Of a DNA stretch of 64,000 nt, positions 1 through 64,000 are shown piece by piece. The stretch spans positions 29,963-93,962 of the forward strand of contig NZ_AQOR01000014.1 in assembly GCF_009846755.1 (NCBI RefSeq), read 5' to 3'. The translations under genes were made by a program, and so were the position numbers. The stretch is from Alcanivorax sp. S71-1-4. GTDB lineage: Bacteria > Pseudomonadota > Gammaproteobacteria > Pseudomonadales > Alcanivoracaceae. Position 1 is the stretch's first letter. Each line of letters begins with the position of its first letter. A model generated the notes under the pieces. The model saw nothing but the letters and a program-made list of their open reading frames with translations, was not told where the DNA came from and ran no database searches.

Positions 1-24
1 AATTTTCTTCTGGGGGAAACAGGG

Positions 25-570
25 ATGAACAATCATTACCAGGCGCCTGCCTCGGCGCCGGCCGATCCGGCCTTCGCGACTTACCAGCCCCGCTTTCTGA
101 GCCTGTCCGGCCGCATCGGGCGGCTGCGTTATCTCGCTTACTGCATGGGGCTGTCGCTGCTGACCTATCCGGTGATCTTCGCGATTTTCGCGTTCTCGGG
201 CCTGTTCAATGGCGAAGCACCCGGCCCGCTGATGTTCATTCCTCTCGGGCTGGTCTACATCGCCCTGCTGGTCATGACCTTTGGCTATATGGTGCGGCGC
301 CTGAATGACATCGACCAGAGCGGCTGGCTGTCATTGCTGATGCTGATTCCGCTGGTCAACGTCATCATGGTGCTGGTGCTGCTGTTCGCACGTGGCACGG
401 CCGGTGCCAATCGCTATGGCCCGGCGCCCGTCGCCAATACAAAGGGCGTGGTGGTGCTCGCGCTGCTGCCCCTGCTGTTCGTTGTGCTGGGGATTTTTGC
501 TGCCATCAGCCTGCCGGCGTATCAACAGTACCTTCTCCAGGCGGAGCAGATGCAGCAGGCGTTTGAATAG
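25..570 (+). CDS. DUF805 family inner-membrane protein
   Basis: A 181-residue protein with about four hydrophobic segments. After a short Pro/Ala-rich N-terminus it carries the GRIGRLRYL motif typical of DUF805 proteins, then the family-typical MVRRLNDIDQSGW segment after the second membrane helix, and ends the fold with NRYGPAP. The last ~35 residues form another hydrophobic helix followed by LPAYQQYL, which resembles the N-terminal helix of type IV pilins; this tail occurs in some DUF805 proteins. The start is supported by a purine-rich GGGGGAAACAGGG stretch just upstream. Function is unknown; family membership is secure, molecular role is not. Confidence 0.85.
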   Translation: MNNHYQAPASAPADPAFATYQPRFLSLSGRIGRLRYLAYCMGLSLLTYPVIFAIFAFSGLFNGEAPGPLMFIPLGLVYIALLVMTFGYMVRRLNDIDQSGWLSLLMLIPLVNVIMVLVLLFARGTAGANRYGPAPVANTKGVVVLALLPLLFVVLGIFAAISLPAYQQYLLQAEQMQQAFE

Positions 571-581
571 TCCTGTCGTGC

Positions 582-612
582 AAAAAAAACGGGGCCGCGC
601 TGGCCCCGTTTC
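582..612. terminator. Bidirectional Rho-independent terminator
   Basis: An 8-bp perfect stem (ACGGGGCC/GGCCCCGT, loop GCGCT) has eight A before it and TTCTGTTTCTG after it. It lies between the convergent DUF805 and rraA genes. Read on the minus strand it has a perfect T8 tail, so it should end rraA strongly; on the plus strand the tail is weaker. Confidence 0.85.
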
Positions 613-635
613 TGTTTCTGCGTTCAGGGTGACGG

Positions 636-1118
636 TTATACCAACGCCTTGTCCGCCACGATAACGCCATTATTGTCGGCATAGACCCACTGCCCCGGCT
701 GAAACGTCACGCCACCGAAGCTCACCGGAATATTCAACTGGCCTTCGCCCCGGCGCACGCTCTTGATCGGCACGCAGCCCAGCGTGATGACGCCAATGTC
801 CAGCTGCGCCAGGGCGTCCACATCGCGGCAGGCGCCGTAGATGATGACCCCTTCCCAGCCGTTTTCCACGGCGTTTTCCGCGATCATGTCGCCGATCAGC
901 GCATTGCGCAGGGAACCGCCGCCATCGACCAGCAACACCTTGCCTTTGCCCGGCGTGGCCAGCTGTTCCTTGACGCGGGAATTGTCCTCGAAGCACTTCA
1001 CGGTATCGATCTGGCCGCCGAAGGCGCTGCGGCCTCCGAAGCTGCGCCAGGACAGGCCGGTCACGACAGCGACGTCTTCGGCATGGTCGTCACAAAGATC
1101 GCAGGTCACAAAATCCAC
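636..1118 (-). CDS. rraA: RraA, regulator of ribonuclease E activity
   Basis: A 160-residue protein of normal RraA length. Recognisable family segments are TCDLCDDH near the N-terminus, [15 protein letters not shown], the glycine-rich [19 protein letters not shown], and [12 protein letters not shown]. In enterobacteria RraA binds the C-terminal half of RNase E (and the DEAD-box helicase RhlB) and inhibits RNA decay. The putative partner rne is in this same window at 60054. Proteins of this fold include oxaloacetate decarboxylase/HMG aldolase-type enzymes, but the length and motifs fit classical RraA. It is monocistronic and ends at a strong terminator. Confidence 0.92.
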
Positions 1119-1172
1119 GGTGGTTCACCTCTTGTGTGTGGGTGCGGCACCTGACACCGCACTGTTCGAAAT

Positions 1173-1841
1173 TCAGTTGATGCCTGCCAGACGCTGTATG
1201 TCGCTGTAGCGCAGCCGGCGCACGCCACTGACCGGCTCTCGCGCAGCCACCAGCATCGCCCGGGCCACGGTGGCCGCTTCTACCGGCAGCCAGTCGGCAT
1301 CGGTCCAGCCCAGCACGGGGCGCAGCAGTTGCATGCCGGCGGCAGCCAATCGTTCGCCAGTGCGGAATTCACTGCGGTCCCCCAGCAGCAGCGATGGCTG
1401 CATGATCGTCAGGGCACGAAAATCCAGCGCCTCGACGGCCTCTTCCATTTGTCCCTTGGTGCGCGAATAAAACACCCGGGAGCGGGCGCTGGCATTGACG
1501 GCGGAGACCACCAGAAAATGATCCGCACCCTGAGCCCGGGCCAGTTCTGCCGCCTGCACGCAATAATCGAAATCCACCTGCCGGAATGCGGACCGCGAAC
1601 CGGCTGCACGCAAGGTGGTGCCCAGGCAGCAGAACACGTCGTCCACGGCGAACAGGTCCGGCCGGCTGGCCATCTGCTCCAGCGGCAGCACCGTTTCATG
1701 CAGCTTGTCGTGACGGAACCCCAGCGGCCGCCGCGTCAGCACCTGCACGCTCTGCCAGTGCGGCGAATCCAGTAATGCCCGCAACAGATGGCGGCCGATA
1801 AGGCCGGTGGCGCCCAGCACCAGTGCGCGATGCGTCGTCAT
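1173..1841 (-). CDS. NAD(P)-binding Rossmann-fold oxidoreductase (atypical SDR)
   Basis: A 222-residue protein with the N-terminal dinucleotide-binding motif GATGLIGRHLL and a downstream YSRTKGQMEEAV segment that places Tyr and Lys in YxxxK spacing as in short-chain dehydrogenases. It resembles the small HTATIP2-like / NmrA-type single-domain proteins. The substrate is unknown. Its ATG overlaps the stop codon of the upstream hybrid histidine kinase in an ATGA arrangement, so the two are probably translated together. Whether it has any role in that signalling pathway is not shown by the sequence. Confidence 0.82.
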   Translation of the reverse strand: MTTHRALVLGATGLIGRHLLRALLDSPHWQSVQVLTRRPLGFRHDKLHETVLPLEQMASRPDLFAVDDVFCCLGTTLRAAGSRSAFRQVDFDYCVQAAELARAQGADHFLVVSAVNASARSRVFYSRTKGQMEEAVEALDFRALTIMQPSLLLGDRSEFRTGERLAAAGMQLLRPVLGWTDADWLPVEAATVARAMLVAAREPVSGVRRLRYSDIQRLAGIN

Positions 1842-4138
1842 GGCCGGGGCACTCCCTCGACCGGGACATCGTCGTCTTCATCATCCTGCGGTTGCGGCGC
1901 CTCGGGCGGTAACCAGTGGCGCAGCACGGTTTCCAGTTGTTCGATCTGCACCGGCTTGGCCAGGAAATCGTCCATGCCGGCGGCCAGGCAGCGGGCCTGT
2001 ACGCCTTCCATGGTGTTGGCGGTGATGGCGATGATCGGCACCCGGGGGATGCCGTCGAGGCTGTCCAGCTTCGAGGCTGGCGCATGGGCACGTTCGAATT
2101 CGCGCACATGCCGCGCCACATCAAAGCCGTCCATGTCCGGCATCATGCAATCGAGCAGCATCAGGTCGAAGTGTTCCTGCTCCAGCAGCGCCAGGGCTGT
2201 TTCGCCGTTGCTGACGGTTTTCACCTGATAGCCGAGCTTGCCGAGCATGCCGCGGATCACCAGTTGATTGACTTCGTTGTCTTCCACCAGCAGCAAACGG
2301 TAGTCACGACGGCGCGCCCGGTCTTCGTCGGTTTCCTGATAGCCAGTGTCGCTGGCCTGCGGGTCTTCCAGGCCGTACAGCGTCGACAACAGCATGCGCA
2401 GGCCGGTCCGGTGCAGCGGTTTGGTCAGCACCGGCAGGTCGTATTGCTGCACCAGTTTCTGTACCGCGCTGTGGCTGCGTTCGTCCACCCCCACGCAGAG
2501 CAGCACCTGCACGCCCTGCAACGCCGGGTCACCGTATACGGTGCGGCACAGGTTCAGGGCGCTGTCACGGCGCAGCCAGGTGTCGACCAGCAGCAGCGTG
2601 TATTCCTGTTTGTCGCGATGGCCGGCCCGCAGCGCCTGCAAGGCATCATCGTAATCCTCGGCCAGCGTGCACTGGCCTTCCAGTGCGTCCAGTTCTTCCA
2701 CCAGCATCTCGCCGGTACCGCTGGCGGCACCGGCCACCAGCAGTCGCTTATCGCGCAGCACCCGGCGCAGGTCGGGCCGGTCACCCACATCCGGCTGCGC
2801 CTGCATCGGCAGGCTCAACCAGAAGCAACTGCCCTGCCCGGTCTCGCTGTCGACGCCGATGCGTCCGGACATGGCTTCCACCAGCCCCTTGCACACCAGC
2901 AGGCCGAAGCCACCCTGCCGATTACTGAACGGGTCCGGGTCAGGGCCGAGGAACTGATCCTCGAACAATTGCCGTGCCGTCTCCGGTTCCATGCCGATGC
3001 CCTGGTCGCGCACACGCAGTTGCAGCATGCCTTCGCGATCGGTATCGCCCTGGAAATCCACTTCCACACGAATCTCGCCACGCTCGGAAAACTTGATCGC
3101 GTTGCTGAGCAGGTTGTTCATCACCTGCAGGATACGCTCGCGGTCGCCACGCACCCGGCGCGGCAGGTGGCGGCTCATGACGCAGGTCAGTTCAATGCCC
3201 TTGCCCTGGGCGATATGCCCGTAGGCATCCAGTGACTGCTCCAGCGCCGAACGCAGATCAAAGAAATCCGGGTTCAGCACGATGCGGCCAGTCAGGATGC
3301 GGCTGTAGTCGAGCACATCATCAATCAGCGACAGCAGTAACTTGCCCGATTGGGAAGCGACCTGATGGTATTCCTTCTGTTCTTTCGACAACTCGGTTTC
3401 GTCGAGCAGCGCCAGCATGCCGAGCATGCTGTTCATCGGCGTGCGCAGCTCATGCGCCAGCCGGTACACCAGGCTGAGCTGGATATCCTGCCCCGAGCGC
3501 GGTACCACGCCGGCGACCGCGCCCTGCGACAGCGCAGGCCGCCGCTCACGCGCCAGCGCGTGCCAGAAGGTGTCGTAGAGGTTGGCAAACATGCGGTAAA
3601 GGTAGAGAGCATACACGGCCAACAGCAGCGCCAGGATGATGCCCTGGGGGGCGCCGCTGAGGGCCAGCGCCACGATGCCCGGTGCAAACATCAGGCCGAT
3701 ATACACTTGCCGGGTCGGCAACGCCGCCATCCAGGCACTGGACAGCGCCGTGGTGACACCGATGTTGTACAGCGCCACGGCGAAGAAATTGAAGCCGATG
3801 CCGTACAGCACCGTCACGGTGCCGAACAGCGCGCCCCAGACGCAGGCATGTGCCAGCAGGCCGATGCCGAACAGACGGCGCCAGCGCGCCGGCCCCGATG
3901 CATAGAGCGCATCAAAGCGCGCCACAATGAGCAACCGGTAGGCCGTGACCAGCAGGACCATCAGCCCGAAGCCGAGCACCAGCCCCTCGAAGTCGTAATA
4001 CAGCCGCCCCCAGAAGCCGATCAGGGCAAAAACGGCAAGGGCCGCCAGGACGCCCGCGACGGACGTTCTGGCGGCCCCGAAGTCAATCCTGCGCAGGACC
4101 TTACGGTCCTTGCTGGCCGATACGGCAGAGCGATTCAT
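1838..4138 (-). CDS. Hybrid sensor histidine kinase with two receiver domains
   Basis: A 766-residue membrane kinase. Residues ~25-190 hold roughly six hydrophobic segments with no recognisable periplasmic sensor domain. The HisKA box LAHELRTPMNSMLGM puts the phospho-accepting His near residue 229. The ATPase N box is NNLLSNAIKF, followed by DQGIGM and GGFGLLVCKG. A first receiver-like domain (~470-590) contains LLLVDTWLRRD and TKPL. A second, canonical receiver (~628-755) contains LLLVEDNEVNQ, LLLDCMMPDMDG (phospho-Asp near 662), ITAN and AKPV. The architecture is BarA/LuxQ-like without the HPt domain, so phosphotransfer to a separate HPt protein is likely. No response regulator gene is adjacent. 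Confidence 0.88.
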   Translation of the reverse strand: MNRSAVSASKDRKVLRRIDFGAARTSVAGVLAALAVFALIGFWGRLYYDFEGLVLGFGLMVLLVTAYRLLIVARFDALYASGPARWRRLFGIGLLAHACVWGALFGTVTVLYGIGFNFFAVALYNIGVTTALSSAWMAALPTRQVYIGLMFAPGIVALALSGAPQGIILALLLAVYALYLYRMFANLYDTFWHALARERRPALSQGAVAGVVPRSGQDIQLSLVYRLAHELRTPMNSMLGMLALLDETELSKEQKEYHQVASQSGKLLLSLIDDVLDYSRILTGRIVLNPDFFDLRSALEQSLDAYGHIAQGKGIELTCVMSRHLPRRVRGDRERILQVMNNLLSNAIKFSERGEIRVEVDFQGDTDREGMLQLRVRDQGIGMEPETARQLFEDQFLGPDPDPFSNRQGGFGLLVCKGLVEAMSGRIGVDSETGQGSCFWLSLPMQAQPDVGDRPDLRRVLRDKRLLVAGAASGTGEMLVEELDALEGQCTLAEDYDDALQALRAGHRDKQEYTLLLVDTWLRRDSALNLCRTVYGDPALQGVQVLLCVGVDERSHSAVQKLVQQYDLPVLTKPLHRTGLRMLLSTLYGLEDPQASDTGYQETDEDRARRRDYRLLLVEDNEVNQLVIRGMLGKLGYQVKTVSNGETALALLEQEHFDLMLLDCMMPDMDGFDVARHVREFERAHAPASKLDSLDGIPRVPIIAITANTMEGVQARCLAAGMDDFLAKPVQIEQLETVLRHWLPPEAPQPQDDEDDDVPVEGVPRP

Positions 4139-4365
4139 GCAGCGCCATCTCCCAGGCCCGGGCCTGTTGCAACCTAACCCCCCGCCACACCGCCCTCATG
4201 GCGCAGGCGTCGCTGGCGGGACCGCACCCGGTTTCCAGGCTGAACCTGTTAAAGAAAGCAGGAAACCGGCCCCGCGATGACGCGCTACGTTACCACCGGC
4301 TCACGGGGCCGGCTACCCCTTGTCGGACAAGCGCTGGCGCGGCTTTCCGGGGCTGCGGACAGCAC

Positions 4366-4381
4366 TTTACGTTAACGTAAA
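4366..4381. promoter_or_regulatory. Perfect 16-bp palindromic operator, probable LiuR box
   Basis: TTTACGTTAACGTAAA is a perfect inverted repeat 21 bases upstream of the liuR ATG. MerR-family regulators bind such dyads between or overlapping the -35 and -10 elements, and the pattern agrees with my recollection of LiuR boxes in gammaproteobacteria. A -10-like TAAACT at 4379-4384 overlaps its right edge, which would put the transcription start within about 12 bases of the liuR start codon. This is the only copy I noticed in the window. Confidence 0.8.
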
Positions 4382-4402
4382 CTTCCGCTACCGTTGCGCA
4401 GC

Positions 4403-4828
4403 ATGAGCCAGACCAAAAACACCCCCCAGCCCCGCCCGGATGCCCGCACCTTCAGCATCGGCGAACTGGCCCGGGAGCTGGATGTCACCACCCGCACGAT
4501 CCGTTTCTACGAGGACATGGGGCTGCTGACACCACGGCGCCGGGGCCAGACGCGTATCTACAGCCCCGCCGACCGGGTCCGGCTGAAACTGATCCTGCGC
4601 GGCAAGCGCCTCGGCTTTTCGCTGGCGGAAAGCCGCGAGCTGATCGAACTGTACAACCCGGCCAGCGACAACAACCGTGGCCAGTTGCAGGCGCTGATGG
4701 ACAAGATCCACGAGAAGCGCGCGCAACTGACCCAGCAACTGCATGACATCGAGGTCATGCAACTGGAACTGGACGAAGCCGAACAGCGCTGCCGGGAAAC
4801 CATGCAGCGCATTACCCATCACAACTGA
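4403..4828 (+). CDS. liuR: LiuR, MerR-family regulator of leucine/isovalerate catabolism
   Basis: A 141-residue MerR-family protein: helix-turn-helix FSIGELARELDVTTRTIRFY near residue 15, wing with RRRGQTRIYSPADR, then a C-terminal coiled-coil dimerisation helix (residues ~80-135) without the cysteines of metal-sensing MerR proteins. It directly precedes liuABCD on the same strand, matching LiuR. ATG 4403 is preferred; an in-frame TTG at 4394 lies even closer to the operator. No Shine-Dalgarno sequence is visible ahead of either, consistent with a very short or leaderless transcript. In known systems LiuR represses its own operon and responds to branched-chain acyl-CoA intermediates. Confidence 0.88.
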   Translation: MSQTKNTPQPRPDARTFSIGELARELDVTTRTIRFYEDMGLLTPRRRGQTRIYSPADRVRLKLILRGKRLGFSLAESRELIELYNPASDNNRGQLQALMDKIHEKRAQLTQQLHDIEVMQLELDEAEQRCRETMQRITHHN

Positions 4829-4852
4829 GCCATCTCCGTGAGGAAGCACGCC

Positions 4853-6019
4853 ATGAGCCTCTACCCCACCCTGCAATTCAATTTCGACGAGACACTGACC
4901 GCCCTGCGCGACAGCGTGCGTGCCTTCGCCGAAAAGGAAATCATGCCGATTGCTGCCGACGTGGACCGCGACAACGCCTTCCCAATGCCGATGTGGCGCA
5001 AGCTGGGTGACCTGGGCGTGCTCGGCGTCACCGCCAGCGAAGAATACGGCGGCGCGGGCATGGGCTATCTGGCCCACACGCTGGTCATGGAAGAAATCTC
5101 CCGTGCCTCGGCCTCCATTGGTCTTTCCTACGGCGCGCACTCCAACCTGTGCGTGAACCAGATATCCCTGAACGGCAGCGACGCCCAGAAAGCCCGCTAC
5201 CTGCCAAAGCTGACCTCCGGCGAACACGTCGGCGCACTGGCCATGAGCGAGCCGGGCGCCGGTTCGGACGTGGTAAGCATGAAGCTGCGCGCCGACAAGC
5301 GCGGCGACCGTTACGTCCTCAACGGCAACAAGATGTGGATCACCAACGGGCCGGATGCCGACACCTACGTGATCTATGCCAAAACCGACACCAGTGCCGG
5401 CCCGCGCGGCATCACGGCCTTTATTGTCGAACGTGATTTTCCCGGTTTTTCCCGCGCCCAGAAGCTGGACAAGCTCGGCATGCGCGGCTCCAACACCTGT
5501 GAGCTGGTGTTCGAGGATTGCGAAGTGCCGGAAGAAAACGTGCTCGGCAAGCTCAACGATGGGGTGCGCGTGCTGATGAGCGGCCTTGATTACGAGCGCA
5601 CCGTGCTGGCCGGCGGCGCCGTCGGCATCATGCAGGCCGCACTGGACGTGGTGGTGCCCTACCTGCACGAGCGCAAGCAGTTCGGCCAGAGCATCGGTGA
5701 ATTCCAGCTCATGCAGGGCAAACTGGCCGACATGTACGTCACCCTGAACGCCAGCCGCGCCTACCTGTATGCCGTGGCGCAGGCCTGCGACCGTGGCGAA
5801 AGCAGCCGCAAGGATGCCGCCGGTGTGATCCTCTATTGCGCCGAAAACGCCACCAAAATGGCGCTGGAAGCGATCCAGTGCCTGGGCGGCAACGGCTATA
5901 TCAACGACTACCCCACCGGCCGCCTGCTGCGCGACGCCAAACTGTACGAGATCGGTGCCGGCACCAGCGAGATCCGTCGCATGCTGATCGGCCGCGAGCT
6001 GTTCAAGGAAACCGCCTGA
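4853..6019 (+). CDS. liuA: Isovaleryl-CoA dehydrogenase
   Basis: A 388-residue acyl-CoA dehydrogenase that oxidises isovaleryl-CoA to 3-methylcrotonyl-CoA with FAD, passing electrons to ETF (etfBA and ETF-QO lie at 26.8-30.5 kb). [11 protein letters not shown] and [14 protein letters not shown] are flavin/substrate-binding segments. The catalytic Glu expected for isovaleryl-CoA dehydrogenases sits in [11 protein letters not shown], while [12 protein letters not shown] has Gly where medium-chain enzymes carry Glu; this supports the isovaleryl specificity. The start is ATG 4853, with GAGGAAG eight bases upstream, rather than the in-frame GTG at 4838. It is 25 bases downstream of liuR. Confidence 0.92.
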
Positions 6020-6036
6020 GCGCGGCCGGAGCCACC

Positions 6037-7644
6037 ATGCCCAGAATCATTTCCCGTATCAACACCGGCAGCGACGACTTCGCCGCCAACCGTGCGCACA
6101 ACCTGACGCTGAAAACAGAACTGCAGCACAGGCTGGCACACATTGCCCACGGCGGCGGCGAAGCTGCCGAGGCACGCCTGCGCAGCCAGGGCAAACTGCC
6201 GGTGCGCGAGCGGATCGCGCGCCTGCTGGACCCCGGCTCGCCCTTTTTGGAGTTGTCGCCGCTGGCCGCGCTGGATGTGTACGGTGAAGACGTGCCCGCC
6301 GCCGGCTGCGTCGGCGGCATCGGCCGCGTGCACGGCGTGGAATGCATGATCGTCGCCAACGACCCCACCGTAAAAGGCGGCAGCTATTATCCGCTGACGG
6401 TAAAAAAACACCTGCGCGCCCAGGCCATCGCGGCGGAAAACCGCCTGCCCTGCATTTACCTGGTGGATTCCGGCGGCGCCAATTTGCCGCGCCAGGACGA
6501 AGTTTTTCCTGACCGCGAACATTTCGGCCGGATCTTCTTCAACCAGGCGAACATGTCTGCACGCGGCATTCCGCAAATTGCGGTGGTGCTCGGCTCCTGC
6601 ACTGCCGGTGGCGCCTATGTGCCGGCCATGGCCGATGAAACCATCATGGTGAAAAACCAGGGCACCATTTTCCTGGCCGGCCCGCCGCTGGTCAAAGCCG
6701 CCACAGGCGAAGAAGTCAGCGCCGAGGAACTCGGCGGCGCCGCCCTGCACTGTGAACAATCCGGCGTGGCCGATCACCTGGCCGAAGACGAAGCCCATGC
6801 GCTGGCACTGGCGCGGCAGGCCGTCTCGCGTCTGAACTGGCGCAAGCCGCAGCAACTGGACATGGCGCCCCCCGTATCGCCGGTGTACGACCCGGAGGAA
6901 CTCTACGGCATCATTCCGCCGAGCACGCGGCAGCCGATGCCGGCGCGGGAAATTATCGCCCGCATCGTCGACGGCTCCGAGCTGGACGAATTCAAGGCCC
7001 GCTACGGCACCACCCTGGTGACCGGCTTTGCCCGCATTCATGGTTTCCCGGTCGGCATCCTGGCCAACGACGGCATTCTGTTTTCCGAGTCCGCCCTCAA
7101 GGGCGCGCACTTTATCGAGCTGTGCAACCAGCGCGGCATTCCGCTGCTCTTTCTGCAGAACATCAACGGCTTTATGGTCGGCAAAAAATATGAGGCCGAA
7201 GGCATTGCCAAGCACGGCGCCAAGATGGTCAACGCCGTGGCCTGTGCCAGCGTGCCGAAATTCACCGTGGTCACCGGCGGCAGCTACGGCGCCGGCAACT
7301 ACGGCATGTGCGGCCGCGCCTACGACCCGCGTTTCATGTTCATGTGGCCCAACGCCCGTATTTCCGTCATGGGCGGTGAACAGGCCGCCAGTGTGCTGAC
7401 ACAGGTGCGCCAGGCATCGCTGAAGAAAAAAGGCGAACAGTGGAGCGAGGACGAGGCGAAAGCCTTCCAGCAATCCATGGTCGAGCAGTACGACCAGATG
7501 GCCCGCCCCTATTACGCCAGCGCGCGGCTGTGGGACGACGGCATCATCGACCCGGCCAGCACCCGCGATGTGCTCGGCCTGTGCCTGTCGGCCAGCCTGA
7601 ACGCCCCCATCACTGAAACACGCTACGGCGTGTTCCGCATGTAA
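6037..7644 (+). CDS. liuB: 3-methylcrotonyl-CoA carboxylase, carboxyltransferase (beta) subunit
   Basis: A 535-residue carboxyltransferase of the acetyl/propionyl-CoA carboxylase beta type. It transfers CO2 from biotin on LiuD to 3-methylcrotonyl-CoA, giving 3-methylglutaconyl-CoA. Characteristic segments are [38 protein letters not shown] (typical of the methylcrotonyl enzyme), [20 protein letters not shown], and the C-terminal half [20 protein letters not shown] with [15 protein letters not shown]. The open frame extends far upstream inside liuA, but ATG 6037 gives the usual N-terminus and lies 17 bases after the liuA stop. Confidence 0.93.
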
Positions 7645-7657
7645 CAGGATTTCCGCC

Positions 7658-8434
7658 ATGAGCATTCTGCTGCAGTACGACGGCCCGGTGGCCCGCATCA
7701 CTCTGAACCGGCCGGACAAACTCAATGCCTTTGACGATGCACTGATCGAAGACATCATCCGCTGTGTCACCGAAGCCGGTGACAGCGACGCCCGGGTGAT
7801 CGTGCTGGCCGGCGCCGGCAAACATTTCAGTGCCGGCGGCGACCTGGGCTGGATGCGCCGCATGGCCGACAAGAACTGGGACGAAAACCGCGCCGACGCC
7901 GCGCGGCTTGCCGCGCTGATGAGCACGATTGATCGCGCCGCCAAACCGGTGATCACCCGCGTGCAGGGCGCAGCCTACGGCGGTGCCACCGGCCTCGCCT
8001 GCGCCAGCGACATCACCATCGCCGCCGACACCGCCCGCTTCTGCCTGAGCGAAGTGCGCATCGGCCTGCTGCCCGCCGTGATTTCGCCTTACGTCGTGCG
8101 CGCCATCGGCGCGCGCCAGGCGCGGCGTTATTTCATGACCGCCGAAGTGATCGACGCGGCCCGCGCCGTGCAGATCGGCATGGCCCACGAAGCTGTGCCG
8201 GAAGCCGAACTGGACGCAGCGGTAGACCGCTGTATCGAGGCATTACTGGCTGGCGCACCGAACGCGCAATTGAAAGCCCGCGAGATCGTCGACAAGGTGG
8301 CCGGGCAACCGGCCAGCGATGAGCTGATCGCCTGGACGGCGGAACTGATCGCCGGCCTGCGCAGCACCGACGAAGGCCGCGAGGGCCTGAGTGCCTTTCT
8401 GGAAAAACGCGCGCCAAGTTGGCGGCCACACTAA
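7658..8434 (+). CDS. liuC: Methylglutaconyl-CoA hydratase (enoyl-CoA hydratase family)
   Basis: A 258-residue crotonase-fold protein. It carries RITLNRPDKLNAFDDALI near the N-terminus, the oxyanion-hole segment LAGAGKHFSAGGDLGWMRRM, and VQGAAYGGATGLACASDITI in the second half. Position between liuB and liuD assigns it to hydration of 3-methylglutaconyl-CoA to HMG-CoA, the fourth step after leucine transamination and decarboxylation. Its product should then be split by HMG-CoA lyase, whose gene is not in this operon. The gene is 13 bases after liuB, and a gap of only 18 bases precedes liuD. Confidence 0.9.
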   Translation: MSILLQYDGPVARITLNRPDKLNAFDDALIEDIIRCVTEAGDSDARVIVLAGAGKHFSAGGDLGWMRRMADKNWDENRADAARLAALMSTIDRAAKPVITRVQGAAYGGATGLACASDITIAADTARFCLSEVRIGLLPAVISPYVVRAIGARQARRYFMTAEVIDAARAVQIGMAHEAVPEAELDAAVDRCIEALLAGAPNAQLKAREIVDKVAGQPASDELIAWTAELIAGLRSTDEGREGLSAFLEKRAPSWRPH

Positions 8435-8452
8435 CGTCACGGGAGCTCGCGC

Positions 8453-10425
8453 ATGATCCACCGTCTGCTGATCGCCAACCGGGGCGAAATCGCCTGCCGC
8501 ATTATCCGCACCTGCCGCGCACTGGGCATCGAAACCGTCGCCGTCTATTCCGACGCCGACGCCACCCTGCCGCATGTGATACAGGCCGATCAGGCGATAC
8601 GCCTGGGGCCGGCGGCGGCGCGGGAGAGCTACCTTGATATCGAAAAGGTAATCGCCGCAGCGCAGCAAAGTGGCGCCGACGCGATCCACCCCGGCTACGG
8701 CTTTCTGTCTGAAAACGCCGCGTTCGCCAAAGCCTGTGACACCGCCGGCCTGATCTTTGTCGGCCCCGGCACCAGGGCCATCCAGCTGATGGGCGACAAA
8801 GCGGCTGCCCGGCAGCACATGGCGCAGCATCAGGTGCCAGTGCTGCCCGGCTTTGATCGCGAAGGCGCGAGCGATGACGACCTGCTCGCCGCCACCGGCG
8901 ACATCGGCTTTCCCCTGTTGATCAAGGCCGTGGCCGGTGGCGGCGGCAAGGGCATGCGCGTCGTGCAGCGCGCCGACGACTTTGCCGATGCACTGGCCGC
9001 CGCCCGCCGCGAAGCCCGTGGCGCCTTCAATGATGATCGCGTACTGCTGGAGCGTTATCTGGAACAGGCACGCCATGTGGAAGTGCAGGTCTTCGCCGAC
9101 CGCCACGGCAACGCCGTGCACCTGTTCGAGCGCGACTGTTCTGTGCAGCGCCGTCATCAAAAAATTATCGAAGAAGCCCCGGCCCCCGGTGTCAGTGACG
9201 CCCTGCGCCAACAGTTGGGCGAGGCCGCCGTGCGGGCCGCCCAGGCGATCGATTATCACGGTGCCGGCACCGTGGAATTCCTGCTCGCCCCCGACGGCCA
9301 GTTCTATTTCATGGAAATGAACACCCGCCTGCAGGTGGAGCATCCGGTCACGGAACTGATTACCGGCGAAGATCTGGTGGCCTGGCAGCTGACCGTGGCC
9401 GCCGGCGGTGCGTTGCCGAAACAGCAGGCCGACTTGCGCATCCAGGGCCACGCCATGGAAGTGCGGTTGTATGCCGAAGACCCGGCACGCCAGTTCATGC
9501 CCTCCTCGGGCGTGCTGGCCGTGTGCGAATGGCCACAGCAGACCGGCCTGCGCGTGGACACCGGCTTTGGCGAAGGCGACCGGGTCAGCGATCATTACGA
9601 CCCGATGCTGGCGAAGATCATCTGCTTTGGTGACGACCGCGACCAGGCCCGCCGCCGGCTGGCCCAGGCCCTGTCCCACACACGCATTTCCGGTATCCGC
9701 CACAATATTCCGTTCCTGATCAGCGTGCTCCAGCATCCTGCGTTTGCGCAGGCCGAGCTCTCCACCCGTTTTCTGGAACAACACCAGCCCGCCACCGGCG
9801 TGGCCGACGACAGCCTGCCGCTGCGCCTGTGTGCCGCGGCACTGTGCTGGCGCGACCAGTTGCATGCCCGCGCCGACGACGATCCGTGGTCGCAACTGAG
9901 CGGCTGGCAGCATCTGGCGCCACCACGTTTTGTCGCGACCCTGTTGCTGGACGACAGTGTGCATACCGTCACGCTGGAAGGCGCTGACGAGGCCCTGAAG
10001 GCACGCTGCGATGATCAACGCCTGTCGCTGCACTGGCAGCGCAGCACGGGGCGCCTCACCGACAACCACACATCACGCAGCCTGAGCGCCAACGCGCGGC
10101 TCGACGGCGAGCGCATGCATCTCTTCAGCCACGGCCACACCGACACCCTGCTGCTGAACCCGGACCTGGGCAACGCCGACGATGCCACGCGGGGCGCCGC
10201 GTTTGCCGCCCCGATGAACGGCACGGTGGTGGCCTGCCACGTCAGCGCCGGCAGCCGGGTTGACGCGGGCGCCGCCGTGATCACCATGGAAGCGATGAAA
10301 ATGGAACACACGCTGCGGGCGCCAGCGGCCGGCGTGGTACGCGAGTTGCCTTTCGCCGCCGGCGATACCGTCAACGAAGGCGCCCTGCTGGCGGTGTTCG
10401 AAGCGGACGACACGGAGAACGCAGG

Positions 10426-10429
<4 letters not shown>
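8453..10429 (+). CDS. liuD: 3-methylcrotonyl-CoA carboxylase, biotin-carrying (alpha) subunit
   Basis: A 658-residue biotin-dependent carboxylase subunit. The N-terminal biotin carboxylase domain (~1-450) starts LLIANRGEIACRIIRT, has the glycine-rich ATP-grasp loop KAVAGGGGKGMRVV, and EMNTRLQVEHPVTE. A middle linker is followed by the C-terminal biotinyl domain with the MEAMKMEH motif, whose Lys is biotinylated. It carboxylates its own biotin, then passes CO2 to LiuB. GGGAGCTCGCGC precedes the ATG. Its stop overlaps the next gene as ATGA. Confidence 0.93.
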
Positions 10430-12372
<1,943 letters not shown>

Positions 12373-12497
12373 ACCGCTTGTCGGCACGCACGTCCTCTGT
12401 GATGGAGGTCATTGACAGCAAGGCGCACTTTTCGGGCTGACTGGCATTGACCTGCAGCCCGGAAATACCAATGATGGCGTTTCAGCCCCAGCCATTA

Positions 12498-12509
12498 TTC
12501 TTATAAGAA
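12498..12509. promoter_or_regulatory. 12-bp palindrome immediately before a start codon
   Basis: TTCTTATAAGAA is a perfect dyad ending two bases before the ATG at 12512, occupying the place where a ribosome binding site is expected. It could be an operator or an mRNA structure, or chance in an AT-rich patch. The 139-base gap after aacS contains no clear terminator; TTGACA occurs at 12412 without a well-spaced -10. Confidence 0.3.
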
Positions 12510-12511
12510 AA

Positions 12512-13804
12512 ATGACCATCACCCTTTTGCTTCGCCTGTTCTGTTCAGCTTTCCTCCTGAGCAGCCTGCTGCCGCCCGCCGCCCAGGCGCACCTGCTGCA
12601 ACTCAGCGGCCGCGACCTCGGCCCGCTGGTCGGCCAGCCCACCGCGCAGTTTTCCGTGTTCAGCGCCAGCCAGGGCCAGCTTCGTCCGGTGCCCCACCAG
12701 TGGCTGCCCTGGTCGGAAGACGGCCTGCCGGCGTTTCGCAGCGACCGCAGCACACGCTGGGCCGGCCAGCCCGGCCGCATCAACGCCGGGGATCGCCTGT
12801 TTCTGGATGCCCAGGACGCCGGCGAAGCGCTGGACGCCGCCGCGCTGTCACACTCCACAGAGAATGTGGTTGGCGAATTGCGCGTCCGGCACGACGATGG
12901 CGACGCCTATTTCTATGTGGTGCGCAATGCCTACCAGCAGGCCACACAACGCTACGTGCGGTTTGACCGCGAGCGCATGCAGATCAAGAGCACCCACTAT
13001 CAGCTCAATATGGCGCCGGACAATCTGCTGGTGTGGAATGACTTCTTCTTCCGTGGCTATGAGAGCCCCGGAGGCCGCCCGCAAAGCATTCTCGACACGC
13101 TGAAGATTCGACTGAGCGCCGGCGTGCTCGGCGATCGTTCACGCATCACGCTGGACAACAGCAACCTCAGCCCGCGCATTGAGGAAGTCATCGAAGGCCC
13201 GCTGGTCACCGCCGTCTACGCCACCACCTCGGTGCGCTTTGCCCGCGTGCCGGTGCTCAACATCGACAATTACTTCCTGATCATGCCGCAGCAAACGGAT
13301 ATCCACTCCCGCTTCACCCTGCCCGGCATTGCCAATACCGTGCTGAACAGCCCGGCGGTGTCCATGTCGCTCGACGGCAACCAGTTGCTCGGCGCCCGCC
13401 TGCGCACCAGTTGGACAGGTGAGCTGGAAGCACGGGTGGACGGCACTGTTTCGGACACAGAACAGCGCATGCTGGACACGCCCATGAGCGGCCGCAACTG
13501 GCTGTGGTTCAGCACCGGCCGGCAGTTTGACCTGCTGGCCGAGCTGGATTTCCGTGACGGTTTTGATACGCCAGTGAAGCTGGTCTACGAAGACGACCGC
13601 ACCCTGGCCAACCCGCCAGAGCGCTTCCCCGGCCAGGGCCCGAATGTGGGTTTTGCATTGCAGGATATTCCGTTCGGGCAGGAGTTCTATTTTGTCGCGC
13701 GGTTGCTGTTCAGTGGCGACAGCCAGGGCTTGCCGGCAGAAGACTATGCGCGCCGGGCGCTGTCGGGCAATAGCGCGAGTTATCGTGTTCTAGGCGCGCC
13801 GTAA
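12512..13804 (+). CDS. Exported protein of unknown function
   Basis: A 430-residue protein with a clear Sec signal peptide: LLLRLFCSAFLLSSLLPP followed by AQA cleavage near residue 26. The mature protein is mostly polar and probably beta-rich, with no cysteine pattern, lipobox or transmembrane segment. I do not recognise a family; segments such as FLIMPQQTDIHSRFTLPGI and DIPFGQEFYFVARLLFSG look like an ordered periplasmic or outer-membrane-associated domain. No Shine-Dalgarno sequence is visible; the region before the ATG is a 12-bp palindrome. It faces the GMC oxidoreductase cluster convergently across an inverted-repeat element. Confidence 0.75.
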   Translation: MTITLLLRLFCSAFLLSSLLPPAAQAHLLQLSGRDLGPLVGQPTAQFSVFSASQGQLRPVPHQWLPWSEDGLPAFRSDRSTRWAGQPGRINAGDRLFLDAQDAGEALDAAALSHSTENVVGELRVRHDDGDAYFYVVRNAYQQATQRYVRFDRERMQIKSTHYQLNMAPDNLLVWNDFFFRGYESPGGRPQSILDTLKIRLSAGVLGDRSRITLDNSNLSPRIEEVIEGPLVTAVYATTSVRFARVPVLNIDNYFLIMPQQTDIHSRFTLPGIANTVLNSPAVSMSLDGNQLLGARLRTSWTGELEARVDGTVSDTEQRMLDTPMSGRNWLWFSTGRQFDLLAELDFRDGFDTPVKLVYEDDRTLANPPERFPGQGPNVGFALQDIPFGQEFYFVARLLFSGDSQGLPAEDYARRALSGNSASYRVLGAP

Positions 13805-13818
13805 AGCCTTCCATGCAA

Positions 13819-14026
13819 GGGGCGCGTAGGGTGGGTAGAGCCAAAGGCGAAACCCACCATGTCCATGTCGCACACTGCTCGCACAAAACCATCGAAACTG
13901 CCCACTTCCCAAACCATCGAAACTCCCCACCTCCCAGACCAGGTGATTTCGATGATTTTGCGGGAGTGATTAACGGGCATGGACCCGGTGGGTTTCGCCT
14001 TTGGCTCTACCCACCCTACGCGCCCC
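13819..14026. repeat. 208-bp palindromic repeat element, copy A
   Basis: The outer 40 bases at 13819-13858 (starting GGGGCGCGTAGGGTGGGTAG) and 13987-14026 are perfect reverse complements. The inner sequence continues as an imperfect inverted repeat (TCCATGTCGCAC...ACCATCGAAA against TTTCGATGATTTT...GGGCATGGA). It lies between convergent genes, ending at the base before the GMC stop codon. A second copy is at 30618-30786, also between convergent genes. No coding potential is evident. The fold could act as a bidirectional terminator; alternatively it is a MITE-like mobile element. Confidence 0.85.
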
Positions 14027-15634
14027 TCATGCTTTGCCGTTCAGAAACAGTCCGCTGGCGCTGTCGAGAATATTGCGCGCCACCTGCTTGGCCAGCGCCT
14101 GCACCGTCCAGTGCGGTGCGGACGGCATCGGCTCGGGAATCAGGCTGGCATCCGCCAGGAACAGCCCCTTCACATCGTGCACTTCACCGCGCGCGTTGGC
14201 CACGCTCTGGAAGCGGTCATTGCCCATGCGGCAAGTGCCGTGCGGGCTGAAGGAATTGATACGCAGGGAATACATGCCCTTGAGGCCATAGCTCACCTGA
14301 TCCATGGTCGCATCCAGCTCGAACACCGAGTCCGCCTGCAATTGCTGGAAGCTCGGGATATACACCCGCTTCGCACCCGCCGCGAAAAACACCCGTGCTG
14401 CCAGTGACGCACCACGCTTGAGTTTTTCGAACTCCGTGCGGCTGGGGTTCCAGCTGATCACCTTGCGCCCGGTGGCGGCATCCCCTTCCCAGCTCACCTG
14501 CCCGCGCCCTTCATCAATGGCAAAGGCGTTCAGGCCGGCGAGATGCTTGTACTGCTTCATAAAGCGAATATGGTCCGGCCCGGCACCCTGTTCGCCCTGA
14601 ATCATCAATTGCTCAGGTTCAGCCAGCGCCGAGAAGAACATGTAACCGTCGCTCTCGAGGAATTCATCGATCTCGACACCGACCAGTGCCCCCCGAAAAC
14701 CAAACAGCTCTTCGTCATACTGTGCCAGCACCTGCACAAACGGCTGCACCGCCATATTGCGGCCAATCTGGCCACTGATGTCGGGCACCTGGCTGCGTTG
14801 CAGCAACACCGGCGTCTGGATCGCGCCGCCGGCGACGACCACCACTTCGGCATCGACACGCATCTCGGCCATCTGCGCGCCGGTCAGCGGATCACGCACA
14901 ATCGCTTCCACACCGGTTGCACGGCCTGCGCGCATCAGCACGCGCTGCACGTGGGTGTCGGCAAACAGCCGCGCGCCATAGGCGGTGGCCCAGGGCAGAT
15001 GGGTCACCAGCGAAGACATTTTCCGGTCCGACGGGCAGCCGGCCAGGCAGTGGCCGGTCAGCGCGCACTGGCGCACGTTGCGCGCCACCGGCTTCCAGCT
15101 GAAGCCCATTTTTTCGCAGCCCTGGATCACCTTGTGCGCGGTGGTATTGATCTCGTGTGCCTCGTTGAGATGCACGTATTGCTCCGCGCCCACCTCATCA
15201 AACAGCGGGCCGATGGCGTCCGGTGCCAGGTTGCCCAGGCCCAGTTCCGTCGCCCAGCGCTGGAGCAGCGAATCCGGTGGCCGCTGCATCACGCAGGCGC
15301 CGATCACCGTGGAACCGCCAACGCATTCGCCTTCCACGAACAACACGTCCGCTGTGGAATTGAACTGGCTGCCCTGCTCGCGATACACCTCGGTCATGGT
15401 GTCGCCCAGGTGTTCGGTAAAGTTGGCGCTGGGGAAGTAGCGGCCGGATTCCAGCACGACGACCTTGCGACCCGCCTTGGCCAGTTCATAGGCCACCGTC
15501 GCGCCACCGGCCCCGGAGCCGACCACCACCACTTCGGTTTTCACGCTGAAGCGACGGCCCATGGACGGATCGCGGGCGATATCCGCCGCCGTCGTCACCG
15601 GCACACCGTCACGGGGTACAGTAATCATGCGCAT
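14027..15634 (-). CDS. GMC-family FAD oxidoreductase, large subunit, pair 1
   Basis: A 535-residue flavoprotein. The FAD-binding motif VVVVGSGAGGATVAYELAKA lies near residue 36, followed by GGSTVIGACV and a cysteine cluster CALTGHCLAGC around residue 200. The C-terminus has SPHGTCRMG and ADASLIPEPMPSAPHWTVQAL, giving a His-His active-site pair. The start ATG 15634 is chosen because GAGGAG overlapping the upstream stop is well spaced; a longer frame begins at 15694. It lacks its own signal peptide, and its partner at 15649 carries a Tat signal, so it may be exported by hitch-hiking as in gluconate/sorbitol dehydrogenases. The alcohol or sugar substrate is unknown. Confidence 0.88.
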   Translation of the reverse strand: MRMITVPRDGVPVTTAADIARDPSMGRRFSVKTEVVVVGSGAGGATVAYELAKAGRKVVVLESGRYFPSANFTEHLGDTMTEVYREQGSQFNSTADVLFVEGECVGGSTVIGACVMQRPPDSLLQRWATELGLGNLAPDAIGPLFDEVGAEQYVHLNEAHEINTTAHKVIQGCEKMGFSWKPVARNVRQCALTGHCLAGCPSDRKMSSLVTHLPWATAYGARLFADTHVQRVLMRAGRATGVEAIVRDPLTGAQMAEMRVDAEVVVVAGGAIQTPVLLQRSQVPDISGQIGRNMAVQPFVQVLAQYDEELFGFRGALVGVEIDEFLESDGYMFFSALAEPEQLMIQGEQGAGPDHIRFMKQYKHLAGLNAFAIDEGRGQVSWEGDAATGRKVISWNPSRTEFEKLKRGASLAARVFFAAGAKRVYIPSFQQLQADSVFELDATMDQVSYGLKGMYSLRINSFSPHGTCRMGNDRFQSVANARGEVHDVKGLFLADASLIPEPMPSAPHWTVQALAKQVARNILDSASGLFLNGKA

Positions 15635-15648
15635 GGGTGCGGCTCTCC

Positions 15649-16248
15649 TCAGACCTGCGGCAGGGGTGCGTTGCCCAGACGGCGCACGCCCCATATTTCG
15701 GTGACCGGGCCGTGGTAATCCAGGCCCGGCCAGGTACGGGCATCGCGCCAGTAGTTCACGCAGACGAGGGTTTTCAGGGTGGTCATCAGACCGCGCTCAA
15801 AAAAAGTGCCTGCCTGCATCGCGTTGACGTAACGCAATGCCTCATCGTCATCCAGCCGGCTGAAACGGCTGAAGCGGAAGCTGGCCATCGAGCGGTGCTC
15901 GAACACCCACAGCCCCAGCCCCAGCAGTTCACGGGTCTGGCCGGCCATCTGCCCGACCATGCCGTCGATGTTCTGCACGGTGGGGACTTCCGACAGGCTG
16001 GACGGCAGCCCGAACTGCTCTGCCGGCAGCAACACCTGCGTGAGCCGCTTGAGCACGATGGATTCGTCTTCGGTGAGGTGCTGGTAACGACGGTCGCTGT
16101 TGGCACCGCCACGGCCCAGCAGGGTGGCACAGCCACTGCTCAAGGCAGCGGCGCTGATCACTGCGGTACGCAGAAATCCCCGGCGAGATAAAGGCGCAAG
16201 GCCCGACATCCAGCCCGGCTCATCTGGACGGGCGTTATTATTATGCAT
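15649..16248 (-). CDS. Tat-exported small subunit (gluconate 2-dehydrogenase subunit 3-like), pair 1
   Basis: A 199-residue protein with a twin-arginine signal: LSRRGFLRTAVISAAALSSG, then a Cys (GCATLL) that could also be a lipidation site. The mature part matches the pattern of the small subunit of membrane-bound FAD dehydrogenases (LTQVLLPAEQFGLPS; WRDARTWPGLDYHGPVTEIW near the C-terminus). It precedes the GMC flavoprotein by 14 bases and probably chaperones it through the Tat pathway. GGAG ten bases upstream supports ATG 16248. No cytochrome c subunit gene is present. Confidence 0.8.
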   Translation of the reverse strand: MHNNNARPDEPGWMSGLAPLSRRGFLRTAVISAAALSSGCATLLGRGGANSDRRYQHLTEDESIVLKRLTQVLLPAEQFGLPSSLSEVPTVQNIDGMVGQMAGQTRELLGLGLWVFEHRSMASFRFSRFSRLDDDEALRYVNAMQAGTFFERGLMTTLKTLVCVNYWRDARTWPGLDYHGPVTEIWGVRRLGNAPLPQV

Positions 16249-16265
16249 TGACCTGTCTCCGCAGG

Positions 16266-16297
16266 ACGGCCCTCGGGGGGGCCTTGTTGTTTTTTTG
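16266..16297 (+). terminator. Possible plus-strand terminator-like hairpin
   Basis: GGCCC and GGGCC (16268-16272 / 16279-16283) with a TCGGGG loop are followed by TTGTTG and a T7 run on the plus strand. Both neighbouring genes run on the minus strand, so there is no gene for it to end unless an antisense transcript exists. It may be chance. Confidence 0.3.
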
Positions 16298-16365
16298 TTA
16301 CTGCGGAAGTCTAGTACAAATATTCACTGACTGAAAACGCCCCGTGCGCCGCCCGGCGGCGGCGC

Positions 16366-17904
16366 TCAGGCCGAGGCCAGCAGCCGGTCGGCCACGTAGT
16401 TCGCCAGGGCGTACACCGTGACCTGCGGATTCACGATCAGCGAGGTGGGCAGCAGGCTGGCATCCGCCACATACAACCCCTCCACCCCGTGCAGGCGGCC
16501 GTGCGGGTCCACCGCGCTGTTGGCCGGGTCGGCCCCCATGCGGCAACTGCCCTGCGGGTGGTAGGACACCATGCGCAGCGCCTGCGGGCGGTTGCGCAAC
16601 TGCCCCACCATGGCCTCGATCTCGCTTTCCCGGCGTACCGCCAGCCGCTCGGTGGCCGGCAGGAACACCTCTTCCGCACCGGCCGCCAGGTGCAGGCGGA
16701 CGGCCGCTGTCAGCGCCGCCATCATGGACGGGAAATCCTGGTCGCTGAGGCGGTAGTCGATGGTCTTGTACTCACCGTTCCAGCGGATCTCGCCCACATT
16801 GTGGTCATGTATCAGCGTCACGATGCCGGCATTGAAACGGGCGTGCTGCATATAGTCGATATACGGCTTGCCGGTGCCCGGCTCGGTGATCAGGCACATT
16901 TCGGCCACGCCGAGGCCGCCGACTTCGAGCACGAAGCCGCCGTCTTTCGGGTGCATGAATTCATCGACATAGGTGCCCAGCAGCGCCCCGCGCCAGGGAT
17001 AGACCGGCTCCGGGTAACGCGCCCCCACATACATCGACGGGTGGCAGGCAAAATGGCGGCCAACCTGCGCATTGCCCAGCTCACTGCGTTGCAGGATCAC
17101 CGGCGTCTGCACCGCGCCGGCCGCCAGGATTACCCGGGGCGCCTCGACACGCACGTCCGCCACCTTGTGGCCGGTACGGTCGATCACCTCCCCTTCCACC
17201 CCGGTCACGCGGCCGTTGTCGCTCAGCACCCGGCTAACGCGGGTATCGCTGTGGATGCGCGCGCCATGCGCCGCCGCCCACGGCAGATACGTGACCAGCA
17301 TCGACTGCTTGCGGTCGGTCTTGCAGCCGGACAGGCAATGCCCCGTCAGGGCGCATTCGCGCACATTGCGCTGGAAGGGTTTCATCGACCAGCCAAGCTT
17401 CTGCGCGCCGGCCATCATCAACTGGCTGTGGCGGGCAATTTCATGCGGGCCGTTGGTGCTGATAGAGAGGTGTTTTTCCACCCGCTCGAAATAGGGGTTG
17501 AGCGTTGCCGGCGTCATCTCGGCCAGCCCGAAGTCCCGCCGCCACTCCTCCAGAATAAAATCCGGTGTCCGGAACGCCACGCAGCCGTTCACCACCGTGG
17601 ACCCGCCCACACAACGCCCTTGCAGGATCAGCAGGTCTCCGTCCTTGTTGGACTGGCTGCCGTGGTCCTCGTACAGGGTTTCCAGGCTGTCGGCAAAATC
17701 CTCCGTGAAGGCGGTCGACGGCACATACGGCCCCGCCTCCAGCACCAACACGTCCAGCCCCTGGCGCGCCAGTTCATAGGCCGTCACGGCCCCGCCGGCA
17801 CCGGAGCCGACAATCACCACATCCGCCTTCAGCGTCAGTTGCGCGCTGGTCACATCACTGGCCTGCACCACCGGCAGGCCCCGGGCTATGGCTTGCACGC
17901 TCAT
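16366..17904 (-). CDS. GMC-family FAD oxidoreductase, large subunit, pair 2
   Basis: A 512-residue paralogue of the flavoprotein at 14027. It has VVIVGSGAGGAVTAYELARQ for FAD, LQGRCVGGSTVVNGCV, the cysteine cluster CALTGHCLSGC, and C-terminal SYHPQGSCRMG plus LIVNPQVTVYALANY, i.e. the usual His-Asn active-site pair, unlike pair 1. ATG 17904 is preferred because AGGAGG lies eight bases before it and it overlaps the upstream stop as ATGA; the frame remains open to 17973. Segments resemble long-chain alcohol oxidases, but the substrate cannot be read from sequence. No signal peptide is present; export would depend on the Tat subunit at 17901. Confidence 0.88.
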   Translation of the reverse strand: MSVQAIARGLPVVQASDVTSAQLTLKADVVIVGSGAGGAVTAYELARQGLDVLVLEAGPYVPSTAFTEDFADSLETLYEDHGSQSNKDGDLLILQGRCVGGSTVVNGCVAFRTPDFILEEWRRDFGLAEMTPATLNPYFERVEKHLSISTNGPHEIARHSQLMMAGAQKLGWSMKPFQRNVRECALTGHCLSGCKTDRKQSMLVTYLPWAAAHGARIHSDTRVSRVLSDNGRVTGVEGEVIDRTGHKVADVRVEAPRVILAAGAVQTPVILQRSELGNAQVGRHFACHPSMYVGARYPEPVYPWRGALLGTYVDEFMHPKDGGFVLEVGGLGVAEMCLITEPGTGKPYIDYMQHARFNAGIVTLIHDHNVGEIRWNGEYKTIDYRLSDQDFPSMMAALTAAVRLHLAAGAEEVFLPATERLAVRRESEIEAMVGQLRNRPQALRMVSYHPQGSCRMGADPANSAVDPHGRLHGVEGLYVADASLLPTSLIVNPQVTVYALANYVADRLLASA

Positions 17905-18551
17905 TGCACTGCCTCCTGCGACACCGCCTGCTGGTCCGGCAACGGCGCATTGCCCAGATAGGCCAGGCCCCACTTCTCCGAGACCGGGCCATCGAATTCC
18001 ACCGGCCCCCAGGTGGCCGGATCCCGCCAGTAGGCGACATAGACAAAACGCTTCACCAACGTCGCCAGCGCTTTCTGAATGGTGTTGCCGTGGGACCAGT
18101 CATCGAAATACTGCACCGCATCCGCTGTTTCCAGATCGACAAACCGGCGGCCGTGCCAACCGGAGACCACGGCGGCGTTATCAAACAGCGTCAGCCCCAT
18201 GCCGACCTGCTTGCGCAGGTGGCCCGGCAACAGGCCGATCATATGATCAATGTGCTGCACCACCGGCACCTGCGACAACGGCGTCAACGGCGTGCCCTGC
18301 ACCGGCAGCAACACTGCCGTGGCGTGCTGGAACAGATGGTATTCCGAGGCGGTGAGGTACCGGATGCCCTCGCCTGGCGGCAGGCTGTCCACCGGCGAGC
18401 GGCGCAGCCAGGCAAAACCGGCGCCCGCCAGTGCGGCCACACCGGCACCGGCAATAAGCGTGGTACGCAGAAAACGTCGCCGGCTTAGCGACGCAACGGG
18501 TGCCGCCGCATGGCGGGCAGCCCCTGGAGTGGGTGTTGTTGTTCTGGTCAT
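17901..18551 (-). CDS. Tat-exported small subunit (gluconate 2-dehydrogenase subunit 3-like), pair 2
   Basis: A 216-residue protein with a twin-arginine signal peptide, SLSRRRFLRTTLIAGAGVA, followed by a hydrophobic stretch to about residue 48. The body resembles the pair 1 subunit (YHLFQHATAVLLPVQGTPL; YWRDPATWGPVEFDGPVSEK), so the two large/small pairs arose by duplication. It overlaps the large-subunit start in ATGA, indicating coupled translation and probably a 1:1 complex. It heads the four-gene minus-strand cluster, although the 117-base gap before pair 1 may carry its own promoter. Confidence 0.82.
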   Translation of the reverse strand: MTRTTTPTPGAARHAAAPVASLSRRRFLRTTLIAGAGVAALAGAGFAWLRRSPVDSLPPGEGIRYLTASEYHLFQHATAVLLPVQGTPLTPLSQVPVVQHIDHMIGLLPGHLRKQVGMGLTLFDNAAVVSGWHGRRFVDLETADAVQYFDDWSHGNTIQKALATLVKRFVYVAYWRDPATWGPVEFDGPVSEKWGLAYLGNAPLPDQQAVSQEAVQ

Positions 18552-18714
18552 GGCGGCCTCGCCGGTCAGGGCAGTACATCCACGGGCAGTGCACGGGATG
18601 AATAGCCGGGCTCAAATGCGCTGAAACGCGTTTTCGCACATTAACCAAGGCTTCAGGGTGAAACAAGCTGTCTACCTGACAGGATGGCTTGACCGGATAC
18701 GACAATCCATACAA

Positions 18715-18739
18715 CAACGCCCGGCATGGCCGGGCGTTG
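18715..18739 (-). terminator. Terminator-like hairpin after the SPFH gene
   Basis: CAACGCCCGG and CCGGGCGTTG form a stem of about ten base pairs around a short loop, 24 bases beyond the stop of the minus-strand SPFH gene. On that strand it is followed by TTGTAT, a weak U tract. The remaining intergenic sequence to 18551 shows nothing else I can name. Confidence 0.65.
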
Positions 18740-18762
18740 AAAGAGGCATGAAACCGGGGCGA

Positions 18763-19683
18763 TCAGCTGCGCGCGGTTTCCAGCGTCTTGGTGATCGCCG
18801 CCACCGCACTGCCGATATTGCTCAGCTCCGCCGGCAGGATCATGGTGTTATTGGTCTTCGCCAGGTTGCCAAATTCGTGCACGTACTGCTCGGCCACGCG
18901 CAGCGCCACCGCATCCTTGCCCCCGGCAGTGCTGATGGCCGCCGCCACCCGCTCCAGACCCCGTGCGGTGGCCTCGGCGATCAGTTCGATCTCGCGGGCC
19001 TTACCTTCTGCCTCGTTGATCTGGCGCATCTTCTCCGCCTCGGAAACGTTGATCATCTCCTGCTTGAGACCTTCGGAAACGTTGATCTTCGACTGCCGCT
19101 CACCTTCCGACTGCGCCACCACCGCACGGCGTTCCCGCTCGGCGCGCATCTGCTTTTCCAGCGCATCGAGGATGGTCGCCGGCAGCTCGATGTCGGCAAT
19201 CTCGTAACGCAGCACCTTCACGCCCCAGGGCTTGGCCGCATCATCCAGGGTGATTACCACCTGATTGTTGATGCTCTCGCGCTCTTCAAAGGTCTTGTCC
19301 AGGTCGATCTTGCCCACCACCGACCGCAGCGTGGTCTGCGCCAGCTGCATGGCCGCATAGCGGTAGTCGTTGATGCCATAGCTGGCCTGCTTGGGATCGA
19401 TCACCTGCAGGTAGATGACGCCGTTCACCACCACCTGGATGTTGTCCTTGGTCACACAAGATTGCTGCGGCACATCGATGGCTTCTTCCTTCAGGGTGTG
19501 GCGGTAGGCCACCTTGTCCACAAACGGAATCAGCAGGTGAAAGCCGGCGTCCAGCGTCTTGGCGTATTTGCCCAGCCGTTCGACCACAAAGGCGGACCGT
19601 TGCGGCACAATCCGCGCCGTCTTGATCACCGCCACTACTACAAACACCACCGCCAGACCGGCGAGAATCGTCGCTATCGACAT
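18763..19683 (-). CDS. SPFH/band-7 membrane protein (QmcA/paraslipin-like)
   Basis: A 306-residue protein with one N-terminal membrane helix (IATILAGLAVVFVVVAVI), then an SPFH domain (RIVPQRSAFVVERLGKYAKT; PQQSCVTKDNIQVVVNGVIY), and a long Glu/Arg/Ala-rich coiled coil (~185-265). These proteins form large oligomeric membrane microdomain scaffolds and often interact with FtsH-type proteases. The start ATG 19683 has GGAG eight bases upstream; a longer open frame to 19716 lacks support. The NfeD-like gene lies upstream on the same strand, the classical SPFH-NfeD pairing. Confidence 0.9.
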   Translation of the reverse strand: MSIATILAGLAVVFVVVAVIKTARIVPQRSAFVVERLGKYAKTLDAGFHLLIPFVDKVAYRHTLKEEAIDVPQQSCVTKDNIQVVVNGVIYLQVIDPKQASYGINDYRYAAMQLAQTTLRSVVGKIDLDKTFEERESINNQVVITLDDAAKPWGVKVLRYEIADIELPATILDALEKQMRAERERRAVVAQSEGERQSKINVSEGLKQEMINVSEAEKMRQINEAEGKAREIELIAEATARGLERVAAAISTAGGKDAVALRVAEQYVHEFGNLAKTNNTMILPAELSNIGSAVAAITKTLETARS

Positions 19684-19758
19684 TGCGTTACTCCATGATG
19701 TGAAAATCGAGTCCAAGCTATAAAAACCGTGGCCCAGACCGCGCCGTCCCGGGGGACG

Positions 19759-20217
19759 TCAGCGCTGGCTGGCCGATACTTTCAGCACGATACCGCAGTT
19801 GCCTGATACCCAGGCCACATCACCGGCTTTCAGGTCATCACTGGACTCCGCATCCCATTTGGCACCGTGCATCTGCACATGGCCGCTGCCATGGACAAAG
19901 TCCGTCAGCACCGTCACCCGGCTGCCCACGGCATCCCCCAGCCCCGCCTCAGAAGACGGCGCATCCCCCACATTGCCGGTCAGCCAGCCCTTGAAGTGAC
20001 GGCGGGCGCCAAACAGCGCCACCAGGCTGATCACCGCAAACAGCCACAGCTGGCTGGTCAGGCTCTCGGTGATGCCGAACAGCGTCAGCAGGCCGACGAT
20101 GATCGCGCCGATGCCGAAGAACACAGCGATGACGCCGGTGACGAACAGCTCGGAGATGATCAGCAGGAAACCCAGGATCAGCCACAGGGCGTAATCGGTG
20201 AATAGTTCAGCAAGCAT
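19759..20217 (-). CDS. NfeD-family membrane protein
   Basis: A 152-residue short NfeD protein: three to four hydrophobic helices (ALWLILGFLLIISELFVTG; VIAVFFGIGAIIVGLLTLF; WLFAVISLVALFG) then a C-terminal OB-fold-like domain (GSRVTVLTDFVHGSGHVQMH; WDAESSDDLKAGDVAWVSG). It lacks the N-terminal ClpP-like protease domain of long NfeD proteins. It is encoded just upstream of its SPFH partner, and the two proteins are expected to act together in the membrane. The start ATG 20217 is preferred over the longer frame to 20301, which would add a Pro-rich leader without a ribosome binding site. Confidence 0.85.
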   Translation of the reverse strand: MLAELFTDYALWLILGFLLIISELFVTGVIAVFFGIGAIIVGLLTLFGITESLTSQLWLFAVISLVALFGARRHFKGWLTGNVGDAPSSEAGLGDAVGSRVTVLTDFVHGSGHVQMHGAKWDAESSDDLKAGDVAWVSGNCGIVLKVSASQR

Positions 20218-20469
20218 GGCGGGGTTCCGTGTTGGGGATATGACGGGGAGTGAATATAGCAGGATGAGGGGGTTAATGCGCGGGGGGAGTCGAGGCCACA
20301 ACGCTATGGGGCAAGCGGCCTAGCCTGCGGAGGATAGGCGATATGCTTCCCTAGGCCCCAGACCAGAGGCGATGTTTCAGTGAACGATATTCGGCTTTTC
20401 CCCAACGTGCGGTACGGCGGGCCGGCAGCAGGGACAAAGAGCCCCCGATGCCAGCACTTGCCAAATTTC

Positions 20470-20841
20470 TCACTCGCTCGCATACCAATGATGATAAAAA
20501 TCATCTTCGGCCACTTCGCCTAGCGAAGGCGGCACTATTAGCTGATAGTCGTTTGAGAAACCCAGTACCAAACGCCCCTTGCTATACTCAACCGACGTCA
20601 GGCGCACTCGATCAAGCGGATTCAGGCAGACGCACCATACTTCAAACTCTGGAGTAGCTCCCGGATATTCACTTGAATCAGCCACACAGCCTGACAGACC
20701 GTGAAGCGTCCAGGGTGGGTCAATCCAGATGTACTCTTTCTTGCCAGCGAAGCGAAGTTTTATTGAGTTACATGCCAGTGTTCTTTCGCAGAGTCTACCG
20801 ACAAAACCGTTAATAATTCTTACATCTTTGTCGTGATCCAT
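20470..20841 (-). CDS. Hypothetical protein at the island edge
   Basis: A 123-residue soluble protein with AGGG five bases before its ATG. It contains three cysteines in the central part (SGCVAD; VWCVCLN) and an aromatic-rich C-terminal end, DDFYHHWYASE. I do not recognise the family. Codon use and base composition are more AT-rich than the core genes on its left, and it lies next to the repeat/transposase region, so it is probably the first gene of the accessory island. Confidence 0.6.
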   Translation of the reverse strand: MDHDKDVRIINGFVGRLCERTLACNSIKLRFAGKKEYIWIDPPWTLHGLSGCVADSSEYPGATPEFEVWCVCLNPLDRVRLTSVEYSKGRLVLGFSNDYQLIVPPSLGEVAEDDFYHHWYASE

Positions 20842-20888
20842 TTTTTCCCTGAAGTTAGTCCCCAGAAATCAGCCAACGAATTCAATTA

Positions 20889-20974
20889 GGTACACGCATG
20901 GATTCATGATATCAATTCCTGCTGGAATGACATCGCACAAACATCAACCTAAACCACCAGCTCGTGCGTGCCCG
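20889..20974 (+). repeat. GGGACACGCA-ended repeat, copy R1
   Basis: The copy begins GGTACACGCATGGATTCATG and ends CTCGTGCGTGCCC, giving inverted ends of about ten bases. Its middle (ATCAATTCCTGCTGGAATGA) is shared with R4. It overlaps the 3' end of the degenerate transposase at 20944. The family has five copies in this island, all in the same orientation. Confidence 0.85.
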
Positions 20975-21300
20975 TATTTTCCGACCGACAAAGCCTGCTG
21001 TGACTCCGCAGCATCTACCGCACCGCTCACCCAACGCTTCACCACCATCGGGCCACTAAAGAGCATCATCCAGCGTTCTGCCACCTCCAGACCAGTCCAG
21101 GAGGCAGCCTTGTCGCGGTTGATCCGCAACACCAGATGGTAATGATTGGACATCACTGCATAGCCACACAGATCAATGGCGAATACATCAACCAGCACCG
21201 CCAGACGATCCACCACCCACTGGCGGCGGTGTTCACAATTCTGCCCTGAATAGCAATCCTTGCCACAAAGAGAAACAATCGGGGACACGCATGGATTCAT
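20944..21300 (-). pseudogene. Degenerate REP-associated (IS200/Y1-like) transposase
   Basis: A frame of about 118 residues retains the family segments EHRRQWVVDRLAVLVDVFAI and CGYAVMSNHYHLVLRI, the latter holding the His-x-His metal-binding (HUH) motif of Y1 transposases. The usual N-terminal part is missing; instead the frame begins MNPCVSP, encoded by repeat R2, and soon joins SLCGKDCYSGQN. Its C-terminus runs through repeat R1 (GKYGHARAG). The downstream catalytic Tyr helix is not obvious. It is short for the family and bounded by the repeats, so it is a decayed mobile element, probably the source of the R repeats. Confidence 0.8.
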
Positions 21301-21365
21301 GACACAGCCCACCATGACATCACCTTAACATCCACATAGATTGCCAATTCATGCATATCTCGCAC
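21281..21365 (+). repeat. GGGACACGCA-ended repeat, copy R2
   Basis: It begins GGGGACACGCATGGATTCAT and carries the ACATCACCTTAACATCCACA middle shared with R3 and R5. Its right end (TTCATGCATATCTCGCAC) has diverged from the GTGCGTGTCCC end of the other copies. It supplies the N-terminal codons of the degenerate transposase and forms the downstream boundary of the HEPN-DUF262 pair. Confidence 0.8.
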
Positions 21366-21436
21366 TTACTACCGCCAGAAAATCATGCCAAATCCGCCTC
21401 TATTATTATAGAAAATACGCAAATTAATGTGCGCCA

Positions 21437-22078
21437 CTAGTTTTTCTTGTCTAGTTTACGAAACAAGTCATTTTGAAATACATCCGCCATAAGAAGCAGC
21501 ATCATCTGCGTAAATTGAATATGCTGCTGCAGATCAATCGAAGATAAATCTGGTTCATTACCATGAGCGACCCCATGCCTCCAGCCGACCAGCTCTTTAT
21601 CAATTTTTATTCTCCATCTCTGAAACGGTACAATCTCAAAACCGAGAATATTAAAATTGTGGGAGAGGGTTTCAAAGTTAAGATTTGATCTTGATCTAAT
21701 AGCCATATCGTCAAAACTACTGAAATTGCTATTGATGAGCAACTTCAGCCTATCAACGAACTCTCTTTCTGCAGACGGAGAATGGTTCCTATCCCTAAGA
21801 CGCTGCAAATCCGGCTTTAAAACACCTATCAATAAAGACCAAGATATATCACTAACCTTGCTATCAGAATCCCTCAGAGCTTCAATATATTTGTTTACAC
21901 ATTCGTTATAGAACCCTTCCCAATGTGCATAAGATAAGACAATCAGGGCCTTAGAGTTAATGCCATATTTTGCCACCCCATTGATTTCAGCCATTCTAAT
22001 TTTCAGTTCTGAGAGTTCACGAGCTCTCCTTAATCGCTCCGCATCGATCTTGTGTATAAAATTAGCTAGATTAGTCAT
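21437..22078 (-). CDS. HEPN-domain protein, MAE_28990/MAE_18760-like (putative RNase)
   Basis: A 213-residue helical protein. Early residues ALIVLSYAHWEGFYNECVNK and the C-terminal WRHGVAHGNEPDLSSID fit the MAE_28990/MAE_18760 HEPN family; RHGVAH supplies the R-x4-H motif of HEPN ribonucleases. Its start overlaps the end of the DUF262 gene by eight bases, so the pair is translationally coupled. In other genomes HEPN proteins next to DUF262 (ParB-like) partners are suspected toxin-antitoxin or phage-defence modules. Start ATG 22078 is chosen for this overlap. AT-rich composition marks it as acquired. Confidence 0.8.
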   Translation of the reverse strand: MTNLANFIHKIDAERLRRARELSELKIRMAEINGVAKYGINSKALIVLSYAHWEGFYNECVNKYIEALRDSDSKVSDISWSLLIGVLKPDLQRLRDRNHSPSAEREFVDRLKLLINSNFSSFDDMAIRSRSNLNFETLSHNFNILGFEIVPFQRWRIKIDKELVGWRHGVAHGNEPDLSSIDLQQHIQFTQMMLLLMADVFQNDLFRKLDKKN

Positions 22079-23174
22079 TTGGATTAAACCAGGCTTCTCC
22101 AAACGGTATAGTCCTCTGCAATCTAGTTGTGCCCCTGAGCCCTGACGCACTTAAATCGGCAACTTCCTTTTGCCTCCAAAAATCATCGATCCTAGATCCA
22201 ATAAACTCTCTAGGGTTCCCCATGCTAGAAATTGATTCTTTATTTCTTGCAATGCCTACCAAAATTGACTCTAGCCCTCGTAGAGAGAAGCGCTTTGCGA
22301 TTCCTGAATGAGCCTCGTCATGAGGAATTAGTGCGTTTCCCTGATACAAATCGTCGAGCATATTCAATGCCCAAGCGACCTTATCTATTTCAGGCTCTGG
22401 GTCGCCATCTACGATTACCTTTAAGATACTTCTATCTAAAAAATCTTGCACATCGAGCTCACCACTATAGTCTTCTGCTGTATGAACTATAGCTCGAACC
22501 AAATACTCCACATTCTTTTGCTTATACCTTTGTTCCTCAGTGACATTAAGGACCCTAATGAACCTTTCTGAATCTGCTATTTCCTTAATACGCCGAGTGG
22601 CGTCGGGATTACCAAGCACCATTGAACATGTACGGACTTCCTGCTCATTTGCGTACTCCCCTCCTCTATTTAACCTCTGAAACAAATCGAACTTTGTTTT
22701 GGGATCACTAGGATGCTTTAGTATTTGAAAATCCAAACGAGATCTACGAAAAAAAAGCTGTAGAGACTTATCCAACGCAGAGTTTGCATCCTTTCCAGAC
22801 CAACTTATTCCTTTAAGGGATTTTAGGTAAGTCGCAGAGTATAATATTGAAGAGGGAACTATTTTAGTTCGATCATCGGGATCTCTTAGTATCCCCATAA
22901 ACTCTAGTATGGTTGAAATCCTTTGCAATCCATCAATCAACTCCCACGTACCATCACTATTCTCAAAAGCGAAGGCAGGAGGAACTGGGATTCCTATTAG
23001 GATAGATTCTATAAATGCTGTCTTTTTCTCAATTCCCCAACGAAACAATCGTTGAAAATCAGGAATGATATCCAACTCCCCTTGGGAATACATTGATGCG
23101 ATCTCACCGATAGATATTTGAATATTATCTGTCGTAACAGATCTTTTGGCTTGTTCTAGCTCTTCTCTTAACAT
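22071..23174 (-). CDS. DUF262 domain protein (GmrSD N-terminal/ParB-like)
   Basis: A 367-residue protein with a DUF262 domain at residues ~15-215: ELDIIPDFQRLFRWGIEKKT, SILIGIPVPPAFAFEN and WELIDGLQRISTILEFM. The IDGLQR motif corresponds to the DGQQR nucleotide-binding/hydrolysis signature of ParB/Srx-fold enzymes such as the GmrS part of type IV restriction systems. The GmrD-like HNH domain is not visible in the remaining C-terminal half, so this is a DUF262-only form. AAGGTAGGG precedes ATG 23174. An in-frame upstream ATG lies in repeat R3 but lacks support. It is coupled to the HEPN gene downstream. Confidence 0.85.
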   Translation of the reverse strand: MLREELEQAKRSVTTDNIQISIGEIASMYSQGELDIIPDFQRLFRWGIEKKTAFIESILIGIPVPPAFAFENSDGTWELIDGLQRISTILEFMGILRDPDDRTKIVPSSILYSATYLKSLKGISWSGKDANSALDKSLQLFFRRSRLDFQILKHPSDPKTKFDLFQRLNRGGEYANEQEVRTCSMVLGNPDATRRIKEIADSERFIRVLNVTEEQRYKQKNVEYLVRAIVHTAEDYSGELDVQDFLDRSILKVIVDGDPEPEIDKVAWALNMLDDLYQGNALIPHDEAHSGIAKRFSLRGLESILVGIARNKESISSMGNPREFIGSRIDDFWRQKEVADLSASGLRGTTRLQRTIPFGEAWFNPND

Positions 23175-23202
23175 AACCCTACCTTGCTGGAAAAACCCTA
23201 TT

Positions 23203-23289
23203 GAGGACACGCATGAATTCATGATACTAACCTGCACCACTATGCCATTACATTAACATCCACATAGATCGGCAATTTGTGCGTGTCCC
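23203..23289 (+). repeat. GGGACACGCA-ended repeat, copy R3
   Basis: It runs from GAGGACACGCATGAATTCAT to TTTGTGCGTGTCCC and has the TTAACATCCACATAGATCGG middle shared with R2 and R5. It lies between the DUF262 start and the half attC site at 23291-23350, whose missing half appears to have been removed or displaced at this point. Confidence 0.85.
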
Positions 23290-23290
23290 A

Positions 23291-23350
23291 TGCTTGCTTC
23301 GTCGCAAACAGCGGCGCGTCAGCGTCCGCCATTGCTTTGCCTTGTTATAC
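23291..23350 (-). other. Half integron attC site (R''-L'' side)
   Basis: On the minus strand, seven bases after the GIY-YIG gene stop, the sequence reads GTATAACAAGGCAAAGCAAT, which has the R'' box and L'' region form of an attC site, like the complete site at 24775. The expected complementary L'-R' half is not present before repeat R3 begins. It is interpreted as a truncated attC. Confidence 0.6.
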
Positions 23351-23353
23351 GAA

Positions 23354-23770
23354 CTATACATCATCCAGGTATTTTCTCTGATTCAGGGGCCAATCGCCCA
23401 TACAGACGACCGACAATCCTGGACGTGAAATTCTGGAAGAACAACTTTGAATATTACCCCATGGTTGTACACGATGAATTAACAAGCTTTCGATATCGCA
23501 AAGCAGCTGGTGGGTTAACCTGCGATCGTTATCCAAAGCCACCTCACCGATTAACGCGCTATGCTCATAAATCCCACGCTGACGCTCTAGATCATCCCAG
23601 AATTCTGCTTTACCCGAACGACTCCATCGTTCTCGGACTGTGGCGCCCCAAGATTTTCCGATATACAAAATTTCGCGCTGACCCGGTGCCAGATAGGCAT
23701 AGAGGCAGCGGATCTGCCGCCAGCCTTCATGTCCCTCATCCAAATTCTGCCAATGGATATCTACTCTCAT
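23354..23770 (-). CDS. GIY-YIG-like nuclease, cassette gene
   Basis: A 138-residue protein with CLYAYLAPGQREILYIGKSW, resembling the paired GIY and YIG strands, followed by an Arg helix (VRERWSRSGKAEFWDDLERQ), and later ESLLIHRVQPWGNIQ where the metal-binding Glu and a conserved Asn are expected. ATG 23770 starts ten bases after the R' box of an attC site and the stop is seven bases before the next attC, exactly the layout of an integron gene cassette. Possible roles are DNA cleavage in defence or homing; none is demonstrable here. Confidence 0.7.
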   Translation of the reverse strand: MRVDIHWQNLDEGHEGWRQIRCLYAYLAPGQREILYIGKSWGATVRERWSRSGKAEFWDDLERQRGIYEHSALIGEVALDNDRRLTHQLLCDIESLLIHRVQPWGNIQSCSSRISRPGLSVVCMGDWPLNQRKYLDDV

Positions 23771-23779
23771 GCTCGACAC

Positions 23780-23866
23780 GTATAACGCCCGCCGCACGCG
23801 CGGCTTTGTAGTGGAGGCGAAGCCGCAACGAAAAAGCCGTCGCTGTACCTGCGATTTTTATGCATA
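23780..23866 (-). other. Integron attC-like recombination site B
   Basis: On the minus strand the site ends with GCCGCGCGTGCGGCGGGCGT then TATAC, an L'-R' arrangement. Its internal stem-loop (GCGGCTTCG...CAAAGCCGC) is nearly identical to that in site A at 24775-24858, so both belong to one family. The R'' side (ATGCATAAAAATCGCAGG) has drifted. A gene fragment stops immediately before it and the GIY-YIG gene starts immediately after it. Confidence 0.7.
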
Positions 23867-23867
23867 T

Positions 23868-23966
23868 CTATTCAGCCCCCAGCATATCTCGCAATTCATT
23901 TACATAACGCTGCCATTCCTCAACAATCTGCCTAGTAACGGTAGATTCAAACTCTGGACGAACCAA
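23868..23966 (-). pseudogene. 3' fragment of a cassette gene
   Basis: A 32-codon minus-strand frame ends with TAG at 23868 and reads VRPEFESTVTRQIVEEWQRY followed by VNELRDMLGAE. It has the look of a genuine charged C-terminal helix. Two bases upstream it meets repeat R4 and an in-frame stop follows, so the rest of the gene is missing here. Its stop abuts attC site B, as a cassette gene should. The possible 5' part is at 24714-24773. Confidence 0.6.
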
Positions 23967-23968
23967 TC

Positions 23969-24055
23969 GGGGACACGCATTGATTCATGACATCAATTCC
24001 TGCTGGAATGACATCACACAAACATCAACCTAAACCACCATTTCGTGCGTGTCCC
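23969..24055 (+). repeat. GGGACACGCA-ended repeat, copy R4
   Basis: It begins GGGGACACGCATTGATTCAT and ends TTCGTGCGTGTCCC, with the same middle as R1 (ATCAATTCCTGCTGGAATGA and ACATCAACCTAAACCACCA). It lies on the 3' side of the DUF2513 gene and truncates the gene fragment at 23868-23966. Confidence 0.87.
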
Positions 24056-24086
24056 GTATTTTGGTCCCCTGTCCCCTACTTTTTCT

Positions 24087-24464
24087 TTAGCCCCCAGCCG
24101 CGCCGCGAATCAGGGCCACCGAGATCTCGGATGCGACGGACTTGACCAAGTCAAACGTCATGTCGATGCCCTTTGAGGTGAATGTTTTCTTGGTCTTATT
24201 CCAGACAGTGTCAGACCGGATGGCGTCCAAGAGCTCGTGGCCCGGCCACGTGAGGCGTCTGGCGAAGAAGTGTGTAGGGCCATGGCCCAGCGTCCGCGAC
24301 ATCTGTCCCTCAATGAGACCAGCGCCAATGAGTAGCTCTACATGGTAGGAGTACTCGTAGGCGCGATCAGCAGGGAAGTCGGATAGGTGAAGCGTAGCAT
24401 CGGTATCCGGCAGTTCTTCCAAGCGTGTCAGGATTTCGCGGATTGTGTCCCAGTTGCGCTTCAT
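24087..24464 (-). CDS. DUF2513 family protein
   Basis: A 125-residue protein that opens with the DUF2513 signature MKRNWDTIREILTRLEEL and has YHVELLIGAGLIEG plus LTWPGHELLDAIRSDTVWNK, matching a small winged-helix-like fold common in phage and genomic islands. AAGGG lies five bases before ATG 24464. It is flanked by same-orientation repeats R4 and R5, and its upstream 113 bases are a near copy of the leader of the DUF5343 gene at 26072. Its function is unknown. Confidence 0.85.
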   Translation of the reverse strand: MKRNWDTIREILTRLEELPDTDATLHLSDFPADRAYEYSYHVELLIGAGLIEGQMSRTLGHGPTHFFARRLTWPGHELLDAIRSDTVWNKTKKTFTSKGIDMTFDLVKSVASEISVALIRGAAGG

Positions 24465-24480
24465 CTTTCCCTTAGGGTCT

Positions 24481-24593
24481 CAGAGATTAGAACGACGGAT
24501 CGTATATTGAATAACGACGAACGCCCCCCCTTCAATAATTTATGCATTCACAGAATAAGCCCCATCCATCAAGGACTTACAAATAAAGCAGAA
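24481..24593 (-). repeat. Shared leader sequence, copy DR1
   Basis: About 113 bases upstream of the DUF2513 gene align with 26118-26236 upstream of the DUF5343 gene. Conserved blocks include GTATATTGAATAACGACG, TCAATAATTTATGCATTCAC and ACTTACAAATAAAGCAGAA, with a short indel between the first two. It may hold the promoter of each unit. It is not recognisably an attC site. Confidence 0.85.
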
Positions 24594-24613
24594 GAAAAGC
24601 ATGAAACCGATTT

Positions 24614-24709
24614 GGGACATGCATGAATTTATGATGTCAACTTCCGCCGCCACGAAATCACCTTAACATTCACATAGATCGTCAATTCGCACCAATTCGT
24701 GCGTGTCCT
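24614..24709 (+). repeat. GGGACACGCA-ended repeat, copy R5
   Basis: It begins GGGACATGCATGAATTTATG and ends AATTCGTGCGTGTCC; the middle matches R2 and R3. It is the longest copy because of a small duplication near its right end (GTCAATTCGCACCAATTCGT). It interrupts the short cassette frame at 24714-24773. Confidence 0.85.
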
Positions 24710-24713
24710 ATAC

Positions 24714-24773
24714 TTACTCCTGACGGTCGTTATTTGAAACAATCGCAGAACCCACGTCATCTTCTGTTCTCAT
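24714..24773 (-). pseudogene. 5' fragment of a cassette gene
   Basis: On the minus strand an ATG one base after the R' box of attC site A opens MRTEDDVGSAIVSNNDRQE and then meets a TAA next to repeat R5. Position relative to attC A is that of a cassette gene start, and the 19-residue remnant is truncated by R5. It may be the N-terminal part of the gene whose C-terminal remnant is at 23868-23966. Confidence 0.5.
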
Positions 24774-24774
24774 G

Positions 24775-24858
24775 CCCTAACGCCGCCAACACGCGCGGCT
24801 TTGTAGTGGAGGCGAAGCCGCAATGAAAAATACGCCGCTGTGCTTGGCCTTGTTAGAG
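24775..24858 (-). other. Integron attC recombination site A (complete)
   Basis: On the minus strand the site reads CTCTAAC (R'')-AAG-GCCAAGCACAGCGGC (L''), a stem-loop with GCGGCTTCG/CAAAGCCGC, then GCCGCGCGTGTTGGC (L')-GGC-GTTAGGG (R'). L'' and L' pair over about 14 bases with one unpaired G in L'', the extrahelical base that directs strand choice in attC recombination. The total of 84 bases is normal. The stop codon of the preceding gene (24865) is six bases away. Confidence 0.82.
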
Positions 24859-24864
24859 ATCAGA

Positions 24865-25383
24865 TCACTTAAGAGATGCAAGAAAGACGATCTCCTGAAC
24901 TACTGTGCGTACATCTTGCATAACCCTGTCAATATCTCTTCTTTGTGCAATGAATCTTCGACTGTGCGCAGATTTGTCACCAATATCTTTTAATGCCTTA
25001 AGTGATGCCTTGGCATTTCTACCCAGATTCCAAGTTGGTTCAGTCAGCATTGCAGAAATTAGATCACTTAGATACACGAAGTCACCTGAGCTATTTTTTA
25101 TTTTTTCAGACAATCCCTTAGATTCAAAGCACTCAATAATCAACGTCTCTACAAGTCGTCTAGTAATGACTGCACATGCATCATACCAACCGTGCTCATA
25201 TGTGCCATTGATTTGGTGAGCGAGTTTTTCAATATACCCCCTCGTCCCACTGACTAAAGATAGATATACAACTGGCTGCTGCACACTATGCCCAGTGTCT
25301 TCTGGGGGTGGATTATTTTTCCTTAAAGCCTCATTTAGAGCTTTTACTTTTTCGAGGACTTCAGTCGTACTTTCGTTTAGCAT
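24865..25383 (-). CDS. HEPN/DUF4145-like protein, cassette gene
   Basis: A 172-residue helical protein with AVITRRLVETLIIECFESKG and ALKDIGDKSAHSRRFIAQRR. The latter resembles the DUF4145/HEPN pattern in which a conserved His follows a Gly-x-x-x-Ala turn. Such proteins accompany defence systems, often as possible RNases or adaptor domains. Its start overlaps the stop of the DUF5343 gene (TAATG), and its stop lies six bases before attC site A, so the two genes form a two-gene cassette. Confidence 0.7.
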   Translation of the reverse strand: MLNESTTEVLEKVKALNEALRKNNPPPEDTGHSVQQPVVYLSLVSGTRGYIEKLAHQINGTYEHGWYDACAVITRRLVETLIIECFESKGLSEKIKNSSGDFVYLSDLISAMLTEPTWNLGRNAKASLKALKDIGDKSAHSRRFIAQRRDIDRVMQDVRTVVQEIVFLASLK

Positions 25384-26072
25384 TACTGGTTAAAGTCCTT
25401 AAGATGCTTTGCCATTGATTCGAAGATCTTATCAATTTGCTCAGGCGAACTTTCAGGCGATATATGCACCTGCACATCGATATGTAACTTTGGGCTAAAG
25501 CCACGACCATTCGGGTCTGGATTACGAAGCTGTTGTTGTGGTGCTGGATCAACCGCTTTGGGATTGGAAGTCTTCGGTTTTGGATTGTCCTGTTTCTTAG
25601 CAGATTTTGTTCGCGGGCTGGACGCCTTTCCTAGATCTTTCGAAGGTTCTGGCTTTTTCTGGAGCAGCATTAGGTATGTCGCAGCATATTTTTTGGCCGC
25701 TGCCTCGCCGACTTTCGCATCTCTCATGAACCAGGTCGTTAAATTTCCGAGTTCTGCATCAGCGGTGTGATAGAGATCACGCAACTCTTGCGGGTAAATC
25801 GTATCGATTATGCTTTCGCAGACTCCCGGATATTTACTGTCATCGCGCCAATCATACGCGAGATCAGTGGGTTTTGAGTCGGCTCCTATTATCCCAAGCG
25901 CTTTTAGTGGGGAAACAACGTTTGATCTGGCTGATGCTTCAGCCATTGACATAGCACTCGCAACGTAAGACGAACTAATTTCCGCCGGAACCCTTTGCTT
26001 CAATTTGTCTCGCAGGCCGAACCAATTGGCCTGTGCGATCATGGGATACCCTTTCTTCTTATCCTCTGCCAT
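25383..26072 (-). CDS. DUF5343 family protein, cassette gene
   Basis: A 229-residue protein. The N-terminal ~150 residues (ANWFGLRDKLKQRVPAEISS; PLKALGIIGADSKPTDLAYD; FMRDAKVGEAAAKKYAATYL) match the DUF5343 pattern, a helical domain common in defence islands. A Lys/Pro-rich linker (~155-190) leads to a C-terminal LHIDVQVHISPESSPEQIDK segment that could pair with the adjacent HEPN-like protein. AAGGAG precedes ATG 26072. It is coupled to the downstream gene, and its upstream leader duplicates that of the DUF2513 gene. Confidence 0.75.
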   Translation of the reverse strand: MAEDKKKGYPMIAQANWFGLRDKLKQRVPAEISSSYVASAMSMAEASARSNVVSPLKALGIIGADSKPTDLAYDWRDDSKYPGVCESIIDTIYPQELRDLYHTADAELGNLTTWFMRDAKVGEAAAKKYAATYLMLLQKKPEPSKDLGKASSPRTKSAKKQDNPKPKTSNPKAVDPAPQQQLRNPDPNGRGFSPKLHIDVQVHISPESSPEQIDKIFESMAKHLKDFNQ

Positions 26073-26117
26073 ATAAAGGCTCCTTGAGTGCTTTCAGTGT
26101 CTAACTCGGATCTCTAA

Positions 26118-26236
26118 CAGAGATTAGGACGACGGCTCGTATATTGAATAACGACGCACGCGGCCTATCTCCCCTCAATAATTTATGCATTCACAAAATA
26201 AGCCCCACCCATCAAAGGCTTACAAATAAAGCAGAA
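26118..26236 (-). repeat. Shared leader sequence, copy DR2
   Basis: About 119 bases near-identical to 24481-24593 (DR1), located 46 bases upstream of the DUF5343 start. Between this copy and the gene are two boxes reading GTTAGAG and GTTAGAC on the minus strand, similar to attC R' boxes, but no complete attC stem could be drawn. Confidence 0.85.
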
Positions 26237-26651
26237 ACATCACGCCCTATTTGCTTGGCTTCCGCTCTCCCAACCCACCAACAACACGCATATCGATATT
26301 AACGAAATCCTCGATAATTCCAGAAAATAATACTGACCACATTGCCGCCCTGCCCTATTATCCAAGCATCAACAGGCACACAATCAAAACACGAAATGGC
26401 ATTAACACAGCGGCCCTTTCTCCCGAGCGCCTACCGCCTACACCAGCAACCTTCACCCGATAGTGCCTTCGCCAAAATGTGATATCAAGCACAAAAACAG
26501 CGAGCTGCGCATCACCACAAAGCTCTGCATTCGGAGTCCGACCACACAACAGGCCGTAAGATCATCCCCTATGATTCCTCAGGAGAGGAAAGACAGGCAT
26601 CTAAACGAGGAATTCCCTTTAACTACCCAACAAACCCCATTACCCCAAAAC
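26237..26651. other. Non-coding, lower-GC island margin
   Basis: This stretch is C- and A-rich on the plus strand with short open frames lacking ribosome binding sites, domain patterns or normal codon bias. I see no RNA gene, attC site or integrase remnant. It probably represents decayed cassette or leader sequence at the right margin of the island. Confidence 0.5.
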
Positions 26652-26687
26652 AAAAAAATCCGGCCTCCCCTCTCAGGAAAGCCGGAT
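26652..26687 (-). terminator. Rho-independent terminator of etfBA
   Basis: On the minus strand ATCCGGC pairs with GCCGGAT around a 16-base loop and is followed by a T7 run. It is about 95 bases downstream of the etfA stop. Confidence 0.8.
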
Positions 26688-26782
26688 CCTCCAAGACCCC
26701 ACCCCAGACCGCAACACCTACCTAACCAGCATCACGCCCCAGCCGGGCCTCTTTTCCTTACAACCATCTAACGCAACACCAA

Positions 26783-27712
26783 TCAGAGCTTGGAATCCAG
26801 CTCCGGCACCGCCTCAAACAGATCCGCCACCAGGCCATAATCCGCCACCTGGAAAATCGGCGCTTCTTCGTCCTTATTGATGGCCACAATCACTTTCGAG
26901 TCTTTCATACCCGCCAGATGCTGAATGGCACCGGAGATACCCACCGCCACATACAGATCCGGAGCAACGATTTTGCCGGTCTGGCCGACCTGCATATCGT
27001 TCGGTACGAAGCCGGCGTCGACAGCCGCGCGGGATGCACCCACGGCAGCGCCGAGTTTGTCGGCCACTTTGTACAACATTTCGAAGTTGTCACCGTTCTG
27101 CATGCCACGGCCGCCGGAGATGACGATCTTGGCAGCGGTCAGTTCCGGACGGTCGGACTTGGCCAGTTCTTCGCTGACGAACTTGGACACGCCGGCGTCT
27201 TTCACGACGTCGATGCTTTCAACGCTGGCGGAGCCGCCTTCGGCGGACACGGCGTCGAAGCCGGTGCCGCGCACGGTGATGACCTTGATGCTGTCGCCGC
27301 TTTGTACGGTGGCGATGGCGTTGCCGGCGTAGATCGGGCGCTTGAAGGTATCGGCGGATTCAACACCGCTGATTTCGGAGATCATGCCCACATCCAGCAG
27401 TGCCGCCACGCGCGGGGCGAAGTTTTTGCCGGTGGTGGTGGCGGCAGCCAGGATGTGGCCGTAGTCCTTGCCCACTTCCGCGACCAGATCGGCCACGTTT
27501 TCGGCCAGTTGGTGGCCGTAGGCGGCATTGTCGGCCAGCAGGACCTTGCTCACGCCTTCTACCTTGGCAGCTTCGTCAGCGACAGCGGCACAGCCTTCAC
27601 CGGCAACCAGCACGGTGATGTCGCCGCCGATGGCCTTGGCGGCAGCAACGACGTTCAGGGTGACCCCTTTCAGAGCGGCATTGTCATGTTCTGCGTAGAC
27701 TAAAACACTCAT
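26783..27712 (-). CDS. etfA: Electron transfer flavoprotein, alpha subunit
   Basis: A 309-residue ETF alpha subunit. The C-terminal FAD-binding domain has [60 protein letters not shown] and [20 protein letters not shown]. It pairs with EtfB to accept electrons from acyl-CoA dehydrogenases (such as LiuA in this window) and pass them to ETF-QO. Its ATG overlaps the etfB stop by one base (TGATG), a coupled arrangement. Its start gives the normal N-terminus [11 protein letters not shown]. Confidence 0.96.
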
Positions 27713-28461
27713 CAGATCACCTTCGCTTCGTTCTTCAGTTTATCAACCAGCTCCTCGACGGAAGCCACCTTGATACCTGCCTGGCGCTCGGCCGGCGGCT
27801 CAACCTTGAGGGTCTTGACGCGCGGCGTCAGATCCACGCCCAGATCGGCCGGGGAAACGGTGTCCAGCGGCTTTTTCTTGGCTTTCATGATGTTCGGCAG
27901 GGAGGCGTAGCGCGGCTCGTTGAGGCGCAGGTCGGTGGTGACCACCGCCGGCAGGCTCAGCTCAACGGTTTGCAGACCACCGTCGATTTCGCGGGTGACG
28001 CTCACTTTGCCGTCGGCGACGTTCACTTCGGAAGCAAAGGTGCCCTGCGGCATGCCGGTCAGCGCGGCCAGCATCTGGCCGGTCTGGTTGTTGTCGTCGT
28101 CGATGGCCTGTTTGCCGAGGATGACCAGATCCGGGCTTTCCTTTTCCACCAGCGCCTTGAGTGCCTTGGCAACGCCCAGCGGCTGGGTGTTCTCTTCGGT
28201 TTCGACCAGGATGGCACGGTCAGCGCCCAGTGCCATGGCGGTGCGCAGTTGTTCCTGGGCGGTCTTGCTGCCCACGGTGACCACCACGATTTCGGTGACA
28301 ACACCTTTTTCTTTCAGGCGCACGGCCTCTTCCACTGCGATTTCGCAGAACGGGTTCATGGCCATTTTGACGTTGGCGAGATCGACACCGGACTGGTCCG
28401 CCTTGACGCGTACCTTCACGTTGTAATCCACGACCCGCTTGATCGGTACAAGAACCTTCAT
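27712..28461 (-). CDS. etfB: Electron transfer flavoprotein, beta subunit
   Basis: A 249-residue ETF beta subunit, with [20 protein letters not shown] at the N-terminus, the AMP-binding region [19 protein letters not shown], and the C-terminal recognition segment around [20 protein letters not shown] that docks to acyl-CoA dehydrogenases. ATG 28461 with GAGGA six bases upstream gives the standard start, although the frame extends to 28527. It is the first gene of the etfBA operon and is divergent from ETF-QO. Confidence 0.96.
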
Positions 28462-28481
28462 AGGATCCTCGGAATATTCCG

Positions 28482-28706
28482 TTAGTGATGACTGGAAAGG
28501 AGGCGCGCCAGCGCCGGCCGCGGCCACCCCCGCGCGATGAGTGCGGTATGTTGACGGCAGACATCTTGGACGTCAATAGCCACGGGCTTGCCCAAGCGCC
28601 CCGAACCTTTTGATTTTCCTGCAAATAGCCTTGCAGTTCGTACCAGAAAACCGACGCGGCAGTCACATTTAGCCATTGCCTTTTCCTTGTAAATCAAGCA
28701 GTTCAA
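28482..28706 (-). other. etfB leader with a possible small frame
   Basis: The minus-strand leader of etfB contains an open frame; an internal ATG at about 28676 is preceded by AAGGAAAAGGC and would encode about 64 residues starting MAKCDCRVGFLVRTARLFAG. The product resembles nothing I know and ends in low-quality sequence, so it is more likely untranslated leader. A 12-bp palindrome, CGGAATATTCCG, sits at 28470-28481 just before the etfB ribosome binding site. Confidence 0.3.
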
Positions 28707-28718
28707 AGCCGATAATTA

Positions 28719-28730
28719 AAACGGTTGTTT
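28719..28730. promoter_or_regulatory. Candidate PsrA-type operator between etfB and ETF-QO
   Basis: AAAC-GGTT-GTTT matches the core of the (G/C)AAAC-N4-GTTT(G/C) boxes recalled for PsrA, the fatty-acid-responsive TetR regulator of beta-oxidation and etf genes in pseudomonads. A -10-like TTTAAT/TAATTA for the etfB direction overlaps it. The assignment is by motif and position only. Confidence 0.5.
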
Positions 28731-28890
28731 GAATTGACACCGGGACGCGGCGCGCGGGCCATGCACGGGGTGGCATGCCGGCCCCAACGGTGTGGCAGGG
28801 GCTGTCCCTGCTCTATATACTGCGCGCCACCCCGATATTGCCCGCCCGACGGGCACATGCTCTCTAACCTTGTGACAAAGGAGACAGGCT

Positions 28891-30543
28891 GTGGAACGCG
28901 AAGCAATGGAAGTCGACGTCGTTATCGTCGGCGCAGGCCCTTCCGGGCTGGCAACTGCTTGCCGTCTGGGCCAGATCGCACAGGAAACCGGCCAGGAAAT
29001 CAGCGTCGTCGTGGTCGAGAAAGGCTCCGAGGTCGGCGCCCACATCCTCTCCGGTGCCGTGCTGGAGCCGCGCGCGCTCAACGAACTGTTCCCGAACTGG
29101 AAGGACCTGGGCGCACCGTTGAACGTACCGGTGAAAGAAGACGAGATCTTCTATATGACCAGCGCCGACAAGGCGATGAAGGTGCCCGGCCTGTTCGTCC
29201 CGAAAACCATGCACAACGAAGGCAACTATATTGTCTCGCTGGGCAATGTCTGCCGCTGGCTGGCTGAACAGGCCGAGGGCCTGGGCATCGAAGTGTTTCC
29301 GGGCTTCGCCGCCACCGAGATTCTCTATGACGAGAACGGCGCCGTGCGCGGTATCGCCACGGGCGATTTCGGCATTGGCCACAATGGCGAGCACAAGGCC
29401 AGCTACGCGCCGGGCATGGAGCTGCATGCCAAGTACACCATCTTCTCCGAGGGCTGCCGTGGCCACCTGGGCAAGCAGTTGATGGAGAAGTACAACCTGC
29501 GCGAAGGCGTGGACCCGCAACACTACGGCATCGGCATCAAGGAGCTGTGGGACATCGACCCGGCCAAGCACCGCGAAGGCCTGGTGATGCACTCCGCCGG
29601 CTGGCCGCTGACCGAATCCGGCTCGCTGGGCGGCGGCTTCCTGTATCACCTGGACAACAACCAGGTGGCGCTGGGGCTGATCACCGACCTGTGCTACAGC
29701 AACCCGCACGTCAGCCCGTTTGACGAGATGCAGCGCTGGAAGCTGAACCCGGAAGTGAAGAAATACCTGGAAGGCGGCAAGCGCGTCTCCTATGGCGCCC
29801 GTGCCATCGCCAAGGGTGGCCTGCAATCGCTGCCGAAGATGACCATGCCCGGCGCGCTGCTGGTCGGCTGTGATGCCGGCACGCTGAACTTCGCCAAGAT
29901 CAAGGGCAGCCACACGGCGATGAAGTCCGGCATGATCGCGGCCGAAGTGATCGCCGAGGCGCTGAAGGCAGGCCGTGGCAATGACGAGCTGACCGAGTAC
30001 AAGGCCGCGTTTGACGGCAGCTGGATTCATGAAGAGCTGCATACGCAACGCAACTTCGGCCCGTACCAGCACAAGTTCGGCAACTTCATCGGCTCCGGCC
30101 TGGCGGTGCTCGACCTGAACTTCCTCGGCGGCAAGATGCCGTTCACCCTGCGTGACGAAACGCCGGACCACGCCACCATGAAACTGGCGTCCGAGTGCAA
30201 GAAGATCGATTACCCGAAACCGGACGGCAAGCTGACCTTCAACAAGCTGGATTCGGTGTTCCTGTCGAACACCAACCACGAAGAAGACCAGCCCTGCCAC
30301 CTGCAGTTGAAGGACCCGTCCGTTCCCATCGACGTGAACCTGCCGAAGTGGGACGAGCCGGCACAGCGTTACTGCCCGGCGGGTGTGTATGAAGTGGTAA
30401 CCAACGACGACGGTTCCAAGCGCTTCCAGATCAATGCGCAGAACTGTGTGCACTGTAAAACCTGTGACATCAAGGACCCGACCCAGAATATTAATTGGGT
30501 GGCGCCGGAAGGCACGGGTGGGCCGAATTACCCGAATATGTAA
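28891..30543 (+). CDS. Electron transfer flavoprotein-ubiquinone oxidoreductase
   Basis: A 550-residue ETF-QO. The N-terminal FAD motif is VVIVGAGPSGLATACRLGQI; the middle includes SGAVLEPRALNELFPNWKDL and KGSHTAMKSGMIAAEVIAEA; the C-terminal 4Fe-4S region supplies cysteines in RYCPAGVYE and QNCVHCKTCDIKDPTQNINW. It passes electrons from ETF to the quinone pool at the inner membrane. The start is GTG 28891, with AAGGAGACAGGCT ideally spaced; the next in-frame ATG at 28906 would lack this. A TATACT -10-like hexamer lies near 28817. It is transcribed divergently from etfBA and ends at a strong terminator. Confidence 0.95.
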   Translation: MEREAMEVDVVIVGAGPSGLATACRLGQIAQETGQEISVVVVEKGSEVGAHILSGAVLEPRALNELFPNWKDLGAPLNVPVKEDEIFYMTSADKAMKVPGLFVPKTMHNEGNYIVSLGNVCRWLAEQAEGLGIEVFPGFAATEILYDENGAVRGIATGDFGIGHNGEHKASYAPGMELHAKYTIFSEGCRGHLGKQLMEKYNLREGVDPQHYGIGIKELWDIDPAKHREGLVMHSAGWPLTESGSLGGGFLYHLDNNQVALGLITDLCYSNPHVSPFDEMQRWKLNPEVKKYLEGGKRVSYGARAIAKGGLQSLPKMTMPGALLVGCDAGTLNFAKIKGSHTAMKSGMIAAEVIAEALKAGRGNDELTEYKAAFDGSWIHEELHTQRNFGPYQHKFGNFIGSGLAVLDLNFLGGKMPFTLRDETPDHATMKLASECKKIDYPKPDGKLTFNKLDSVFLSNTNHEEDQPCHLQLKDPSVPIDVNLPKWDEPAQRYCPAGVYEVVTNDDGSKRFQINAQNCVHCKTCDIKDPTQNINWVAPEGTGGPNYPNM

Positions 30544-30560
30544 TTTCCCCCGCCTCATGA

Positions 30561-30592
30561 CAAGGCCCCGCAATGCGGGGCCTTGTTTTTTT
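30561..30592 (+). terminator. Rho-independent terminator of ETF-QO
   Basis: CAAGGCCCCGC and GCGGGGCCTTG form an 11-bp stem with an AAT loop, followed by a T7-8 tract, 18 bases after the ETF-QO stop. Confidence 0.92.
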
Positions 30593-30617
30593 GGGTGCAT
30601 CACACATGACGTCTGCC

Positions 30618-30786
30618 GTAGGGTGGGAAGAGCCAAAGGCAAAACCCACCACGTCCATGCCGCACACTGCTCGCACAAAAACAGCGAAACCACCTACCTC
30701 CCAAGCTGGGTGATTTCGATGGTTTTGCGGGAGTGATGAACGGGCATGGACACGGTGGGTTTCGCCTTTGGCTCTACCCACCCTAC
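30618..30786. repeat. 169-bp palindromic repeat element, copy B
   Basis: The outer arms 30618-30650 (GTAGGGTGGGAAGAGCCAAA...) and 30754-30786 match as inverted repeats at 31 of 33 positions, with an inner imperfect inverted repeat. It corresponds to copy A at 13819-14026, sharing CGCACACTGCTCGCACAAAA and the GGGCATGGAC inner arm, but lacks about 40 internal and terminal bases. It lies between convergent ETF-QO and higA; its right terminal GTAGGG (minus strand) contains the TAG stop codon of higA. Confidence 0.87.
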
Positions 30787-31088
30787 CCCTCCTTCAACCG
30801 TTGCTGCCAGGGAACGATCTGGCTAAGCGTATCCGCCAGGGCCCGCTCCGCAAGCTCGGAATCATGCTCCATCTGCGCGCGTAGCCAGTAGCCTCGGGAC
30901 AGGCCGAAGAAGCGGCACAGGCGCAGGTCGGTGTCGGCGGTGACGGCGCGTTTGCCGGCGACGATATCGCCGATGCGCTGGGCCGGCACGCCGATTTCCT
31001 TGGCCAGGCGGTATTTGGTGATGCCCAGCGGTTTGAGGAATTCTTCGTCCAGCAGTTCGCCCGGGGTGACGGGATCAAGACGGGTCAT
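30783..31088 (-). CDS. higA: HigA-type antitoxin (HTH)
   Basis: A 101-residue protein with an XRE-type helix-turn-helix: TPGELLDEEFLKPLGITKYR, LAKEIGVPAQRIGDIVAGKR, then FFGLSRGYWLRAQMEHDSEL. This is the VapI/HigA family. It neutralises the HigB toxin encoded 14 bases upstream and should bind the operator upstream of higB. ATG 31088 gives the standard N-terminus MTRLDPVTPG. Its last codons run into the inverted-repeat element, which provides the stop codon, so the C-terminal sequence (QQRLKEG) may be altered compared with relatives. Confidence 0.9.
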   Translation of the reverse strand: MTRLDPVTPGELLDEEFLKPLGITKYRLAKEIGVPAQRIGDIVAGKRAVTADTDLRLCRFFGLSRGYWLRAQMEHDSELAERALADTLSQIVPWQQRLKEG

Positions 31089-31102
31089 GGTGCACCTCCC
31101 GG

Positions 31103-31381
31103 TCAGTGGTAATCGACGATCTCCACCTCGGCCGGGCCAAGCGGCGTCCAGCGGAAGCAGAGACGGAACTGATCGTTCACCCGGATGCTGTAGCAACCTG
31201 CGCGGTCACCATAGAGGGACTCCAGCCGGTTGCCGGGCGGGACGCGCAGGTCACTGAGTTCGCTGGCGATCTGCAACTGCCGCAGCTTGCGCAGCACCAC
31301 CCTGGCCACCGCACTGAAACGCGGGACGGACTGCCCTGCTGCCAGCCGTCGCGTCTCCCGGCATCGGAACGACACGATCAT
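31103..31381 (-). CDS. higB: HigB/RelE-family toxin
   Basis: A 92-residue RelE-superfamily mRNA interferase of the HigB (killer suppression) type: MIVSFRCRETRRL at the N-terminus, ARVVLRKLRQLQIASELSDL, then RLESLYGDRAGCYSIRVNDQ and FRLCFRWTPLGPAEVEIVDY. The GxYSIRVNxQxRLxFxW pattern is diagnostic. HigB cleaves mRNA on translating ribosomes when not bound by HigA. Toxin-first gene order with a 14-base gap is the normal higBA layout. Confidence 0.92.
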   Translation of the reverse strand: MIVSFRCRETRRLAAGQSVPRFSAVARVVLRKLRQLQIASELSDLRVPPGNRLESLYGDRAGCYSIRVNDQFRLCFRWTPLGPAEVEIVDYH

Positions 31382-31406
31382 GGCGAACAATAACGCGATG
31401 CGTTAA

Positions 31407-31421
31407 TAACGTCAAACGTTA
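31407..31421. promoter_or_regulatory. Candidate HigA operator
   Basis: TAACGT-CAA-ACGTTA is a perfect 6-bp inverted repeat within an AT-rich stretch 26 bases upstream of the higB start. It is suitably placed for autoregulation by HigA. Confidence 0.6.
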
Positions 31422-31554
31422 ATATCGAGAACATGGCGACCCCCTGCATGAATGTCAGCAGGACGGTAGCAAGCCTGGGCGGGGAACGACGTCAGCCATC
31501 CGCCCGGATGGCTGTCAGCCTTTGCGGTCTGTTGCCGTAGTCTTTTGCTGCCTG

Positions 31555-31703
31555 GCAGGCTGTTGAAAAACAGCCTGCGCTGACGGCCCAATCAGGCCGC
31601 CAGCAAAATCAAACGCGATAAGCGATTGATTTTCCATGTCCACCTTGATGGACCTGCGCCGCAAAAGTGGCTTGAAAAAACTCGAAGAGGCTTTTTCAAT
31701 ACC
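31555..31703. mobile_element. Non-coding element with inverted ends (IS remnant or MITE)
   Basis: The left end has a perfect hairpin, GCAGGCTGTT-GAAA-AACAGCCTGC (31555-31578). The right end, read in reverse complement, is GGTATTGAAAAAGCCTC, similar to the left GGCTGTTGAAAAACAGCC. The ~150 bases between hold no gene; an AATCAA/TTGATT inverted repeat lies near the centre. Similar TGTTGAAAAA ends occur on IS elements. It abuts the 3' end of the GNAT-nitrilase gene. The rest of the 31382-31718 gap shows only the HigA operator. Confidence 0.45.
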
Positions 31704-31718
31704 CTGTCAGGGGGACGG

Positions 31719-33263
31719 CTACTCCGCCCCCACCTGGCTGCGCCACTTGAGGCGATACATGTCGTGGCGGCGGTCCTTGAGGTTGGTCACCGAGCCCTCC
31801 TTGTGCAGCAGTTTCAGTTTTTCCAGGTCCACGTCGGCGAACAGCAGCATCTCGGTGTTCGGCACCGCTTCGCTGATGATGCCGTCGTGCGGGAAGTAGA
31901 AATCGCTGGGGGTAAATACCGCCGATTGCGCGTACTGGATATCGACGTTGTCCACCCGTGGCAGGTTGCCGACCGAGCCGGAAATGGCCACGTAGCACTC
32001 GTTTTCAATCGCGCGCGCCTGGGCGCAGTGGCGCACGCGCAGGTAACCATTTTTGGTGTCGGTCCAGAACGGCACGATCAGGATTTCCATGCCCTGCTCG
32101 GCGAGGATGCGGCCCAGTTCGGGGAATTCCACGTCGTAGCAGATCAGGATGCCGATACGCCCGGCGTCGGTTTCGAATACCTGAATATGGTCACCGCCTT
32201 CGATCCCCCAGTCACGACGTTCGCCCGGAGTGATGTGGACCTTGCGCTGTTCTTCCACGGTGCCGTCGCGCCGGCAGAGGTAGGCCACGTTGTAGACGTT
32301 GCCATTGTCCACCAGCGGCATGGAGCCGGCCACGATGTTGATGTTGTAGCTGACGGCCAGGTCGGATACCGCATCGCGGATTTCTTCGGTGAAACCGGCC
32401 AGGAAACGGATCGCATCGATGGACGGCAACTCTGCCTCCAGCCCCATCAGCGGCGCGCTGAAAAATTCGGGCAGCACAGCGAAATCCGCGCGGTAATCCG
32501 ACAGTGCATCGACGAAGAACTCCACCTGGCTGAGCAGGTCTTCCACCGAGCGCGCGGCGCGCATGCGGCGCTGCACCACACCCAGCCGCACGATGGTCTT
32601 GCTGACGTAGCCGGACTCGTCTTCCGGCTCCGGCATGTAGAGGATGTTGTCCCATTCCAGCAGCGTGGCGTAACCGCGCGAGTCTTCGTCTTCCGGCAGG
32701 TAGCGCTTGAGCAGGCGCTTGACGTCAAAGCCGTTGGACAACTGGAACGAGAGGATCGGGTCGTACAGCTTTTGCCGCTCGACCTGTTCGATATAGTCGG
32801 TCACCGACAGCGTGTCGGCATGCGCGGCGTAGCCCGGCAGACGGCCGCCGGCCAGTATCGCGCGCAGGTTTTCCTCACGGCAGAGTTCCTTGCGCGCCTC
32901 GTACAGGCGCCGGCCCAGGCGGTAGCCACGGAATTCCGGGTGCACGAACACATCCAGCCCGTACAGCGCGTCGCCTTCGTCATCGTGCGAGTGAACCTGG
33001 TTCTCGGTGATCAGGTCTTCGTAGCGGTGCGGGTTGGAGAAGCGGTCGTATTTCACCTTGATGGTCAGCGCCGCGGCCACCAGTTCATCATTGTCGACGA
33101 TGCAGAGCTGGCCTTCCGGGAACAACCGCATGAGTGCGCGCACGGTGTCTTCCGGCCAGGCGCCGCCGATGTCGGCGTAGACCATGTTCATCAGTTCCGC
33201 CAGTTGCGGGTAATCGTCCTCGGACAACGCACGCAACCGGAGTTTGGTACTTTCCTCGCCCAT
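31719..33263 (-). CDS. GNAT acetyltransferase / carbon-nitrogen hydrolase fusion
   Basis: A 514-residue two-domain protein. Residues ~8-200 form a GNAT domain (LRLRALSEDDYPQLAELMNM; GLDVFVHPEFRGYRLGRRLY, the acetyl-CoA loop). Residues ~220-510 are a nitrilase/amidase domain with the Glu-Lys-Cys triad in FAVLPEFFSAPL, EEQRKVHITPGE and GILICYDVEFPEL. This natural fusion is found in several bacterial groups; its substrate is not established. The upstream gene at 33279 lies only 15 bases away on the same strand and may share its transcript. Confidence 0.88.
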   Translation of the reverse strand: MGEESTKLRLRALSEDDYPQLAELMNMVYADIGGAWPEDTVRALMRLFPEGQLCIVDNDELVAAALTIKVKYDRFSNPHRYEDLITENQVHSHDDEGDALYGLDVFVHPEFRGYRLGRRLYEARKELCREENLRAILAGGRLPGYAAHADTLSVTDYIEQVERQKLYDPILSFQLSNGFDVKRLLKRYLPEDEDSRGYATLLEWDNILYMPEPEDESGYVSKTIVRLGVVQRRMRAARSVEDLLSQVEFFVDALSDYRADFAVLPEFFSAPLMGLEAELPSIDAIRFLAGFTEEIRDAVSDLAVSYNINIVAGSMPLVDNGNVYNVAYLCRRDGTVEEQRKVHITPGERRDWGIEGGDHIQVFETDAGRIGILICYDVEFPELGRILAEQGMEILIVPFWTDTKNGYLRVRHCAQARAIENECYVAISGSVGNLPRVDNVDIQYAQSAVFTPSDFYFPHDGIISEAVPNTEMLLFADVDLEKLKLLHKEGSVTNLKDRRHDMYRLKWRSQVGAE

Positions 33264-33278
33264 GGGAGCCCTCGAAGG

Positions 33279-33653
33279 TTACTGTCGCGGGGTGAAGGGG
33301 ATCAGCCACTGCATGGCCTGATTACGCAGTGCGGACGGCCCGTCCGGGTACAATGCCACGCCATCGGGACGGATAAACAGTACCGCGCCGGAGGTGAGGC
33401 CGACAAAGCCGGCGATCTGCTCGCGCACGAAGCCGTGTTCCTCGTGCCAGTCCGGTTGCATTGGCGCCGGGATCAGTTCGAAGCCGAGCACGCCGTTGCC
33501 GAGCGGGTCGGTCAGCGCCGGGCGGTCGCGGTACAGGCCCACCGCTTCAGCGCTGATCATCAGCACCATATCATGGTGAAAATACAGCAGGTTCACGTCC
33601 CCGCGTTCTGCGAGGGCGCACCGTTCATGAGACTGGATGATGGTATCGGTCAT
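33279..33653 (-). CDS. Hypothetical protein upstream of the GNAT-nitrilase gene
   Basis: A 124-residue soluble protein, rich in hydrophobic and Pro/Gly residues (LLYFHHDMVLMISAEAVGLY; FVGLTSGAVLFIRPDGVALY). I do not recognise the family. The open frame extends to 33893 but upstream sequence overlaps the divergent sirtuin gene, so ATG 33653 (or 33662) is used. Only 29 bases separate the two start codons. On the minus strand TATAAT at 33666-33661 would start transcription almost at the ATG, suggesting a leaderless message. Confidence 0.6.
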   Translation of the reverse strand: MTDTIIQSHERCALAERGDVNLLYFHHDMVLMISAEAVGLYRDRPALTDPLGNGVLGFELIPAPMQPDWHEEHGFVREQIAGFVGLTSGAVLFIRPDGVALYPDGPSALRNQAMQWLIPFTPRQ

Positions 33654-33682
33654 GGGCGGCATTATAACGTCAGGAGGGCGCC

Positions 33683-34405
33683 GTGCGCGAAAGCCGTGAA
33701 GCATTGAATATTGTGATCCTGACCGGGGCGGGCATTTCGGCCGAGTCCGGCATCCGCACTTTTCGCGGCGATGATGGCCTGTGGGAGAACCACCGGCTGG
33801 AGGACGTGGCCACGCCCGAGGCATTTCTGCGCCAGCCGGCACTGGTGCAGCGTTTCTATAACGACCGCCGCCGGCAACTGCATGCCCCGACACTCGCCCC
33901 CAACGCGGCGCACCATGCGCTGGCGCGGCTGGAACAGGCTCTGCCCGGACAGGTGCTGGTGATCACCCAGAACATCGACAACCTGCACGAGCGTGCGGGC
34001 AGCCAGGCACTGATTCACATGCACGGCGAACTGCTCAAGGGGCGTTGCCGGCTGTGCCAGGCGGTCACCGATGTGAGCGGCGATATCGATGGCGACACGC
34101 CCTGCCCGGCCTGCCACAGCACCGGTTGCCTGCGCCCGCATGTGGTCTGGTTTGGTGAAATGCCATTGCAGATGGATGACATTTACGAGGCCCTGTCGCG
34201 CTGCACGCTGTTTGTCAGCATCGGCACCTCTGGCAACGTCTATCCCGCCGCCGGATTTGTGGAGGTGGCGAATGAGGCCGGTGCCCACACGCTGGAGCTG
34301 AATCTGGAAGCATCGCGGGTGCGCACGGCTTTCCGGGAACACCGCGAGGGCCTCGCCTCGGTGCTGGTGCCGGCCTGGGTCGAGGGCCTGCTGGACGGCC
34401 CGTGA
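33683..34405 (+). CDS. cobB: NAD-dependent protein deacylase (CobB-like sirtuin)
   Basis: A 240-residue class III sirtuin. The NAD-binding loop is [29 protein letters not shown] and HMHGELL carry the catalytic His; a CxxC...CxxC zinc ribbon is in CRLC and [12 protein letters not shown] provides the Tyr-x-x-Arg pair that lets SIRT5-type enzymes remove succinyl groups as well as acetyl groups. The start is GTG 33683, with AGGAGG seven bases upstream. In bacteria such enzymes reactivate acyl-CoA synthetases, for example AacS-like ligases; a link to aacS here is speculation. Confidence 0.93.
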
Positions 34406-34489
34406 TGGCATTTCCACCGTGTTTCTTCACTGCCGGGATTCCGCTAGACTGCCTGTCCCTGAACGACACGCAACAGGACCACCGGCATC

Positions 34490-35563
34490 ATGGCGCAGAC
34501 ACAGGTTGACGACCTCAATATTGAATCCCAGACGCTGCTGACCACGCCGCGCGAACTGAAAGCGAAATTGCCGCTTTCCGACAGCGCGCGCGAGACGGTC
34601 GCCGCCGGCCGTCAGGCTGTGCGTGACATCCTCGACCGCAAGGACCCGCGCCTGTTCATCGTGATCGGCCCCTGCTCCATCCATGATGTGGACGCTGCCC
34701 ATGACTACGCCGCCCGCCTGAAGACACTGGCGGACGAAGTCCAGGACACCCTGCTGCTGGTCCAGCGCGTGTATTTCGAGAAACCGCGTACCACGGTCGG
34801 CTGGAAGGGATTGATCAACGACCCGTACATGAACGACACCTTCAAGATCGAAGACGGCCTGCACATTGCCCGCAAGCTGCTGCTGGACATGGCCGAAATG
34901 GGCCTGCCCACCGCCACGGAAGCCCTGGACCCGATCACCCCGCAGTACATGCAGGACCTGATCACCTGGTCGGCCATCGGCGCGCGCACCACCGAATCGC
35001 AGACCCATCGGGAAATGTCCTCCGGCCTGTCCAGCCCGGTGGGCTTCAAGAACGGCACCGACGGCGGCCTGGACGTGGCCATCAATGCCATGCTCAGCGT
35101 GCGTCACCCGCACCGTTTTCTGGGCATCGACTCGGACGGCAAGGTCGCGGTCACCGTGACCCGTGGCAACCCGTACGCACACGTTGTGCTGCGTGGCGGC
35201 GGCGGCAAGCCGAACTATGATTCCGTGTCGGTGGCGCTGGCTGAGAAAGCGCTGGGCAAGGCCAATGTCTCCACCAACATCATGGTCGACTGCAGCCACG
35301 CCAACTCCAACAAGGACCCGGCCTTGCAGACGCTGGTGATGGAAAACATCACCAACCAGATCCTGGAAGGCAACCAGTCGATTGTCGGGCTGATGGTGGA
35401 ATCCAACCTCAAGCACGGCAACCAGTCGATTCCGGCGGACCTGAGCCAGCTCGAATACGGTGTCTCCGTGACTGACGGCTGCATCGGCTGGGACGATACC
35501 GAAAACGCCATCCGTCACATGGCGGCAAAACTGCGCGACGTGCTGCCCGGCCGCAAGGCCTGA
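34490..35563 (+). CDS. 3-deoxy-7-phosphoheptulonate synthase (DAHP synthase), class I
   Basis: A 357-residue AroF/G/H-type enzyme, first step of the shikimate pathway (phosphoenolpyruvate plus erythrose 4-phosphate). Motifs include IVIGPCSIHDVDAAHDYA, LLVQRVYFEKPRTTVGWKGL, IGARTTESQTHREMSSGLSS, VDCSHANSNKD and SVTDGCIGWDDTENAI. Length is typical of the E. coli paralogues, each feedback-regulated by one aromatic amino acid; which effector applies here cannot be read with confidence. AGGACC precedes the ATG. The gene appears to stand alone. Confidence 0.94.
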   Translation: MAQTQVDDLNIESQTLLTTPRELKAKLPLSDSARETVAAGRQAVRDILDRKDPRLFIVIGPCSIHDVDAAHDYAARLKTLADEVQDTLLLVQRVYFEKPRTTVGWKGLINDPYMNDTFKIEDGLHIARKLLLDMAEMGLPTATEALDPITPQYMQDLITWSAIGARTTESQTHREMSSGLSSPVGFKNGTDGGLDVAINAMLSVRHPHRFLGIDSDGKVAVTVTRGNPYAHVVLRGGGGKPNYDSVSVALAEKALGKANVSTNIMVDCSHANSNKDPALQTLVMENITNQILEGNQSIVGLMVESNLKHGNQSIPADLSQLEYGVSVTDGCIGWDDTENAIRHMAAKLRDVLPGRKA

Positions 35564-35599
35564 TCACACCGGGGCAAGGTGTGCACCCTGCCCCGTCGT

Positions 35600-36472
35600 T
35601 CATTCCCCTTCGGCATCCCGCAATGCGCCGCGCTCCAGCGCCTTCAGTGCCGGCCCGGTATCCGGGCGGCTGCGTTCGTTATCACACTGCGCCAGCAGGA
35701 TCAGATCGCCGTCTGCATCGGTCACCATCAGCGTCGGGTGCAGCACATCACGGCCCCACAACCCGCGCAGTAACCACGGCATACCGCCCTCCCGTACCAG
35801 GCCAAGACGGCGTGCGAAGGCCAGGCCGGGGTCCTGACACAGCCGCACACTCTGCAACGCGGCACCACGACACAATGCCTCGGTACGTGGCAGCGGTTGC
35901 GGGCTGACCAGCACCAGTTGCATGCCCCGCCCGGCCAGCTGCGGCGCCAACGCCAGCAGTTCGCGCACCTGGCCGCAGCACAACGGCGACCAGTTGCCCC
36001 GGAAAAAGAGCCAGAGCGTCGGGGCCGCTATCGCCTGGGCATCAAGGCCGTCGACACAGTCTGCGACACGCAGCGTACCCGCCGGCAACCGCATGCCACG
36101 CTGGATATTCGCCTCCGGGGGTGGGCGGTGGCTGTACCAGAGCAGGTAGAACAGGAACCCGGCCAGCCCGGCGGCCGCGCTGGCCAGCGGGCGCCAGTCC
36201 GGGTTGTCGTCCACCAGGGTGCCGAATACCGCCAGTCCGGTGCCCAGCCACACCACCAGTGTCACGCCGGGCAGATGCGCGGCCACCCTCGGCGGGCGCC
36301 GCCAGTACAGGCCCAGCAGCCACAACGGCAATGCGGCGCAGGCCAGCGCGGCACCGAGCCAGCTCCAGCACAACATCGGCCAGTGCGCCAGGCACTGCCA
36401 CAGCACCCAGATCGCCAGGACGCTGGTCAGCAGCAGATATAACGAGACAAAAACAGCTTTGAGACGCTCCAT
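35600..36472 (-). CDS. Membrane-anchored redoxin-like (AhpC/TSA) protein
   Basis: A 290-residue protein with about four membrane helices in residues 1-118 (VFVSLYLLLTSVLAIWVLWQ; WLGAALACAALPLWLLGLYW; VTLVVWLGTGLAVFGTLV; AAAGLAGFLFYLLWY) followed by a thioredoxin-fold domain. The active-site region is FFRGNWSPLCCGQVRELLAL, where related AhpC/TSA proteins usually read GNWCPLC. The first Cys is thus Ser here, while Cys-Cys follows. A role in thiol redox chemistry is likely but peroxidase activity by the usual mechanism is doubtful. It is convergent with the DAHP synthase gene. Confidence 0.7.
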   Translation of the reverse strand: MERLKAVFVSLYLLLTSVLAIWVLWQCLAHWPMLCWSWLGAALACAALPLWLLGLYWRRPPRVAAHLPGVTLVVWLGTGLAVFGTLVDDNPDWRPLASAAAGLAGFLFYLLWYSHRPPPEANIQRGMRLPAGTLRVADCVDGLDAQAIAAPTLWLFFRGNWSPLCCGQVRELLALAPQLAGRGMQLVLVSPQPLPRTEALCRGAALQSVRLCQDPGLAFARRLGLVREGGMPWLLRGLWGRDVLHPTLMVTDADGDLILLAQCDNERSRPDTGPALKALERGALRDAEGE

Positions 36473-36576
36473 CGTCTGTTCGGTACTCCCCTTTAATAAT
36501 CAGCCATTCAACAATCAGCCACCAAACAGCCAGCCATCAAGCCGCCGGCCATCTGTTCCCCGTTTACGCGGTCACC

Positions 36577-37581
36577 TCAGCGCTGGCGACCGCGGATCAC
36601 TTGTGCACTGGCGCGCCAGTGCACTTCCCCACCCGCCGCGGCTACACGCTCGCGGACGAAAGCACCGATCTCCCGCACCGCCAGCGACGCTTCCGGTACC
36701 CAGCCGGCCAGCGCCTGGAATACATGCGGCATGTTTTCCCAGACCTGATATTCGCACGCCACACGGCATTCGCGTGCCTGTTGCACGATACGCTCTGCGT
36801 CACTGCGCAGCACTTCGGTACTGCCCGCCTGAACCAGCAGCGGCGGCAGGCCGGTCAGGTCTGCCCAGGCCGGCGAGATCAGCGGTGAGGCCGGGTCGCT
36901 GCCACGGCTATAGGCCGCCGCCGCAAAGCGCAGCGTGCGCTCAGGAATCAGGGGATCGGCGCTGGCGTTGTCCCGCACGCTCTGCCCGCTCACGGTGAGG
37001 TCCGTCCACGGGCTGATCAGTACGGCTGCCGCCGGCAGCGGCACACCCATTTCACGCAACCGGATCATTGCCACCAGCGCCAGATTGCCACCGGCAGAAT
37101 CCCCCGCGATGACCAGATTCTCCGGCCGGTACCCCTGTGCAAGCAAACCCTGGTATGCGCGCACGGTATCTTCCAGCGGGGCCGGATACGGCCACTTGGG
37201 CGGCTGCCGGTAGTCCAGCGCCAGCACCCGCGCCCGGCAGGCCCGGCTCAGGCGCCAGGTCAGTGCCCGGTGCGAACGTGGTGAGCCGAAGAAATACGCC
37301 CCGCCATGCAGGTACAGCAGCACCCTGCCGGACACCAGTTCACGCCCGGTCATCAGCCATTCGCCGGGCACGCCGCCGGGCTGCGCCGGTGCAATATGCA
37401 CATCCGGGTGCACCGGCAACGCGAGCGTGACGGTATCGAAACCAAGCTGGGAAAAGCGCATTACACGCGGTGTCAGCGGCACGCGGGCAATCACCGGTTT
37501 CACCAGGTGCCGCATGAGACGGTTGGCCAGGCGCCCCTGCCAGCTGATCGCGGGGCGCAGCGAATCATTATTGTTATGCAT
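36577..37581 (-). CDS. Alpha/beta hydrolase, HSL-type esterase/lipase
   Basis: A 334-residue esterase of the hormone-sensitive lipase group: YLHGGAYFFGSPRSHR gives the HGG oxyanion hole, VIAGDSAGGNLALVAM the nucleophile Ser (near residue 160), DPLIPE the Asp region, and ENMPHVFQALAGWVPEA the His. The N-terminal cap region is ~80 residues long. No signal peptide is present, so it acts in the cytoplasm on short-chain acyl esters. ATG 37581 has AGGA at suitable spacing; an in-frame ATG at 37590 has AGGA directly adjacent and is less likely. Confidence 0.9.
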   Translation of the reverse strand: MHNNNDSLRPAISWQGRLANRLMRHLVKPVIARVPLTPRVMRFSQLGFDTVTLALPVHPDVHIAPAQPGGVPGEWLMTGRELVSGRVLLYLHGGAYFFGSPRSHRALTWRLSRACRARVLALDYRQPPKWPYPAPLEDTVRAYQGLLAQGYRPENLVIAGDSAGGNLALVAMIRLREMGVPLPAAAVLISPWTDLTVSGQSVRDNASADPLIPERTLRFAAAAYSRGSDPASPLISPAWADLTGLPPLLVQAGSTEVLRSDAERIVQQARECRVACEYQVWENMPHVFQALAGWVPEASLAVREIGAFVRERVAAAGGEVHWRASAQVIRGRQR

Positions 37582-37617
37582 CCTGCCCATTCCTGGCGAA
37601 GATGAAGCGTGACGTGA

Positions 37618-38184
37618 TTACAGCCGGCCGATCAGAAAACGCTCGCCGTCGCTTTCGGTGGCCAGCCAGGATTCTCCCTCATGGTGCACCGGCGCCGCCT
37701 GTTCCACCAGTTGATAAAACACGTTGCGGCTGAGCAAGGCTTCCAGGTTGTCACGCACCCGCAGGTAGGGCGCCGGCTCCCCGGTCTGCGGGTCGGTTTC
37801 AACGCGCAGGGGGTGGCGCGGCCCGGCGACGACGGTGCTGCCGACCTGCGTGGTGAACACCAGTTTCTGCCGGCCCTCGTCCTGCACCACTTCCAGACTG
37901 ACGGCCACAAACGGGGCGTCATCCACCTGGATACGCAGTTTTTCCACTGGCGTGACAAGGAAATAGTCATCCCCCTCGCGGCGGATGATGGTTGAGAAGA
38001 GGCGCACCATGGGGGCACGGTTGATAGGTGTACCCAGGTAGTACCAGCGCCCGTCGCGGGCGATGCGCATGTCGATGTCGGCCTGATAATCCGGCTGCCA
38101 GCGGTGCACCGGCGGCAGCCCCTGCTCGTCCTTTTCGGCTTTCTGCAGGAGTGCCAGGATGTCGTCCGGCTTGCGCGTCGTCAC
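37618..38184 (-). CDS. DUF1285 family protein
   Basis: A 188-residue protein of the DUF1285 family: HRWQPDYQADIDMRIARDGR, WYYLGTPINRAPMVRLFSTI, and YFLVTPVEKLRIQVDDAPFV are characteristic. The family has a two-domain beta fold of unknown function and is common in proteobacteria. It overlaps the stop of the upstream TetR-family regulator by four bases (ATGA), so the two are cotranslated. Confidence 0.88.
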   Translation of the reverse strand: MTTRKPDDILALLQKAEKDEQGLPPVHRWQPDYQADIDMRIARDGRWYYLGTPINRAPMVRLFSTIIRREGDDYFLVTPVEKLRIQVDDAPFVAVSLEVVQDEGRQKLVFTTQVGSTVVAGPRHPLRVETDPQTGEPAPYLRVRDNLEALLSRNVFYQLVEQAAPVHHEGESWLATESDGERFLIGRL

Positions 38185-38813
38185 TTGCCGCGCTGGCCCT
38201 TGTTGCCCATGCGGATACCGATGCTGACGAGGAAATCCAGGAAGTCGCTCTTGTCGTCGATGAACTTCTGGTAGAACGGCGATTCCATCAGCGCCACTCC
38301 GCCGTGCACCAGCGCCCAGGCCGCGGCAATGTGGTAGGAAGCCGGCACATTCTCCAGTGTGCCGTCGTCCATGCGCGCTTCGATGGTGCGCACGAGATTG
38401 TCCAGATTGGCAGAGCGGATGGCGTGCAGCTTTTCGACCAGCTCGGGCACGGCATGGTCCTTGATGACCTTGTTCTCCAGCCGGTCGAACAATTGATAAC
38501 GGCGCGGATCGCTGATGCGGAAGCGGAAATACTCGCGCGGCAGGCTCTCTTTGTCGCCGGAGCTGGTGATCTGCCGGAACATCTCGGCGAGATCTTCCTC
38601 GTAACGGATCATCAGCAGCAGGTAGATTTCGTTCTTGGTTTCGAAGTGTTTGTAGATAGTGCCTTTGCCGATGCCCACGCGGTCGGCGATCATTTCCACC
38701 GTCACGCGGTCTTCCCCCTGTTCGAGGAACAACGCCAGCGCGGCATCCAGGATTTCCCGTTCACGTTGACGGAATTCCTGCGCCTTGCGTGCTGCTTTCT
38801 CCAGGTCACCCAT
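38181..38813 (-). CDS. TetR-family transcriptional regulator
   Basis: A 210-residue regulator. The N-terminal DNA-binding domain is REREILDAALALFLEQGEDR then VTVEMIADRVGIGKGTIYKH, FETKNEIYLLL; the C-terminal ligand/dimer domain includes FDRLENKVIKDHAVPELVEK. The ATG at 38813 has AGGAGAG ten bases upstream; the frame stays open for another 180 codons upstream but that stretch has no protein-like character. It is probably autoregulatory and cotranscribed with DUF1285. The ligand is unknown. Confidence 0.9.
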   Translation of the reverse strand: MGDLEKAARKAQEFRQREREILDAALALFLEQGEDRVTVEMIADRVGIGKGTIYKHFETKNEIYLLLMIRYEEDLAEMFRQITSSGDKESLPREYFRFRISDPRRYQLFDRLENKVIKDHAVPELVEKLHAIRSANLDNLVRTIEARMDDGTLENVPASYHIAAAWALVHGGVALMESPFYQKFIDDKSDFLDFLVSIGIRMGNKGQRGK

Positions 38814-39122
38814 CTGCACTGCTCTCCTGAATTGACACACCGCCCGGCTGAAGCCCCACTGCGGGCGTGGCACTGGCCAGGCATGCTGCTCCAACATTAA
38901 CGGCAGGCAGCGGACACCGACAAGCGCCACGGGGCAGACTGCGATGCTGGCCCGGCGCGCAAAAAGAGCGCGCAAAGAGCCTGCGACAAGCCACGGAAGT
39001 CTAGCCCACTGCCCGCCACCGGGCAAAAGCACTACCATGACGGGACACTGACCAAGGCTACCGATCAGAACAGGCCCGGCGCGATGATACGCCAACCGTC
39101 CCGAATGGCAACGAGGCACAGC
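38814..39122. other. Divergent intergenic region, TetR gene / aminotransferase gene
   Basis: About 309 bases between divergent starts. I found no convincing palindromic operator or sigma-70 promoter. The region is GC-rich with spurious open frames. Promoters for both neighbours must lie here. Confidence 0.5.
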
Positions 39123-40289
39123 ATGGCATCCCGTTCCTCCCTCCCCTTGTCCCAGGTCCTGCCGGCACCGGCTGCGGAGATCGCCGCAGAATTTCCGCTG
39201 GCAGCGGACCTCTGCTACCTCAACCACGCCGCCGTGGCACCGTGGCCCGGACGCACGCTGGAGGCCATCACCGCCTTCGCGCAGGAAAACGTCACCCGTG
39301 GCGCTGCGGATTATCCACGCTGGCATGCCATGGAAGCGCGTTTGCGTGCGCAACTGTGCACCCTGATCAACGCGCCCTCCACAGACGACATTGCGCTGCT
39401 GAAGAACACCTCCGAGGGGCTGTCGCTGATCGCCGCCGGCCTGCCCTGGCAGGCCGGGGACAGGATCGTGACCAGCGATCAGGAATTTCCCTCCAACCGC
39501 ATTCCCTGGCAGGCATTACGCCCGCGCGGTGTCGACACCCTGTGCGTGGACATCAGCGGGGACGATCCGGAAGGTGCCCTGATCGCAGCGCTGACGCCCC
39601 GCACCCGTCTGCTGTCGATCAGTTCGGTGCAGTACGGCACCGGCCTGCGCATGGACCTGCCACGGCTGGGCGACGCCTGCCGGGCCAACGGCACGCTGTT
39701 CTGCGTCGACGCCATCCAGAGCCTGGGCGCCCTGCCGTTTGACGTGCAGGCCTGCGGCGCGGATTTCGTTGTCGCCGATGGCCACAAATGGATGCTCGGG
39801 CCTGAGGGGCTGGCACTGTTCTACTGCCGCGACAGCGTGCGCGAGCAGCTCGCGCTGACGCAGTATGGCTGGCACATGATCGAAGACGCCGGCAACTACG
39901 ACCGCGACGACTGGACACCGGCACAGAGCGCCCGGCGCTTTGAATGCGGCAGCCCGAACATGCTCGCCACCCACGCGCTGTCGGCCAGCCTGTCGCTGTT
40001 GCTGGAAGTGGGCATGGAACAGGTCAGCGAGGCACTGCTGGCGCGGACCGACTATATCGACCGGCAACTGCGCGCCAGCGGCCGTGGCACCGTGCTCAGC
40101 CCGGCCGACGCCGGCCGCCGCGCCGGCATCGTCACCTGGCGCCCGGATGAGCCACTGGAGGTCTGTTTCGAGCGTCTGCGGGCCGCTGGCGTAGTGTGCG
40201 CCAAGCGCGGCGGCGGCATTCGGCTGTCACCGCACTTCTACACTGACCAATCAGTCATCGACCGTGCCCTGGGATTGCTGCTAGCATAG
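39123..40289 (+). CDS. Class V aminotransferase (cysteine desulfurase-like, PLP)
   Basis: A 388-residue PLP enzyme of the class V fold. YLNHAAVAPWPGRTLEAITA is the N-terminal substrate region, LLKNTSEGLSLIAAGLPWQA and VTSDQEFPSNRIPWQALRPR are cofactor-side loops, and VVADGHKWMLGPEGLALFYC holds the PLP Lys. It resembles isopenicillin N epimerase/selenocysteine-lyase-like proteins rather than IscS, and no cysteine active-site loop is clear, so the reaction is unassigned. ATG 39123 with GAGG upstream is preferred over ATGs at 39084 and 39105. The next gene follows after six bases. Confidence 0.82.
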   Translation: MASRSSLPLSQVLPAPAAEIAAEFPLAADLCYLNHAAVAPWPGRTLEAITAFAQENVTRGAADYPRWHAMEARLRAQLCTLINAPSTDDIALLKNTSEGLSLIAAGLPWQAGDRIVTSDQEFPSNRIPWQALRPRGVDTLCVDISGDDPEGALIAALTPRTRLLSISSVQYGTGLRMDLPRLGDACRANGTLFCVDAIQSLGALPFDVQACGADFVVADGHKWMLGPEGLALFYCRDSVREQLALTQYGWHMIEDAGNYDRDDWTPAQSARRFECGSPNMLATHALSASLSLLLEVGMEQVSEALLARTDYIDRQLRASGRGTVLSPADAGRRAGIVTWRPDEPLEVCFERLRAAGVVCAKRGGGIRLSPHFYTDQSVIDRALGLLLA

Positions 40290-40295
40290 CCGGCC

Positions 40296-41156
40296 ATGAG
40301 TACAGACCCCGATTTTTCTGATACCGCAGACTGGCCGACCCTGGCGGGCTGGCTGGAATCCGAGCAGCCCGGCGCCACCCCTCGCCTGTCCGATTTCGAG
40401 CGGGTGCGGCAATTGCTGCGCCCCTGCGATGTGTTGCTGGTGGACGGCCGCACACGGCTGGATGAGCGCGTGCGTGGTATCACCACCAGCCGCTGGTCGC
40501 AGGCGGTGCTCTATCTGGGACGTCTGCATGAAATCCGTGACGCGGCGCTACGCGCCACCATCACCGAATATTTCGCCTGTGAACCGGATACGCAGCTGAT
40601 CCTGCGCGCCATACCGTCGCGCGGGCTGTGCCTGGATGCGCTGTCGGAATTGCAGGAAGAACACCTGCGCATCTGCCGCCCGCGCGGCATGCGCGGCGAC
40701 GATGCACAGACCGTGATCCGCTACGCCATCAGCCGCCTTGGCGTCGTGCCGCCGCTGACACTCAGGGAAGGCTTGCGCCTGCTGCTGCCCTGGGGGCTGG
40801 TGCCGCGCCGCTGGCGTACCGGGCTGTTCGCGCGGCTGGCCGGCCGCACGCTGCGCATGCTCACCGGCAGCGCTGTTGGCGAGGCCTTCTCGTTCATCCA
40901 GTTTCCGGTACTGCCGCTGGTCAAGCGGACCGAGACCGATATCAGCCGGCTGTACCGCCGCCATCCACGTATTTTCTATCCGGCGGATTTCGATCACTCA
41001 CCCTACTTCGATATCGTCAAATACCCGTTCGTGGACCATAACGACGACCGCCGCATCCGGCTGCTGCCCTGGAAAGGCAGCCTCGGTGCGCTCGACGAAG
41101 CCGCCCCGCGCCAGAACGAAACGGCCCGGGAAGCCCGGGCCGATCGGGAAGCCTGA
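40296..41156 (+). CDS. YebB/YiiX-like NlpC/P60 superfamily protein, probably catalytically inactive
   Basis: A 286-residue protein resembling the permuted NlpC/P60 lipo-like proteins of pseudomonads. Matching segments are RPCDVLLVDGRTRLDERVRG, SRWSQAVLYLGRLHEIRD, EEHLRICRPRGM, LPWGLVPRRWRTGLF and HPRIFYPADFDHSPYFDIVK. In relatives the first motif reads WSHAALYVG and a Cys-Ser-Ser segment precedes the EAF motif. Here the His is Gln (WSQAVLY) and the Cys position is Thr (LTGSAVGEAF), so both expected catalytic residues appear lost. It is six bases downstream of the aminotransferase gene and likely cotranscribed. Confidence 0.75.
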   Translation: MSTDPDFSDTADWPTLAGWLESEQPGATPRLSDFERVRQLLRPCDVLLVDGRTRLDERVRGITTSRWSQAVLYLGRLHEIRDAALRATITEYFACEPDTQLILRAIPSRGLCLDALSELQEEHLRICRPRGMRGDDAQTVIRYAISRLGVVPPLTLREGLRLLLPWGLVPRRWRTGLFARLAGRTLRMLTGSAVGEAFSFIQFPVLPLVKRTETDISRLYRRHPRIFYPADFDHSPYFDIVKYPFVDHNDDRRIRLLPWKGSLGALDEAAPRQNETAREARADREA

Positions 41157-41164
41157 CACCTCAA

Positions 41165-42796
41165 TCAATGCCGGCGCTGACGCAGTAATCGCAACAGTGC
41201 CAGCGCCGGCAACGCCAGCCATCCCAGGCTGCCGCCACCACTGCGGGCAGACGCCAGCAGGCCAGACGCAGGCATCGAGCGCTCTGCATCACTGAGCGGG
41301 TAGCTGCCATTGCGTGCCGCCAGTTCAAAACGCAACTCGCCCTCGCCACTGCCCACTTCAATATCCAGCGGCAGGTTGCGTGCTTCTTCCGGGCGCAGCG
41401 TGCCGAGGTCGCAGACCACCGGCACCCCGTTCACACAGCCTGCGGCCTCCAGGTTCGCAATGCGCGTGCCGCCTGGCAGGAACACTCGCAACTGCGCGCC
41501 TTCAGCCGCCACATGCGGCGCGTCGTTGGCCAGTTGCACTGTCACGCGGGCACGACGATCGGCGAGCACTTCGCGCAGCAGGTGCAGGCTCAGGTCCGGT
41601 TTTTCAGAGAAACGCAGGCCAATCACATCATTGGCGCGCTGGCGATAATTGTGCTGGCTGGCGATCGGCGTCACTTCCAGCTCGACATCGGCATCCGTCT
41701 GGCCGCTATAGCTGATCTCGAAGCGGCGCGGGTTTGCCTGCTGCCCCACCGACAGCACGGTCTGCGAACGGCAGTCAGTGATGCCGCCTCGCTGGGTGCA
41801 GGTCAGGCCGTCCAGGCTGCGTACCGACACCGGGGCATCCGAACGCAGACGCCAGCCCACCGCCGAGGCCTGTGTCAGTGCACTCTCATTGCTGATCGCA
41901 CTGGTGACCACGCGTGTCGTGAAACGGCTGCCGGAGGTGTTGTCAGAACGGCTGCTGGATGCCAGGTCTACCAGTTGCCCGGTCGCGGTCTGTTCCATCC
42001 ACCCGGAGAAGGACGCTGCCGAAGTGTAGACGCCCGGCACACCGGGGCTGCCACACTCCTGGGCGCCATAGCTGGTGATGCCCCCCAGCCAATGGGTACC
42101 GTCATGTTCGAGCACCAGCGGGCCGCCGCTGTCGCCGGTGCAGGTATCCACCGCCCCCGCACCGCCGGCACAGATCTGGCTGCCGGTCACACTGCGCCAG
42201 GTGCTGCGGCACTGTTTGCCCGGCACATAGCCCAGCGAGACTTCGTGCAGCAGCCGTGCACCGCTGGCCGGGTCGTTGGCGCGGGTGCGCCCCCAGCCCA
42301 GTGCCGTGAACAGCGCGTTGCGACCCACCGCACCGAGGTAATCGAGTTGCGCGGCACCCGCCACGTTCACCGGCGCCACTGTGGCCGGGCTGGCCAGTTG
42401 CAGCAGCGCAATGTCGTTATGCAGACCGTCGCGGTTGTAGTTCGGATGGGTGCGCACGGCGGCGACGCGCAGATGCTCCCCGCCACTGCCGTCGCGGTGG
42501 GCACTGCCCACAACCACCAGCAGGTTGTCTGGCAGCGTACGCTGCCCCTGGCTGTTGATGACACAGTGCGCCGCTGTCAGCACCCAGCGCGGTGCGATCA
42601 GCGTACCCCCACAGATCAGGGACTTGCGGGTGCTTTCAGGACCGGGCACATAGTTCACCGCGGCCATCCAGGGCCACTTGTTGCCTTGCTCGATTTCCGT
42701 TCCGCCGATGACTCGTGCTTCGACCTCGCCCCCCGCCACCCCCTGGCTGGTCAGGCACAAAGCCATGACCAGGCCAAAGCCCAGCAAGCGAAACAT
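41165..42796 (-). CDS. Trypsin-like serine protease with GlyGly-CTERM sorting tail
   Basis: A 543-residue secreted protease. A signal peptide (FGLVMALCLTSQGVAGG) is followed by the activation site R-VIGGTEIEQG. The S1 triad is in TAAHC, NDIALLQL and TCTGDSGGPLV; the Asp at VDTCTGDSGG is the 189 position, predicting cleavage after Arg/Lys. A ~250-residue C-terminal region of unknown beta-rich domains ends with SGGGSLGWLALPALALLRLL and RQRRH. That is a GlyGly-CTERM signal, processed by rhombosortase in type II secretion hosts. The rhombosortase gene is not in the window. Confidence 0.9.
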   Translation of the reverse strand: MFRLLGFGLVMALCLTSQGVAGGEVEARVIGGTEIEQGNKWPWMAAVNYVPGPESTRKSLICGGTLIAPRWVLTAAHCVINSQGQRTLPDNLLVVVGSAHRDGSGGEHLRVAAVRTHPNYNRDGLHNDIALLQLASPATVAPVNVAGAAQLDYLGAVGRNALFTALGWGRTRANDPASGARLLHEVSLGYVPGKQCRSTWRSVTGSQICAGGAGAVDTCTGDSGGPLVLEHDGTHWLGGITSYGAQECGSPGVPGVYTSAASFSGWMEQTATGQLVDLASSSRSDNTSGSRFTTRVVTSAISNESALTQASAVGWRLRSDAPVSVRSLDGLTCTQRGGITDCRSQTVLSVGQQANPRRFEISYSGQTDADVELEVTPIASQHNYRQRANDVIGLRFSEKPDLSLHLLREVLADRRARVTVQLANDAPHVAAEGAQLRVFLPGGTRIANLEAAGCVNGVPVVCDLGTLRPEEARNLPLDIEVGSGEGELRFELAARNGSYPLSDAERSMPASGLLASARSGGGSLGWLALPALALLRLLRQRRH

Positions 42797-42985
42797 AGCA
42801 CTTTATTCCTAGATTTATGATTTTTGTAATCGGTAATCTGGCGGAGAACTTGAGGGGCGTACAGGCCGAAAAGGCTGTTCTGTGATGGGTGGCTCGCTTT
42901 CACGCGGCCAGGGAAAAAAACTTGCGAAAGAGGTCTCAGGGAACAGCCGGTCTGCTTCACAGCACACCGCCTGCCCGCTCAGGTG

Positions 42986-44332
42986 TCAGTCAGTTTCCGG
43001 TTCGTCGTCGTCTTCATCGCTGTCTTGTGGTGCTGGCAGTGCCCGTCGCGCTTTCGCCCCCAGGTCTCGCAATTGATGCGCCTGGCGCAGCAGGTTGCCA
43101 CGGCCGTCGGACAGCCGCTTGTAGCTGGTTTCCCAGGCATCGTGGGCCTTGCTGATGCGGTCGCCCACCTCGCGCAGGGATTCTTCCAGCAGGGAAATCT
43201 GGTCGCAGATGCGGCCGGCGCGGTCAGCAATCGTGATCGCGTTGCGGTTCTGGTATTCGTAGCGCCAGATGTTGTTGATGGTGCGCAGGGTGACCAGCAG
43301 CGTGGTCGGGCTGACCAGCACGATGTTGCGGTTGTAGGCGTCGTTGTACAGCGTCGGCTCGTGTTCCATGGCAATCAGGAACGCCGCCTCGATGGGGATG
43401 AACAGCAGCACGAAATCCAGCGTGCGCACGCCGCTGAGGCCCTCGTAGTTTTTCCGGTTCAGCCCGCGAATATGGTTGCGCAGGGACTGGATGTGTTCGT
43501 CCAGTGCCAGGCGCCGCACGTCATCGTTTTCTTCGCTGCAGAAGCGTTCATAGGCCAGCAGCGACACCTTGCTGTCGATGATCACGTCCTTGTCGTCCGG
43601 CAGGTGCACGATCACGTCCGGCTGGCGCCGCTCGCCTTCGTCGCCGGTCAAGGATACCTGGGTATCGTATTCGCGCCCGCGCACCAGACCGGATTCTTCC
43701 AGGATGCGCTCCAGAATCATCTCGCCCCAGTTGCCCTGGGTCTTGGTCTGGCCTTTCAGTGCATTGGTCAGGTTGCGCGCGTCCTCATGCATCTGTTGAT
43801 GCAGGGCATGCAGGCCGCGAATCTGTTCGGTCAGTGTCGCCTGCTGGCGGGCATCCTCGCCGTGGATCATGTCGACACGGCGGCGGAAATCCGCAATCTG
43901 CTCGCGGAACGGTTTCAGCAGGTCATCCAGCCCGGTGCGGTTCTGTTCCTGCAACTGCTGGCTGCGGGTTTCAAAAATCCGCGCGGAAAGCTGCTCGAAT
44001 TCCTGTCGCAACTGCTCGCGGCTCTGTTCCACCCAGGCGATTTTTTCCTGTTGCGACTGTTGCCGCTCTTCCAGCCGGGCCAGTTGCGCCTGCAATTCCG
44101 CCACCCTGCCCTGCGCCTGCTGCAACGCCTGCTGCGCGGCACTGGTTTGCGTGGCCTGTTCGGCCACACGTTGCTCGCCGGCCTGTTGTTGCGCCTGGGC
44201 GGCGGCCAGGGCCTGTTGCAGCGACTGCACCTGCGACGTGGCGCCGCGTGAACGCCAGAACATCAGCGCAACGCCGAGCAACAGCCCCAGCAAGGCCGCG
44301 AGGGCGCCAATCAATAACGTGCTGTCGGTCAT
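42986..44332 (-). CDS. rmuC: DNA recombination protein RmuC
   Basis: A 448-residue RmuC. One N-terminal membrane helix (LLIGALAALLGLLLGVALMF) is followed by a long Gln/Ala/Glu coiled coil (~35-145) and the conserved RmuC nuclease-like domain (~170-420): GNWGEMILERILEESGLVRG, PDVIVHLPDDKDVIIDSKVS, FVLLFIPIEAAFLIAMEHEP, VSPTTLLVTLRTINNIWRYE. The PD-(D/E)xK-like core is DVIIDSKVS. RmuC limits DNA inversion and has been linked to anti-phage activity. It overlaps the upstream tatD stop by four bases. Confidence 0.94.
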   Translation of the reverse strand: MTDSTLLIGALAALLGLLLGVALMFWRSRGATSQVQSLQQALAAAQAQQQAGEQRVAEQATQTSAAQQALQQAQGRVAELQAQLARLEERQQSQQEKIAWVEQSREQLRQEFEQLSARIFETRSQQLQEQNRTGLDDLLKPFREQIADFRRRVDMIHGEDARQQATLTEQIRGLHALHQQMHEDARNLTNALKGQTKTQGNWGEMILERILEESGLVRGREYDTQVSLTGDEGERRQPDVIVHLPDDKDVIIDSKVSLLAYERFCSEENDDVRRLALDEHIQSLRNHIRGLNRKNYEGLSGVRTLDFVLLFIPIEAAFLIAMEHEPTLYNDAYNRNIVLVSPTTLLVTLRTINNIWRYEYQNRNAITIADRAGRICDQISLLEESLREVGDRISKAHDAWETSYKRLSDGRGNLLRQAHQLRDLGAKARRALPAPQDSDEDDDEPETD

Positions 44333-45141
44333 ACCGGGCGGGCCTTGTTGAACAGGCGAAAGAAATTGTCACGCGTACAGGCGGCGACATGCTCTACGGG
44401 CACACCTTTGAGCCCGGCCACGCAGCGCGCCACATCGGCGACGAAACGCGGTTCATTCTGTTTGCCGCGATGGGGCACCGGTGCCAGCCAGGGCGAGTCG
44501 GTTTCAATCAGCAGGTGCTCCAGGGGCAGTGCGCGCACTACGTCGCGCAGCGGTTCGGCATTGCGGAAGGTGACGATGCCGGAAATGGAAATCATGAAGC
44601 CCATCGCGATGGCGGCTTCGGCCATCGCCAGGTCTTCCGTGAAACAGTGCAGCACTCCGCGCACGTCACCACCGCCATGCTCGCGCAGCATGGCCAGCGT
44701 ATCGGCACGCGCGTCGCGGGTGTGGATCACCAGCGGCAGGCCGGTCTGGCGTGCGGCCAGGATATGCGCCACAAAGCGCTCGTGTTGCCAGCTCGGGTCA
44801 TCGCCCGCGTAAAAATAATCCAGCCCGGTTTCACCGATGGCGACCACTTTCGGATGCTGTGCATGGCGCACCAGTTCTTCGGTGGTGGCGGCGCGGGACT
44901 TGCGGTACAGCGGATGCACGCCGACCGTGGCATGCACCTGCGGCCAGGCTTCCGCCACCGCCAGCACCTGCGGAAAACTTTCCAGGTCGACGCCGATACA
45001 CAGCATGTGCGACACACCGGCTTCGGCCGCCGCGCGCATCATCGCATCGAAGTCGCCGTCATGGGCCGTCAGGTCCAGGCGGTCCAGATGACAATGGGAA
45101 TCCACCAGGCCTGCCACGGCCGGGTGTACGGAAGCATTCAT
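44329..45141 (-). CDS. tatD: TatD-family metal-dependent hydrolase
   Basis: A 270-residue TatD-type DNase. Metal ligands are in VDSHCHLDRLDL, VAIGETGLDYFY, LPLVIHTRDARADTL, VLHCFTEDLAMAEA and LIETDSPWLAPVPHRGKQNE. TatD-family proteins have 3'-5' exonuclease activity on DNA and RNA. ATG 45141 (MNASVHPAVAGLVDSHCHLD) is the family-like start; the frame extends upstream into the pilZ gap. It follows pilZ by 13 bases, as in pseudomonad genomes. Confidence 0.93.
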   Translation of the reverse strand: MNASVHPAVAGLVDSHCHLDRLDLTAHDGDFDAMMRAAAEAGVSHMLCIGVDLESFPQVLAVAEAWPQVHATVGVHPLYRKSRAATTEELVRHAQHPKVVAIGETGLDYFYAGDDPSWQHERFVAHILAARQTGLPLVIHTRDARADTLAMLREHGGGDVRGVLHCFTEDLAMAEAAIAMGFMISISGIVTFRNAEPLRDVVRALPLEHLLIETDSPWLAPVPHRGKQNEPRFVADVARCVAGLKGVPVEHVAACTRDNFFRLFNKARPV

Positions 45142-45154
45142 GGGCGCGTCCGTG

Positions 45155-45502
45155 TTACATGGTGTGGGTGGGTCGGTCTGACTCCAGCGAGCCAGCCAGG
45201 TAATTCTCGATGGTCCGGCGGGCAATGTCATCCTGGTCGGAGAACTGCACGCCGATACCGGCAGTGCGGTTGCCCTGGGCGCCGCGCGGGGTGATCCAGA
45301 CCACCTTGCCGGCTACCGGGATCTTTTCGGACTCTTCCATCAGACTCAGCAGCAGGAAAATTTCCTCGCCCAGCTTGTAGTCCTTGGTGGTGGGAATGAA
45401 CAGGCCACCGTGTTTGATGAACGGCATGTAGGCCGAGTACAGCACTGCCTTGTCCTTGATGGTCAGCGACAGGATGCCACTGCGACCGCCAGGCATTTTC
45501 AT
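45155..45502 (-). CDS. pilZ: PilZ-domain protein, type IV pilus assembly
   Basis: A 115-residue single-domain PilZ of the original pilus type: GILSLTIKDKAVLYSAYMPF, IKHGGLFIPTTKDYKLGEEI and VVWITPRGAQGNRTAGIGVQ are characteristic. Like P. aeruginosa PilZ it lacks the RxxxR and D/NxSxxG cyclic-di-GMP motifs and works through protein contacts (PilB and FimX in that system). ATG 45502 is used (MKMPGGRSGIL). Position between holB and tatD is conserved, although the 190-base gap to holB is wider than usual. Confidence 0.9.
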   Translation of the reverse strand: MKMPGGRSGILSLTIKDKAVLYSAYMPFIKHGGLFIPTTKDYKLGEEIFLLLSLMEESEKIPVAGKVVWITPRGAQGNRTAGIGVQFSDQDDIARRTIENYLAGSLESDRPTHTM

Positions 45503-45692
45503 AAGCAACCCCAATTCAGGATATCAATCGAGACATCCGCCGCCGGCGCAGGTTCCTTCACGCCAGCCGGGCCGTCCCGCAGCACCATAGCACCCGGCTC
45601 CGCGACAGGCGAGCCTGTGCCCTTCTCCTCCGCCCCGTTGGCCGGGGTCTTTGTAGCGGAGCTGTGCAGCTTCCGTGCCATGACGCAGCCCG

Positions 45693-48428
<2,736 letters not shown>

Positions 48429-48432
<4 letters not shown>

Positions 48433-49243
48433 TGGAATATCTGTGCCCACCCGGACTGTAGCGCCAAGGTAGCCCTCCCCACGGGCCACTGCCAGTCTGC
48501 CAGTGTACGGACCGGCAGGATTCCGGCAACACTGTTGCAGGCAAAAACCTCGTCGGCCGCTTCCAGCTGTGACAGTGAACGCATCTGCACGGCGGTTTCC
48601 AGGCCCGCCCCGGCAGCCAACCGCTCCAGAATCAGCGCCCGTGCCACACCGGCCACGCCGCAGTGTGTCAGCGGTGGCGTCCACAGGGTGTCACCGAAGC
48701 GGGCAAACAGGTTCATGCTGGTGAATTCCACCGGCGCACCCGCGCTGTCCAGCAGCAGCCCTTCATCCCAGCCCGCCCGCTGCACTTCGCGACGCGCCAG
48801 CACCTGCTCCAGCCGGTTGAGATGTTTCAGGCCCGCCAGCGCCGGCTGCTGTGCCAGGCGCAGTTGGCAAAGGCCAGTGGCCAGCCCGTCGCGGTAGTGG
48901 GCTGCGGGACGCACCGGCAGCGGGTGCAGACTGGCCAGCAGACGTGGCTCGCACGGCTCGGGCCCGCGTAGCCACGCCCGCCACTGCCGCGGGTGAGGAT
49001 CAGTTTCAGCACTGCCGCGCCGCTGCACCGAGCCAGCGCCTGGCGCAGGGCCTCGTCCAGCGTGTCGTCGGTCAGGGGGATCGCCAGGGCCGCTGCACCG
49101 GCCAGCAGGCGCCGCCGGTGCCAGGGCCACAGGGGGGCGCCAGCGGGGCCCAGGCGAAGCGTTTCGAAGCAGCCGTCGCCGTAGGCCAGGCCGCGATCAT
49201 CCGCGGCCAGGTACGGCTCCCAGAGTCCCTTCAGGGGCGCCAT
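48429..49243 (-). pseudogene. pabC: Aminodeoxychorismate lyase, frameshifted
   Basis: Two frames together make one PabC. The first (49243 down to about 48955) reads YLAADDRGLAYGDGCFETLR through LKLILTRGSGGRGYAGP, the second continues EPRLLASLHPLP, then LAGLKHLNRLEQVLARREVQ, EGLLLDSAGAPVEFTSMNLF and DEVFACNSVAGILPVRTL. The break is near 48955-48970 in a GCGGGCCCG tract and equals loss of one base. The enzyme would convert 4-amino-4-deoxychorismate to p-aminobenzoate for folate. All other motifs are intact, so a sequencing error, a recent mutation or a -1 frameshift are all possible. It sits in its normal place between fabF and mltG. Confidence 0.82.
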
Positions 49244-49246
49244 CGG

Positions 49247-50485
49247 TTACACGCGGCGAAACAGCAGCGACGCGTTGGTGCCACCAAAGCCGAACGAGTT
49301 GGACAACGCCACCTCCACCTCGCGCTTGAGCGCGGTGTGAGGGATCAGGTTCAGGTCGCAGCCGTCATCCGGGTTATCCAGGTTGATGGTCGGTGGCAGC
49401 ATGCCGTCGCGCAGGGCCAGCATGCAGAGGATGGCCTCGACCGCACCGGCGGCACCCAGCAGATGCCCGGTCATGGATTTGGTCGAGCTGACCGCGAGCT
49501 GTTCGGCATGCGCCCCGAACACGGAACGAATGGCGCGTATCTCGGCAATATCACCTGCCTTGGTGGAGGTGGCATGGGCGTTGATGTAACCGACCTGCTC
49601 CGGGGCGATACCGGCATCACGCAGCGCACACTGCATGGACAACGCGGCACCGGCGCCGTCTTCCGGTGGCGAGGTCATGTGGTAGGCGTCACCGCTCATG
49701 CCGAAGCCGATCAGCTCGGCGTAGATTCTGGCGCCACGGGCTTTCGCATGTTCGTACTCTTCCAGCACCATGATGCCGGCGCCGTCGGACAGCACGAAGC
49801 CGTCGCGGTCACGGTCCCACGGACGGCTGGCTTTCTCCGGTTCATCGTTGCGGGTGGACATGGCGCGGGCGGCGGCGAAGCCGGCCATGCCCAGCGCGCA
49901 GGAGGCTTTTTCCGAGCCGCCGGCGATCATCACGTCCGCCACGCCGTGCATCACCTGCTGCGCCGCCAGCCCGATGCTGTGGGTGCCGGTGGTGCAGGCC
50001 GTCACGGTGGCAAAGTTCGGGCCACGGTAGCCGTACATGATCGAGAGGTTGCCGGCGATCATGTTGATGATGCTGCCTGGCACAAAGAACGGCGACACCT
50101 TGCGCGGGCCACCGTCGAGCATTTTTTTGTGATTTTCCTCGATGCCGGTAAGGCCGCCGATACCGGAGCCGATGGCAATGCCGATACGGTCTGCGTCGGC
50201 TTCCTGGTCTGTCAGGCCGGCGTCACGAATCGCCTGCACTGCCGCCGCCAGGCCATACTGCACGAAGATATCCATCTTGCGCGCGTCTTTGGCTGGCAGG
50301 TATTGCTCAATATCGAATTCCGGCACGGTACCGACAATGCGGGTGGACATGCCTTCGGGGTCGAAATGCGTTATCGGGCGAATACCGCTTTTGCCGGCCA
50401 GGATGTTTTCCCACCCCGATGCCACATCCGTACCCATCGGACTGAGCATGCCCATGCCGGTGACGACTACTCGACGTCTTGTCAC
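49247..50485 (-). CDS. fabF: Beta-ketoacyl-ACP synthase II
   Basis: A KAS II of about 412 residues. The active-site Cys is in [20 protein letters not shown], and the two His are in [15 protein letters not shown] and [20 protein letters not shown]. It elongates acyl-ACP by condensing malonyl-ACP. The start is probably GTG 50485, because GGAGGA lies exactly six bases before it and gives the standard [12 protein letters not shown]; ATGs at 50491 and 50503 are too close to that sequence or precede it. It follows acpP after a hairpin and is three bases from pabC. Confidence 0.95.
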
Positions 50486-50626
50486 TGCCATTCCTCCATC
50501 CACACGTTGCGCGCAGTATACGAAAAACCGCTGCGCAGCATGCCGGAAAGTTGTGTCAATTAGTCAATGGCGCTGCCTCGACGAGGGCACTCGGCATGCC
50601 CGCCTCTCGCCCGACACAACACGCAT

Positions 50627-50666
50627 AAAAAAACCGCAAGTTCACACCGTGAACCTGCGGTTTTTT
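50627..50666 (-). terminator. Terminator/attenuator between acpP and fabF
   Basis: AACCGCAAGTTCAC and GTGAACCTGCGGTT form a 14-bp stem with one mismatch, an ACC loop and, on the minus strand, a T7 tail. It is 27 bases past the acpP stop. Partial termination here would give the high acpP to fabF transcript ratio known in other bacteria. Confidence 0.85.
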
Positions 50667-50688
50667 ATTCGATCAGGCCAGAGCCGGA

Positions 50689-50922
50689 TCAGGCGTGTTG
50701 CTTGACGTAGTCGATAGCAGCCTGAACGGTGCTGATCTTTTCGGCTTCCTCGTCCGGAATCTCGGTTTCGAATTCCTCTTCGAGGGCCATCACCAGCTCA
50801 ACCGTATCCAGCGAGTCGGCGCCCAGGTCTTCCACGAAGGATGCTTCCGGTTTCACGTCTTCCGGTTTGACACCCAGCTGCTCGATGATGATCTTGGCGA
50901 CCCTTTCTTCAATGCTGCTCAT
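50689..50922 (-). CDS. acpP: Acyl carrier protein
   Basis: A 77-residue acidic ACP with the phosphopantetheine site [20 protein letters not shown]; the Ser in GADSLD is modified. The N-terminus [19 protein letters not shown] is canonical. It shuttles acyl chains for FabD, FabG, FabF and PlsX, all encoded beside it. AGGAGA precedes the ATG. A terminator follows directly. Confidence 0.97.
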
Positions 50923-51084
50923 GATCCTGACTCTCTCCTGTTGTGGTGTCCATGCACCTCAGGCGGCTATTCTAGGTGAACGCTGTTTGCCCATGCAAGC
51001 CGCGATCCCAGCCCCCTGCTGTGCGTATGTTGCGAATTATTCGCTATAAATATCAACAACCTGTAAAGCAATCTTCAACGCCGA

Positions 51085-51831
51085 TCAACCAGTGAACATG
51101 CCACCATTGACATGAATGGTCGTGCCAGTGACATAACCGGCCCCTTCCGATGCCAGCCAGGACACCGCACTGGCGACTTCCTCCGCCTGTCCGAGACGGC
51201 CTAGCGGGATCTGTGCCAACAGGCCATCACGCTGCCCTTCGGCCAGTGCATCCGTCATGTCGGTCTGGATAAAACCCGGTGCAACCGTGTTCACCGTGAT
51301 CGCCCGCGAGCCCAGTTCACGCGCCAGCGCGCGGCTGAAACCTTCAGCGCCACCCTTGGCGGCCGCATAGTTGGCCTGGCCCGCATTGCCCATCACACCC
51401 ACGACTGAACTGATGGTGATGATGCGCCCCCAACGTGCTTTGGTCATGCCCTTCAGGCAGGCACGGGTGACCCTGAACAGTGCATTCAGGTTGGTATTGA
51501 TCACCGCATCCCACTCCTCTTCCTTCATGCGCAACATGATGTTGTCGCGAGTGATGCCGGCGTTATTGACCAGCACCAGCGGCGCACCGAAGCGTTCCTG
51601 GATCTCGGCCATGGCGCGCGTTACCGACGCCGCGTCGCTGACATCCATCACCACGCCGCCACCGGCATTGCCAAGCGCCTTGAGCGCTTCGCTGATGCCG
51701 TCCGCGCCGGCTTCCGTGGTCGCGGTGCCGACCACCGTGAAGCCCTGCCCGGCCAGCATCGCCGCAATCGACTTGCCGATACCGCGGCTGGCACCGGTGA
51801 CCAGTGCAATCCTGCCTTGTGTCTCGCTCAT
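51085..51831 (-). CDS. fabG: 3-oxoacyl-ACP reductase
   Basis: A 248-residue SDR: ALVTGASRGIGKSIAAMLAG for NADPH, NNAGITRDNIMLRMKEEEWD, and the catalytic Ser-Tyr-Lys set in ISSVVGVMGNAGQANYAAAK. It ends GYVTGTTIHVNGGMF as in other FabG proteins. It reduces 3-oxoacyl-ACP in fatty-acid elongation. GGGAG precedes the ATG. FabD is 16 bases upstream, and acpP follows after 162 bases that probably contain the acpP promoter. Confidence 0.96.
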   Translation of the reverse strand: MSETQGRIALVTGASRGIGKSIAAMLAGQGFTVVGTATTEAGADGISEALKALGNAGGGVVMDVSDAASVTRAMAEIQERFGAPLVLVNNAGITRDNIMLRMKEEEWDAVINTNLNALFRVTRACLKGMTKARWGRIITISSVVGVMGNAGQANYAAAKGGAEGFSRALARELGSRAITVNTVAPGFIQTDMTDALAEGQRDGLLAQIPLGRLGQAEEVASAVSWLASEGAGYVTGTTIHVNGGMFTG

Positions 51832-51847
51832 GACTACTCCCGTTTAT

Positions 51848-52777
51848 TCAGGCGTCCGGTGTTGCCGCCTGCATGGCGGTGAAGCTTTCCAGCGCCACCA
51901 CGTCAACACTGCGATCAATCCGCTTTACCAGCCCGGCCAGCACTTTGCCCGGACCACATTCATACGCCAGCGTGGCGCCGTCTGCCGCCAGCCGTTGCAC
52001 GGTCTCCACCCAGCGCACCGGCGAGTACAACTGCCGTACCAGTGCGTCGATGATCCGTGCCGTGTCAGTTTCCACCGCCACATCGACATTATTGATGACA
52101 GGGATTTCCGGCGCGTGCAGACGCAGGCCGGCCAGCACCTCGCCCAGTTGCTCCGCCGCCGGGCGCATCAGCGCGCAGTGCGACGGCACACTGACCGGCA
52201 GGGGCATGGCACGTTTGGCACCGGCCGCCTTGCAGGCTTCCACGGCGCGCTGGACAGCAGCCACACTGCCGGCAATCACCACCTGGCCCGGGGCATTGAA
52301 ATTGACCGCTTCCACGACGTCGCCGTTGGCAGCGTCAGCGCAGGCGGCGCGAACCTGTTCATCTTCCAGGCCGAGAATGGCGGCCATGCTGCCCTGCCCT
52401 TCCGGCACGGCACTCTGCATCAGTTTGCCCCGCTGCTCCACCAGGCGCACTGCATCTCCGAGGGTAAGCACGCCCGCGCAGCACAGCGCGGTGTATTCCC
52501 CCAGGCTATGGCCGGCCAGCATGTCGGGGCGGGCGCCGCCACGGTGCTGCCACAGACGCCACAGCGCCACCCCGGCAGTCAACAATGCCGGCTGGGTCTT
52601 GTCGGTGCTGTTGAGGTCGCTTTCCGGGCCGTCCTGCACCAGTTTCCACAGGTCATAGCCGAGGGCGCCGGACGCTTCATTGAAGGTGTGCTGCAGTACC
52701 GACTCGTCGCGATAGTCCGCGAGCATGCCGACGGTCTGGGACCCCTGGCCGGGAAACAGAAAAGCTGTCTTGCTCAT
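51848..52777 (-). CDS. fabD: Malonyl-CoA:ACP transacylase
   Basis: A 309-residue transacylase: FLFPGQGSQTVGML at the N-terminus, the active-site Ser in LAGHSLGEYTALCCAG, the Arg near VEQRGKLMQSAVPEGQGSMA, and the catalytic His in LPVSVPSHCALMRPAAE. It charges ACP with malonate. The gene follows plsX directly, with 81 bases between; the fabH gene usually found between them in enterobacteria is absent. Confidence 0.96.
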   Translation of the reverse strand: MSKTAFLFPGQGSQTVGMLADYRDESVLQHTFNEASGALGYDLWKLVQDGPESDLNSTDKTQPALLTAGVALWRLWQHRGGARPDMLAGHSLGEYTALCCAGVLTLGDAVRLVEQRGKLMQSAVPEGQGSMAAILGLEDEQVRAACADAANGDVVEAVNFNAPGQVVIAGSVAAVQRAVEACKAAGAKRAMPLPVSVPSHCALMRPAAEQLGEVLAGLRLHAPEIPVINNVDVAVETDTARIIDALVRQLYSPVRWVETVQRLAADGATLAYECGPGKVLAGLVKRIDRSVDVVALESFTAMQAATPDA

Positions 52778-52858
52778 ATGCGCTCCGTTCTGGGTGCTTG
52801 CCGGCGGGCATTATGCGCAGCCTGGCCACGGGATGCGCGCCGGCGTTGCAACAAAATC

Positions 52859-53881
52859 TTATGCCGTGCCGCCGCGCTTATTCTCCAGCGTGGCGCCGAT
52901 CAGCGCCGGCACATTGCGATCCGCCTCGCGCACCGCCACTTCCAGGGCCGCCAGGAAGCCGCTGACACCGGCGCCGCCGTGGCTCTTTACCACGATACCG
53001 TTCAGGCCGAGCAGGCTGGCGCCGTTGTAGCGCTCCGGGTCCATGCGGTTTTTCAGGCCGCGCAGCACCGGCAGGGCCAACAGGCCGGAGAGCTTCTTCA
53101 GCCACGAGCTGTTGATTTCGGAGCGCAGCATATGGCCGATCATGGTGGCAGTGCCCTCCATGGTTTTCAGCGCCACATTGCCGACAAAACCATCGCAGAC
53201 CACTACGTCGGCTTCACCGTCGAAGATGCCCTTGCCTTCGATAAAACCGCAGTAATTCAGCGCCGGGTGTTCCTGCAACAGCTTTGCAGCCTGTTTGATC
53301 AGGTCGTTACCCTTGATGTCTTCTTCGCCGATATTCAGCAGCGCCACGCGCGGCGCCTCGATGCGGTCCAGCGCGCGCACCACGGCAGCGCCCATCAGCG
53401 CAAACTGCAACAGGTGTTCGGCTTCGGAATCCACGTTCGCGCCCAGATCGAGCATGTGGCAGTGGCCGGTACGGGTGGGGATGGCCGTGCAGATGGCCGG
53501 GCGTTCGATACCCGGCAAGGTCTTCAGGACAAACCGGCTCACCGCCATCAGCGCGCCGGTATTACCGGCGCTGACCACCGCCTGGGCCTGCCCGTCGCGT
53601 AGCTGGTTGACCGCCACGCGCATGGAGGAGTCCTTTTTATTGCGCAGCGCCACCGCCACCGGATCATCCATGGTCACGATGTCACTGGCCGGCACGGCAC
53701 GCACCCGCGCATGTTGCGCCAGGCCGGCATCACGCAGTGCAGCCGCCAGCGGTTCCGGCTGGCCCACCATCAATACTTCAACGGTGGCGTGCTGTTGCAG
53801 CAATTGCGCCACTGCGGGCACGGTCACCGGCAAGCCGGCATCCCCGCCCATGGCATCCACAGCCAGCGTAACCTGTGCCAT
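52859..53881 (-). CDS. plsX: Phosphate acyltransferase PlsX
   Basis: A 340-residue PlsX: VTLAVDAMGGDAGLPVTVPA, VVSAGNTGALMAVSRFVLKT, RPAICTAIPTRTGHCHMLDL, NIGEEDIKGNDLIKQAAKLL and CDGFVGNVALKTMEGTATMI are all signature segments. It makes acyl-phosphate from acyl-ACP for phosphatidic acid synthesis by PlsY. It lies downstream of rpmF, separated by a terminator hairpin, the common yceD-rpmF-plsX order. Confidence 0.96.
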   Translation of the reverse strand: MAQVTLAVDAMGGDAGLPVTVPAVAQLLQQHATVEVLMVGQPEPLAAALRDAGLAQHARVRAVPASDIVTMDDPVAVALRNKKDSSMRVAVNQLRDGQAQAVVSAGNTGALMAVSRFVLKTLPGIERPAICTAIPTRTGHCHMLDLGANVDSEAEHLLQFALMGAAVVRALDRIEAPRVALLNIGEEDIKGNDLIKQAAKLLQEHPALNYCGFIEGKGIFDGEADVVVCDGFVGNVALKTMEGTATMIGHMLRSEINSSWLKKLSGLLALPVLRGLKNRMDPERYNGASLLGLNGIVVKSHGGAGVSGFLAALEVAVREADRNVPALIGATLENKRGGTA

Positions 53882-53984
53882 GAAACCCCTCTATTGTCTT
53901 TTATAAAGCCGACATGCAACCTGATTTGCCACCGTGTCGCAACGGCCTGGACATATCTGGAAAAGCTTTATGCCGACGCAACGA

Positions 53985-54010
53985 AAAACGGGAGCCTCGG
54001 CTCCCGTTTT
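53985..54010 (-). terminator. Terminator after rpmF
   Basis: AAAACGGGAGCC and GGCTCCCGTTTT make a 12-bp stem with a two-base TC loop region; on the minus strand it is followed by TCGTTGC after the T run. It is 15 bases past the rpmF stop and would separate ribosomal-protein expression from plsX-fab expression. It also works in reverse orientation. Confidence 0.85.
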
Positions 54011-54024
54011 CCGTGGTGTGTGCG

Positions 54025-54219
54025 TTACGCTTCGTCGTCGTCCGCTTCCACCTGTTTGATCACCTGGCGGCCACGATACATGCCGTCCGGGGAGATGTGG
54101 TGGCGACGGTGCACTTCACCGGTGTTGGTGTCTTCGGTCAGCGCCGGCGCGGACAGCGCGTCGTGCGAGCGACGCATGTCACGCTTGGAACGGGTTTTCC
54201 GATTCTGTTGAACTGCCAT
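54025..54219 (-). CDS. rpmF: 50S ribosomal protein L32
   Basis: A 64-residue basic protein with the canonical start [20 protein letters not shown] and the middle [19 protein letters not shown]. It belongs to the cysteine-free (non-zinc) form of L32, since the CxxC pairs are absent. AGGAGCGAACC precedes the ATG. It is 18 bases downstream of yceD, with which it is cotranscribed in most gammaproteobacteria. Confidence 0.97.
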
Positions 54220-54237
54220 GGTTCGCTCCTGTGGGGC

Positions 54238-54777
54238 TTATTCCTGACCATCCCGTTTCTTGAGAGTGGCCAGTATTGCAAAAGGGTTATCCGCCTGTTC
54301 CTGTGACGCGGCTTCTTCTTCCTCCTCCACCTGAGTGGTGGTGGGAAGCTGCGTCGGGCATTGCTCGTGCATGGCGACCAGCGGCAGCGCCAGCAGCAAT
54401 TCTTCTTCCAGCAGCGGCGCCAGCGACATCTTGTCGTCCGTCACCAGCCAGGGATCAAAACGATCCGGCACCGCATCAATATCGTCTTCGCTCCAGACCA
54501 GTGCCAGACGCACTCTGGCAGTGATGTCGCAGCGTACCGGTTCGAGGCAGCGCTGGCAGGTCAGCACCAGATGCGTGCTGATGGTGCCTTCCACACTGCG
54601 CACACCATCCTCGTCGCTGCGCGCAAACGTGAGCGCGACATCCACCGGCTCGCCCTGACTTTGCTCGAATTCGCTCAGTCGGGGAAGCGCTGCGACAGTG
54701 GTCTGGCCACCAATGGAACCGCCCTGATCGGCCAGCTTGCGCGGCTCAACGTAATGCGGCAATTGCCCGGAAAACAT
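54238..54777 (-). CDS. yceD: YceD/DUF177 family protein (23S rRNA accumulation)
   Basis: A 179-residue acidic protein: FARSDEDGVRSVEGTISTHL, VLTCQRCLEPVRCDITARVR (two Cys as in the family CxxC), LVWSEDDIDAVPDRFDPWLV and MSLAPLLEEELLLALPLVAM. YceD is needed for normal 23S rRNA levels in E. coli and plants. Its acidic C-terminal stretch (QVEEEEEAASQEQA) is somewhat longer than usual. It is the first gene of the yceD-rpmF unit and is divergent from maf. Confidence 0.92.
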   Translation of the reverse strand: MFSGQLPHYVEPRKLADQGGSIGGQTTVAALPRLSEFEQSQGEPVDVALTFARSDEDGVRSVEGTISTHLVLTCQRCLEPVRCDITARVRLALVWSEDDIDAVPDRFDPWLVTDDKMSLAPLLEEELLLALPLVAMHEQCPTQLPTTTQVEEEEEAASQEQADNPFAILATLKKRDGQE

Positions 54778-54926
54778 AAGCGCGCAATTCTAGGGCCGCA
54801 GCCCGCCCCTGTCAAAGCGTAAATTAAATGCCAACCTGTTGATGAAAAAGGGTTTTTCAGTGCAGCGGCAAAACCGTCGCGTTACACTGCGGCAAACCCT
54901 GGCGAGAAACCGCGACCGGAGCCCTC

Positions 54927-55529
54927 ATGACAACCCCCGCCCCGCCCCTTGTTCTGGCCTCGTCCTCCCCGTTTCGGCGCAGCCTGCTGCAGCGCCTGGG
55001 GCTGACGTTCAGTTGCCACAGCCCGGATATCGACGAATCGCGCCGGCCCGGCGAGACGCCGGTGGAACTGGTGCTGCGCCTGGCACGGGAAAAGGCGCAC
55101 GCCGTCGCACAGGAGTACCCCGGCGCCCTGATCATCGGCTCTGACCAGGTTGCCGTGACAGCCGACGGAGAGGTGCTCGGCAAGCCTGGCAGCCGTGACA
55201 ATGCCATTCGCCAGCTCGAAGCCAGCAGCGGCAGCACGGTCACCTTCCAGACCGGCCTGTGCCTGCTGAACAGCGTCACCGGACGGGACCAGTGTGGCTG
55301 CGAGCCGTTCGCCGTCCACTTCCGTCAGTTGCCGCGTGCGGCCATTGAGCGCTACGTGGACCAGGAGCAACCGCTCAATTGTGCCGGCAGCTTCAAGTCC
55401 GAAGGGCTGGGCATCGTGCTGTTCAAGGCACTGGAAGGCCGTGACCCGAATGCGCTGGTCGGCCTGCCGCTGATCATGCTGACCGACTTTCTCGCTGCCG
55501 AAGGCGTGGCCCTGCCTCCGGAGCACTGA
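54927..55529 (+). CDS. maf: Maf-family nucleotide pyrophosphatase (YceF type)
   Basis: A 200-residue Maf protein: LVLASSSPFRRSLLQRLGL, DIDESRRPGETPVELVLRLA and IIGSDQVAVTADGEVLGKPG are diagnostic. The SDQVA form (rather than SDTVV) identifies the YceF subgroup, which hydrolyses m7GTP in E. coli. The catalytic Asp lies in IIGSDQVA. It has a preceding GGAGCCCTC and is divergent from yceD. Its TGA stop directly abuts the stop of the convergent amidase gene. Confidence 0.93.
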   Translation: MTTPAPPLVLASSSPFRRSLLQRLGLTFSCHSPDIDESRRPGETPVELVLRLAREKAHAVAQEYPGALIIGSDQVAVTADGEVLGKPGSRDNAIRQLEASSGSTVTFQTGLCLLNSVTGRDQCGCEPFAVHFRQLPRAAIERYVDQEQPLNCAGSFKSEGLGIVLFKALEGRDPNALVGLPLIMLTDFLAAEGVALPPEH

Positions 55530-56453
55530 TCAGCCGTGACCCGTGTCGCGCAGCACCGGGCAGGTCACGTTCCAACCCGCCCAGCTCGGCGGGCCGCCCG
55601 TCTCCCACTCGGCCAGCGGCGGCAACAATGCTGGCCGGTAACGTTCCAGCAAGGCCCACAGGATCGCCACCGTTTCCGCATCCGGCACACCACGGTAATC
55701 CGTCGGGCGAAAGCGCATCTGGAAAGCCTGTACGGTGGAGCAGGTCTGCCGGTCCGGCTCGCCGGTCAGGCGAACCGGATACCCGAGCGTGGCCAGCGCC
55801 TCCTGCACATCGCGTAACGTAGGCGGCAGCAGCGTGAACCAGTCGCGATAACGCTGCACCACCCGTTCCTCCGGCCAGATACCCAGACCGGCGTCATACA
55901 ATACTTTCCAGGGAAACGCCGGGCCGGGGTCCACCTTGCGCAGCGGCGCCACGTCGGAATGCGCGACGATATTGATCGGGTCAATGTCATAGCGGCGCAC
56001 CAGATCACGCACCAGCGCAATCACCGCATTGATCTGCTCCGGTGGATACGGCGCCCAGGCCACGCCATCCTCTACCGCACGCGGGCCCGTATTGATGATT
56101 TCGATACCGATGGAGGTGTCATTGATATTGCTGCGGCTGCCCCACGCACTGACACCGGCATGCCAGGCCCGCTCATGTTCCGGCACCATCTGGTAAATCA
56201 CCGGGCGGGTTTCGCCCCGGGGCGGCACCGGCACCAGATAATGACTGCTGACCTCCGGCCCGGTCAGCGAACGCAACGCGCGAGGCTCCTCGCTGCTGGT
56301 GTAATGCAGCACCACATGATAGATGCGGGAACCGTAGGCCGAGGCCTGATGCCGGTGGTCGACCCGATAGCCATCGCGGCGCTCGGGCCAGTGAGTGCAG
56401 GCAGCGAGCCACGCTGCCATGCAGAGCAGAATGATGAGCCGTCCTGACGCCAT
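55530..56453 (-). CDS. N-acetylmuramoyl-L-alanine amidase lipoprotein (AmiD-like)
   Basis: A 307-residue lipoprotein: SGRLIILLCMAAWLAACTHW ends in the lipobox LAAC. The Amidase_2 domain has zinc ligands in YHVVLHYTSSE and INIVAHSDVAPLRKVDPGPA with FPW after it, plus ERAWHAGVSAWGSRSNINDT. The C-terminal ~70 residues (VQEALATLGYPVRLTGEPDR; QTCSTVQAFQMRFRPTDYRG) are a peptidoglycan-binding module. It is like AmiD, an outer-membrane amidase acting on anhydro-muropeptides. ATG 56453 has GAGGG upstream; the frame continues to 56498. It is inserted between sppA and maf, which adjoin in related genomes. Confidence 0.88.
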   Translation of the reverse strand: MASGRLIILLCMAAWLAACTHWPERRDGYRVDHRHQASAYGSRIYHVVLHYTSSEEPRALRSLTGPEVSSHYLVPVPPRGETRPVIYQMVPEHERAWHAGVSAWGSRSNINDTSIGIEIINTGPRAVEDGVAWAPYPPEQINAVIALVRDLVRRYDIDPINIVAHSDVAPLRKVDPGPAFPWKVLYDAGLGIWPEERVVQRYRDWFTLLPPTLRDVQEALATLGYPVRLTGEPDRQTCSTVQAFQMRFRPTDYRGVPDAETVAILWALLERYRPALLPPLAEWETGGPPSWAGWNVTCPVLRDTGHG

Positions 56454-56520
56454 GACGCGCCCTCGCCGACACAGATTCTTCATGGGACAACGCCGCAACA
56501 GCCGCTGCGGCGCGCGTTAT

Positions 56521-57513
56521 TCAGCGCAGGCTCCAGCCATCCACACCAAGCATCTGGCCCACACCCTTGCCGATACTCACACCGAAACCGCCAAGCAGGC
56601 GTTCCAGCGGATGCGGCAACACGGAATAGTCGACGATCTCTTCCTCGCCCACCACATCGCGCGCCACCTGACCCGGACTGCCCGTGCCATCAGCCAGCCC
56701 CAGCTGAACCGCTTCTTCGCCAGACCAGACCAGGCCGGAAAACAGTTCTGGATGACCATCCACCTGCAGACGATCACCGCGCCCGGCTTTCACTGCCTCA
56801 ATGAACTGCTGGTGAATCTGGTCCAGCATGCCCTGGAAGTGTGCAGTCTGCTCCGGCTTCTGCGGCTGGAACGGGTCCATCAGTGCCTTGTTTTCACCGG
56901 AGGTCTGCACACGGCGCTCAACGCCGAGTTTTTCAATGGCCTCGGTAAATCCGAAGCCGGCCATGATGACACCGATAGAACCAACGATGCTGGCCGGGTC
57001 CACATAAATCTCATCCGCCGCTGCGGCAATATAGTAAGCCCCGGACGCCCCCATGTCGGTGATCACCGCGTAGACTTTTTTTTCCGGGTGTTTGGCTTTC
57101 AGCCGCATGATTTCGTTGTACACATAACCGGATTGCACCGGCGAACCGCCCGGGCTGTTGATGCGCAACATCACCGCTTTTGACTGCTCCGCCTCGAAGG
57201 CACGACGCAATCCCTGGCTGATGGCGTCAGCATTGGCTTCTGCGCCGTCGGCGATTACACCGGAGACATTCACCAACGCTGTATGGGGCTCCACCGCCGC
57301 CATGCTGCCGGACAACCCGGCACGCAGCGGCAGGAACATCAGCAGTACCAGCACCAGATAACCGAGCGTCGCGGTGCGGAAAAAAATACTCCAGCGACGC
57401 TGTTTGCGCTGCTCGTCCTGCATGGACAGCACCAGCTTCTCGATCAGCTGCCATTCGCGGTTGCTTTGCGGCGGCGACACCTGTGCCCCGCGATTATCGT
57501 TGTACTGATCCAT
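56521..57513 (-). CDS. sppA: Signal peptide peptidase SppA-type (S49 family)
   Basis: A 330-residue single-domain S49 protease with one N-terminal helix (ATLGYLVLVLLMFLPLRA). The nucleophile Ser is in DMGASGAYYIAAAADEIYVD; GSIGVIMAGFGFTEAIEKLG and RRVQTSGENKALMDPFQPQK follow, the last holding the expected catalytic Lys. LRINSPGGSPVQSGYVYNEI is also typical. It digests leftover signal peptides in the inner membrane. The first 20 bases overlap the end of the HAD phosphatase gene. Confidence 0.92.
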   Translation of the reverse strand: MDQYNDNRGAQVSPPQSNREWQLIEKLVLSMQDEQRKQRRWSIFFRTATLGYLVLVLLMFLPLRAGLSGSMAAVEPHTALVNVSGVIADGAEANADAISQGLRRAFEAEQSKAVMLRINSPGGSPVQSGYVYNEIMRLKAKHPEKKVYAVITDMGASGAYYIAAAADEIYVDPASIVGSIGVIMAGFGFTEAIEKLGVERRVQTSGENKALMDPFQPQKPEQTAHFQGMLDQIHQQFIEAVKAGRGDRLQVDGHPELFSGLVWSGEEAVQLGLADGTGSPGQVARDVVGEEEIVDYSVLPHPLERLLGGFGVSIGKGVGQMLGVDGWSLR

Positions 57514-58213
57514 CCACGCTTACTCCACTTTCCATCTGATCCGATTTGGTCTGCACCGATAACCGCCGCGCCGCGATCAACGGCAGCAGCGCCTCAATCT
57601 GTTCCAGCAACGCCAGCGGCCGGTGAGCCAGCAGGCGCTCGCGTGGGTGCGCCCCATACAGGACACCGACACGATCCACGCCGGCACGTTCGGCCATTTC
57701 CAGGTCAAAGCTGGTATCACCGACCACCAGCGTCTGTTCCGGGGCATGCCCCAGCTCCGCCAGCAGCTCCAGCACCATATCCGGGTGCGGCTTGGAGCGG
57801 CTCTCATCCGCGCAACGGGAACTGTCGAACCATTTGCCCAGCCCGGTGCTGCCCCACACCCGGTCCAGCCCGCGACGGCTCTTGCCGGTTGCCACGGCCA
57901 GTTGCATTCCCTGACCACGCAAGGCAGCCAGGGTTTCCAGCGCACCGGGAAACAATGCACTCGGTTGCGCTTCGGCGGCAATGAAATGCACCGCGTAACG
58001 GTCACGCATGGCCTGCACCAGTGCATCGTCCGCCTCGGGATAAAGGTCGCGAATGGCCTCGAACAAGCCGAGCCCGATGATACTGCACAGCCTTTCCGGC
58101 GGCAGCGCCGGCAAGGACACATCGGCGGCGGCCGCCGCCAGGCAACTGACGATACGCCCGGTGGAATCCATCAGCGTGCCATCCCAGTCGAAAATGACCA
58201 GTGAATAGCTCAT
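57494..58213 (-). CDS. HAD-IA phosphatase (phosphoglycolate phosphatase-like)
   Basis: A 239-residue HAD hydrolase: motif I VIFDWDGTLMDSTGRIVS with the nucleophile Asp, motif II AVATGKSRRGLD, and motif III/IV SKPHPDMVLELL plus TLVVGDTSFDLEMAERAGVD. The cap is of the alpha-helical C1 type. It lies between rluC and sppA, overlapping the former by four bases and the latter by 20. This gene is conserved at this place in pseudomonads; the substrate is not established. Confidence 0.9.
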   Translation of the reverse strand: MSYSLVIFDWDGTLMDSTGRIVSCLAAAAADVSLPALPPERLCSIIGLGLFEAIRDLYPEADDALVQAMRDRYAVHFIAAEAQPSALFPGALETLAALRGQGMQLAVATGKSRRGLDRVWGSTGLGKWFDSSRCADESRSKPHPDMVLELLAELGHAPEQTLVVGDTSFDLEMAERAGVDRVGVLYGAHPRERLLAHRPLALLEQIEALLPLIAARRLSVQTKSDQMESGVSVDGSVQR

Positions 58214-59331
58214 CCCCGTGACCTGCCGCGCCGCCCGGGCGGTTTACCCGCCGGCTTGCGCCCACTGCGGGCCGCCGGCGCCGTCTTTTTCACCGTTGCA
58301 CGCGGGCGCCGGGCCTCCCCACTGGCCGGCTTCGGCGTCGGTGGGCTGGCCGGCAGCGTCGCCGGCCCGCCACGCAGCCGGACCAACGCTTCTTCAAAAG
58401 CGTCGTCCAGCGGCGCCTCGACGCGCAGCTCTCGCCCGGTCTCCGGGTGCCGCAACACCAGCAGGCGGGCGTGCAGAAACATGCGCCGGGAACCGACCTG
58501 TTCCGCCAGCGCGCTGTTGACCTCGGCATCGCCGTATTTATCGTCACCGAGCAGCGGGAAACCGCCGAACTGGGCATGCACGCGAATCTGGTGTGTTCGC
58601 CCGGTGGCCAGCACGGCCTCCACCAGTGCCACGTCACCGAAACGCTCCAGCACGCGAAAATCCGTCCGTGACGCCTTGCCCTCGCGGGAGACCCTGACCA
58701 CCCGCTCGTTGCCGTGGGTCTGCTTCAGCAGCGGCGCCTCGATGGTTTTCTGGGTGCCTTTGAAACCCCGGCACAACAGCCAGTAGCGCTTTTCCACCCC
58801 GCCAGCCTGCATCAACCGCTGCAGGCGACGCAGAAAGGCACGGTGGCGCGCCACCATGATGGCGCCGGACGTATCGCGGTCCAGCCGGTGCACCAACTCC
58901 AGCGACGGCGCCTCGGCGGGGTACAGCGCCCGCAGCGTCTCGATCAGCCCCAGGCTGATACCGCTGCCACCGTGCACGGCCAGCCCGGCCGGCTTGTTAT
59001 AGATGTAGAGCCAGTTGTCCTCATGGATCAGGCTGCGCGACAGCCGCTCGGACAACCCCTGCCCCACGGCGGGCGGCGGGCCATCGTCGCTGGCCACCCG
59101 CACCGGCGGGATGCGCACCTCGTCGCCTTCTTCCAGGCGCTGGGTCTGCTTGGCGCGGCGTCCGTTCACGCGCACCTGACCATCGCGGATGATCCGGTAG
59201 ATACGGGATTTCGGCACCCCTTTCAGGGTCGCCATGAGGAAGTTATCCAGTCGCTGCCCGGCGCGATCATCACTGATGCGCACATGGCTGACGCCGGGAG
59301 AACCGGACGGAGATTCGGGGGTCTGTGACAT
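58210..59331 (-). CDS. rluC: 23S rRNA pseudouridine synthase RluC-type, with a basic C-terminal tail
   Basis: A 373-residue RluA-family enzyme. The N-terminal S4 domain is RAGQRLDNFLMATLKGVPKS, RIYRIIRDGQVRVNGRRAKQ; the catalytic Asp is in ELVHRLDRDTSGAIMVARHR; ATGRTHQIRVHAQFGGFPLL and GDDKYGDAEVN are further signatures. It should modify 23S rRNA at the E. coli 955/2504/2580 sites. After about residue 315 an extra Pro/Lys/Arg/Ala-rich tail (RRPRATVKKTAPAARSGRKP...) extends the protein by ~50 residues. ATG 59331 is chosen over the longer frame. It is divergent from rne, as in many relatives. Confidence 0.93.
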   Translation of the reverse strand: MSQTPESPSGSPGVSHVRISDDRAGQRLDNFLMATLKGVPKSRIYRIIRDGQVRVNGRRAKQTQRLEEGDEVRIPPVRVASDDGPPPAVGQGLSERLSRSLIHEDNWLYIYNKPAGLAVHGGSGISLGLIETLRALYPAEAPSLELVHRLDRDTSGAIMVARHRAFLRRLQRLMQAGGVEKRYWLLCRGFKGTQKTIEAPLLKQTHGNERVVRVSREGKASRTDFRVLERFGDVALVEAVLATGRTHQIRVHAQFGGFPLLGDDKYGDAEVNSALAEQVGSRRMFLHARLLVLRHPETGRELRVEAPLDDAFEEALVRLRGGPATLPASPPTPKPASGEARRPRATVKKTAPAARSGRKPAGKPPGRRGRSRG

Positions 59332-59416
59332 GGCGGCGATTCTAGGGCCTGACCGCCGCCAATGCATCATGCACGTTGCATAGCGCCGGCCCGGCTTGCC
59401 ACAAAGCGCTATCTGA

Positions 59417-59446
59417 TTGATGTCGCTGTCATTTTGCTGCTATAGT
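59417..59446 (+). promoter_or_regulatory. Candidate sigma-70 promoter of rne
   Basis: TTGATG (59417-59422) and TATAGT (59441-59446) are 18 bases apart, upstream of a 600-base leader to rne. It is the best promoter match in the rluC-rne intergenic region. Confidence 0.55.
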
Positions 59447-60053
59447 CGGCTGTCGGCCTGGACCGGCCCCGGCGACGCGATGCGAACATTCGCCGGTAGC
59501 TGCGGACCCTGCGCCTTGTTTACTTCAAGCGCGCTCGCCATCCGCGTGGCCTGGCTCCGCCCGACAGCAAAGATAGCGAACACTGTGATATGACGCCTGT
59601 GCCACACGCACAGCGTCGCAGGTAACACACCCGATTGATTGACTGGCGCCCTCCTAACGCCCTTGCGCGGATGGCGATTCAACAACCCTGGTGGCCTGCA
59701 GAGACGCCCGGCACGATGGGCGACAGACACTGACGACAAGAGATGCCACGCGGGGCGCCCCTTCGGGAGAGCGACCCGCGGCAAACTGAAGGGCACACGC
59801 CCGCGGCCCGGTCTGAACCGCTTCGGCCCGCCCGTGTCCCTGGTATGACTCTCCGCAATCAATACGGGGACCAGCAGTACGGACAGCACCACGGCCGGCG
59901 ACACCGGCCCGTGCCTGTGGCAGGAAAGGATATTCCCTGACAAGACTATCCCGTTCCCGCGCTGGCGCTTATTTCACCGCTGCCCATGCCCTGCCCCGGT
60001 CTGCCGCCCCCTGCGGGCGCTCTGCGCTGGCTGCCACTGAATGTGGTAGACAC
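59447..60053 (+). other. Long 5' leader of rne
   Basis: About 600 bases separate the candidate promoter from the rne ATG without a supported gene. It is GC-rich and full of short inverted repeats, for example GGCGCCCC near 59753 and CGCCCGCGG near 59797. In enterobacteria the ~360-base rne leader folds into hairpins that RNase E itself cleaves, giving autoregulation. The same role is plausible here, although I could not match the conserved hp2 loop. Open frames on the opposite strand have no protein character. Confidence 0.6.
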
Positions 60054-62948
60054 ATGAAACGTATGCTTATCAATGCGACGCACCCTGAAGAGGTTCGCGT
60101 CGCGCTTGTCGATGGTCAGCGCCTGTACGATCTGGACATCGAACACCGCACCCGGGAACAGAAAAAAGCCAACATCTACAAAGGCAAGATCACCCGCGTC
60201 GAACCCTCTCTTGAAGCCGCCTTCGTCGATTTCGGCGCCGAGCGTCATGGCTTTCTGCCACTGAAGGAAATCTCCCGCCAGTACTTCAGCAAAGACCCGA
60301 AAGACATCCAGGGCCGCATCAACATCAAGGACGTGATTCGCGAAGGCCAGGAAGTGATTGTCCAGGTCGACAAGGAAGAACGTGGCAACAAGGGCGCTGC
60401 CCTGTCCACCTTCATCAGCCTGGCCGGCCGTTACCTGGTACTGATGCCGAACAACCCGCGCGCCGGCGGCATCTCGCGCCGCATCGAGGGTGACGAGCGT
60501 CAGGAACTGAAAGAAGCCATGAACGCCCTGACCATCCCAAACGACATGGGCGTGATCGTGCGCACCGCCGGCCTCGGCCGTTCCGCGGAAGAGCTGCAGT
60601 GGGACCTCAACTACCTGCTGAAGCTGTGGGACTCCATAAGCACCGCCGCCAACGAGCGCCCGGCACCGTTCCTGGTGTACCAGGAATCCAACGTCATCAT
60701 CCGCGCCATCCGCGATTACCTGCGCAAGGATATCGGCGAAGTCCTGATTGACTCCGAAGAGACCTTTGCCGAAGCCAATGGCTTCGTCAGCCAGGTGATG
60801 AATGACTTCTCGCACAAGATCAAGCTGTACCGGGACGAAACACCGCTGTTCTCCCGCTACCAGATCGAGTCCCAGATCGAGACCGCCTTCCGCCGTGAAG
60901 TGAAACTGCCCTCCGGCGGCTCCATCGTGATCGACCCGACCGAAGCGCTGGTGTCCATCGACATCAACTCCTCGCGCGCCACCAAAGGGGCCGACATCGA
61001 GGAAACCGCGCTGCAGACCAACCTGGAAGCCGCCGACGAGATCGCCCGCCAGTTGCGCCTGCGCGACATCGGCGGCCTGATCGTGGTCGACTTTATCGAC
61101 ATGGGCCCGGCCCGCAACCAGCGCGATGTGGAAAACCGCATGCGCGAAGCGCTGGAAGCCGACCGTGCGCGCGTCCAGGTGGGCCGCATTTCCCGCTTCG
61201 GCCTGATGGAGTTGTCGCGTCAGCGCCTGCGTCCGTCGCTGGGCGAGACCTCCAGCATTGTCTGCCCGCGCTGTAACGGCCAGGGCCATATCCGCGACGT
61301 GAAATCCCTCGCCCTCTCGATCCTGCGCCTGGTCGAGGAAGAGGTGATGAAAGAGCGGACCGGCGAAATCCAGGCCCAGGTGCCGGTGGCAGTCGCGACT
61401 TACCTGCTCAACGAAAAACGCCAGGCCCTGCGTGATATCGAAGGCCGCTACAAAGTACGTGTGCTGATCATCCCGAACCAGAACCTGGAAACACCGCACT
61501 TTGAAGTGCAGCGTATCCGTGATGATCAGGTGCAGTCGGACCTGGTCAGCCACGAAGTGGCGCTGCTGGAAGGCGAAGAAGACCCGACCCTGGTGTCCGC
61601 GCAGGATACCGAGATCAAGCGTCAGGAAGCGGCCGTCAAGCTGGTCGCCCCGGACACTGCCCCGCCGCCGCCGAAACCGGTCGCCGAGCCGGGGCTGTGG
61701 GAACGCTTCTTCGCGTTCCTGGCCGGCATTTTCAAAAGCGATGAACAACCGGAAAAGCGCACCAAGCCGAAAACACAGCGCGCCCAGCCGGCAAACCGTC
61801 GTGGCAATGACAACCGTAACGCCCGTAACCGCCGTGGCGGCACCGAGCAGCGCGGCAACCGCCGTGACAACGACAAACGTGACGACAAGCGCGATAACGA
61901 ACGCGACAGCAAGCGCGACGACAAGCGCAGCGACAACGACAAGCCGCAACGCAATGCCCGTGACGACAACAACCGCGACAAGCCGCGTGACGGCAATCGC
62001 GACGGCGGCAAGGGCGCGCGCAACGACACCCGTCCCGAGCGTCAGGAACGGGCTGAGCGCGCCGAGCGCCAGGCACGCCAGAATGACCAGGATGCCGACA
62101 CCAAAGGCAACCAGGACAAATCGGCTCGCCCGGACAACAGCGCTCCGCGCAGCGAAGACGGCCAGAGCCAGGAGCGTCCCGGACGCCGCCGCCGTCGCAA
62201 CCGGGGCCGCGGCGGCAACAGCAACACCGAACAACCGGCTGCCCGGCAGGACAGCAATACTGACGGTGACAATCAGGACGACCACAACACCATCCGCGAA
62301 CAGGACAGCGCCGAGCGCCGTACCCAGGTGAAGGATGATCGTCCGTTGCGTCAGCGCCAGCGTCCGCGCCGCCAGCGTGATGACAGCAACGAAGCCGAAG
62401 AAGCCGCCATTATTGCTGCGGCCACTGCCAGCACCGTCGTGGTCACCGACGCAGCGCCTGACGCGCCCCGGACTGAGGCCGTCGCCAGCGAAGCACCGCA
62501 GACCGAACCGGCGCCCGTTGTCGAAGCGCCGGCTGACAAGCCAGTGTCGGCCTCGGCAGAGCCGGTCGTTCAGGCGGACGCTACTACATCAGAAGCGGCT
62601 GACGTCAACGCAGAAACGGCACCGACGCCATCGGAAGAACGCACTGCCGACGCCCCGGTTGCTGAAACACCGGTTGTCGAGGCCGGCGCTGACGCCGACG
62701 TTCAGGCTGACGTAACGCCGACCGCTGAAGAAGCCCCCGCAGCGGCCATCGCTGACGTCGTCACTGAAACCGAAGTGAAGACCGAAACCGACACCGCGCC
62801 GCAACCGGTCGCTCAAGCGCCAGAGGAAGAAGCGGCTGCAGCCGCCCAACCCAGCGGCGGACGCGCCTCCAACGACCCGCGCGTGCTGCGTCGCCAGCAA
62901 CTGGAAGCAGCGCGTCGGGAGACGGAGCAAAGCGGATCGGATAGCTGA
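60054..62948 (+). CDS. rne: Ribonuclease E
   Basis: A 964-residue RNase E. The catalytic half (1-~520) begins [20 protein letters not shown], has an S1 domain (~38-120), the metal-binding Asp in [13 protein letters not shown] and [12 protein letters not shown], and the zinc-link CPRC at residues 404-407, the same numbering as in E. coli. The C-terminal half has a possible membrane helix ([16 protein letters not shown]), an Arg/Asp/Lys/Asn-repeat RNA-binding region (~585-690), [15 protein letters not shown] basic clusters, a long Ala/Pro/Glu/Val-rich disordered segment, and a basic end, [17 protein letters not shown]. It scaffolds the RNA degradosome; RraA encoded at 636 is a likely inhibitor. 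Confidence 0.96.
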
Positions 62949-62962
62949 TTCGTACGCAACAC

Positions 62963-62987
62963 AAAAAAAGGGCGGAATTTTCCGCCC
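62963..62987 (-). terminator. Hairpin with T tail on the minus strand, after rne
   Basis: GGGCGGAA and TTCCGCCC make an 8-bp stem with a two-base loop. The T7 tail is on the minus strand, so it terminates transcripts entering from the insertion-element side; on the plus strand the hairpin follows the rne stop by about 20 bases and may still stabilise its 3' end. Confidence 0.7.
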
Positions 62988-63001
62988 TCAGACTGCTGAC
63001 A

Positions 63002-63028
63002 AAGCCCTCGCCCTTGTGGTGAGGGCTT
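63002..63028 (+). other. Inverted repeat at the left edge of the insertion element
   Basis: AAGCCCTC (63002-63009) and GAGGGCTT (63021-63028) flank GCCCTTGTGGT, just upstream of the transposase start, and are followed by TTCTATAAT. It could be a terminator that insulates the transposase from rne read-through, or part of the element's left end. A TATAAT hexamer (63032-63037) lies seven bases before the start codon without a well-spaced -35. Confidence 0.5.
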
Positions 63029-63043
63029 TTCTATAATCGGTGC

Positions 63044-64000
63044 ATGCTAAAAGATCGCGCTCCGACCCAATCGACACTTGAGTTCGTCTGTATTGATGAA
63101 CTTGTCCCGCCGGACCACCTGCTTCGCAAGGTGGATAAACACATCGACTTCCGCTTTATCCATGATCGGGTGAAGGCGTTGTACTGTGCCGATAATGGCC
63201 GGCCCGCGCTGGACCCGACCCTGATGTTCAAGCTGCTGTTGCTGGGTTACCTGTTCGGTGTTCGCAGTGAACGTCAGTTGATCCGGGAAGTGCAGGTGAA
63301 TGTGGCCTACCGGTGGTTTCTGGGGCTGACGCTGACGGACAAGGTGCCGGACGCCAGCACCCTGAGCCAGAACCGTCGGCGCCGGTTCAACGACTCGGAT
63401 ATCTATCAGCAGATCTTTGACGAGATTGTGTTGCAAGCGATCCGCCGCAGGCTGGTGTCGGGGGAGGTGTTGTACACAGATTCCACCCACCTCAAAGCCA
63501 ATGCCAACAAGGGCAAGTGGACCAAAGCCCGCGTGGAGCCATTGCGTCAGGCTTACTTGGATGACCTGGATCGCGCGGTGGAGGAGGACCGTTTGGCCCA
63601 TGGAAAAAAGCCCTTGCGGTCGGCGTCCAGGCCGGCAGCGGCTCGGGAGATCAAACGGAGCACGACGGACCCTGAGAGCGGCTACATGACCCGGGATAAC
63701 AAGCCCCAGGGGTTCTTCTATCTGGACCACCGTACGGTGGACAGCAAGGCCAACATCATCACCGATGTGCACGTCAGCGCGGGCAATGTACACGATGCCG
63801 TGCCTTATATGTCCCGCCTGAAACGGCAGAAAGAGCGCTTCGGGTTCCCGGTCAGTCATGTGGGGCTGGATGCCGGTTACCACACCACCGCGATCAGCAA
63901 GGGACTGGAGGAAGAGCAGATCAAGGCCGTCTTTGGCTACCGTCGCCCCACGCACCGCAGAGGCTCTCTTTACAAGCGGGAATTCCACTACCAACCTGAT
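63044..64000 (+). mobile_element. IS1182-like transposase, truncated by the window end
   Basis: An open frame from ATG 63044 runs through the last base (at least 319 codons). It begins MLKDRAPTQSTLEFVCIDEL, then VPPDHLLRKVDKHIDFRFIH and PALDPTLMFKLLLLGYLFGV, the N-terminal domain of IS1182/IS5-superfamily transposases. DDE-type residues are suggested by LYTDSTHLKANANKGK (first Asp) and HVGLDAGYHTTAISKGL (second Asp); the Glu would lie beyond the window. GFFYLDHRTVDSKANIITDV is also typical. The element sits directly downstream of rne. Confidence 0.9.

Follow-up and report, generated by a model that had tools for sequence, protein, structure and literature searches.

In an integron cassette array of Alcanivorax sp. 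S71-1-4, a DUF2513 cassette gene and a sequence that is, by similarity, a duplicate of the attI-type head of this array are enclosed between two direct repeats. This segment was probably spliced into the array by recombination between repeats, and the remnants on its two sides most likely belong to different cassettes, both truncated. The array is part of a stretch of 64,000 bp, which was analysed as a whole and is referred to as the window. A sequence-only reading of the window had described an order of attC A, a 19-codon 5' stub, repeat R5, a leader, the DUF2513 gene, repeat R4, a 3' stub and attC B. This anatomy can be read directly from the sequence, and matches to the repeat model place R4 and R5 in one orientation (both on the + strand), as had been stated. 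The further claim that the two stubs are the ends of one interrupted gene did not hold up.

Array layout and the two cassette stubs

The array runs on the - strand, on which all features given here lie unless the + strand is indicated. It starts with an attI-type head (leader 1, 26118-26236) without adjoining intI, followed by a first cassette (24865-26072) with two ORFs (25383-26072 and 24865-25383), for which only weak family matches were obtained. The ORF at 25383-26072 matches the candidate defence model PDC-M34A with 41 bits, and DUF5343 below the cut-off. The first cassette is followed by attC A (24778-24855; 82% identity to attC B), in which the R and L boxes pair. The ATG of the 5' stub (24773) is located one base after the GTTAGGG of attC A. 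This stub is the start of a cassette X (24719-24773), and its frame of 19 codons reads MRTEDDVGSAIVSNNDRQE, with the TAA stop codon already inside R5 (24608-24718, + strand; repeat model, 87.3 bits). R5 is followed by a second leader (leader 2, 24481-24593), by the DUF2513 cassette gene (24087-24464; 125 aa; PF10711, 89.7 bits with a cut-off of 29.6) and by R4 (23964-24065, + strand; repeat model, 97.3 bits). On the other side of R4, the 3' stub (23868-23958; 31 residues, VRPEFESTVTRQIVEEWQRYVNELRDMLGAE) ends with a stop codon at 23870-23868 before attC B (23783-23860), the R'' box of which is degenerate.

Beyond attC B, the array continues with a cassette gene that is GIY-YIG-like by eye and without library match (23354-23797). 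The attC after this gene appears to be cut by repeat R3 (23198-23300, + strand; repeat model), and no other half of it was seen by eye beyond R3. A GmrSD-type gene, a HEPN gene, R2 (21276-21370), a relic of a RAYT-type transposase gene (20983-21291) and R1 (20883-20983) follow in this order, both repeats being antisense to the cassettes. The GmrSD-type gene (PF03235; NsnA 156 bits, PD-T4-2_A 103 bits) adjoins the RiboL-PSP-HEPN gene at 21437-23240, and judged by these matches the pair is a defence-like cargo of the array. The RAYT relic is cut at both ends; it shows 63% identity over residues 23-124 of a 330-aa copy and also gave a DNA match.

The usual names are used for the attC boxes, and the recombination point of these sites lies between G and TT. 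In the predicted fold, attC A has the form of an attC bottom strand, its R boxes and its L boxes being paired, and the R boxes are unpaired in the fold of attC B. Since the fold energies of attC A and attC B are no better than those of many shuffled sequences (30 and 44 of 200, respectively), the identity of these sites rests on sequence and pairing pattern. A simple attC finder missed both sites, so no count was taken from it. No integrase gene was found beside the window array; the three matches in the genome are located on contigs C56, C59 and C5, with none on C6, the contig of the window array. The intI gene on C56 is intact, and relics are present at the ilvH locus. The gene names etf, ilvH, opdA and typA are presumptive names based on inspection of translations by eye.

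The DUF2513 gene ends with GGCTAA and runs into sequence adjoining R4, and thus the attC of this cassette is missing. An attC, identified by eye, is present both after a DUF2513 paralogue in the ilvH array of the same genome (C59) and after a relative with 78% identity in Lysobacter sp. GX 14042.

The source of the 3' stub could be traced. Together with attC B (23783-23958, 176 bp), it is 94.3% identical to a sequence in a genome of another family (G363) and 86.4% identical to one in a genome of another genus (G039), the latter found in a DNA search of 46 genomes of the family. Both alignments stop at 23958, beside R4. In G039, the stub corresponds to the end of an intact cassette gene for an ATPase-like protein of 621 aa, of which G363 has a second intact copy. 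This family is broad, with 199 proteins at E ≤ 0.001 among 7,998 scored candidates. Against the 120 homologs listed, the highest score is 143 for the 3' stub (self 160; best of 200 shuffles 47) and 27 for the 5' stub (self 95; median of 500 shuffles 26).

The intact ATPase cassettes have a short leader between attC and ATG that is conserved between G039 and G363 (53/68 positions). This leader is unlike the 5' stub: of 1000 shuffled stubs, 979 and 748 reached or exceeded the score of the real one. Because both the N-terminus and the 5' leader of the ATPase cassette are unlike the 5' stub, the stubs most likely derive from two cassettes, and the flanks of the segment are most likely the start of one truncated cassette and the end of another. 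A search with the joined stubs, with X between them, found no protein. For the 72-bp region of the 5' stub, no convincing relative was found in 390 genomes of the order; 141 had some match at E ≤ 1, and the best match outside the own genome had an E value of 0.006. The ATPase gene was detected in 2 of the 390 order genomes at E 1e-20, and the own genome is not one of these two. A search of 369 genomes of the class at E 1e-100, run without a positive control, found none, plasmids contained only distant relatives with less than 60% identity, and neither DUF2513 nor the ATPase had a match in PADLOC.

The attI-type heads and a probable second unit

Leader 1 contains a block of 41 bp that recurs at other loci and ends with ...CCTAATNNCTG|TTA, after which the sequences diverge. 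The block is found beside the intact IntI gene on C56, beside the intI relic at ilvH, at the opdA locus and at the etf locus, the latter in the window and in the related genome G035. Allowing up to three mismatches, the pattern occurs at 30 places in six of seven genomes of the genus, eight of them in the own genome, and at none in the other 39 genomes of the family; a reversed control pattern gave 0. The places lie on C2, C6, C53, C56 and C59 of the own genome and in G033-G037, and those examined are array heads. One intact IntI was confirmed, which is encoded in the own genome. As the block heads the window array and adjoins an intact intI elsewhere, an attI site at the array head, as expected for an integron, is indicated by similarity. 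At the etf locus, the own genome and G035 have the same neighboring genes with different cassettes between them. The etf array of G035 (L038, 6340-14034) contains, by eye, genes for a 527-aa reverse transcriptase-like and a 794-aa helicase-like protein and an IS66-like element.

Leader 2 agrees with leader 1 at 103 of 113 aligned positions, with one gap of 6 bp. The similarity to the head of the own locus extends over the full length of 113 bp, whereas heads of other loci share little outside the core. By this similarity, leader 2 is regarded as a duplicate of the attI-type head of this array. In an alignment of 12 sites, it ends at the same G as the others and continues with AGACCC, whereas the other sites have TT first; this end fits a GTTAGAC sequence from which the TT has apparently been lost. 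The leader of G035 matches leader 1 at 91 of 104 and leader 2 at 86 of 98 positions, while the etf genes of both genomes are 98% identical (1714/1745). These identities suggest that the copy is not very recent. The head sequence of the array is probably its site of gene entry. Promoter prediction gave no site for either leader on the strand of the cassettes, and a copied promoter is therefore not claimed. A simple tandem duplication would not explain this arrangement, since leader 1 has no repeat on its upstream side.

The ilvH array holds a probable second unit of the same build that spans a contig gap. Contig C53 starts inside a repeat, which is followed by an attI copy (94% identity over 82 bp with the attI at ilvH in G035), a gene for a 131-aa protein that ends in CTAAC, a further repeat and, further on, a RAYT gene encoding 330 aa. 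The two repeats lie on the same strand and are 93% identical over 60 bp. The end of contig C59 lies inside the same type of repeat (46 bp, 96%). The ilvH array of G035 is matched on its left flank by C59 and on its right flank by C53, with the pieces nearest to the array in a different order. From this correspondence across the gap, C59 and C53 most likely frame one array.

The repeats and the RAYT-type transposase

The repeats were searched with a model built from 11 copies, which has a consensus of 105 positions; each genome had between 464 and 878 candidates, of which 150 were scored. In the own genome (150 of 823 candidates scored), 12 matches were obtained, namely five on C6, four on C2, two on C53, which overlap on both strands, and a weak one on C56. 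Five copies lie within 3.8 kb of the window array and seven further matches elsewhere in the genome, which makes the arrangement more than chance. Eleven of the 12 matches belong to the three integron loci on C6, C2 and C53, and the weak match on C56 lies near an attI-type block. The repeats are antisense to the cassettes or the attI block on C6 (5), C2 (4) and C56 (1), and C53 is ambiguous in this respect. In G035, 19 matches at 15 places were found, not all with a demonstrated array context (the repeat at 3808695 is one without). No repeats were present among the 150 candidates scored for each of the other five genomes of the genus.

In the window, R1 and R2 abut the doubly cut RAYT relic, R3 the cut attC, and R5 follows after 55 bp of cassette X. 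R4 is located between the cut ATPase gene and the DUF2513 side with its lost attC. R4 and R5 are 70% identical (64/92), and R4 shares 89% identity with R1. R2 switches its nearest partner from R4 on the left (88%) to R3 and R5 on the right (80%), each over only 32-35 positions; there is no clear chimeric repeat among the copies, and the switch in R2 is no more than suggestive. The consensus forms a terminal stem of 11 pairs, and R5 and R4 fold in this way, although 43 and 16 of 200 shuffled sequences, respectively, fold as well. A conserved GTAG-type tag was not found in the 11 aligned copies. At the end of the array, a gene for a 123-aa protein (window 20470-20983; L038 14081-14595) is identical between the own genome and G035 at 367 of 372 positions. 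The repeat beside it, with 75 of 99 identical positions, is changing much faster than its neighbor.

The repeats go together with a gene for a RAYT-type transposase. Among the seven genomes of the genus, intact RAYT genes are present only in the own genome and in G035, which are the two with repeats; G033 has one relic and the remaining four genomes have none. By eye, the ends of the repeats resemble sequence beside the RAYT genes. The name RAYT-type is based on a match to NF047646 (E 4.8e-12) with 46 bits, below the cut-off of 80, and the protein has no Pfam match and no sequence relative in the PDB. Other RAYT matches, on C12, on C28 and at some positions in G035, have no demonstrated array context. 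In the opdA array (L043, 3550-5510), a full-length RAYT gene has repeated half-elements before it and, by eye, a ParD/ParE-like pair after it; a similar order is seen in L039 of G035.

Origin of the segment and comparison with known systems

Recombination between repeats, as the simplest course, probably produced the segment in the following way. Repeat elements would have inserted into the arrays, with the RAYT-type transposase as the probable agent of their spread. An exchange between two repeats would then have removed the intervening DNA and left a joint consisting of the start of cassette X, a repeat and the end of the ATPase gene. A molecule with one repeat, the attI-type head and the DUF2513 cassette, which would stem from the same locus, e.g., of a sister or allelic chromosome, may have recombined into this joint, so that a repeat came to lie on each side. 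This reading is favored by the order of the parts, by the end of homology beside R4, by the origin of the 3' stub, by a copy of the head that is specific to the locus, by the probable second unit and by the joint occurrence of repeats and RAYT genes across the seven genomes. With only 70%, R4 and R5 have a low identity, which argues against a recent homologous exchange. Further points against it are that no clear chimeric repeat is seen, that the second unit spans a contig gap beside which the order of shared pieces differs in G035, and that some RAYT matches have no demonstrated array context. Neither a donor nor the joint before insertion was found in the 46 family genomes, and a search for uninterrupted relatives, as the sequence-only reading had suggested, returned the own genome as the only match to the full query of 1,081 bp; up to nine candidates were scored per genome in these searches. 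Sixteen plasmid records match the query, mostly at the attC ends and none over 80% of it. The best reading is that array segments were reshuffled by recombination at repeats, which resembles MITE-bracketed integron units.

It is rather unlikely that R5, leader 2, the DUF2513 gene and R4 moved as a whole, as a composite single-strand transposon that was cut and joined by the RAYT protein, with the flanks truncated before or after. Repeats in the same orientation do bracket the cargo and RAYT genes do sit in arrays. In addition, IS608-type elements use single-stranded DNA at the replication fork, as stated in the available part of the source (PMC6006769), and an orientation bias as for such elements is seen in G035, where 14 of 15 repeat places share one orientation relative to the fork, the exception being a weak repeat at 3684242. 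All eight RAYT matches on C1 of G035 have the same fork orientation, where dnaA at C1:39 is used to mark the origin and the terminus is assumed to be opposite. However, all five attI blocks on C1 are co-directional as well, so the bias is confounded and cannot be credited to the repeat alone. A composite transposon is also at odds with the low identity of R4 and R5 and the closer relation of R4 to R1, with flanks that are not two halves of one target, and with a head that matches the own locus, so that the cargo did not come from another locus. Of the interrupting mobile unit proposed before, the order repeat-cargo-repeat within the array and the common orientation of the repeats stand, but the flanks are most likely not one split gene. 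Similarly, a gene does lie between the repeats as had been claimed for a passenger gene, but the cargo also begins with the copy of the attI-type head.

Still less probable is a fusion of two arrays by the integrase, between the attI of one and a site of the other, which would have brought in leader 2 and the DUF2513 gene together; the repeats would have arrived independently and worn away the joints. The genome does encode an intact IntI at another place, and the transition from leader 2 to DUF2513 resembles an ordinary joint of attI and cassette save for the missing TT. However, leader 2 is preceded by R5, at a distance of 14 bp, and not by an attC, and the probable unit on C53 is likewise flanked by repeats on both sides. 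The splitting of a single cassette gene by a mobile repeat-cargo-repeat unit is very improbable: both stubs have positions typical for cassettes, beside attC A and attC B, but the gene of the 3' stub has a different N-terminus and 5' leader that are conserved between two genera. In addition, about 590 codons of this gene are lacking at the stub, and a search of the own genome at E up to 1e-20 did not find them elsewhere.

Changes in cassette arrays are generally attributed for the most part to the integrase. With recombination between repeats as the preferred reading, an array without integrase appears to have been reshuffled at short repeats, and the attI-type site itself appears to have been copied within the array, which most likely happened in a second array of the genome, too. 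Should such attI copies be functional, a single integrase could supply several loci as well as several points within one array. The more general proposal that RAYT-type repeats serve as joints at which the attI head and the first cassette are copied deeper into an array, creating several entry sites for a distant integrase acting in trans, is put forward as a speculative and, on balance, doubtful extension.

In the open-licence literature, no report of RAYT-type repeats bracketing integron parts or an attI copy was found. Bracketing of integrons by miniature elements as such is already known from integron mobilization units (IMUs) and from Acinetobacter MITEs, as far as described in the available parts of the respective sources. 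REP/REPIN elements with their RAYT (TnpAREP) resemble the repeats described here in being short, in having ends that in the window repeats are putatively inverted, and in being linked to a gene for a single-strand HUH-type transposase (PMC8266576, in part). Typical REPs number hundreds according to the same excerpt, in contrast to the 12 matches in the own genome, and the consensus of the window repeat differs from REPs by having no GTAG tag. Group IIC-attC introns and an IS200/605 element beside an array without integrase are similar in that they are inserted opposite to the cassettes and near attC (PMC7923331). The authors speculated on a role of IS200/605 elements in moving such arrays; the accessible portion of that paper describes no attI copy that is bracketed. 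In Acinetobacter, MITEs flank class 1 integrons (PMC10969869, from a partial text), so that a miniature element lies on each side of an integron segment as in the window. In that case, however, identical MITEs flank whole mobile class 1 integrons, whereas in the window an attI copy and one cassette are flanked inside a larger array.

Similarity is also seen to IMUs and other Tn3-derived miniature-element composites (TIME-COMPs), which have a copy of a miniature element at either end of an integron segment or a gene (PMC13367494, as far as available). For directly repeated MITESen1 copies, integration of a circle by homologous recombination into a resident single copy has been proposed in this source, which is the same step as the one proposed for the window unit. 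IMUs and TIME-COMPs have Tn3-type ends and usually target duplications of 5-6 bp and, within the part consulted, were studied with resistance genes on plasmids. In contrast, the window unit has RAYT-associated repeats and is located in a chromosomal array. Of the features that define these composites, bracketing by two copies of the same family is found (R5 and R4), and near-identity of the copies is not (64/92). Since some of the features tested differ from those of IMUs, TIME-COMPs and REPs, the unit is not filed as a member of these groups, although it would work like IMU-type composites.
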